Made by a program: the position numbers and the translations under genes | DNA from: Bacteroidales bacterium | GTDB taxonomy: Bacteria; Bacteroidota; Bacteroidia; Bacteroidales; VadinHA17 | Length of the DNA stretch: 33,467 nucleotides | Direction of reading: 5' to 3' | Assembly (NCBI GenBank): GCA_003152835.1 | Contig: PMBC01000046.1 | Span: 68,788 to 102,254 of the forward strand | Notes under the pieces: generated by a model | What the model was told of the DNA's origin: nothing | Databases searched by the model: none | The model's input: only the letters and a program-made list of their open reading frames with translations | Shown here: positions 1 to 33,467 of the stretch, piece after piece | Layout of the letters: the number at the start of each line of letters is the position of its first letter | How positions within the stretch are numbered: the first letter of the stretch is position 1

Positions 1-141
1 GCACAGCATATGTGTATGCAGATAAGGGGAGTACAAAAGCAAAACTCGGTGACCACAACTTCGGCATTTACAGGAATATTCCTTGATCAACTAAACACAC
101 GCGAAGAGTTTATACATCTTATCGGATCGAGGCTTCACTAA
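1..141 (+). CDS. folE: GTP cyclohydrolase I, C-terminal fragment
   Basis: This is the 3' end of a gene cut by the window edge: an open frame from base 1 to a TAA at 139-141, 46 residues. It contains [20 protein letters not shown], the conserved end of GTP cyclohydrolase I. In the known enzyme the Cys of the HxC stretch is a zinc ligand and the following RGV/S-T-T segment lines the GTP site. The enzyme converts GTP to dihydroneopterin triphosphate, the first step of folate (or queuosine precursor) synthesis. The final residues (TREEFIHLI) fit the usual terminal helix, so the C-terminus looks complete. fabD follows 53 bases later on the same strand, so the two may be co-transcribed. Confidence 0.9.
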
Positions 142-194
142 AAAAAATCTGTTTTTGCGCTCCTGTAATCAGAACTTAATTTATTTACACAATT

Positions 195-1076
195 ATGAAG
201 GCATACATATTCCCCGGACAGGGAGCACAATTCCCAGGTATGGGGAATGACCTTTACGACAAATCACCTGTTGCAAAGGAAATGTTTGAAAAAGCCAACT
301 CACTGCTCGGATTCAGGATCACCGACCTGATGTTTTCAGGAACAGATGAAGATCTGAGACAGACAAAAGTGACCCAGCCTGCAATATTCCTGCATTCAAC
401 AATACTTGCAGTGCTTCTGGGAGAGAGTTTCAAACCAGCAATGGTTGCCGGTCATTCTCTTGGTGAATTTTCGGCTCTCGTTGCTAATAAAGCGCTTTAT
501 TTCGAAGATGGAATTGTGCTGGTATCAAAGAGAGCTAAGGCGATGCAAAAAGCCTGTGAAAAAACTCCGTCAACAATGGCAGCCATACTTGGGCTTGATG
601 ACAAAATTGTTGAAGATGTCTGTGCTGCAATAGCTGATGTTGTGGTTCCGGCTAATTACAACAGCCCGGGACAGATTGTAATATCAGGGTCAAATGAAGG
701 CATTGATAAGGCTATTGAAGTGCTTAAGGAAAAAGGAGCAAAAAGAGCGTTGAAGCTTTCTGTCGGAGGCGCTTTCCATTCACCGCTTATGGAACCGGCA
801 AGGGTTGAGCTTGAGCAAGCCATTAATGCAACTATTTTTCACAGACCTATCTGTCCTGTTTACCAGAATGTAAATGCACAACCCTCATCTGATCCGGATA
901 TTATAAAAGCCAACCTTGTAGCTCAGCTTACCTCTCCTGTAAGATGGACCCAATCAGTTATCAATATGATTGCAGGAGGTGCAACCTCATTTACGGAAGT
1001 GGGACCCGGAAACGTCTTACAGGGCCTTATTAAAAAAATCAACAGGGATATCGCTACAGAAGGAATCTCAGCATGA
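195..1076 (+). CDS. fabD: Malonyl-CoA:ACP transacylase FabD
   Basis: A 293-residue cytoplasmic enzyme that transfers malonyl groups from CoA to acyl carrier protein, supplying fatty-acid elongation. The sequence shows the oxyanion-forming GQGAQ at residues 8-12, the nucleophile elbow GHSLGE with Ser88, the NYNSPGQIVISG strand at 154-165, and the catalytic His195 in GGAFHSPLM. Length and motif spacing are those of a complete stand-alone FabD. The ATG start puts the first strand (KAYIFPGQG) directly at the N-terminus as in homologues. No perfect TAnnTTTG promoter lies in the 53-base gap after folE. A near match (TGTTTTTG, about 150-157) is present but weak, so read-through from folE is likely. 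Transcription runs into the palindromic repeat just downstream. Confidence 0.97.
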   Translation: MKAYIFPGQGAQFPGMGNDLYDKSPVAKEMFEKANSLLGFRITDLMFSGTDEDLRQTKVTQPAIFLHSTILAVLLGESFKPAMVAGHSLGEFSALVANKALYFEDGIVLVSKRAKAMQKACEKTPSTMAAILGLDDKIVEDVCAAIADVVVPANYNSPGQIVISGSNEGIDKAIEVLKEKGAKRALKLSVGGAFHSPLMEPARVELEQAINATIFHRPICPVYQNVNAQPSSDPDIIKANLVAQLTSPVRWTQSVINMIAGGATSFTEVGPGNVLQGLIKKINRDIATEGISA

Positions 1077-1082
1077 ATCTGA

Positions 1083-1143
1083 GCGAATCTGCGAGATCTG
1101 CGGAAAATTCTTTGTTTTCCCCGCAGATCACGCTGATCTTCGC
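1083..1143. repeat. Imperfect palindromic intergenic repeat
   Basis: Left arm 1083-1107 contains ATCTGCGAGATCTGCGG and right arm 1115-1143 contains CCGCAGATCACGCTGATC, separated by a 7-base spacer. The arms form a long imperfect stem. Internally each arm repeats an ATCTGCG-like word, so the element is both a direct and an inverted repeat. It begins 7 bases after the fabD stop and lies between two converging genes. A role as a bidirectional transcription barrier is possible, but there is no clean T-run directly after the stem on either side. It resembles dispersed CCGCAGAT-type palindromes that I recall from Bacteroidota intergenic regions, but this was not checked by search. Confidence 0.65.
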
Positions 1144-1212
1144 CGATTTATCCAAACAATAAATTTACATTTTGAAAAACAGACTCATTGAATTAATAGT
1201 TCCGGCAAGCCA

Positions 1213-4185
1213 TTATACCGGCTTCAGAATCGCACCCTTATGATTTTTCCCGTCTATCATTATTTCGAGAGGCTTCTCAAAACGGACATGCCTGACGAAT
1301 TCATCTTCATAAACACCCTTCATACGGTTCAGGAAATCAACATCATAATGACCTTCGTTTATAAAAGGATTTATTGTGAAATAGCCTACTCTGAACGATG
1401 TAAGATTCTGGAAGAAATGAGTTCCCTGGCTTGGGTCAATACGATAGTTTTTCAGGCCCGATTCAACGATTATCCTTGCCGCCGATATCTGCTGCCATTT
1501 AACCGGAATGCCAAGCCATGGATCAGTTGAACCCCATCTCCCCGGACCAATGAGAACATATCCCAATGCCTGCTTCACAAATGAAGAATTAATATTCTCT
1601 ATTATCCGGGCAACATTCTTGTTTTGCGCAGCATTAAATGATTCGGGTTTTATATAGACAAGATCCATAATGCCTTTGAACAATCCATGGCCAAGGGCAG
1701 ACTCTGAAAAAATAATTGTTTGCTCCTTTTTAATGTTATCCAGGTTTATGCTATAGGTATCGTCTGAATAAACTATTGGTCTTATCTGAAGGAAGTTAAA
1801 GATCTTAGGTGTTCCGGAAGGAGTTTCGAGATTGGCTGCAAATTCAATCTCGATCGGGTTATTCATCTCCTGCTGCCCTACCTCAAGAAGAGTTGAAAGT
1901 ATCTCAGCCAGAGGGAATGTTTTATGCTGGAGTATGCCGGAAAAAGTAATAACTCTCTTGCCGTTCTGAATGATGCCATCACGAAGTATGTTATTTGTAC
2001 GGTCGTATGTAGAAGCAAGATATTTCATCGCACTGTCATTATTCGCATCCTTGATATCGATCCTCATGATATTGACGCCATCATCGGTAGAAGGAACAAA
2101 GCTGCTTATATTCAGGTCAAGGGCTCTGAAGTCTTTCTGAGTATCCCGCAGTGCAGCTTCGGGTGATGAAAGCTGAAGGATCTTTTTCGGAATCTTAGGG
2201 CAGAAACGGAGCGACATACCACCTTCAACAATCAGTTTGCCAAGTCCAAAGGCAACGTTGGCGATCCCATCTTCAGCTTTTTCAGAACCTATTGGATAGT
2301 AATTAATCGACCTGGCAACACCTGAGAGTGTCGGGTAGAAAATATCGCCATGTCGGTTACCGCAAATTTCCTGGAGGATTATTCCCATTTTTTCCTCATC
2401 AATCACATTGGCAGTTGCAGTCATATAAGCTTTGCTTGCCTTGTAATAAACTGATGCATAAACCTCTTTAATTGCGTCAGACAAGGCCTTTACCATTATC
2501 TGGTTGTCGGCAAGCCTGGGAATCATATAGGTAGAATATACTCCTGCAAACGGCTGGTAATGCGAATCTTCCAGTTTGCTTGAAGACCTGACAGCTATCG
2601 GATGATTTCTTGAGACAGTAAGAAAAGCATAGAAGTCCTGGTAAACACGTCCCGGCAGTTCCGCATTAATGAAACGGTTAAGTATCTCCTCGTCAGGCAG
2701 ATCTGACATAGCAATCGAATAAAGATTGTTGTGATCCATGAACTCGTCGAAGATATCCGTGCTGAGAACTACCGTTCGCGGTATTGTTATAAGGACATCC
2801 GGGAATTTATTGAATAATTTATAGTTCTTAATTATCCTGTTAATGAAGGCAAGTCCCCTGGCTTTACCTCCAATCGATCCTTCGCCAATCCTGGAAAAAA
2901 CCTGGTACTCATCAAAACTCACTTTGTCGAATTTGGCGATTACCCCCCTGCCTTTACCAAGCCTGAAACTAGAGATGGCAACGTACAGGAACCGCCTCAT
3001 ATCATCCATAGTTTCAAAATCCTCTTTCCTGATGTATTTGAACATCTGGGCAACTGGAAACAAAGCCCTTGCATTCAGCCATTTTGAGAAATGATTACGG
3101 GTAGCATGGTACTCCAGCGAGTCATCCGGAATTGTCAGTATTTTCTGCTGAAGAGTCTGAAGGTCCGTTGCGATGGCGATTGGCTCGAGTGTGTCCGGAT
3201 TCCTGAATACAAATGGACCGAAAGCCAGGTTCTGGATTATATAATTTCTCAATTCCAGCGAAAGCGATTTGGAGTATTTATGGATAAATCCCGCACCCAT
3301 TTCCTCAGCCCTTTTCTTATGCTCAAGGTTTGAGGATTGAAGCAGGAACGGAACTTTGTCATCATCAGCCATTACCACCTTGCACAGTTCAAAGCCGGCA
3401 TTTTCATCAGGTATATTGTCTCTTTTGTAGCTGATATCGGATATTACCCCGAGAACATTGTACTTATATTTTTTGTACAGAGATTCGGCATCATTGAAAT
3501 TATTTGCCAGCAATATTTTTGGTCTGCCTCTCATTTTAAGCATACGCTGATGCTCATTTAGTGCTTCGCGCTGAAAATCAAGCGACTGTAAAAGAACAAT
3601 CCTGTAAATATTAGGAAGGTATGATGAGATATACCTGATTGAGTTTTCGATAAGGATTATGGCCTGAACTCCTATGTGTTCAATATCATAATCGGCATTC
3701 ATTTTATCCTCGATCAACTTGATTATTGCAAGAATCAGAGACGCATCACCAAGCCAGCAGAAAACATAATCGATTGCGCTCAGGTCCTCGCCTTCAAGCC
3801 TCAGCGATACCTCCCGTGAGAAATAAGTAAGAACAACTATCGGGGTATTCTCGTATTTTGTCTTTATCTTTTTAGCGAGGGCAAAAACATCGGTTCCTTT
3901 CAGGGAAAGCATGGAGATGACAAGGTCGACATTTCCATCTGCAAGAATCCTGAATGCATCTTCAGCATTATCTGTCTGAATAAAGACAGGGGGGTACCTC
4001 AGGTTCAGCGCTACATACTCATTGAAAATCTGCTCATCGATCCTTCCATCCTCCTCAAGCATGTAGTTATCATAATTACTGCATATTATAAGTACCCGGT
4101 GTATTCGCTTCTGCATCAGCAAGTCGAAGGAGGTATCCGTAAAATCGTACTTCTGAAGATCCTGAATACCGTCTATGATGGTCAT
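1213..4185 (-). CDS. Receiver-PEP synthase-like ATP-grasp protein (short paralogue)
   Basis: A 990-residue cytoplasmic protein with no signal peptide or membrane segment. Residues about 29-160 look like a response-regulator receiver, but the phospho-acceptor position (VISML, 88-92) has no Asp. Residues about 173-320 form a second receiver with Asp250 (VISD) and Lys303, but E180-N181 in the acidic pocket. Residues about 430-805 match the PEP synthase/PPDK nucleotide-binding domain: GGKARG 439-444, AVRSSS 531-536 with ED 539-540, MGIILQE 600-606, FGLG 646-649, E781 and LQIRP 799-803. The phosphohistidine swivel and PEP-binding barrel are absent. Instead there is a conserved tail with GPGRWG (880-885) and GTHFFQNLTS (921-930). 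It starts 12 bases after the stop of its 1151-residue paralogue, so the two share a transcript. Substrate and reaction are unknown; calling it PEP synthase would be unsafe. Confidence 0.8.
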   Translation of the reverse strand: MTIIDGIQDLQKYDFTDTSFDLLMQKRIHRVLIICSNYDNYMLEEDGRIDEQIFNEYVALNLRYPPVFIQTDNAEDAFRILADGNVDLVISMLSLKGTDVFALAKKIKTKYENTPIVVLTYFSREVSLRLEGEDLSAIDYVFCWLGDASLILAIIKLIEDKMNADYDIEHIGVQAIILIENSIRYISSYLPNIYRIVLLQSLDFQREALNEHQRMLKMRGRPKILLANNFNDAESLYKKYKYNVLGVISDISYKRDNIPDENAGFELCKVVMADDDKVPFLLQSSNLEHKKRAEEMGAGFIHKYSKSLSLELRNYIIQNLAFGPFVFRNPDTLEPIAIATDLQTLQQKILTIPDDSLEYHATRNHFSKWLNARALFPVAQMFKYIRKEDFETMDDMRRFLYVAISSFRLGKGRGVIAKFDKVSFDEYQVFSRIGEGSIGGKARGLAFINRIIKNYKLFNKFPDVLITIPRTVVLSTDIFDEFMDHNNLYSIAMSDLPDEEILNRFINAELPGRVYQDFYAFLTVSRNHPIAVRSSSKLEDSHYQPFAGVYSTYMIPRLADNQIMVKALSDAIKEVYASVYYKASKAYMTATANVIDEEKMGIILQEICGNRHGDIFYPTLSGVARSINYYPIGSEKAEDGIANVAFGLGKLIVEGGMSLRFCPKIPKKILQLSSPEAALRDTQKDFRALDLNISSFVPSTDDGVNIMRIDIKDANNDSAMKYLASTYDRTNNILRDGIIQNGKRVITFSGILQHKTFPLAEILSTLLEVGQQEMNNPIEIEFAANLETPSGTPKIFNFLQIRPIVYSDDTYSINLDNIKKEQTIIFSESALGHGLFKGIMDLVYIKPESFNAAQNKNVARIIENINSSFVKQALGYVLIGPGRWGSTDPWLGIPVKWQQISAARIIVESGLKNYRIDPSQGTHFFQNLTSFRVGYFTINPFINEGHYDVDFLNRMKGVYEDEFVRHVRFEKPLEIMIDGKNHKGAILKPV

Positions 4186-4197
4186 GGTCAGATAGGT

Positions 4198-7100
4198 TTA
4201 CTTATTCATTGTTATTACAGCTATCCCCTTTTTACCATCCATGCGAATGGTCAGGGGTTTTTCAAACCTTATATGACTGAAGAATTTACCTGTTTCAATA
4301 ACTCTCTGGCTGGCAAGCTTATCCCAGATAATTTTCCCATCAGTTGTTTCCTGGTTTATTGAAAAATATCCGACATTCATTGATGTTACATTATGAAAGA
4401 AATGAGAACCAAGTGAGGCATCAAGATGGAAATCAGGGAGATCAACCTCCACTATTACTTTTGCATTTGATATCTGGGGCCAGGCAACCGGAATTCCGAG
4501 GAACCTGTCCTTGGTTCCCCACCTGCCGGGTCCAATCAATACATACCGGGTGTTACCCTTTAGCATTTTATCATTGATAGCATCAATTTCCTCAGCCATC
4601 TGTGCGGTACGGAGGTTATCAAACTTCTCCGGCTCCACATATACCACGTCTGAAATACTGTCAATAACTCCGTTCCCCATACTTTTTCCTGACTGAAGAA
4701 TCAGATCTTCATGGTTTATGCTTTCCGGATCAATATCATAACCTGCACCGGTGCCAACAAGTGGCTTTATCTGGAGAAGATAAAAAGAAGCATTTCCCTC
4801 TCTGTCTTTTGTAAGATCAACTGCAAACTCAATCTCGGAAGGGTTGCCGGTTGCCTCGGCCACAACGTCAAGGATTATTTTTAATGTCGCCGACAGAGGT
4901 ATATAATCGTATTTCAGGATATCGGCAAAATTAATAACCCTTGGGCCCGGAGTATCGAGGCCAGGAATTATTGTATCATTATCTGTATTCAGAACTGAGG
5001 CTGAATGTTTCAGAGTTCCATGTTCTTCAGCCGAACTTATGTTAAGTGAGATTAGCCCGGCATTCTCACCTTCGAGAAGGTTCAGGTCCTTCTTATTGAG
5101 GTCGACGGCATAGAAATGAACCTGTGAGTTTTTATAAAGATCATTATGAGATACAATATCGAGAGACGGGTAGGACGGAGAAAATCTGAAGGCTCTTTCA
5201 CCTTCAACAACATAGTGGCCCAGCCCTACGGCTATAACTGCAAAGCCATCCTGAGGGGTCATGTGTGCAACCGGGTAAAAGTTAAATGACTGCGCCGTGC
5301 CGCTAATATGCGGGTAAAACGTATCATTAAACCGGTGGCCCACAACTTCCTGGATGACCACAGCCATTTTTTCCTGTTCAATCTTATAATTAATTGCTTC
5401 AAAATATGTTCTTGCGCTCTTCGAATAAATTGAAGCAAAGACAAGCTTTATTGCATCAGATAACTGGTGCAGCCTTGTTTCGAAATCAGGGTGGTTATTC
5501 GGCAAGAGATAGGTGCCGAAAATCCCTGAAAATGGCTGACTCATCGAATCTTCAAACAGGCTTGAAGAGCGTACTGCCACAGGTTTGTCAATCTGCCGTA
5601 GAAACACTCTCAGGACTTTCTCAAGGGTATAGCTGAGGCTCCCTTCAATAAACAGCTTCTGAAGAACGTTAAAATCTTTTTCACTCTTCACGCTGTCCCA
5701 CAGATGGTTGCGTTCCATAAACATATCGAACTCATCGGTCCCGATAATAGCTGTTATTGGCGTTTTAATATTTATTCCCGGAAGAAGGCGGCCCAGCTCA
5801 AAACTGTAAATCAGGGTATTTACAAAAGCAAGTCCTCTTCCTTTTCCGCCAAGAGATCCTCCGGCAAGACTTACAACATTTGTCTCGTCAATTACCGCAG
5901 ATTCTTCAAAGTTAATTACGCGTCCCTTATTAGTTTCTCTCCTGCGCTTCCTTATAATATCAATAAGGAATTCCCTGAGCTCCCTGAGACTTTTGAAATC
6001 AGAGACTTGTATCGGGTTAATGAGTTTGGCAATTTTCACTTCACCTCTTGCCATGAGCCAGAGTGAAAAGTGATTTTTCATGGCATGATAGGCAAGAGAA
6101 TCTTCAGGTACGGTTTCAAGATAAGCTTCAAACTCCTTCATCGATTTAGCCACTGCAATCTGGCGTCCCTTATTGTCCCTGTAAACGAAATGTCCGAAGC
6201 CAAGGTAATAGTTGATGAAAGATTTAAGGTCCTGGAGCAGGCTTTCGGAGTTCTTGTTTATAAAATTTGACTTAAGGGTGAAAGCGAATTTTGCATTTTC
6301 AGAATCAGATGATTGAAGCACAGTCGGCAGGTTCGGCAAATCATTCTTGATAAGCTGTATGAGTTCAAAACCGGCTGTATCATATAGTACTCCGTTCTTA
6401 GGAAAGCGCATATCTGAAATGACGCACAATAAGCTATCCTTGTACTTATTATAGATGGTTATGGAATCCTCCCAGTTTGAAGCCAGAAGAATTTTTGGTC
6501 TTGCCCGGAGCTTCAGGACTTTATAAAGCTCATCTGTCGAAACATCTTCAATAAGGCTTCTTGTCTGCTCCAGAACAAGAGTGTAGAGCATTGGAAGATA
6601 GCTGGAATAATATTCTGCCGAATCCTCCACAATAAGAATGACCCTTGTAAGTCCTTTCTTTGTATCATTGTCGACGTTCACCTGATCCTCGAGCAATTTC
6701 ACCATTGCAAAAAAGACTTTCGATTCTCCAGTCCATACAAAATAATTATCAAAAGGAACACCCAGAGCCTTTTGCTTTTTTACAAAGGGAGCATCGGCAG
6801 GATTATTCAGAAGCAGGAAAGTTGGCAGGTACGGGTACTTTTCCTTAATCTTTTTACATAGTACCAGCGGACTCTCCTTATGGACTCCAACCATTATAAT
6901 TATCAAATCATAATGCCTGGCTTTCAGTCTGTTAAAAGCTTCTTCCTCTCCCGTAACACCGGTAACTCTTGGGAGAGATGTAAGGCTAAGCTGATAATAT
7001 TCCCCGAGCATGTGGTCAGAGAATCTCCCTTCGCCTTCAATTGAATAAGCATCATACAAGTTTGCAACGAGCAATATCTCCTTTACCTTAAATGGCTGGA

Positions 7101-7653
7101 GATCGTGAAAAACGTCCCGTTCAGCATTATGCCGTTCCAGGAATTTCTGGAGCAGCTTCCTGCTTGAGACATTTGTTATGTCTGTATCATTCTCCTTCGG
7201 GACCTGAGCCATGCGGATTATGTCGCGGGCTTTATAGCTGTTAATATAGCCAGTGATAAGGCTTGCTATGTTTTGAATGAGGTCTCTTTCTTCCTTTAAA
7301 AACGGACCTTCGTTTTCAATGCTGAATTCCTTGTTATAAAATATCTCAATCGTACCCTTTTCATCATCAATTGTATTGAACTCCTGAATCATTTTCCAGG
7401 TTGTCTCCTGTAAATCAGGGGTTTCAAAAGATTTATCAAGGAATTTAATCCTTGCAAAGGTGTACTCCGGGTATTGCCAGGCAGCGGGCAGAAGCAAAAC
7501 AATTTGCTGAAGGGTTTCCTCAATTGGTTTTCCCTCCTTAAGAATATAGGTCGTCTGATTTATGCAAGCCAGTTCCTTTAACCGCTCCTGCTGATCGTGA
7601 AGCAACCGGTGATATTCATGGGGGATATTATCTTTATCATCCATCATTCGCAA
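4198..7653 (-). CDS. GAF/receiver-PEP synthase-like ATP-grasp protein (long paralogue)
   Basis: A 1151-residue protein, paralogue of the 990-residue neighbour with an extra N-terminal module. Residues about 20-145 resemble a GAF-type sensor (LPAAWQYPEYTFARIKF and GPFLKEERDLIQNIA). Residues about 190-325 form a receiver-like fold lacking the acceptor Asp (IIIMVG, 251-256). Residues about 336-480 form a better-preserved receiver with E343-D344, acceptor candidate D414 (VISD) and K467. Residues about 590-965 carry the PPDK-type ATP-grasp motifs: GGKGRG 602-607, AVRSSS 693-698 with ED 701-702, VGLG 809-812 and LLQIKP 959-964. The tail has GPGRWG (1041-1046) and GSHFFHNVTS. No GG-T-SH-A phosphohistidine motif is visible. 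Three Met codons lie within the first four residues, so the exact start is uncertain by a few codons. Upstream is the korB terminator, so this gene should have its own promoter, but none is obvious. Confidence 0.8.
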   Translation of the reverse strand: MRMMDDKDNIPHEYHRLLHDQQERLKELACINQTTYILKEGKPIEETLQQIVLLLPAAWQYPEYTFARIKFLDKSFETPDLQETTWKMIQEFNTIDDEKGTIEIFYNKEFSIENEGPFLKEERDLIQNIASLITGYINSYKARDIIRMAQVPKENDTDITNVSSRKLLQKFLERHNAERDVFHDLQPFKVKEILLVANLYDAYSIEGEGRFSDHMLGEYYQLSLTSLPRVTGVTGEEEAFNRLKARHYDLIIIMVGVHKESPLVLCKKIKEKYPYLPTFLLLNNPADAPFVKKQKALGVPFDNYFVWTGESKVFFAMVKLLEDQVNVDNDTKKGLTRVILIVEDSAEYYSSYLPMLYTLVLEQTRSLIEDVSTDELYKVLKLRARPKILLASNWEDSITIYNKYKDSLLCVISDMRFPKNGVLYDTAGFELIQLIKNDLPNLPTVLQSSDSENAKFAFTLKSNFINKNSESLLQDLKSFINYYLGFGHFVYRDNKGRQIAVAKSMKEFEAYLETVPEDSLAYHAMKNHFSLWLMARGEVKIAKLINPIQVSDFKSLRELREFLIDIIRKRRRETNKGRVINFEESAVIDETNVVSLAGGSLGGKGRGLAFVNTLIYSFELGRLLPGINIKTPITAIIGTDEFDMFMERNHLWDSVKSEKDFNVLQKLFIEGSLSYTLEKVLRVFLRQIDKPVAVRSSSLFEDSMSQPFSGIFGTYLLPNNHPDFETRLHQLSDAIKLVFASIYSKSARTYFEAINYKIEQEKMAVVIQEVVGHRFNDTFYPHISGTAQSFNFYPVAHMTPQDGFAVIAVGLGHYVVEGERAFRFSPSYPSLDIVSHNDLYKNSQVHFYAVDLNKKDLNLLEGENAGLISLNISSAEEHGTLKHSASVLNTDNDTIIPGLDTPGPRVINFADILKYDYIPLSATLKIILDVVAEATGNPSEIEFAVDLTKDREGNASFYLLQIKPLVGTGAGYDIDPESINHEDLILQSGKSMGNGVIDSISDVVYVEPEKFDNLRTAQMAEEIDAINDKMLKGNTRYVLIGPGRWGTKDRFLGIPVAWPQISNAKVIVEVDLPDFHLDASLGSHFFHNVTSMNVGYFSINQETTDGKIIWDKLASQRVIETGKFFSHIRFEKPLTIRMDGKKGIAVITMNK

Positions 7654-7690
7654 ACTGGAATTCAGGATTTAAAGTTAATAAATGAAAATT

Positions 7691-7722
7691 AAAAACCCCC
7701 TTCCCTGTAGAATGGGGTTTTT
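7691..7722 (-). terminator. Intrinsic terminator after korB
   Basis: On the minus strand the korB stop codon is followed after one base by AAAAACCCC, a 14-base loop, then GGGGGTTTTTAATTTT. The 9-bp stem (7691-7699 with 7714-7722) ends in a T-run. This separates korAB transcription from the 1151-residue gene that starts at 7653. The A-tract on the other side means it might also work weakly on the plus strand. Confidence 0.8.
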
Positions 7723-7723
7723 C

Positions 7724-8746
7724 TTATTCTACTTTCCAGACTGAACCGCTCACAAGAAGATCGTCCATGGATTTTATTTTAGAATTCTCGCGGACTGAAT
7801 TTATCTGATCCTCTACATCTGTTTCATATGTATTACCTGTTACAGATCTTATAACCCCAAGTGCTACAGGATAATCAGGATACCCCATATGTGCCAGCAT
7901 ATACTGAATGCCAGGGTTGGTTTCGTGAGCGTCATGTACCATCAGGTCATCCTTTGTTATGCCGTTTTCACCTATTTTTACCACCTTGAGTTTTAGCCCA
8001 TCCAGCACAAGTCCCTTGCCATTATCTTTTCCGAAGATCATTGGTTCGCCATGTTTCAGGATAATTGTACGGTCATCTCTTACCTCTTTGCCTGTTACAA
8101 CTTCATGAATTGCATCATTAAAGATGACACAGTTCTGAAGAACCTCAACAACTGATGTGCCCTTATGTCTGGCGGCTTCAATATAGATCTGCGTTGACAG
8201 GGTAACGTTTGAATCGACTGTCCTGGCAAAGAATTTGCCTTTGGCTCCGATTACAAGCTCACCGACTGAAAATGGTTCCTCAACAGTCCCGAAAGGAGAT
8301 GTCTTGGTCACCAGCCCCTTTTCCGAAGTTGGTGAATATTGTCCCTTGGTTAGACCGTATATCTCGTTATTAAAAAGGATAAGGTTTATATCAATGTTGC
8401 GCCGGATGGCATGAATAAAATGATTTCCACCAATGGCCAGAGCATCACCGTCACCTGTAATTTCCCAGACTGATAAATCAGGATTAGCTATTTTGACGCC
8501 TGAAGCAATGGCAGCGGCTCGTCCATGAATCCCATGGAACCCATACGTATCCATATAATACGGAAACCTTGATGAGCATCCTATGCCGGAGATGAAGACA
8601 ACTTTCTCCTTTGGTATTCCAAGCTCAGGAAGAGCTTTCTGAACAGCATTCAGGACTGCATGATCTCCGCATCCGGGACACCATCTGACCTCCTGGTCGC
8701 TTTTAAAATCTTTGGGGGTATATTGTAATGATTGTGCTTCAGCCAT
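7724..8746 (-). CDS. korB: 2-oxoacid:ferredoxin oxidoreductase, beta subunit
   Basis: A 340-residue thiamine diphosphate-binding beta subunit that works with KorA to interconvert 2-oxoglutarate plus CoA and succinyl-CoA plus CO2, using ferredoxin. Cysteines 23 and 26 (WCPGCGDH), 57 (GIGCSSR) and 206 (LQNCVIF) match the four ligands of the [4Fe-4S] cluster in KorB/PorB proteins. The diphosphate/Mg motif runs from GDGD (98-101) to NNEIYGLTKGQ (126-136). The KOR assignment over a pyruvate enzyme rests on the overall KorA/KorB arrangement; substrate specificity cannot be read with certainty. One base separates its start from the korA stop, so translation is probably coupled. No ferredoxin-domain delta subunit is next to it, so the electron acceptor is encoded elsewhere. 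Confidence 0.93.
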   Translation of the reverse strand: MAEAQSLQYTPKDFKSDQEVRWCPGCGDHAVLNAVQKALPELGIPKEKVVFISGIGCSSRFPYYMDTYGFHGIHGRAAAIASGVKIANPDLSVWEITGDGDALAIGGNHFIHAIRRNIDINLILFNNEIYGLTKGQYSPTSEKGLVTKTSPFGTVEEPFSVGELVIGAKGKFFARTVDSNVTLSTQIYIEAARHKGTSVVEVLQNCVIFNDAIHEVVTGKEVRDDRTIILKHGEPMIFGKDNGKGLVLDGLKLKVVKIGENGITKDDLMVHDAHETNPGIQYMLAHMGYPDYPVALGVIRSVTGNTYETDVEDQINSVRENSKIKSMDDLLVSGSVWKVE

Positions 8747-8747
8747 T

Positions 8748-10592
8748 TTATTTTTCCTCCAGTATTTTAATACATTTCTCCTTTATCTCGCCTATAGTAA
8801 ACGGGAGTCCCTGAACCTTATTTATCTGATGGTATGTAAACTCCTGGTATTTTATTCTCAGGTAATCAGCAAACTGGCCAAGGTTAAGTTCTGCTACGAC
8901 TATCTTTTTATATTTACTGAATACCTCCCTGACATTTTTTGGCATAGGAAAGATATAATTGAAATGGGCCTGGCTGACCTTATAACCCTCAGCCTGCAAT
9001 TCCTTGACTGCCGTAATCAGATATCCGCGTGATCCGCCCCATCCTACAACAAGAAGATCACCTGACTCTTTACCATACACTTTCAGATCGGGTATCTTTT
9101 CAGCGACTTTTGCCACTTTCTCGGCCCTGAAGTTAACCATCATCTCGTGGTTTTCAGGGATATATGATACTGTACCCTTCATAGTTTTCTCGAGACCTCC
9201 TATTCTGTGCTCGAGCCCGGGAGTTCCGGGGAGTGCCCAAGAACGCGCAAGAGTTTCGCAATCTCGTTTATAGGGCAGAAAAGGCTTATCGTTGGTATCG
9301 GCAAATGGCGGTTTTATTTCCGGAAGATCCTTCATAACTGGAATCCTCCATGGCTCAGAGCTATTGGCAAGGTAGCTGTCGGTGAGCAGGAGAACCGGGG
9401 TCATATGCTCCAGGGCTATTTTTGCTGCTTCGTATGCAAAGTGGAAACAGTCGGAAGGTGTGCTGGCTGCAATTACTACCAAAGGGCATTCTCCATTTCT
9501 GCCATAAAGCGCCTGCATCAGGTCGGCCTGTTCTGTTTTGGTCGGCAATCCTGTTGATGGCCCTGCTCTCTGGACATTAATGATTACCAAAGGCAGTTCA
9601 GCCATAACTGCCAGCCCGATAGCTTCAGATTTAAGAGCCATGCCGGGACCTGAGGTTGATGTCACTGCCAGGTTACCGGCAAAGCTTGCGCCGATTGAAG
9701 TACAGATTCCGGCTATTTCATCCTCAGCCTGAAAACTTTTTACACCCAGGTCCTTCCGTGCAGCCATATCTTCAAGAATACCGGTAGCAGGCGTTATGGG
9801 GTATGAACCAATAAATGCCCTCAGTCCCGCCCTTTCGGCTGCAGCCAGCAGACCCCAGGCGGTGGCTGTATTTCCGCAGATATTCCTATAGGTACCTTTT
9901 TGAATTGGAGCTGGTTCAATTTTAATGACAGGGTTAAGGGCCTCAATTGTTTCGGCATAATAATAGCCTGCCCTGAGGGCTACCTTATTTGCCTGTGCAA
10001 TTTCGGGTTTTTTGATAAATTTCTTATCGAAGTATTGCTCGGTATATTTCAGTTTCCTGTCAAAGAGCCAGTAGACCATACCCAGTGCGAACATATTCTT
10101 GGTCCTGAGCACTGATTTCGGATCGAGTCCGAAATCTTTAAGAGCCTCCTTGACCATTGATGAGATAGGAGCATCAATAACGTTGAAGCTATCGAGCTTT
10201 TCCTCTATTACCGGATCACCCTTATAGCCTGCCTTCTCAATATTTTTATCGGTAAAATTATCCTTGTCAAATATTATTATTCCTCCTGGTTTGACCCATC
10301 TGGCGTTTGCTTTTACTGCTGCTGGATTCATTGCAACAAGAACATCGGTATAATCACCGGGGGTATTTATTTCAGAGTGACCCACATGTACCTGGAATCC
10401 TGATACTCCGCCCACTGTTCCCTGAGGGGCGCGGATCTCTGCCGGGTAATCAGGAAATGTCGACAAGTCATTGCCGAACAGGGCTGCAGTATCTGAGAAG
10501 AGGGTACCTGTAAGCTGCATTCCATCACCAGAATCACCAGAGAAGCGGATTACCACCTCTTCTCTTTTAATAACCTGCGGGTTTTTAGCCAT
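8748..10592 (-). CDS. korA: 2-oxoacid:ferredoxin oxidoreductase, gamma-alpha fused subunit
   Basis: A 614-residue fusion. The N-terminal gamma domain (about 12-215) begins with IRFSGDSGDGMQLTG. The alpha domain (about 240-614) contains the GSYPITPATGILEDMA substrate/CoA loop (262-277), the SFQAEDE segment and TSGPGMALKSEAIG. The late GWGGSRG stretch belongs to the C-terminal domain. Together with KorB it forms the ferredoxin-dependent 2-oxoacid oxidoreductase used by anaerobes in an incomplete or reductive TCA cycle. The start ATG gives a short N-terminus before the first strand, as expected. It is the first gene of its operon, with a good -7 promoter element at 10653-10660. The gamma-alpha fusion order is the usual one for this subfamily. 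Confidence 0.93.
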   Translation of the reverse strand: MAKNPQVIKREEVVIRFSGDSGDGMQLTGTLFSDTAALFGNDLSTFPDYPAEIRAPQGTVGGVSGFQVHVGHSEINTPGDYTDVLVAMNPAAVKANARWVKPGGIIIFDKDNFTDKNIEKAGYKGDPVIEEKLDSFNVIDAPISSMVKEALKDFGLDPKSVLRTKNMFALGMVYWLFDRKLKYTEQYFDKKFIKKPEIAQANKVALRAGYYYAETIEALNPVIKIEPAPIQKGTYRNICGNTATAWGLLAAAERAGLRAFIGSYPITPATGILEDMAARKDLGVKSFQAEDEIAGICTSIGASFAGNLAVTSTSGPGMALKSEAIGLAVMAELPLVIINVQRAGPSTGLPTKTEQADLMQALYGRNGECPLVVIAASTPSDCFHFAYEAAKIALEHMTPVLLLTDSYLANSSEPWRIPVMKDLPEIKPPFADTNDKPFLPYKRDCETLARSWALPGTPGLEHRIGGLEKTMKGTVSYIPENHEMMVNFRAEKVAKVAEKIPDLKVYGKESGDLLVVGWGGSRGYLITAVKELQAEGYKVSQAHFNYIFPMPKNVREVFSKYKKIVVAELNLGQFADYLRIKYQEFTYHQINKVQGLPFTIGEIKEKCIKILEEK

Positions 10593-10652
10593 GATAAAAA
10601 TTAAATATTAGAATTGAGGCTTTATTACACTTAATCAATTGCTTAAGATGAA

Positions 10653-10660
10653 CAAATTTA
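10653..10660 (-). promoter_or_regulatory. Bacteroidota -7 element for korAB
   Basis: On the minus strand this reads TAAATTTG, a perfect TAnnTTTG. It lies about 60 bases upstream of the korA ATG, which predicts a 5' leader of roughly 50 bases. No clear -33 TTTG is present. The rest of 10593-10719 is A/T-rich with no other feature I can support. Confidence 0.55.
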
Positions 10661-10719
10661 GCTCTTTAAAGTTCTAAAAAATTATAATTATTGAGAATTG
10701 AGTATGATTTTGGTCATAT

Positions 10720-11520
10720 TTAGCTCCAGATATCTGCCTTCTTAAGGTTTATATCTCCTTCGAAGAACATTCTGGCTATCTTCTCGAAATATGGAGTATA
10801 ATCTGAAATAAAGAACTGGTCTCTTACTTTTCCGGGGCTATTAAGAAGATTGTGTTTTTCCAGCGTCTCTTTCAGTAAAAGAGAGACTATCCGGGCAGAA
10901 TCGACGATCTCGACATTGAAGTTGAATATTTTGCTTATCTGGTTTTTGATAATCGGGTAATGAGTGCAGCCAAGAATAAGGGCCTCGATTCCGGCAAGCG
11001 ACGGATCGCTAAGGTAGGCTCTAATGATCGCATTGCTTATATCATCGAAGATGAATCCTTCTTCGATCATTGGCACAAGCAGCGGTGTAGCCATTGATAC
11101 GACTCCGGTTCCGGGATTTTTTTCTTTCAGTTTTGTTTCGTACATCCCTGAACTGATGGTACGTTTTGTTCCGATGACTCCAATTTTTTTGAAATCCCTT
11201 GTACCCATATAATCAACCACCGGGTCGATAACATCGATAAGCAGGGTTCGGCTGCCGAATTCTTTTTTCAGAGTGTGAAAAGCAGAAGCTGAAGCCGAGT
11301 TACAGGCAATTAGAACCACTTTCGCGTTGTGTTCCAAAAGAAATTCAGTTATTTTCCTTGAATATGATTCTATCGCTCCGGCAGATTTATCGCCATATGG
11401 GAGATGGGCAGTATCGCCAAAATACACAAGGTTTTCATATGGCAATATCTGCTTAATAGCGTGAGCAACTGTAAGACCGCCGACGCCTGAATCAAAAATA
11501 CCGATAGGTTGTTCTTTCAC
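10720..11520 (-). CDS. murI: Glutamate racemase MurI (GTG start preferred)
   Basis: Interconverts L- and D-glutamate for peptidoglycan synthesis. It contains IGIFDSGVGGLTV at the N-terminus and both catalytic cysteines: Cys73 in IACNSASA and Cys185 in LGCTHYP (numbering from the GTG). The frame is open up to an ATG at 11547, but that ATG lies inside a strong terminator hairpin (11541-11568). The nine residues it would add (VIFFNASK) are encoded mostly by the terminator's T-run. Starting at the GTG at 11520 gives MKEQPIGIFDSGVGG, which matches the usual short N-terminus and a 266-residue enzyme. The gene follows the skp pair but appears transcriptionally insulated from it. I could not find a perfect TAnnTTTG promoter in the short space left. 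Confidence 0.9.
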   Translation of the reverse strand: MKEQPIGIFDSGVGGLTVAHAIKQILPYENLVYFGDTAHLPYGDKSAGAIESYSRKITEFLLEHNAKVVLIACNSASASAFHTLKKEFGSRTLLIDVIDPVVDYMGTRDFKKIGVIGTKRTISSGMYETKLKEKNPGTGVVSMATPLLVPMIEEGFIFDDISNAIIRAYLSDPSLAGIEALILGCTHYPIIKNQISKIFNFNVEIVDSARIVSLLLKETLEKHNLLNSPGKVRDQFFISDYTPYFEKIARMFFEGDINLKKADIWS

Positions 11521-11532
11521 TTTGCTGGCATT

Positions 11533-11568
11533 AAAAAAAATGACCATCCGCCAGCTGGCGAATGGTCA
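11533..11568 (-). terminator. Strong intrinsic terminator after the skp pair
   Basis: Bases 11541-11568 form a 28-base near-perfect palindrome (14-bp arms with a single mismatched pair, core CGCCAGCTGGCG). On the minus strand it is followed immediately by eight T residues (11533-11540). It starts 19 bases after the stop of the skp copy ending at 11588. It closes the uppS-bamA-skp-skp transcript and overlaps the most upstream possible murI start codon. Confidence 0.9.
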
Positions 11569-11587
11569 CTGGTATTTATTAGTTAAC

Positions 11588-12100
11588 TCACTTTAATCCG
11601 AGCTTTGCTTTTGCAAGAGCCATGATATTTGTGCTCTTTGTTTCATCAAAATACAGGAGGGCACCTTTGGCAACATCAAAAATATAAAGGAAACCATTCT
11701 CTTTGCCAATATCTTTAATTGCTTTATCGACCTTTGTATATATAGGCTGGAAAAGTTCAACCTGTTTGTTTTGAAGCTGTGTCTGGGCATTCTGCTGAAA
11801 ATCCTGAATCCTTCTGTTCAGATCAATTAGTTCCTGTTCCTTGGTTTGCTTTACAATATCAGTAAGGTTTTTACTTTCCTTAGAATAAGCATCGTTCTTA
11901 TTGTTCAGTTCCACTGTCATAAGCTCAAGAGCATTTACCAGCTCCTTACGGAATTTCTCAAGGTTTGCCGTGGCAGAATCATATTCAGGCATGGCCTGAA
12001 TAAGCTCATCGCTGTTAACATGACCAAACTTAAGGTTCTGTGAGTGGCCGGCTGCAGCAACAAAAATAATCAGGGCTGCAATCGCTGTAAATCTTTTCAT
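11588..12100 (-). CDS. OmpH/Skp-family periplasmic chaperone (second copy)
   Basis: A 170-residue exported protein: signal peptide about 1-20 (MKRFTAIAALIIFVAAAGHS), a short beta segment (LKFGHVNSDELIQAMPEYD), a long charged helix pair about residues 38-120 predicted as coiled coil, then a C-terminal strand region (FLYIFDVAKGALLYF). This is the Skp/OmpH layout, a trimeric chaperone that keeps outer-membrane proteins soluble between the Sec translocon and BamA. It lies 39 bases downstream of a second OmpH-type gene and just before the terminator. A -7 element in the gap (12127-12134) could give it separate expression. The two copies differ clearly in sequence and are not a recent duplication. 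Confidence 0.88.
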   Translation of the reverse strand: MKRFTAIAALIIFVAAAGHSQNLKFGHVNSDELIQAMPEYDSATANLEKFRKELVNALELMTVELNNKNDAYSKESKNLTDIVKQTKEQELIDLNRRIQDFQQNAQTQLQNKQVELFQPIYTKVDKAIKDIGKENGFLYIFDVAKGALLYFDETKSTNIMALAKAKLGLK

Positions 12101-12126
12101 TTCAGATCGTTTTAAAAATTTAAATG

Positions 12127-12134
12127 CAAAAATA
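12127..12134 (-). promoter_or_regulatory. -7 element between the two skp genes
   Basis: The minus strand reads CTATTTTTGCA around this site, a perfect TAnnTTTG. The same 11-base word precedes the EamA gene at 32844-32854 on the plus strand. It lies 27-34 bases upstream of the second skp start, giving a leader of about 20 bases, and suggests an internal promoter in the bamA-skp operon. Confidence 0.45.
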
Positions 12135-12139
12135 GTTAA

Positions 12140-12655
12140 TTAATTCTTATAACCTAATTTTTCGAGTACCTGATCACTGATATCAAACTTCGGGTTTGCG
12201 AAGAGGATATTGCCTCCGGTGGAAGAATCGAATATCACAGCATAGCTTCCCTCAACAGCTATATCCTTAATGGCTTTAAGGATATCATCCTGAATTGGTT
12301 TCACCAGTTCCTGTCTTTTCTTGAAAAGGTCACCTTCAACACCAAAGTATTTGTTCTGAAGATCTTTCATTTCTTTTTCCTTGGAGATGATATCTTCTTC
12401 CCTCTTTGTTTTCATATCCTGTGAAAGCAATGGAGCTTCATTCTGATATGACTTGTACATCTGTTCAACAACTGCATAACCATCGGCAACCTCTTTCTCC
12501 CACTGTTTTGAAAGCTTATCAAGCTGCTCTTGCGCAGTATTGAAGGCAGGTATGTTTTTCCTGATATATTCAGAATCAACGAAAGCGTACTTCTGAGCCA
12601 CGGCCATAGCCGATGTCAGAAGTACCATCCCTATTATTAAACTTATTTTTTTCAT
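12140..12655 (-). CDS. OmpH/Skp-family periplasmic chaperone (first copy)
   Basis: A 171-residue exported protein when started at the ATG at 12655, which places a clean signal peptide at the N-terminus (MKKISLIIGMVLLTSAMAVA, cleavage before Q). The frame extends seven codons further to an ATG at 12676, but that would put acidic and extra residues before the signal peptide, so the inner start is preferred. The mature part has the OmpH layout: YAFVDSEYIRKNIPAF, a long charged coiled coil about residues 35-115, and a closing YAVIFDSSTGGNILFA segment. It lies directly downstream of bamA (about 21 bases), the usual Bacteroidota arrangement for the chaperone that delivers barrels to BamA. Confidence 0.9.
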   Translation of the reverse strand: MKKISLIIGMVLLTSAMAVAQKYAFVDSEYIRKNIPAFNTAQEQLDKLSKQWEKEVADGYAVVEQMYKSYQNEAPLLSQDMKTKREEDIISKEKEMKDLQNKYFGVEGDLFKKRQELVKPIQDDILKAIKDIAVEGSYAVIFDSSTGGNILFANPKFDISDQVLEKLGYKN

Positions 12656-12676
12656 GACTAAAAATTTAATGTCCAT

Positions 12677-15187
12677 TTAAAATTCCTGACCTATAATAAA
12701 ACTGAATTGTGATTTATTTGCGCCTGATGCACCGGAAGGAACCGGATCGAATCCGTAACCCCAGTCAATACCGAGTAACCCGAACATTGGCAGATTTGCC
12801 CTTATGCCGACGCCTGCGGAACGGCACATCTTGAATGGGTTATATTCTCTGAGCCTGGTCCATGACCGCCCGGCTTCAAGAAACGACAGTGCATAGATTG
12901 TAGCCTGCTGGTTAAGCGATATCGGATACCTCAGTTCAAAGGTAATTTTCGAATAGACATTTCCTGTGGGAGTTCCTGTTGCATCAACAGGGGTAAGTGA
13001 TCCATCGGTATAACCTCTCATAGCAATAATGTCGTGTCCATAGAGAGTATATCCGTTCATACCGCTGCCTCCCAGATAAAAGCTTTCGAAAGGTGAAGGA
13101 CCTATGTCTTTATTGTAATATCCCAGGTAACCAAAATCAAATCGCGCTCTGAGGACCATCTTGTCATCCTTTGTTAGCGGGAAATAATAATCCGATTTGA
13201 ATAACCATTTATGGAATTCTATCCATTTATATTTGACCTGATCTGTAACATCCGACATATCTTTTCCACTAATAAAAGAATAAGGTGGAGTAACCTGGAG
13301 AGAAAGCGTAAATGAGGATCCGCTTCGAGGGTAAATAAGGTTTGGACTGGTGGAGAATCTCATAAGTTTTGTTGTGAGGCTCAGCAGGTTTGACTGTCCA
13401 TTGGAGAAAAGAAACCTCATGTACGTCCAATTATTCAAGTCATACTTCTGGTAGCTTAGTTCTCCATAAATTGAGAAAAAGTCATCAGGCCATTCCAATC
13501 TCTTTCCCAGCCCTATTGAAGCTCCGTCCATCATCATTGACATATAGCCATCTTCTCCTTTTTTCTTATTGTTTGTCTGAATCGATCTGAAAAGTGAGAC
13601 AGAGAAGTTGTTAGCCTTCTTTCCTCCGAGCCAGGGCTCGACGAATGATATATTATATGACTGATATAATCGCCCGTTGGATTGTGCCCTGATGCTTAGT
13701 GACTGCCCGTCGCCTGAAGGATAGGGTCTCCATTCAGAAAGCTTGAAGAAATTCTTCATGGCGAAATTATTAAACCTCACCCCTATTGTACCAACAAGCA
13801 TGCCGGCTCCCCAGCCGCCTGAAATCTCGAACTGATCGTTTGCTCTTTCCTCAAGTTTGTAAAGCATGTCTACTGTTCCGTTCGTTGGATCGGAAAGAGG
13901 TGTTGGATTAATCTTTTCCGGGTCAAACTCGCCAAGTACGCCAAGCTGCCGGATCGATCTCATGATTTTCTCCTTGCTGAACAGGTCGCCCGGAAGCGTA
14001 TACAATTCACGTCTCGCAACATGTTCATTTGTTCTGGTGTTGCCTGATATTATCACATCATTAATGTACGCCTGATCTCCCTCAAAAATTCTGATCTCAA
14101 GGTCAACAGAGTCGCCTTCAACTTTAGATTCAACCGGTGTGAGATCAGAGAAGAGATACCCGTAATCGAGGTAAAGGTTGCTGACAGCATCTTCAGAACC
14201 TCCTGCTCCCTTGAGCCTGTCAAGGATCAGCGACTGGTTATAGACTGATCCATGTTTTATATTAAAAACCTTATTGAGATCCTCTTTCCTGTAAACACTA
14301 TTGCCAACCCAATCGACATTCCTCAGGAAATATTGCTTTCCTTCATCAATCTTAATTTGCAGGCCCACTCTTTTATCCGAAATCTTATAAAGAGAATCGG
14401 AGATTATACTGAAATCTTTAAAACCGTTATCGTTATAGAAAGTTCCAAGCTTTATTTTGTCTTCATCAAATTTCTCACCAATATATTTTGAGACTTTAAG
14501 AAAGTTAAAGTTCTTTACCTTTGTACCCTTCATCTGGTGACGTAGTTTCGATGCTTTGAAATATTCGTTGCCGATAAAATTAACCTCTCCGATCTTGACC
14601 TTTTCCTTCTTATCAACATTAATGCTTAAAATGACATTATTAGGCTGGTCAGGATCATCTTTCTCAACAAAATCAACGGTAGTGTTGAGAAATCCTTTTT
14701 CGATATAATGGTCCCTGGTGATCTTCCTGGTATTGTCAAGAATATATGAGGTTATCTGGGATCCGACGGGCAGGTTTAGCTTTTTCACCAGGTCATCTTT
14801 TTCAGAAGTTCTTATTCCGTTAAATTTTATGGCAGAGACCCTTGGTCGCTCCTGAAGAAAAATATCGAGAAAAACAGTATCTGATTTAAGAGTATCAATA
14901 GAGATCCTTACATCGGAAAACAGTCCTTGCTGCCATAGTTTATGAGCTGCTGCAGTAATAGCATCACCCGGTATAGTGACCGCCTGGCCCACTTTCAGCC
15001 CGGAGATCCCTACCAAAGCATTTATATCGAGGTACCTTATCCCTGAAATTGAGACTCCACCTATAATATAGTCACTCTCCTGTGAAAAATTAAAAATTTT
15101 CTGTTTCTCCTGTGCATTTACTGAGACGGCCGTAAAAATCAGAATCAGTGCTACAATAACCCGTTTACATCCTCTAATCATAATCAT
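12677..15187 (-). CDS. bamA: Outer membrane assembly factor BamA
   Basis: An 836-residue Omp85 protein that folds and inserts beta-barrels into the outer membrane. It has a signal peptide about 1-25 ending VSVNA. Five POTRA domains follow at roughly 43-115, 116-195, 196-284, 285-370 and 372-448, each with the strand-helix-helix-strand pattern (for example GEVNFIGNEYFKASKLR, INDVIISGNTRTNEHVARRE). The 16-strand barrel occupies about 450-836 and ends in the aromatic signal FSFIIGQEF. It lies between uppS (4 bases upstream) and the first skp gene (about 21 bases downstream), which couples lipid-carrier synthesis, barrel insertion and chaperones in one transcript. Confidence 0.96.
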   Translation of the reverse strand: MIMIRGCKRVIVALILIFTAVSVNAQEKQKIFNFSQESDYIIGGVSISGIRYLDINALVGISGLKVGQAVTIPGDAITAAAHKLWQQGLFSDVRISIDTLKSDTVFLDIFLQERPRVSAIKFNGIRTSEKDDLVKKLNLPVGSQITSYILDNTRKITRDHYIEKGFLNTTVDFVEKDDPDQPNNVILSINVDKKEKVKIGEVNFIGNEYFKASKLRHQMKGTKVKNFNFLKVSKYIGEKFDEDKIKLGTFYNDNGFKDFSIISDSLYKISDKRVGLQIKIDEGKQYFLRNVDWVGNSVYRKEDLNKVFNIKHGSVYNQSLILDRLKGAGGSEDAVSNLYLDYGYLFSDLTPVESKVEGDSVDLEIRIFEGDQAYINDVIISGNTRTNEHVARRELYTLPGDLFSKEKIMRSIRQLGVLGEFDPEKINPTPLSDPTNGTVDMLYKLEERANDQFEISGGWGAGMLVGTIGVRFNNFAMKNFFKLSEWRPYPSGDGQSLSIRAQSNGRLYQSYNISFVEPWLGGKKANNFSVSLFRSIQTNNKKKGEDGYMSMMMDGASIGLGKRLEWPDDFFSIYGELSYQKYDLNNWTYMRFLFSNGQSNLLSLTTKLMRFSTSPNLIYPRSGSSFTLSLQVTPPYSFISGKDMSDVTDQVKYKWIEFHKWLFKSDYYFPLTKDDKMVLRARFDFGYLGYYNKDIGPSPFESFYLGGSGMNGYTLYGHDIIAMRGYTDGSLTPVDATGTPTGNVYSKITFELRYPISLNQQATIYALSFLEAGRSWTRLREYNPFKMCRSAGVGIRANLPMFGLLGIDWGYGFDPVPSGASGANKSQFSFIIGQEF

Positions 15188-15191
15188 TTAA

Positions 15192-15938
15192 TCATTTTTC
15201 CAAAATCTGTTCACTAGTTTTCCCAAACCTTCTTTCTCTCTTCTGGAAGTCTATTATAGCATCATAAAAATCTTCCTTACGAAAATCAGGCCAAAGTTTT
15301 TCGGTAAAATATAATTCGGCATACGCAAGCTGCCATAAAAGAAAATTACTAATTCTAAATTCACCACTAGTCCTGATCATCAGATCAGGGTCAGGAATGC
15401 CATAAGTATTAAGGTATTTTTCAAATTCCGCTTCATTTACTGATTCGTTTTTCAGCGAACCATTGTTGATATCAGCAGCCATTTTCCTGGCAGCTTCAGT
15501 TATTTCCCACCTCGAGCTGTAACTAAGCGCGACCACAAGGTTTAATCCTGTAGACGTTGAAGTAAGCCTGATAGTTTCAGATAATCTTTCATTAACATCG
15601 TCTGAAAGCCTTGTAAAATCTCCAATGGCACTCATCCTGATATTATTTTTCAGTAAAGTGTCAGTCTCATCATTAAGTGATTGCACCATGATTCCCATCA
15701 ATGCTGTCACCTCATCATCAGGTCGTCCCCAGTTCTCAGTTGAAAATGCATAAATGGTCAGGTATTTAATACCGAGTTCAGCAGCAGCCTCAATGACGGA
15801 ACGTACAGATTCTACCCCCTGCTGGTGGCCGAATATCCTCTCTTTGCCATGCTGGGAGGCCCATCTTCCGTTACCATCCATTATTATTGCAACATGGGCT
15901 GGAAGCTTATCAACAGATATTTCTTGTCGCAGAGACAT
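15192..15938 (-). CDS. uppS: Undecaprenyl diphosphate synthase (isoprenyl transferase)
   Basis: A 248-residue cis-prenyltransferase making the C55 lipid carrier for peptidoglycan and O-antigen from farnesyl and isopentenyl diphosphates. Motifs present: AIIMDGNGRWA with catalytic Asp21, GHQQGVESV, YAFSTENWGRP, and the C-terminal RTSGEFRISNFLLWQLAYAE segment that binds IPP and Mg. Length is normal. It starts 3 bases after the stop of the DUF6089-like barrel gene and ends 4 bases before bamA, so it is mid-operon. Confidence 0.96.
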   Translation of the reverse strand: MSLRQEISVDKLPAHVAIIMDGNGRWASQHGKERIFGHQQGVESVRSVIEAAAELGIKYLTIYAFSTENWGRPDDEVTALMGIMVQSLNDETDTLLKNNIRMSAIGDFTRLSDDVNERLSETIRLTSTSTGLNLVVALSYSSRWEITEAARKMAADINNGSLKNESVNEAEFEKYLNTYGIPDPDLMIRTSGEFRISNFLLWQLAYAELYFTEKLWPDFRKEDFYDAIIDFQKRERRFGKTSEQILEK

Positions 15939-15941
15939 GCA

Positions 15942-16619
15942 TTAATGCTTTCTTTTCTTTTCCACATCATTGTAAGCAGGACATCCGGCAAGCTTATTAT
16001 AAAATTTCCATGTCACTGCAAAGCCCGTAAATGTATACCAGTCATTATTATGGAGCCAGGAAAAATCGGATGGGTCAACCAAATCTTTCAGGCCGTCAAA
16101 GTTATCATAAAAAGTCTTACGAAAATCATATTCAGCTTCGAGCCCAAGATTTTTGTAAATATTAACTTTAAACCCAAATGAGAATGGAATAACCGGTTTA
16201 TAAGAAACTGAAAATGTATTAAATATTGCTATACCGGCGCCAACGGCAAAATAGGGAGAAAAATCCCATAATTTCCCGGTGGTGGCATATGGAAGAAAGT
16301 TGAATTCAAACTGAGCTGAAAATTCTTCTACAGTTCCTGAGAATGAAGCGCCTCGTGTCTGCTGGAAGCTGTTATTGAAATCGAGGTCATCTGCTCTCAA
16401 TCCCCCTACCAGTAAATTTCCGCGAATAGAGTATCTTGGATGGAAGTTGTAGCGATAAAAGATCCCTCCTGCCGGCAGAGGAGAATAGAGGAGCCTGTTC
16501 GGATTTATATCGCCAAGATATGAGGATATCCCGGCAAAAACTCCATAATCAGAATTACGTTGTCCTGCACAGGTTATTGAAATGCTGATAAACAAGAAAA
16601 TCCAGGGTAATCTTTTCAT
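15942..16619 (-). CDS. DUF6089-like outer-membrane barrel protein
   Basis: A 225-residue exported protein with signal peptide about 1-19 (MKRLPWIFLFISISITCAG). It is followed by alternating amphipathic strands typical of a small 8-strand barrel: YGVFAGISSYLGDINP, YSIRGNLLVGGLRADD, FSPYFAVGAGIAIFN, LGLEAEYDFRKTFYD. The YLGDINPNR and FAVGAGI motifs match a family I know as DUF6089, regularly found directly before uppS-bamA in Bacteroidota. The function is not established. The C-terminus ends in a soluble lysine-rich stretch (NDVEKKRKH) rather than an aromatic, so the last strand lies slightly inside. Start and stop sit 3 bases from uppS and 18 from the next barrel gene. Confidence 0.75.
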   Translation of the reverse strand: MKRLPWIFLFISISITCAGQRNSDYGVFAGISSYLGDINPNRLLYSPLPAGGIFYRYNFHPRYSIRGNLLVGGLRADDLDFNNSFQQTRGASFSGTVEEFSAQFEFNFLPYATTGKLWDFSPYFAVGAGIAIFNTFSVSYKPVIPFSFGFKVNIYKNLGLEAEYDFRKTFYDNFDGLKDLVDPSDFSWLHNNDWYTFTGFAVTWKFYNKLAGCPAYNDVEKKRKH

Positions 16620-16637
16620 TAAAACCGATTGCGCTCA

Positions 16638-17390
16638 TTATCTTCTGAGTGAGGGCAAACCATGAGGCCCTGACTTCAGCTTATAAGAAATTGTAAAGTT
16701 TAAAAAATAATAAACGTCGTTTGCCCTCGAATATTGTGGATTTGAATAGCCATCTAAAAAATCGGTGAATGCATACCTGCCTCCAACCTCTAAGCCAAAA
16801 TTAATGTTTGGTGAATAGATCAGCGTGGTACCTAATCCTGCGGGAATTACTGCCGCGAATCCGCTGTTTTTCATTCCACGAGCCACCAGAGAAGCATTTC
16901 CCTTAACATTATAAGAGATACCTCCGAATCCGGCAAAAGCATAGAAGTCGAGTGATTTGAAAAGGTTCCTCATAATTCCCTGTTTCTGTTTCAGGAACAG
17001 GTAACTGTTTTCAGCATAGTTCTTTATAAAATAATACTCTCCCATAAAAGCAGGTTCGAAAAAGCTTGTTGATGCCTCATAATTACGTCCTTCGTTTGAA
17101 CCCCTGATATCTGTAGCATGGAACATCCCGTATGTCAAGCTGAGTCTGAGGTTGACATCCCTGGACATCCTGTATTTCAGGTTGCCATTAATATCGAATC
17201 TTGTCTGCATGAAACTCATGTCGCGCAGACCGAGGAAATTCTTAGTTCTGCTAAACCCGCCGATATCTCCAAAAAAGAATGATGGCCCTATCCCACCTTC
17301 AGCTTCCCATCTCCTCATCTTCCAAAGCTGTGCATTGGAAACAGGTAAAGCAAAACATATTATCAATATAGCTAAAATGGACCTTTTCAT
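16638..17390 (-). CDS. Outer-membrane beta-barrel protein, related to the downstream DUF6089-like gene
   Basis: A 250-residue exported protein with signal peptide about 1-20 (MKRSILAILIICFALPVSNA). The mature part has repeated amphipathic strands (AEGGIGPSFFFGDIGGFS, LRLSLTYGMFHATDIRG, FYAFAGFGGISYNVKG, FGLEVGGRYAFTDFLDGY) ending YYFLNFTISYKLK. The F-GDIGG and AFAGFGGI positions mirror YLGDINP and AVGAGI in its neighbour, so the two are probably distant paralogues. No enzymatic residues are visible. It is the first gene of the uppS-bamA-skp transcript, with a -7 element 25 bases upstream. Its role in envelope assembly is inferred only from context. Confidence 0.72.
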   Translation of the reverse strand: MKRSILAILIICFALPVSNAQLWKMRRWEAEGGIGPSFFFGDIGGFSRTKNFLGLRDMSFMQTRFDINGNLKYRMSRDVNLRLSLTYGMFHATDIRGSNEGRNYEASTSFFEPAFMGEYYFIKNYAENSYLFLKQKQGIMRNLFKSLDFYAFAGFGGISYNVKGNASLVARGMKNSGFAAVIPAGLGTTLIYSPNINFGLEVGGRYAFTDFLDGYSNPQYSRANDVYYFLNFTISYKLKSGPHGLPSLRR

Positions 17391-17414
17391 GATTCACTTT
17401 CATTTTTGACAATA

Positions 17415-17422
17415 CAAATATA
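17415..17422 (-). promoter_or_regulatory. -7 element for the OMP-uppS-bamA-skp operon
   Basis: The minus strand reads TATATTTG, a perfect TAnnTTTG, 25-32 bases upstream of the ATG at 17390, giving a leader near 18 bases. A TTG lies about 16 bases further upstream on the minus strand, somewhat close for the -33 element. Confidence 0.6.
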
Positions 17423-17467
17423 ATAATCAAATATTAAACAACATCAGGTTTTAGCACTTTAATTGTT

Positions 17468-18343
17468 TCAGTTCCTTTTATCTGCACCCCACATGAGCTT
17501 GTTCCTCAGGGTGCTGTAAAAGTCTCTGCCGGTAAGCATTACAGTTTTCAATTTTGACTCAGCTTTCATAATATGAATTTCCTCTTGTATAGGCACCTTT
17601 CTGAACCTGAAATCGCATGTCGCCAGGTACTCCCCAGTCCTTCCCTCCATAACCATCTTCAGCTTACAGTCACCCGAGATAATAATCGGTCTTATGGTAA
17701 GATTGTGAGGAGAGATAGGTGAGATTATCATGCTCTGGTCATCCGGAGAAAGGATTGGTCCGCCTACGCTTAAATTATAGGCAGTCGAACCTGTAGCTGT
17801 TGAAACTATAAGTCCATCAGCCCAATAGGTATTCAGAAATGTCTCATTCACATAAACATGAATAGTGATCATGCTTAGATTGGCTTTCTGAATGGTAATT
17901 TCATTCAGGGCGGTAGCCGATACCCCTTCAAATAATCTGGCAGGGTGGGATAACTCAAGAAGTGCCCGTTCTATTATTTCAAACCTTCCGGTGCATAACT
18001 GATCAACCGAAATGGCAATCTCTTCGCCGGGTATATTTGAGAGAAAACCCATTCTGCCTGTATTTACACCGGCCACAGGTATGCCCAGATCTTTAATTCG
18101 AAGCATTGTTTCCAGAAAAGTACCGTCACCCCCGACACTTAAAACCATATCAGGCAAACAAGACAGAGTGGCAAGGTCACTGAACTGCTCTGCCCGCTTG
18201 TCGCTGAATGTTTCAGGATCACTGGAATTATGAAACACCTGCACATGAATCTTATGATGGGAAAATTCATCGACAAGCTTTCTGACCGCATCCCTGGTCT
18301 TTGCATTATTATCCTTGCTGAAGATTGCAACTCTTTGAAGCAT
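17468..18343 (-). CDS. nadK: NAD kinase
   Basis: A 291-residue cytoplasmic kinase phosphorylating NAD to NADP. It shows the diagnostic GGDGT at 71-75 (Asp73 catalytic), the GVNTGRMGFL substrate loop, the ALNEITIQ (NE) motif, and STATGSTAYNLSVGGPIL near residues 180-197. Length is normal. It starts 6 bases after the stop of the CBS-domain gene and is followed by a 77-base gap holding the promoter of the barrel operon. The start ATG leads straight into the first strand (LQRVAIFSK). Confidence 0.95.
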   Translation of the reverse strand: MLQRVAIFSKDNNAKTRDAVRKLVDEFSHHKIHVQVFHNSSDPETFSDKRAEQFSDLATLSCLPDMVLSVGGDGTFLETMLRIKDLGIPVAGVNTGRMGFLSNIPGEEIAISVDQLCTGRFEIIERALLELSHPARLFEGVSATALNEITIQKANLSMITIHVYVNETFLNTYWADGLIVSTATGSTAYNLSVGGPILSPDDQSMIISPISPHNLTIRPIIISGDCKLKMVMEGRTGEYLATCDFRFRKVPIQEEIHIMKAESKLKTVMLTGRDFYSTLRNKLMWGADKRN

Positions 18344-18349
18344 ATCCTG

Positions 18350-19015
18350 TTATATATTTAAATACTTCATCAGCAGATCAAATCTTTCAGAATAAAACCT
18401 GTCAATTGAATCATTGGTAGTGACCCAGGTTTTTACATCATAGTTATATCTCTCAAATGTCTTTATCAGCGATAAGAGGTCAGTAGTATTCACCTTAAGT
18501 GTAACCTCAAGCCTGGTCGAGTCAGCCGGTGAGGTAATATACATGCTCAGCACCTTAATATTGTTGCCTTCAACAATCTGTGCAATCTGGGAAAGGGAAT
18601 AATCTCTTTCGATCATTTCGAGGACAATTATTCCCCCTGGCTGATCCATGGAAGAGATACCTGCAATGTACTTTACAAGATCATTGGTAGTAATAACACC
18701 TTTATAATGATTATTCTCATCAAGTACGGGAACAACCGATAATTTTAACTGCGATGCAATTCCGATGACCTCAAAAAGGTGCTGACTGCTTGTTACATAT
18801 GGTTTTAGCAATGTAAGCTCATGATTCCCGATCGGTTCTTCCGGCTGGTTCATATCGTAGATATCGGTATCGGAAATCAACCCCAGGAAATCCTGATTAT
18901 TGACAATCGGCAGATGAGATATCCTGAAGATCTCCATCCAGTTCAGGGCTGTTTGCCCTGTATCGGAGGTCTTAAGTGAGGGAATTATCTCGGAAATCAG
19001 ATCACCTGCAATCAT
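18350..19015 (-). CDS. CBS-pair protein with ACT-like C-terminal domain
   Basis: A 221-residue cytoplasmic protein. Residues about 1-55 and 70-122 form two CBS repeats (ISHLPIVNNQDFLGLISDTDI and LSVVPVLDENNHYKGVITTNDLV), which together usually bind an adenosine ligand such as AMP, ATP or NAD. Residues about 128-200 look like an ACT-type regulatory fold (GIIVLEMIERDYSLSQIAQIVEG, followed by LEVTLKVNTTDLLSLIKTFE). There is no attached enzyme or membrane domain. It starts the nadK transcript and lies 6 bases upstream of nadK, so a regulatory link to NAD(P) level is a fair guess but unproven. Confidence 0.82.
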   Translation of the reverse strand: MIAGDLISEIIPSLKTSDTGQTALNWMEIFRISHLPIVNNQDFLGLISDTDIYDMNQPEEPIGNHELTLLKPYVTSSQHLFEVIGIASQLKLSVVPVLDENNHYKGVITTNDLVKYIAGISSMDQPGGIIVLEMIERDYSLSQIAQIVEGNNIKVLSMYITSPADSTRLEVTLKVNTTDLLSLIKTFERYNYDVKTWVTTNDSIDRFYSERFDLLMKYLNI

Positions 19016-19061
19016 TCTGGGTTAATTTTCAACTAAAGTAATAAAAAAACGACAGTTCTGT

Positions 19062-19069
19062 TAATTTTG
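19062..19069 (+). promoter_or_regulatory. -7 element for pdxJ
   Basis: TAATTTTG, a perfect TAnnTTTG, lies within the 11-base word GTTAATTTTGC that also occurs upstream of prs. It lies 39-46 bases before the pdxJ ATG in the divergent gap between the CBS gene and pdxJ. Confidence 0.6.
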
Positions 19070-19107
19070 CATTTAATATCATTACGTATAATTAACCTGT
19101 TTATTAT

Positions 19108-19824
19108 ATGACAAAACTGAGTGTGAACATCAATAAGATTGCAACATTAAGGAATGCAAGGGGAGGCAATATTCCAAATGTCCTCAATGCGGCTATAAAC
19201 TGTCAGCTTTTCGGCGCTGATGGAATTACGGTCCACCCACGCCCCGATGAAAGACATATCAGGTACAGGGATGTACTGGATATCAGGACGATTATCAAGA
19301 CTGAATTCAATATTGAAGGGAACCCTACTGATAGTTTCATCGATCTGGTTCTTTCGGTAAAACCTGACCAGGTGACATTAGTTCCGGACAGGCATGATGC
19401 AGTCACATCCAATGCCGGGTGGGATACCCTGAGAAACAGGATATTCCTTACTGACATAGTTTCCACTTTTAAGAAGGAAGGCATAAGAACCTCACTGTTT
19501 ATCGATACTCAACCTGTAAATATTGAAAATGCCAAAATAATAGGTGCCGACAGGGTAGAACTCTATACTGAACCATATGCGACCGGGTTCAGCCGGAATG
19601 CGGTTGAAGCCATCGAGCCATTTATAAAAGCTGCAGAAATAGCAAATAATGCCGGGCTGGGAATTAATGCAGGTCATGACCTTAATCTTGATAACCTTGC
19701 ATATTTTCATAAGAACATACCTTGGCTCCTGGAAGTGTCAATAGGACATGCACTGATTTCGGATGCTCTTTATCTTGGCCTTGAGAATGCAATTCAGATG
19801 TATAAAAGGCAGCTAACCCAATAA
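19108..19824 (+). CDS. pdxJ: Pyridoxine 5'-phosphate synthase
   Basis: A 238-residue TIM-barrel enzyme condensing 1-deoxyxylulose 5-phosphate with 3-amino-2-oxopropyl phosphate to pyridoxine 5'-phosphate. It contains [16 protein letters not shown] at the N-terminus, [13 protein letters not shown] with the catalytic His/Arg residues, DQVTLVPDR, and the phosphate-gripping [13 protein letters not shown] and [13 protein letters not shown] near the C-terminus. Length is normal for the family. The stop codon is immediately followed by the ATG of the alpha/beta hydrolase, so the two are translationally linked. Confidence 0.96.
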
Positions 19825-20628
19825 ATGCCGGTGAAACTTTTTTACAGAAAATATGGTGCAGGGCCTCCGCTTGTAATACTTCACGGCTTATACGGATCTT
19901 CAGACAACTGGGTTACAATTGCAAAAAATATCAGCGATTATTGCACAATATATCTGCCCGACCTGAGAAACCATGGGAATTCTCCGCATAACGAAAGGCA
20001 CGATTATAAATCGATGAGCGATGATCTTTTTGAACTTGTAACTGACCTTGGCCTGAAAAAATTCTCGATTGCCGGGCACAGCATGGGAGGGAAAACAGCT
20101 ATGTTGTTTTCATCTAGATGGCCTGAAATGCTTAATGGTATGCTGATTGCCGATATCTCGCCTTTTACAGATGAAAGAAGAAATGCTGCCGGCAGGATTG
20201 AGAATCTATTAATATTGAAATCGATGCTTGGCATCGACCTTTCAAAAGCATTATCCAGAAAAGAAGTGGAGCTCTCCTTGGAACGAGATATCCATTCTGA
20301 TAGAGTCAGGGAATTGATAATGAAGAACCTTCGCCGAAACGGCGGGAATAATTTTGAGTGGAAACTTAATGTCCCTGCGCTTCTGAATAATCTGGATAAT
20401 ATAGTGGAAAGAGTCCATTTCCCGGCAGTTGGCAACCATCAAATCACTGGATTCCCCGTGATCTTTCTAAAAGGAGAAAACTCAGATTATATCAAGCCTG
20501 AAGAGTTTTCTGACATTACCAGGATATTTCCGGCTGCTGAGCTTAAAACCATAAAGAATGCAGGACACTGGTTGCAGGCAGATAATCCTCAGGCAGTCAC
20601 TGAAGCGCTACTTGACCTTGTAAGGTAA
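19825..20628 (+). CDS. Alpha/beta hydrolase (YbfF-like esterase/thioesterase)
   Basis: A 267-residue cytoplasmic alpha/beta hydrolase. The oxyanion region is ILHGLYGSSDNW, the nucleophile elbow is GHSMGGK with Ser86, and the catalytic His is His248 in NAGHWLQADNP. The overall layout and the PDLRNHGNSPH segment resemble the YbfF/ABHD11 group, known as esterases and acyl-CoA thioesterases. The exact substrate cannot be deduced. The gene begins with zero bases after the pdxJ stop. It converges on the exonuclease gene, with 35 bases between and no clear hairpin. Confidence 0.9.
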   Translation: MPVKLFYRKYGAGPPLVILHGLYGSSDNWVTIAKNISDYCTIYLPDLRNHGNSPHNERHDYKSMSDDLFELVTDLGLKKFSIAGHSMGGKTAMLFSSRWPEMLNGMLIADISPFTDERRNAAGRIENLLILKSMLGIDLSKALSRKEVELSLERDIHSDRVRELIMKNLRRNGGNNFEWKLNVPALLNNLDNIVERVHFPAVGNHQITGFPVIFLKGENSDYIKPEEFSDITRIFPAAELKTIKNAGHWLQADNPQAVTEALLDLVR

Positions 20629-20663
20629 AAAAGTAATATAATGAACTGATCGGTCCGAAAAAT

Positions 20664-21389
20664 TTAAAAAGATGTTACTGATTCGATCATATCATCCGGA
20701 ATGACCGGTAGATTTTTAAACCGAAGAAGGACTTGTGCAATAGCCAGCACATCCTTTTCACAATAGCGGACTATCCTTTTAAGATCATTCTCCTCATAGT
20801 ATACCCTTGCAACCATGCTGCCATCAATATCATTCTTGGGTGAAGGAATTCCAAGAACAGAGGTCAGAAGATCAAGGGAGGTGTAATTCTTGTAATCTCC
20901 GAACTTCCAGAGGTCCATTGTATCAAGAAGTTTGACTTCCCACGGTTTCTTACCAGCGTTATCGAGTATTTCAGGGATAACCAGCTTATTGATAATCATC
21001 CTCCGGGCAATGTATGGAAAATCAAATTCCTTACCGTTATGTGCACATAAAAGTGATTCTTTTCTTGATTTTGAGAATTTAACAAGCATACCTGAAAACT
21101 CTTCAAGAAGAACCTTTTCGTCATCTCCGAAAAACGACTTTAATCTGAAACTGAACGGGTTTTTATCCTTGAGGTACCCGACAGATATGCAAATTATTTT
21201 ACCGAATTCTGAATAAATCCCTGCTCTGTCATAAACTGCTTCCGCTGTTTCCTCCGGAGACCTGAAGAATCTGGATTTCTTATCCCATAGAGCCTGGATC
21301 GGAGGTTCAAGCAGGTTCAGAGAGGGCACTTGCGGAACTGTTTCTATATCGAGGAACAGGATATCTTCTACTTTTATACTATCTAGCAT
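20664..21389 (-). CDS. DEDDy 3'-5' exonuclease (PolB exonuclease-like)
   Basis: A 241-residue protein with the ribonuclease-H-like exonuclease motifs in order: ExoI LFLDIETVP (D14, E16), ExoII CAHNGKEFDFPYIARR, and ExoIII YCEKDVLA, where Tyr and Asp are four residues apart, marking the DEDDy type. It is a stand-alone version of the proofreading domain of family B polymerases, with no polymerase part. It would act on DNA or RNA 3' ends in the cytoplasm. Its start codon overlaps the last 11 bases of udk, a tight translational coupling. Confidence 0.9.
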   Translation of the reverse strand: MLDSIKVEDILFLDIETVPQVPSLNLLEPPIQALWDKKSRFFRSPEETAEAVYDRAGIYSEFGKIICISVGYLKDKNPFSFRLKSFFGDDEKVLLEEFSGMLVKFSKSRKESLLCAHNGKEFDFPYIARRMIINKLVIPEILDNAGKKPWEVKLLDTMDLWKFGDYKNYTSLDLLTSVLGIPSPKNDIDGSMVARVYYEENDLKRIVRYCEKDVLAIAQVLLRFKNLPVIPDDMIESVTSF

Positions 21390-22008
21390 TTTCCCTTGAT
21401 TTTGATAATTGTTTTTCGATAATTGTGATCAGAACTTCAATTCCGACCTGATTTTCTCCGCCACCCGGGATGATTATATCAGCATATCGTTTAGATGGCT
21501 CAATAAACTGAAGGTGCGATGGTTTCACCGTATCATGATATCTCTTCAGCACCTTTAGAACGGATCTTCCGCGCTCTACGATATCACGTGTGATCACACG
21601 GCCAAGACGATCGTCTGCATCTGCATCAACAAAAACCTTAATATCCAGAATTTTGCGCAATCCCGGATCTGCAAGTATCAGAATCCCCTCAACAAGCACC
21701 ACTCTCGCCGGATTGACTGTAATCGTCTCTTTTGATCTGAGACATGTGAGATACGAATAAATTGGCATTTCGACTGACTTCCCCTTTTTAAGCTGGTTAA
21801 GATGATCGATCAGTAGACTGAATTCGAGTGAATCAGGATGGTCAAAATTGATCTTTTGCCTTTCTTCGAGGGGAATTTGCCCGCTATCCTTGTAATAGGC
21901 ATCCTGTGGAATTACAATTACTTCTCCGTTCGGAAAGACATTCATTAGTTTATTTACAACTGTCGTTTTTCCTGAACCGGTGCCGCCTGCTATTCCAACA
22001 ATCAGCAT
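21379..22008 (-). CDS. udk: Uridine kinase
   Basis: A 209-residue P-loop kinase phosphorylating uridine and cytidine with ATP or GTP for pyrimidine salvage. The Walker A is GGTGSGKT at 8-15. The IPQDAYYKD segment, NFDHPDSLEFSLLIDHL, PIYSYLTCLR and VVLVEGILIL are all characteristic. The R-GRVITRDIVERGRS lid follows at about 136-150. Length is normal. It is the first gene of a two-gene transcript with the exonuclease and has a -7 element 30-37 bases upstream of the ATG. Confidence 0.94.
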   Translation of the reverse strand: MLIVGIAGGTGSGKTTVVNKLMNVFPNGEVIVIPQDAYYKDSGQIPLEERQKINFDHPDSLEFSLLIDHLNQLKKGKSVEMPIYSYLTCLRSKETITVNPARVVLVEGILILADPGLRKILDIKVFVDADADDRLGRVITRDIVERGRSVLKVLKRYHDTVKPSHLQFIEPSKRYADIIIPGGGENQVGIEVLITIIEKQLSKSRENAR

Positions 22009-22015
22009 TTTTTGT

Positions 22016-22023
22016 TAATTTTG
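22016..22023 (+). promoter_or_regulatory. Candidate -7 element reading toward manA
   Basis: TAATTTTG, a perfect TAnnTTTG, lies 165-172 bases upstream of the preferred manA start, which predicts a long leader containing the repeat block at 22052-22169. It overlaps the short leader of udk on the other strand, so the two promoters could interfere. Confidence 0.4.
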
Positions 22024-22037
22024 TGTCCAATTATTCC

Positions 22038-22045
22038 CAAAAGTA
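22038..22045 (-). promoter_or_regulatory. -7 element for udk
   Basis: The minus strand reads TACTTTTG, a perfect TAnnTTTG, 30-37 bases upstream of the udk ATG, giving a leader near 23 bases. Confidence 0.55.
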
Positions 22046-22051
22046 ATGAAA

Positions 22052-22169
22052 AGTTTGGAGTAAGCCAGAGTTTGGAGTGAGCTAAAGTGTGGAGTGCCTA
22101 AAGTTATATGGACATCATAATTCTAAGTACTCTAGGCACTTTAGGCACTTTAGGCACTTTAGGCACTTT
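22052..22169. repeat. Composite repeat: imperfect 17-mers facing four perfect 9-mers
   Basis: Three imperfect head-to-tail units of 16-17 bases occupy 22052-22101 (AGTTTGGAGTAAGCCAG, AGTTTGGAGTGAGCTAA, AGTGTGGAGTGCCTAA). Four exact copies of TAGGCACTT occupy 22133-22168. AGTGCCTAAAGT at 22093-22104 is the exact reverse complement of ACTTTAGGCACT, which recurs in the 9-mer array. The block can therefore fold into a long imperfect hairpin with a loop of about 25 bases. It lies between udk and manA. The 9-mer array is in frame with manA and would encode Arg-His-Phe repeats if a far upstream GTG were used, but this is not a believable protein N-terminus. Confidence 0.8.
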
Positions 22170-22187
22170 CCTATAAAACGCAACTGT

Positions 22188-23189
22188 ATGTCGGAATTAT
22201 ACCCACTGAAATTCGAACCGCTCTTAAAGGAAAAGATATGGGGAGGAACATCCCTTGTTAGCCATTATCATAAAAGAGCCGACTCCTCCATTAAATATGG
22301 CGAGAGTTGGGAAATATCGGCTGTCGCTGAAAATATATCCGTAATTAGCAATGGTTTTCTGGCAGGCAACAACCTAGAGGAACTTATTGAAGTATATATG
22401 GGTGACATAACCGGTGATTCAGTATATGAAAAATTCGGAAATGAATTCCCGCTGCTCATTAAGCTTATCGAGTCAAGAGAAAACCTGTCAATACAGGTGC
22501 ATCCCGGCAATGCTATGGCCAGGGAACGACATAATGCATTTGGGAAGACCGAAATGTGGTATATACTTGAAAGTGACAAGGGTTCAAAGATTTATACAGG
22601 TTTTAATGAACCTGTTAATAAAAACACATATGTCGATTCACTGAATAATGGAGATCTGGAAAAACTTCTGAATATTGAAAATCCTTCTCCGGGTGATGTT
22701 TTTTTCACACCTGCAGGCAGAATTCACGCCATCGGAGCCGGAATTATTCTCGTCGAGATTCAGCAAACTTCCGATATCACTTACAGGATATTTGACTGGA
22801 ACCGTAAGGGTGATAAAGGCATACCCAGGGAATTGCATACCGAGCTTGCCCTGGACGCAATTGATTATAATGCATCAGGCAAAATAATGTTTCGCGGCGA
22901 TCCGGTCCTGAATAAAACAAGGAACCTTGTCAATTGTGAGTTTTTTACAACAAACATCATCAGCTTTAATGAACCTATAGAAAAAGATTATAACCTGATC
23001 GATTCCTTCGTAATATATACCTGCACCGAGGGAGAATTTCTGATCCGCTGGGATGGCAACTCGGAACCCGTAATCAAGGGTGAAACAGTTTTGCTGCCAG
23101 CTATGATAAAGGATGTCATACTTGAGCCTTCAATGGAAACGAAGGTGCTTGAAATACTGATAAATGAAGAGGCAAATCAACCAAAATAA
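22188..23189 (+). CDS. manA: Mannose-6-phosphate isomerase (type I, class II)
   Basis: A 333-residue zinc enzyme interconverting mannose 6-phosphate and fructose 6-phosphate. From the ATG at 22188 it begins SELYPLKFEPLLKEKIWGG, the standard N-terminus. The metal ligands are visible as Q103 and H105 (SIQVHPG), E122 (GKTEMWYIL) and H180 (PAGRIHAIGAG). The IQQTSDITYRIFDWNR stretch completes the cupin core. The frame continues 33 codons upstream to a GTG, but those codons read through the 9-bp repeat array, so the inner ATG is preferred. It heads a transcript with the lipoprotein gene (12 bases downstream) and engB. Confidence 0.94.
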   Translation: MSELYPLKFEPLLKEKIWGGTSLVSHYHKRADSSIKYGESWEISAVAENISVISNGFLAGNNLEELIEVYMGDITGDSVYEKFGNEFPLLIKLIESRENLSIQVHPGNAMARERHNAFGKTEMWYILESDKGSKIYTGFNEPVNKNTYVDSLNNGDLEKLLNIENPSPGDVFFTPAGRIHAIGAGIILVEIQQTSDITYRIFDWNRKGDKGIPRELHTELALDAIDYNASGKIMFRGDPVLNKTRNLVNCEFFTTNIISFNEPIEKDYNLIDSFVIYTCTEGEFLIRWDGNSEPVIKGETVLLPAMIKDVILEPSMETKVLEILINEEANQPK

Positions 23190-23201
23190 TCATATAAAGA
23201 G

Positions 23202-23972
23202 ATGAAAACAAACCCCCTTTCCTGCATTATAATTATTTCTCTTGTCCTGGTAGCAGGATGCAACGGCAGAAAGTCAGATAAAAAGGTTAAGGATGCCAGC
23301 GCGGAAACGAATGCTGTTCCTGATACTGGTTTTACAGGTATAAAGCAGTACAGAAGCGGAAATAAACTTATAAAAGAGATCACATTCAATAATGGTGTCA
23401 GGGAAGGACTGATGAAGTCGTTTTATATGGGAGGGCAGCTTTACCAGACATTCTGGTATGAAAAAGGCCTTAAAGAGGATTCAGTCCGCTGGTACTACCT
23501 TGAAGGCCAGTTATTCAGGACTACACCTTATAAGCATGATACAATTAACGGTATACAGAAGCAATATTACAGGAACGGGAATCTAAAGGCAAAAATAGGC
23601 TACAGCAAGGGAATGCGCACGAAGTTTTTCCAGGAGTTTACACCTGAAGGCAAGCTTATTGGACCGTACCCTGAAATAATGGTGACCATTAAAGATGATT
23701 ACAGGGAAAAAGGTTCCTATTTAATCAATCTCGGCCTGTCAGATAAAAATACTGCAGTGAAGTTTTATCGGGGAAATTTCGTCAGTGAACGGTTCGACAC
23801 TACCATGTATAAATATATAGGACCAGGAAACGACAAGTCATTTATTTATCTGAAAAAAACAGGTAACTCCGGACCAGATCATATAGATGTCATTGCATCA
23901 ATGACGACAATGTTCGGCAATAAATATCTGGAATACAAGAAGATAGACCTGCCTTACAAGGACCTTAACTAG
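23202..23972 (+). CDS. MORN-repeat (YwqK-like) lipoprotein
   Basis: A 256-residue lipoprotein: signal peptide with lipobox LVAGC (Cys20) after a hydrophobic run, then a charged linker. About four MORN_2-type repeats span residues 45-150 (for example GVREGLMKSFYMGGQLYQTF, DSVRWYYLEGQLFRT, GIQKQYYRNGNLKAKIGY). Such repeats are often labelled YwqK-family antitoxin, but there is no toxin partner here. The C-terminal 100 residues (IMVTIKDDYREKGSYLINLG onwards) form a separate beta-rich region that I do not recognise. It lies between manA and engB with gaps of 12 and 8 bases. The role is unknown; a cell-surface structural or binding function is likely. Confidence 0.8.
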   Translation: MKTNPLSCIIIISLVLVAGCNGRKSDKKVKDASAETNAVPDTGFTGIKQYRSGNKLIKEITFNNGVREGLMKSFYMGGQLYQTFWYEKGLKEDSVRWYYLEGQLFRTTPYKHDTINGIQKQYYRNGNLKAKIGYSKGMRTKFFQEFTPEGKLIGPYPEIMVTIKDDYREKGSYLINLGLSDKNTAVKFYRGNFVSERFDTTMYKYIGPGNDKSFIYLKKTGNSGPDHIDVIASMTTMFGNKYLEYKKIDLPYKDLN

Positions 23973-23980
23973 CTGCAAAA

Positions 23981-24589
23981 ATGATAATTCATTCAGCCAC
24001 TTTTGTAAAAAGCAGTGAAACGCTGAAACAGTGCCCTGATTCAACGCTGCCTGAATTCGGATTCATCGGCAGGTCCAATGTGGGTAAATCATCGCTGATA
24101 AATATGCTTACCGGCTGGTCAAAACTGGCGAAGATATCGGGGGAACCCGGAAAGACAAGAACAATCAATCATTTCCTTATAAATGACAAATGGCATCTAG
24201 TTGATTTGCCAGGTTACGGTTATGCAAAAGTTCCCGCCAGACTCAGGGAAAAATGGCAAAGAAATACCAGAAATTATATCATGAAGCGGGATAACCTGGT
24301 ATGTCTTTTCGTGCTTCTCGACTCAAGGCTTAAGCCTCAGAGATCTGACCTTGACTTCATGGAATATCTGGGGATAAACCAGGTTGCATTTGCGCGTGTC
24401 TTTACAAAAAGTGATAAGGTTGGCAATCTGGCACTCAGGGATTCTATTAATTTATATGATGCTGAAATGCTGAAAAAATGGGAGTCACTGCCTGTAACAT
24501 TCATCACTTCATCAAAAAATAGTGAAGGGAGAAATGAGATACTCAGTTTCATTCAGGAATATTTGAACAAGTTATCAAACAGGGTCTGA
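23981..24589 (+). CDS. engB: Ribosome biogenesis GTPase EngB (YsxC/YihA)
   Basis: A 202-residue TRAFAC GTPase needed for 50S subunit maturation. G1 is GRSNVGKS at 30-37, G2 lies in GKTRTINHF, G3 is VDLPGYGYAK, G4 is TKSDK and G5 is ITSSK. The short N-terminal strand (HSATFVKSSET) before G1 and the normal length fit EngB rather than other Era-like GTPases. It is the last gene of the manA transcript. The prs promoter begins 16 bases after its stop. Confidence 0.95.
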   Translation: MIIHSATFVKSSETLKQCPDSTLPEFGFIGRSNVGKSSLINMLTGWSKLAKISGEPGKTRTINHFLINDKWHLVDLPGYGYAKVPARLREKWQRNTRNYIMKRDNLVCLFVLLDSRLKPQRSDLDFMEYLGINQVAFARVFTKSDKVGNLALRDSINLYDAEMLKKWESLPVTFITSSKNSEGRNEILSFIQEYLNKLSNRV

Positions 24590-24605
24590 TATCAGCAGGA
24601 ATAGT

Positions 24606-24613
24606 TAATTTTG
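24606..24613 (+). promoter_or_regulatory. -7 element for prs
   Basis: TAATTTTG within GTTAATTTTGC, the same 11-base word as upstream of pdxJ. It lies 40-47 bases before the preferred prs ATG. A possible TTG start at 24611 falls inside this element, which argues against using it. Confidence 0.6.
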
Positions 24614-24652
24614 CAGATAGAAAATAATTGTAACAGCTATAAATCAAAAAAA

Positions 24653-25591
24653 ATGTTTGGAAAAGCCCCAATGAAACTCTTTTCCTGCAGATCCTCAAAG
24701 CAACTGGCAGAAAAGATTGCAGCGGAACTTGGCATTGAACTGGGTAAAAGTTCTGTCACAGATTTCAGCGATGGTGAATTTCAGCCATGCTTTGATGAAT
24801 CGGTTCGCGGTGATATGGTTTTTATCGTCCAGTCTACAAACCCGCCTGCAGAAAACATGTTTGAACTTCTCCTGATGATTGATGCTGCTAAAAGGGCTTC
24901 TGCATACAAGGTGATCGCTGTTATTCCTTATTATGGTTTTGCGCGTCAGGACCGAAAGGACAGACCGAGGGTTTCAATTGGATCAAAACTCTCTGCCGAC
25001 CTTCTCAGTACTGCAGGAGTCGACAGGGTTATCACCATGGATCTGCATGCTGACCAGATCCAGGGATTTTTTAATGTGCCGGTAGACCATCTTTTCGGAT
25101 CATCAATTTTCGCTTCATATATTGAAAACCTGCATCTTAAGAACCTTGTGATTTCGGCTCCAGATATGGGAGGGTCAAAGCGGGCAAACGCCTATTCACG
25201 ATATCTCCAGGCTGAAATGGTGCTGTGCTATAAGCTTCGCAAAAAACCGAATGTCATTGAAGAAATGTCAATTATCGGTGAAGTTGAGGGTAAGGATGTA
25301 GTAATTATCGATGACATGGTAGATACAGCAGGCACTCTCGTTCTTGCCGCAGATATGATGAAGGAGAGAGGAGCAAAAAGCATCAGGGCATTTGCCACAC
25401 ACCCTATCCTTTCGGGAAATGCAGTCGAGAGAATCGACAACTCAGCTATAGAGGAACTCGTTGTAAGCGACTCCGTTCCGTTCAAAATTAAATCCAAAAA
25501 AATCAAAGTACTGTCAGTAGCAGGGATGTTTGCAAAAACTATCCAGGCAGTAAATCTGAATCAGTCTATCAGTACAAATTTTTTATTCTGA
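24653..25591 (+). CDS. prs: Ribose-phosphate pyrophosphokinase
   Basis: Makes PRPP from ribose 5-phosphate and ATP for nucleotide, NAD, His and Trp synthesis. From the ATG at 24653 it is 312 residues, the usual size. Motifs: SDGEFQP, the flexible loop YYGFARQDRKDRPR, the cation/ATP motif MDLHADQIQGFF, and the PRPP loop VVIIDDMVDTAGT. The frame stays open to a TTG at 24611, but that lies in the predicted promoter. Another ATG six codons further in (24671, MKLFSCRSS) is also possible. rplY, pth and hslR follow on the same strand, though rplY has its own promoter. Confidence 0.95.
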   Translation: MFGKAPMKLFSCRSSKQLAEKIAAELGIELGKSSVTDFSDGEFQPCFDESVRGDMVFIVQSTNPPAENMFELLLMIDAAKRASAYKVIAVIPYYGFARQDRKDRPRVSIGSKLSADLLSTAGVDRVITMDLHADQIQGFFNVPVDHLFGSSIFASYIENLHLKNLVISAPDMGGSKRANAYSRYLQAEMVLCYKLRKKPNVIEEMSIIGEVEGKDVVIIDDMVDTAGTLVLAADMMKERGAKSIRAFATHPILSGNAVERIDNSAIEELVVSDSVPFKIKSKKIKVLSVAGMFAKTIQAVNLNQSISTNFLF

Positions 25592-25602
25592 TTCCTTTGT
25601 AA

Positions 25603-25610
25603 TATATTTG
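25603..25610 (+). promoter_or_regulatory. -7 element for rplY
   Basis: TATATTTG, a perfect TAnnTTTG, begins 12 bases after the prs stop and lies about 82 bases upstream of the preferred rplY ATG. Confidence 0.55.
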
Positions 25611-25616
25611 CACTCC

Positions 25617-25691
25617 AATTTTAAAATGTCGAACGTGTGATGGGGAGTTGCCGGACGAGCAGCTTTGAGTAGCACAGTAACAAATAAACAA
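25617..25691 (+). other. rplY 5' leader with a small hairpin
   Basis: The predicted transcript has a leader of about 75 bases, longer than most in this window. It contains a 6-bp stem (AGTTGC 25646-25651 with GCAGCT 25659-25664, one G-U pair) around the loop CGGACGA. Leaders of ribosomal-protein genes often bind their own product, but I do not recognise this one, and the stem is short enough to arise by chance. Confidence 0.3.
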
Positions 25692-26369
25692 ATGAAGACA
25701 ATTGAGATCAAAGGATCATTAAGAAAAGAACTCGGGAAAAAAAGCACCAAAAAAACAAGGAAAGCTGGCAACGTGCCATGTGTCATTTACGGGAAAGACG
25801 CAAATATCCATTTCGAAGCTCATGAAAACAGTTTTAAGAATCTTGTTTATACCCATGAAGCTCACCTTGTAAAACTCGATCTTGATGGAGATATATTTAA
25901 TGCTGTCCTTCATGATATACAGTTCCATCCTGTTACAGATAAGATTATTCATGCTGATTTTGTTCAGATATTTGAAAACAAACCAATAATCATTGATATA
26001 CCAGTCACTGTTACAGGTGATGCTGAAGGTGTTAAAGCTGGAGGTAAACTGATTGTCAAGAGAAGACACCTTAAGGTAAAAGGCCTGGCTAACGACCTGC
26101 CGGAAGATCTTATAATTGATGTTACCGAACTCAAGATTCATCATTCAATTAAAGTTAGTGACCTGACGTTCGACAAAATAGAACTACTTGATCCTAAAAT
26201 TACTACTGTAGTGTCGGTGGCTACATCACGTGTTGCCCTGAAAACTGAAGAAGAAGAAGCCGCTGAAGCTGCTGCTGCAGCTGCTGCTGTCGAAGGTGCT
26301 GAAGGTGCTGAAGCTGCAACTGCAGCTCCTGCTGATGAGAAAGGGAAAGAGAAAGAAAAGAAAGGTTAA
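25692..26369 (+). CDS. rplY: Ribosomal protein bL25 (Ctc family)
   Basis: A 225-residue 5S rRNA-binding protein of the large subunit. The N-terminal L25 domain (about 1-92) begins MKTIEIKGSLRKELGKKSTK and contains GNVPCVIYGK and DIQFHPVTDKIIHADFVQ. The C-terminal Ctc beta domain (about 95-185) holds PVTVTGDAEGVKAGGKL and DVTELKIHHSIKVSDL. The last 40 residues are an Ala/Glu-rich tail ending in a Lys/Glu cluster. The frame extends nine codons upstream to a TTG, but the ATG at 25692 gives the family-standard N-terminus. pth begins 22 bases after the stop. Confidence 0.95.
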   Translation: MKTIEIKGSLRKELGKKSTKKTRKAGNVPCVIYGKDANIHFEAHENSFKNLVYTHEAHLVKLDLDGDIFNAVLHDIQFHPVTDKIIHADFVQIFENKPIIIDIPVTVTGDAEGVKAGGKLIVKRRHLKVKGLANDLPEDLIIDVTELKIHHSIKVSDLTFDKIELLDPKITTVVSVATSRVALKTEEEEAAEAAAAAAAVEGAEGAEAATAAPADEKGKEKEKKG

Positions 26370-26391
26370 TATTGAATAAAATTCAGGCACA

Positions 26392-27009
26392 ATGAAATAT
26401 CTGATAGTTGGCCTGGGAAATATAGGTGACGGGTATGCTGATACCCGGCATAATATAGGGTTTACAGTGTTGGATGCCATGGCAAAGGCATCCAATACTT
26501 CTTTTACGGATAAACGTTATGGCTCCATCTGCCAGGTAAAAATCAAGGGACGGACACTGATCCTTTTAAAACCTTCCACTTTCATGAACCTGAGTGGCAA
26601 TGCCGTAAGGTATTGGATTAATAAGGAGAATATCCCTCTCGGAAACCTTCTTGTCATTGTTGATGATCTTGCGCTTCCTACCGGCAGCATAAGACTGAGG
26701 TCAAAGGGCGGCCCGGGCGGCCACAACGGACTGGCTCACATAAGCGAAATACTATCTTCAAATGATTATGCCAGGCTCAGGATCGGTATCGGAAATAACT
26801 TCAGAAAAGGCAATCAGGTTGATTATGTTCTGGGAGCTTGGACTAATGAAGAGAAGAATTTTCTCACCCCAAGGATCTCAATTGTTATCGAAATGATTAA
26901 ATCGTTCTGCACTTCAGGTGTTGAACTTACAATGACAGCTTTTAACAAGACCGGTAAAATACCCAAAAATGAAAAAGCTGAACCTGAAGACCAGGAGAAA
27001 ATCAAGTAA
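26392..27009 (+). CDS. pth: Peptidyl-tRNA hydrolase
   Basis: A 205-residue enzyme releasing peptides from prematurely dissociated peptidyl-tRNA. It begins [20 protein letters not shown] with catalytic His20 and Asn10. N66 (STFMNLSGN), D91 (IVDDLALP) and N112 ([12 protein letters not shown]) complete the active site, with spacing equal to the E. coli enzyme. The C-terminal tail ([14 protein letters not shown]) is charged and probably disordered. It lies between rplY and hslR, forming a translation-support group. Confidence 0.96.
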
Positions 27010-27017
27010 ACAATGAT

Positions 27018-27413
27018 ATGAATAATAACAAGGGTGTCAGGATCGATAAATTTCTCTGGGCAGTGAGACTATATAAAACAAGGGGAATGGCATCGGATGC
27101 TTGCAGCATGAACAGAATACTCATTAATGGGACCCCTGTCAAACCTTCAAGGAATATAATGGTCAATGACATCCTTACCGTCAAAAAACCACCAGTTACC
27201 TTTTTATATAAGATTATTTTACCCGTCGGGAACCGTCAGCCGGCAAAGCTTGTACCTGGTTTTATTGAAGACCTCACTCCGGAAACTGAAAAGGCAAAAC
27301 TCGAGGTTCGTAAGATTTCACCTGCAGTCTACCGGAAAAAAGGAACTGGCCGTCCGACAAAAAAGGAACGGAGAATCATAGATAAATGGCAGGGTGATTC
27401 TGGCGATAGTTAA
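27018..27413 (+). CDS. hslR: S4-domain RNA-binding protein (Hsp15/HslR-like)
   Basis: A 131-residue protein with an N-terminal S4 RNA-binding domain (about 8-60: VRIDKFLWAVRLYKTRGMAS, ILINGTPVKPSRNIMVNDIL). A basic C-terminal extension (KKGTGRPTKKERRIIDKW) follows. This is the layout of Hsp15, which binds 50S subunits carrying stalled peptidyl-tRNA, a fitting partner for the adjacent Pth. It starts 8 bases after the pth stop. Confidence 0.9.
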   Translation: MNNNKGVRIDKFLWAVRLYKTRGMASDACSMNRILINGTPVKPSRNIMVNDILTVKKPPVTFLYKIILPVGNRQPAKLVPGFIEDLTPETEKAKLEVRKISPAVYRKKGTGRPTKKERRIIDKWQGDSGDS

Positions 27414-27458
27414 GATGGTGGTATAAAGACTTAATATTTCATTAAGGTTCCGGAAAGT

Positions 27459-27493
27459 AAGTGTATTATTTACACTTCATATTCATTTTTTTT
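27459..27493 (+). terminator. Weak candidate terminator after hslR
   Basis: A perfect 7-bp hairpin (AAGTGTA 27459-27465 with TACACTT 27471-27477, 5-base loop) is followed about nine bases later by a run of eight T residues. The A/T-rich stem and the gap before the T-run make it weak. It lies in the 142-base gap before the acyltransferase gene, where TTAACTTGCG (about 27492-27501) is a poor promoter match. Confidence 0.35.
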
Positions 27494-27555
27494 AACTTGC
27501 GTCACATCTTAATGCTTCAGACTTATAAAGCCTGAAAGTGTTTTATTTTCTTGTA

Positions 27556-28884
27556 ATGGGTAAGGAAAACATTGAGAAATACTCTTTCTGGTATTTAATA
27601 ACAAAAAGGTGCTTTCAGTTCTGGCACAATAATGTCTTTTACAGACGGGTTATAGTTCTTGGACGTGATCAAATCAACCTTGATGATCATCTTATTTTTG
27701 CTCCCAACCATCAGAATGCCCTGATGGATGCGCTTGCTGTTGTTTTTACTCTGAAAGGACAGCCTGTTTTTCTTGCACGGGCCGATATTTTTAAAAAGAA
27801 ATTTATTGCCTCTCTTCTCTATTTTCTTAAAATCCTTCCCGTTTACAGGATGAGGGACGGCTATGGAAGCCTGAAAGGTAATGATGAGATTTTTGACAAA
27901 ACTATCGATGTCCTAAGGAACAAAAATGGTCTCGTAATTCTTCCGGAAGGCACTCATGATGGATTCAGGAGACTAAGGCAACTTAAGAAGGGGATCTGCC
28001 GGATAGCATTCCAGGCGGAGGAGTCTTCGGAATTCAAACTAAATATTAAAATTATTCCTGTCGGTCTTGAATTCTCTCACTACAGCAGGTACAGGCAGGT
28101 TTTGACTGTCATCTACGGGAGACCTATTGAGGTTTCAGAGTTTAACGCATTGTACAGGGAAAGCCCTGAAATTGCGCTCAATGAACTCAGGAGCAAGCTT
28201 TCATCTGAGATGAAGAGGATAATGGTGCATATTGATTCTGAAGAAGATTATGAGGCAATTGACGAGCTCAGGAGTATTATAAATGGCCGTTTCAGCGATA
28301 AAGTTCGTTTCCCTAAACTATTCAGGGACAGAATCCTTATTGAGAAACTTAACAGGCTGAAAATTAAGGATCTGCCATTATATCAAAGAATTTGCGCCTT
28401 AAGCCTTCAGGTTAAGGAAAAAGCTCAAGCATTGAATACTGATAACAGGCTCCTGGCTAAAAAGAAACATCCACTCGGATGGCTGATTGCCGGCTTTGCA
28501 GGCCTTATAGCTGCACTGCCCCTGTTTATTTATGGCAATATATTTAACCTCACTCTGCTGGAGATACCAAATTTCCAGGTAAGGAAGATTAAAGATGTCC
28601 AGTTCCGGGCATCACTGAAATACGGTTATTCACTGGCTCTTGCCTTTATTATTACCCCGGTTGCGCTCATACTCTCATTCATTATTTTCTCTCCCTGGTG
28701 GATTGCTGTTCTGGTATTCCTGTCACTGCCTCTATCGGGTTTAATCGCGTGGCTTTACTACCTTGAGTTCAATCGGATCACCGGAGGGTTCAGGATCAGA
28801 ACTTATATAAATAACAATAACCAGGAGTATCTTACGCTTAAGAAGAATCATGATGAACTTATTAATCTTGTGGCAAGTTTGTAA
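27556..28884 (+). CDS. GPT2-like membrane acyltransferase
   Basis: A 442-residue PlsC-superfamily acyltransferase. From the ATG at 27556 motif I is NHQNALMD with His52 and Asp58. Five residues lie between them instead of the usual four, as in the yeast GPT2/SCT1 group. Motif II is PVYRMRDGYGSL, motif III is VILPEGTHDGFRRL and motif IV is IIPVGLEFSHYSRYR. The C-terminal part holds hydrophobic segments at about 310-335 (GWLIAGFAGLIAALPLFIYG) and 355-400 (LALAFIITPVALILSFIIF onwards), so it is membrane-anchored. It likely acylates glycerol 3-phosphate, lysophospholipid or another polar alcohol. A GTG six codons upstream is possible but gives an odd N-terminus. The SDR gene starts 2 bases after the stop. 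Confidence 0.88.
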   Translation: MGKENIEKYSFWYLITKRCFQFWHNNVFYRRVIVLGRDQINLDDHLIFAPNHQNALMDALAVVFTLKGQPVFLARADIFKKKFIASLLYFLKILPVYRMRDGYGSLKGNDEIFDKTIDVLRNKNGLVILPEGTHDGFRRLRQLKKGICRIAFQAEESSEFKLNIKIIPVGLEFSHYSRYRQVLTVIYGRPIEVSEFNALYRESPEIALNELRSKLSSEMKRIMVHIDSEEDYEAIDELRSIINGRFSDKVRFPKLFRDRILIEKLNRLKIKDLPLYQRICALSLQVKEKAQALNTDNRLLAKKKHPLGWLIAGFAGLIAALPLFIYGNIFNLTLLEIPNFQVRKIKDVQFRASLKYGYSLALAFIITPVALILSFIIFSPWWIAVLVFLSLPLSGLIAWLYYLEFNRITGGFRIRTYINNNNQEYLTLKKNHDELINLVASL

Positions 28885-28886
28885 TT

Positions 28887-29690
28887 ATGAGGAATGATAA
28901 AATGTTTGACGGGAAAAGAGTATGGATAACCGGCGCATCTTCTGGTATCGGTGAGGCTCTGGTTTATGAATTTGCCGGAAGAAGGGCAATAGTAATTATT
29001 TCTTCGAATGATCTTCCCGGGCTTGAAAGAGTTAAAGCTGCCTGCCCCGATATTAATAAGATCACTTGTGTGCCTTTTGATTTATCAGATACTTCAGGAA
29101 TCGACATTATCGTTAAACAACAGTTGAAGGATTCCGGAAAAATTGATTATCTGATTAATATCGGTGGAATAAGCCAGAGGGCAAGAATTGATGAGACTCC
29201 CTTATGGCTCGACAGGAAAATTTTTGAGATCAACTACTTCGGAACAATTGCGCTTACAAAAGCAGTGCTGCCCTATATGATCAACCAGAAATCAGGGCAT
29301 ATTGCCGCTACCAGCAGCATTTCAGGAAGATTCGGATTCCCTCTCAGGGCGGCATACTCAGCTTCAAAACAAGCCCTACATGGTTTCTTCGAAACTCTTT
29401 ACCTCGAAAATAAACCAAATAATATCAGAACATCAGTCATTATCCCCGGCAGGGTAAGAACAAACATTTCCTTTCATGCTCTGGACCAGCAAGGAAAGGA
29501 GCAAGGCAAGATGGATGATGCGCTAAACAAGGGAATCTCCCCGGAAAAAGCTGCGAGAATAATAATCAGGGGAATTAAAAGGAATAAACACGAGATCCTG
29601 GTTGGAAGTACTGAACTTATAATGCTGTATATAAGAAGGATCTGGCCATGGCTTTTCTTCAGGATCGGCGACAGGGTAAAATCAACATAA
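28887..29690 (+). CDS. Short-chain dehydrogenase/reductase (DHRS7-like)
   Basis: A 267-residue Rossmann-fold oxidoreductase. The cofactor loop is TGASSGIGE at 15-23. The NNAG position reads NIGG (91-94). The catalytic set is Ser144 in AATSSISGRFG, Tyr157 and Lys161 in AAYSASKQAL. The C-terminus (MLYIRRIWPWLFFRIGDRV) is aromatic and basic, suggesting membrane association, as in the DHRS7 group acting on lipophilic carbonyls. It is sandwiched between the acyltransferase (2 bases) and the VOC protein (14 bases), consistent with a lipid-modification pathway. Confidence 0.9.
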   Translation: MRNDKMFDGKRVWITGASSGIGEALVYEFAGRRAIVIISSNDLPGLERVKAACPDINKITCVPFDLSDTSGIDIIVKQQLKDSGKIDYLINIGGISQRARIDETPLWLDRKIFEINYFGTIALTKAVLPYMINQKSGHIAATSSISGRFGFPLRAAYSASKQALHGFFETLYLENKPNNIRTSVIIPGRVRTNISFHALDQQGKEQGKMDDALNKGISPEKAARIIIRGIKRNKHEILVGSTELIMLYIRRIWPWLFFRIGDRVKST

Positions 29691-29704
29691 TAAATAATAT
29701 TAAA

Positions 29705-30781
29705 ATGAAAAGATTTAATATTTGCGGGATTCAGCAGATAGGAATCGGCGTAAAAAATGTTGAAGAAGCATGGAAATGGTACATCCGCCAGTTTGGAATG
29801 GATTGCAGGATCTTTGAAGATGAAGCTGAAGCAAAACTGATGCTCCCATATACTGGAGGTGAGCCAAGAAGAAGGCATGCTGTACTTGCTGTAAACCTTC
29901 AGAGCGGAGGAGGTTTTGAGATCTGGCAGCACAAGGGAAGAGAACCACTGACCATTAAAGAAGAAATAAGGCTTGGCGACCTGGGGATCATTGCGTGCAA
30001 AATAAAGGTTAAGAACATTAATGACACATATTTATATTTTAAAGACAATGGTATCTCAATTATAAATGAACCTGATTCAGGTCCTGATGGAGCAAAAACC
30101 TTCTTTGTAAAGGACCCATATGGAAATATTTTCCAGATGGTAGCTGGAGATTCGTGGTTTCTAAATGAACATAGGGAAACAGGCGGGACATATGGAGCTT
30201 TGATAGGAGTCTCCGACATTGACAAATCAAGAAAAGTGTACTCTGATATTCTGGGTTACGATATTGTTGTATATGACAAAACAGGAGAATTTCCTGACCT
30301 TGGCAGCTTGCCGGGAGGAAATGGCAGGTTCAGAAGAGTCCTGCTGAAAAGATCAGAGCCTGTAACCGGTCCGTTCAGTAAGCTGTTCGGAAATAGTATT
30401 ATGGAGCTGATCTCATCGACAGGAGTTCCTGGCAAAAAAATATACGATGGACGCTTATGGGGTGATCCGGGATTCATTCACCTTTGCTTTGATATACAGG
30501 GAATAGATGAAATAAGAGATTATTGTTCGGAGAAAGGATTCCCATTCACCGTTGATACCAAGAAAAGTTACAAGGGTAATAGTTTTGATATGGGCGAAGC
30601 AGCTGGTCATTTTGCCTATATTGCGGATCCTGATGGTGCACTTATTGAATTTGTTGAAACTCAAAAGGTCCCTATTCTGAAAAAACTTGGCTGGTATCTT
30701 GACCTCAGGAAAAGAGATCCAAAGAAATCTCTTCCAAACTGGATCCTTAAGACTCTAAGATTCTCGAAGGTGAAATTATAA
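29705..30781 (+). CDS. Two-domain VOC (glyoxalase/dioxygenase-fold) protein
   Basis: A 358-residue cytoplasmic protein with two VOC domains, about 5-155 (GIQQIGIGVKNVEEAWKWYI to DPYGNIFQMVAG) and 165-320 (ALIGVSDIDKSRKVYSDILG to DPDGALIEFVETQ), resembling HPPD-type layouts. In the first half the expected metal ligands are mostly replaced (Gln for His at QQIGIGV, Gln at IFQMV). The second half keeps Glu (SIMELISS), His (GFIHLCF) and Glu (LIEFVE) but has Gly/Ala at the first-strand position. The basic C-terminal tail (KKLGWYLDLRKRDPKK) is unusual. The frame opens 19 codons earlier inside the SDR gene; the ATG at 29705 is preferred. Substrate unknown. Confidence 0.82.
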   Translation: MKRFNICGIQQIGIGVKNVEEAWKWYIRQFGMDCRIFEDEAEAKLMLPYTGGEPRRRHAVLAVNLQSGGGFEIWQHKGREPLTIKEEIRLGDLGIIACKIKVKNINDTYLYFKDNGISIINEPDSGPDGAKTFFVKDPYGNIFQMVAGDSWFLNEHRETGGTYGALIGVSDIDKSRKVYSDILGYDIVVYDKTGEFPDLGSLPGGNGRFRRVLLKRSEPVTGPFSKLFGNSIMELISSTGVPGKKIYDGRLWGDPGFIHLCFDIQGIDEIRDYCSEKGFPFTVDTKKSYKGNSFDMGEAAGHFAYIADPDGALIEFVETQKVPILKKLGWYLDLRKRDPKKSLPNWILKTLRFSKVKL

Positions 30782-30804
30782 TGGGGCGTGCGGCTTGAAG
30801 TGTG

Positions 30805-32010
30805 CTAGCTTTTGCCGGCAGCTTTCTCTACTTCACGGAAGACTCTCATTACATTGCCACCCCATATTTTGCCAATTTCGCTTTTTGAGTATCCGCGTCT
30901 CAGCAATTCGATGGTAATGTTTTTCATATCTGCCACCGATCTGCATCCATTTACGCCTCCACCACCATCAAAATCTGTTCCTATGCCAACATGATCAATC
31001 CCGATCACCTGGACAACATGATCAATATGGTCGACGACATCAGAAACTGTCGCAAGCTTCATATATTTATCCTGAATATCCCATCTTTCAGCACGGTATT
31101 TCGATTTCAGACTGTCAGAAAGAATCCTGAAATCTCCATATTTTCCCTTAAGAACCTTAATCAAGGAATCAAGTTCCGGGTTTGGTTCCGGAGTCTTGAC
31201 ATAGCTGCTGAGAATACATATCTGTATTACACCTCCATTAGCTTTGAGTGCCAGTAACATATCGTCGGTAAGATTCCTGGGGCTTGAACATAATGATCTG
31301 CATGACGAGTGGGAGGCAATGACCGGAGCTTTTGAGGTTTTAAGAACATCATAAAACGACTTATCGGAGATGTGGGAAACATCGACCATCATTCCGAGCC
31401 GGTTCATTTCCTTCACTACCTCAGCCCCAAACTGTGAAAGTCCGTTGTTTTCGGGACCATCAGGATCAGTTGAAGAATCACATATATCGTTATTACTTGT
31501 ATGACAAAGCGTTATATATCTTGCGCCAAGATCATATAATTGTTTGACTCTTGAAATATCTGTCCCAACCGGATATCCGTTTTCGACGCCTATGAATGCA
31601 GCTATCTTCCTCTCCTTCTTTATCCTGTAGGCATCATCAGGCGAATAAGCCATTTCAGCAAGAGCAGAGTTCTTTTCAACATTTTTATGGATTGCATCAA
31701 ATATTTTAAGAGCTTCTGCGAAAACTTTCCGGTAGGTGGAATCATTCCTTGGTCCCTGGCTTGTAAAAACTGCAAGGAATTCTGCATCAAGTCCACCCTC
31801 TTTCATCCTTGGAAAATCAACGCAGCCCTTATCATGCCTGACTCCAAGATCAAAGTCGGTTTCTACAAGATTCATAGGAGTATCGCAATGGGTATCAACA
31901 GTCAGGTAATTATTATGGATTTTATCTGCCTGCCTTTTAAGGTGATTCTCGCTGTCGGTGCATCCTGAAACCAGCAATAAAGCGAATAAAGCAACTGAAA
32001 ATGTTTTCAT
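30805..32010 (-). CDS. M19-family membrane dipeptidase, lipoprotein
   Basis: A 401-residue zinc dipeptidase of the renal dipeptidase family. The N-terminus is a lipoprotein signal with lipobox LVSGC (Cys17). Metal-binding DTHCDTP places His41 and Asp43. Further family motifs are FLAVFTS, TLCHTSNND, VDVSHISDKSF, PVIASHSSCRSL and HVGIGTDFDGGG. It cleaves dipeptides, often with D- or dehydro-residues, at the cell envelope and may recycle peptides. It converges on the VOC gene with 23 bases between. Upstream, TTAACTTGCA (about 32033-32042, minus strand) is a poor promoter match. Confidence 0.93.
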   Translation of the reverse strand: MKTFSVALFALLLVSGCTDSENHLKRQADKIHNNYLTVDTHCDTPMNLVETDFDLGVRHDKGCVDFPRMKEGGLDAEFLAVFTSQGPRNDSTYRKVFAEALKIFDAIHKNVEKNSALAEMAYSPDDAYRIKKERKIAAFIGVENGYPVGTDISRVKQLYDLGARYITLCHTSNNDICDSSTDPDGPENNGLSQFGAEVVKEMNRLGMMVDVSHISDKSFYDVLKTSKAPVIASHSSCRSLCSSPRNLTDDMLLALKANGGVIQICILSSYVKTPEPNPELDSLIKVLKGKYGDFRILSDSLKSKYRAERWDIQDKYMKLATVSDVVDHIDHVVQVIGIDHVGIGTDFDGGGGVNGCRSVADMKNITIELLRRGYSKSEIGKIWGGNVMRVFREVEKAAGKS

Positions 32011-32096
32011 CTTCCGGTGACTGTTTAGTAATGCAAGTTAACAAATAAGAATACCCGGAACTGATGCTAAAAATGATTTAACACTAATTAACAGAC

Positions 32097-32126
32097 AAAA
32101 AAGCCCCTGACGATTCTGTCAGGGGC
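32097..32126 (-). terminator. Intrinsic terminator after the T9SS-sorted protein
   Basis: A perfect 9-bp G/C-rich stem (GCCCCTGAC 32103-32111 with GTCAGGGGC 32118-32126, 6-base loop) is followed on the minus strand by six T residues (32097-32102). It lies about 49 bases after the stop of the secreted protein gene and isolates the dipeptidase gene from it. Confidence 0.92.
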
Positions 32127-32174
32127 AGCCATGAAAAGAATGGAAAATTTGCTTTAAAGTATTAAAAAGCTTCT

Positions 32175-32654
32175 TTAGAGTTTTACAACCTTATATACGT
32201 TGGTAAGTTTGCCTTTTGAGAGCCTAAGAAGGTAAATGCCAGAGGGAAGATCCTGAAAGTTAAGTTGAATTTCAGAAGCAGCGGCTTCGATAACCTGAGT
32301 TTTAAATAGTTTTCCCTGGGCGTCAATAAGCATCAGGTTAACTTCCGCGTCAAGAGGCTCAGCAAAACTGATATTTAAATAGTCGCTGGCAGGGTTAGGG
32401 AAGACAACGACCTTAACCTGGGTATCAAGGTTTTCCTCAACAATTACCGTCCTTAGCACAGACTGAAAACCATGAGTCAGGATTAGTCCGTTGGTTGGTC
32501 CATAGGATGGAATTATTGTCTCTCCAAGCGTCCAGCTTAATGTAATGCCTGTGGCAGTATAATATCCACCGGCGCTTGAGATCACTTCCTGCTTCTGTGC
32601 GGTTGCATTGAATACAAAAAGTGAGGTGATCAGGATGAGAATGTAACGCTTCAT
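32175..32654 (-). CDS. Small T9SS type A-sorted secreted protein
   Basis: A 159-residue exported protein with signal peptide about 1-19 (MKRYILILITSLFVFNATA). A short N-terminal module of about 60 residues (VISSAGGYYTATGITLSWTL, GETIIPSY, GLILTHGFQS) comes next. The C-terminal domain of about 75 residues (VVVFPNPASDYLNISF to GIYLLRLSKGKLTNVYKVVKL) is the type A signal of the type IX secretion system. T9SS cargo is exported across the outer membrane and anchored or released by this tail. No catalytic motif is seen, and the mature passenger is very small. I recognise the SAGGYY/TLGE module as a recurring Bacteroidota unit of unknown function. It is monocistronic, with its own terminator. Confidence 0.85.
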   Translation of the reverse strand: MKRYILILITSLFVFNATAQKQEVISSAGGYYTATGITLSWTLGETIIPSYGPTNGLILTHGFQSVLRTVIVEENLDTQVKVVVFPNPASDYLNISFAEPLDAEVNLMLIDAQGKLFKTQVIEAAASEIQLNFQDLPSGIYLLRLSKGKLTNVYKVVKL

Positions 32655-32844
32655 GGAAGGATATTTTTATTCATCATTTGAAATCACACTTGTAAAAATA
32701 TACTAAAAAGAATCAAAAAGCAATAATAATTTGTCCATTTTCACCAGCGTGGGGAAAAATTGGATGAACTGCTGTTTTAATGTGTCGAATACCACGATTA
32801 TGTAAAAAGATTCCTTAAAAGCCGGAACCTTTCGCATCTTATAC

Positions 32845-32852
32845 TATTTTTG
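32845..32852 (+). promoter_or_regulatory. -7 element for the EamA gene
   Basis: TATTTTTG within CTATTTTTGCA, 14-21 bases before the ATG at 32866, so the leader would be only a few bases. The rest of 32655-32844 is A/T-rich with no other feature I can support. Confidence 0.55.
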
Positions 32853-32865
32853 CAGCTTCCTTCGT

Positions 32866-33467
32866 ATGCAGAAACAAGGTAAAATATGGCATTGGCTGGC
32901 TGTTGCTCTTTTGTCGCTGATATGGGGCACCAGTTACATTCTAATGAAAAAGGGACTGCGGTCTTTCTCAACATATCAGATGGCTTCCCTTAGAATCCTT
33001 ATTTCATTTGTATGCCTGCTCCCGGTTGCCCTGCGCAGCTTGCCAAAACTTAATAAGAATAACTTCCGTTCTATTCTAATAATAGGCTTTTTCGGAAGCG
33101 GAATACCTGCGTTTCTTTATCCTCTTGCCCAGACAAAGATAGACAGTTCTCTCACTGGCATGCTAAACACATTAAGTTCCGCCTTTACTCTGGTAATAGG
33201 CATTATTTTCTATAAAAGAAAAGCTATCAGGTCGCAGATTGCCGGAGTATTTCTGGGGTTTCTGGGAGCAGCAGGACTACTCTATAGCGGCTCTTTCAAT
33301 TTTAATTATTATGGCCTTTTTGTGGTACTTGCCACACTTATGAACGGAATCAGTAATAATGAAGTCAGCACAGTCGAAGGATTGAATGGACTGCAGATAA
33401 CATCCCTTTCTTTTTTTGTGCTAAGTCCATTCGCGCTGGCTCTTCTTCTTAGCACAGACCTCCATGC
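32866..33467 (+). CDS. EamA/DMT-family transporter, 5' part
   Basis: The gene begins at the ATG at 32866 and runs off the window end after 200 codons. The protein is highly hydrophobic with at least five to six membrane segments: WLAVALLSLIWGTSYILMKK, ILISFVCLLPVALRSL, ILIIGFFGSGIPAFLYPLAQ, LNTLSSAFTLVIGIIFYKR, AGVFLGFLGAAGLLYSG and YYGLFVVLATLMNGISNN. The IWGTSYI-KKGL start and LNTLSSAF-ALVIGI region are typical of the first EamA domain of drug/metabolite exporters. A second EamA half is expected beyond the window. The substrate cannot be predicted. Confidence 0.88.
   Translation, partial: MQKQGKIWHWLAVALLSLIWGTSYILMKKGLRSFSTYQMASLRILISFVCLLPVALRSLPKLNKNNFRSILIIGFFGSGIPAFLYPLAQTKIDSSLTGMLNTLSSAFTLVIGIIFYKRKAIRSQIAGVFLGFLGAAGLLYSGSFNFNYYGLFVVLATLMNGISNNEVSTVEGLNGLQITSLSFFVLSPFALALLLSTDLH

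Follow-up and report, generated by a model that had tools for sequence, protein, structure and literature searches.

A tandem pair of receiver-coupled PEP-synthase-like proteins in Bacteroidales and their possible role in the control of glutamate dehydrogenase

Two adjacent genes, p1 and p2, lie in a 33,467-nucleotide stretch of a Bacteroidales genome (contig PMBC01000046.1, positions 68,788 to 102,254; hereafter the window) and encode proteins in which receiver domains are joined to an ATP-grasp domain of the PEP synthase and PPDK type. We see about an even chance that p1 and p2 are receiver-gated ATP/phosphohistidine enzymes of the PEP-synthase/rifampin-phosphotransferase superfamily which lack a substrate domain and act as dedicated controllers of glutamate dehydrogenase (GDH), p1 mainly of GdhA and p2 of GdhB. 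For many Bacteroidota, among them the Bacteroides of the human gut, GDH is a major route by which ammonia enters metabolism. A controller of GDH would extend the known roles of the PEP-synthase phosphohistidine machinery to the control of a protein and, being dedicated and widely conserved, could explain the report that GDH activity is affected by gene(s) acting in trans (Baggio and Morrison 1996).

Receiver and ATP-grasp domains of the gene pair

The gene p1 occupies positions 1213–4185 of the window and encodes 990 residues; p2 occupies positions 4198–7653 and would encode 1151 residues if translation began at a TTG codon. Both lie on the reverse strand, as do their domains, the kor genes and the hairpin described below. 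Since the TTG is followed by two ATG codons (7647 and 7644), a start at one of these, giving 1149 or 1148 residues, is likelier. An earlier note on this DNA had described two adjacent paralogues separated by 12 bases, and both open reading frames are real and stand at these positions, with that gap between them. Of the 31 genomes of the genus, 24 keep a p2 orthologue, and in nearly all of these p1 comes immediately next, so the pairing is not due to chance.

Within the order, 132 of 149 genomes contain the family, and p2 matches of any strength occur in 57 of 247 genomes from a wider sample of the phylum, some of them via the N-terminal domain only. Genomes with p1 only and with p2 only are both common in these co-occurrence counts, which are drawn from partly incomplete genomes; the heteromer suggested earlier is therefore rejected as an obligatory state. 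The family also includes a short form of about 580 residues, which has no receivers, and a distant branch in which the larger proteins carry a nucleotidyltransferase domain at their C-terminal end. Some p2 homologues carry long added N-terminal extensions (locus L037, 6462–10769, 1436 residues; locus L045, 6901–11619, 1573 residues).

Profile searches of both proteins and an AlphaFold2 model of p1, built with 84 aligned sequences (mean pLDDT 86.9, pTM 0.79), bear out the proposal that each joins receiver folds to a PPDK/PEP-synthase ATP-grasp domain. From the N-terminus, p1 consists of two receivers, a helical linker, a PPDK_N ATP-grasp domain and a swivel-like C-terminal domain, and it is conserved in the taxonomic order; p2, as read from its open reading frame and Pfam matches, has the same series preceded by a sensor-like domain. 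Modelling covered p1 and its separate C-terminal domain.

The Response_reg profile matches p1 above the Pfam cut-off (E 8e-9) and p2 below it (E 9e-4). In the p1 model, two receiver folds span about residues 28–325 and are followed by the linker, the ATP-grasp domain and the C-terminal domain. Receiver 1 of p1 (residues 29–165; 3691–4101; Pfam, alignment and model) has Met92 at the phospho-Asp position, and receiver 1 of p2 (6664–7086; alignment) has Met254. Met replaces the phospho-Asp in 75 of the 84 aligned sequences, and Cys, Ser or Val replaces the conserved Lys. With both residues lost, receiver 1 is, as judged from the alignment, a pseudo-receiver. Receiver 2 of p1 (residues 172–325; 3211–3672; alignment and model) matches solved receivers with Z up to 15.7, and its active site residues E180, D250, S284 and K303 are kept in all 84 sequences. 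At the second acidic position, 83 of the 84 sequences have Asp, as do 72 of the 73 p1 rows; in the window and in all 24 genus members read, p1 residue 181 (3643–3645) is Asn, and p2 keeps Asp. Alignment likewise indicates that receiver 2 of p2 (6184–6645) is complete, with its E–D pair, D414 and K467. Thus the earlier description of two receiver-like domains in each protein stands for the folds, but the phosphorylation site is complete in receiver 2 only.

The helical linker of p1 (residues 326–417; 2935–3210) is defined by Pfam and the model. The equivalent region of p2 (residues 502–576) matches DUF5752 (PF19027) just above the cut-off, and this match is partial, covering profile positions 20–108 of 208. 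The N-terminal domain of p2 (7159–7653) had been called GAF-like, an assignment which is rejected: no GAF profile from Pfam matches p2 or ten homologues (11 sequences in all), even at E 10. The domain recurs in other Bacteroidota proteins. At locus L044 a CRP-type regulator (5963–7165), with cyclic-nucleotide-binding and HTH domains, is encoded between p1 and gdhA; in its N-terminal part this regulator resembles the p2 sensor domain at about 30%.

The window open reading frames searched yielded no histidine kinase, in agreement with the earlier note. This result, together with the full conservation of receiver 2 (84/84), would suit a self-contained phosphorelay, in which a histidine of the C-terminal domain phosphorylates the Asp of receiver 2 within the same protein, the module standing in for a histidine kinase, and the state of the receiver acts on GDH or another partner. 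We think this quite improbable, because orphan receivers often obtain their phosphate from distant kinases, and because the members of about 580 residues and the nucleotidyltransferase branch have ATP-grasp and swivel-like domains with no recognised receiver; a receiver is therefore not the general acceptor.

The PPDK_N profile (PF01326) matches both proteins far above its cut-off (E 1e-33 for p1 and 3e-34 for p2). ATP-site residues were mapped by motif against the PPDK of the same genome, using the catalytic residues in PPDK numbering (K22, R92, D321, E323, Q335 and R337). In p1, Pfam, alignment and structure matches place the domain at residues 418–806 (1768–2934), and all six equivalents are conserved as K441, R533, E779 (Glu for D321), E781, Q800 and R802 (73/73). 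In p2 (4750–5916; Pfam and alignment), Lys963 stands at the position of Arg337 in the LQ-x-R motif, and Lys replaces Arg here in 11 of 11 sequences. The ATP-grasp domain, previously taken to be apparently intact in both proteins, is therefore intact in p1 but not in p2, which, on this substitution, may be catalytically weak. As a description of anatomy, a receiver-coupled, ATP-using phosphotransferase is well supported.

A swivel-like domain after the ATP-grasp domain

In PEP synthase and PPDK, the LQ-x-RP motif is followed by a swivelling phosphohistidine domain and then by a TIM-barrel. Neither PF00391 nor any other Pfam profile matches the region after LQ-x-RP in p1 or p2, and a search of the genome with PF00391 found only the genuine PPDK. 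A link at the sequence level between the C-terminal domain and the swivel domains of PPDK was sought with hhalign and rejected, since no match was obtained. Nevertheless, several stretches in the C-terminal domain rank among the best conserved in the family (GxGRWG[ST]xDxxLG ... E ... SxG[TS]HFF ... Y). The S-x-G-[TS]-H motif is invariant, and SxG[TS]HFF is retained in homologues down to about 26% identity.

The domain spans residues 812–990 of p1 (1216–1752), as defined by the GxGRWG..D..LG and SxG[TS]HFF motifs, the model and structure matches. Folded alone, these 179 residues give a confident model (pLDDT 92.5, pTM 0.90). Foldseek returned nothing below E 0.001 for this domain, and swivel domains were ranked first by a second aligner only; nine of the ten top matches of the latter are swivel domains of rifampin phosphotransferase (756–867 and 764–867), PPDK (several carrier domain entries) and Enzyme I (its N-terminal part), and the tenth is the extra C-terminal domain of a pyruvate kinase. 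The Z-scores are 5.5–7.1, below 8, and for this reason membership of the swivel fold is likely rather than proven. Residues 418–990 of the p1 model align with residues 4–467 of PEP synthase (2ols) and 8–511 of PPDK (1dik), and the C-terminal domain therefore sits in the expected place, after the ATP-grasp domain. The earlier note had named a hidden phosphohistidine domain as something that would refute its reading, and this now looks largely to be the case, in that the best structural matches of the C-terminal 179 residues are swivelling phosphohistidine domains.

The candidate phosphohistidine of p1 is His923 (1417–1419), which is invariant in its motif. It sits after a strand and Gly-[Thr/Ser] and before a helix, and the PPDK of the genome has GGMTSH; from this order of elements we infer that H923 corresponds to the phosphohistidine of PPDK. 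In p2, motif alignment places the swivel-like domain at 4201–4731, with His1084 as the candidate.

These features bear on two other readings. Automatic annotation may suggest an alternative PEP synthase or PPDK, and the PPDK_N domain is indeed present. However, the PEP/pyruvate TIM-barrel is absent, no phosphohistidine motif is recognisable by sequence, the match to the NCBIfam PEP synthase model reaches 27 bits against a cut-off of 740, and a full-length PPDK is encoded elsewhere in the genome. A plain PEP synthase or PPDK is rejected on account of the missing TIM-barrel and the real PPDK, and we find this reading scarcely credible. Alternatively, the proteins could be catalytically dead sensors or scaffolds that bind ATP and GDH and alter GDH allosterically, with the receivers and ATP serving as inputs only. 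Such a role would fit the absent substrate domain and the loss of the catalytic Arg from p2 (11/11). It is nonetheless quite unlikely, given that p1 retains all of the catalytic ATP-grasp residues checked and that the His is invariant across deep divergence.

Genomic neighbourhood and the link to glutamate dehydrogenase

In the window and in its genus, p2 and p1 are preceded by korA and korB, which encode the alpha and beta subunits of a 2-oxoacid:ferredoxin oxidoreductase. Profile matches and genus loci identify korB at 7724–8746 and korA at 8748–10592 as conserved upstream neighbours. Between korB and p2 lies a terminator-like hairpin (AAAAACCCC...GGGGGTTTTT; 7690–7722), also seen in several but not all of the genus loci (L202–L224). 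The idea of a single korAB–p2–p1 operon is weakened by this hairpin in the window and in some genus members, and p2–p1 may, on sequence grounds, form a transcription unit of its own. Upstream of p2, both in the window and in genus loci L202–L224, there is a recurring A/T box like TTAGTAATTTTA, which is perhaps p2's own promoter. Upstream of korA, on the same strand, lies a glutamate racemase gene (10720–11547), which possibly continues a glutamate theme or is there by chance. The window also contains tandem OmpH/Skp genes and tandem PorG-like (type IX secretion) genes (11588–12676 and 15942–17390).

In other genomes, genes of the family are often close to a GDH gene. The two are no more than 3 kb apart at 21 of 50 p1 loci (those with at least 3 kb of flank), at 8 of 10 loci from other classes and at 7 of 11 loci of the distant branch. 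Given the few GDH genes per genome, chance adjacency is estimated at well under 1%. At one locus (L033), gdh, p1, p2, korB and korA are found together; like the korAB genes in front of the pair in the window's genus, this points again to 2-oxoglutarate, which GDH has in common with KorAB if the latter's substrate is as its family suggests. The two GDH genes of the window's own genome are on another contig. In the literature searched, no GDH link is described for the family.

The pairing with GDH is largely subtype-specific: p1 is found mostly with GdhA, p2 with GdhB and the distant branch with a third GDH. All seven p2 loci that adjoin a GDH gene adjoin GdhB, and members of the GdhA clade (36 rows, support 98/99) have p1 or nothing as close neighbour, never p2. 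The nucleotidyltransferase-bearing branch adjoins a separate, third GDH clade, and a minority of p1 loci adjoin GdhB-type genes, mainly where no p2 is seen beside them. Presence and absence follow the same division when GDH types are set by score thresholds. Among 21 p2-only genomes with a GDH, GdhB is the sole type in 16–17, and GdhA is present in 86–89 of 104 p1 genomes; the difference in GdhA presence between p2-only and p1 genomes gives a Fisher p of about 5e-8, uncorrected for phylogeny. In two of the distant relatives, the gene directly follows a GDH gene and its product ends in the nucleotidyltransferase domain (L078, 5611–8808; L083, 5843–8635); such relatives might modify GDH by nucleotide transfer. 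The earlier note had left the phosphate acceptor open. Subtype-specific adjacency and co-inheritance narrow the putative acceptor to something at the GDH node.

The adjacency could reflect shared transcriptional regulation only, both partners being, for example, nitrogen-responsive, with no direct action on GDH. The orientation, side and gap of GDH relative to the family gene vary among lineages, and 15 genomes have a GDH and no member of the family, so GDH does not need the family everywhere; both observations would suit such an explanation. Against it, the association turns up repeatedly, across several orientations, different classes and three separate GDH clades, and is subtype-matched by adjacency as well as by presence and absence, which makes shared regulation very unlikely as the whole explanation. 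The same ATP/phosphohistidine machine might instead act on a small molecule of the glutamate/2-oxoglutarate node, much as rifampin phosphotransferase acts on rifampin, the GDH link then being metabolic and not one of protein modification. The superfamily relatives that have been studied best use small molecules as substrates, rifampin phosphotransferase is the best structural match, and KorAB, if its substrate is as its family suggests, has 2-oxoglutarate in common with GDH. Yet nothing substitutes for the missing substrate domain, the extra parts being receivers, a linker and a sensor-like domain, and a protein partner would account for subtype-by-subtype pairing more readily than a shared metabolite would. 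We regard a small-molecule acceptor as unlikely.

Proposed mechanism and comparison with known systems

If p1 and p2 are receiver-gated controllers of GDH, the ATP-grasp domain, whose full residue set is observed in p1, would take phosphate from ATP and pass it to the histidine of the C-terminal domain (H923 in p1), for which a swivel-like fold is predicted. From there the phosphate would move to a target, most likely GDH itself. Receiver 2 and the N-terminal domain of p2 would gate this transfer; receiver 2 is the only receiver able to be phosphorylated, receiver 1 having no phospho-Asp. With Lys in place of the catalytic Arg, p2 might be slower or mainly regulatory. At its most specific, the proposal is that these PEP-synthase-type dikinases form a new class of enzymes that modify proteins, with a receiver-gated, ATP-derived phosphohistidine that directly modifies and switches GDH in matched pairs (p1 with GdhA, p2 with GdhB, and the nucleotidyltransferase branch with the third GDH). 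We put this forward tentatively, as possible but rather doubtful. If true, direct modification would at the same time put a name to the trans-acting gdhA gene that was described for Bacteroides in 1996.

The analysis turned up no characterised homologue whose reaction is defined; a search by sequence for solved relatives gave only weak receiver and ATP-grasp matches. Rifampin phosphotransferase of Listeria monocytogenes is the best structural match both of the whole p1 model (Z about 26) and of its C-terminal domain alone (Z 7.1). Like p1, it combines a PPDK_N ATP-grasp domain with a C-terminal swivel domain. In contrast to this enzyme, p1 and p2 have no rifampin-binding domain, carry receivers in front and have SxG[TS]HFF as their swivel motif instead of the PEP-utiliser motif. 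In PpsA (PEP synthase) and PPDK, the ATP-grasp and swivel-like domains follow one another as they do here (2ols, 1dik), and there are ATP-site motifs in common with the genome's PPDK. Unlike PpsA and PPDK, p1 and p2 end after the swivel-like domain, without the TIM-barrel PEP/pyruvate domain, and their phosphohistidine motif is not recognisable by sequence.

A further comparison is with the trans-acting gene(s) downstream of gdhA in Bacteroides thetaiotaomicron, where a segment of about 3 kb is reportedly needed in trans; p1 is 3.0 kb long. The gene that comes next downstream of a GDH gene in B. pyogenes is p1, which is convergent with that gene and 304 bp away; in other Bacteroides p1 lies 5-prime of gdhA or further off, sometimes with a peptidase gene between. 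The title of the original report speaks of trans-acting gene(s) that affect the activity of the NAD(P)H-utilizing GDH of B. thetaiotaomicron (Baggio and Morrison 1996, J Bacteriol 178:7212; reference B6 of PMC4539542). The gene p1 is a candidate for this trans-acting gene rather than its established identity: each stands beside a GDH gene, and the effect on GDH activity reported for the one is proposed here for the other.
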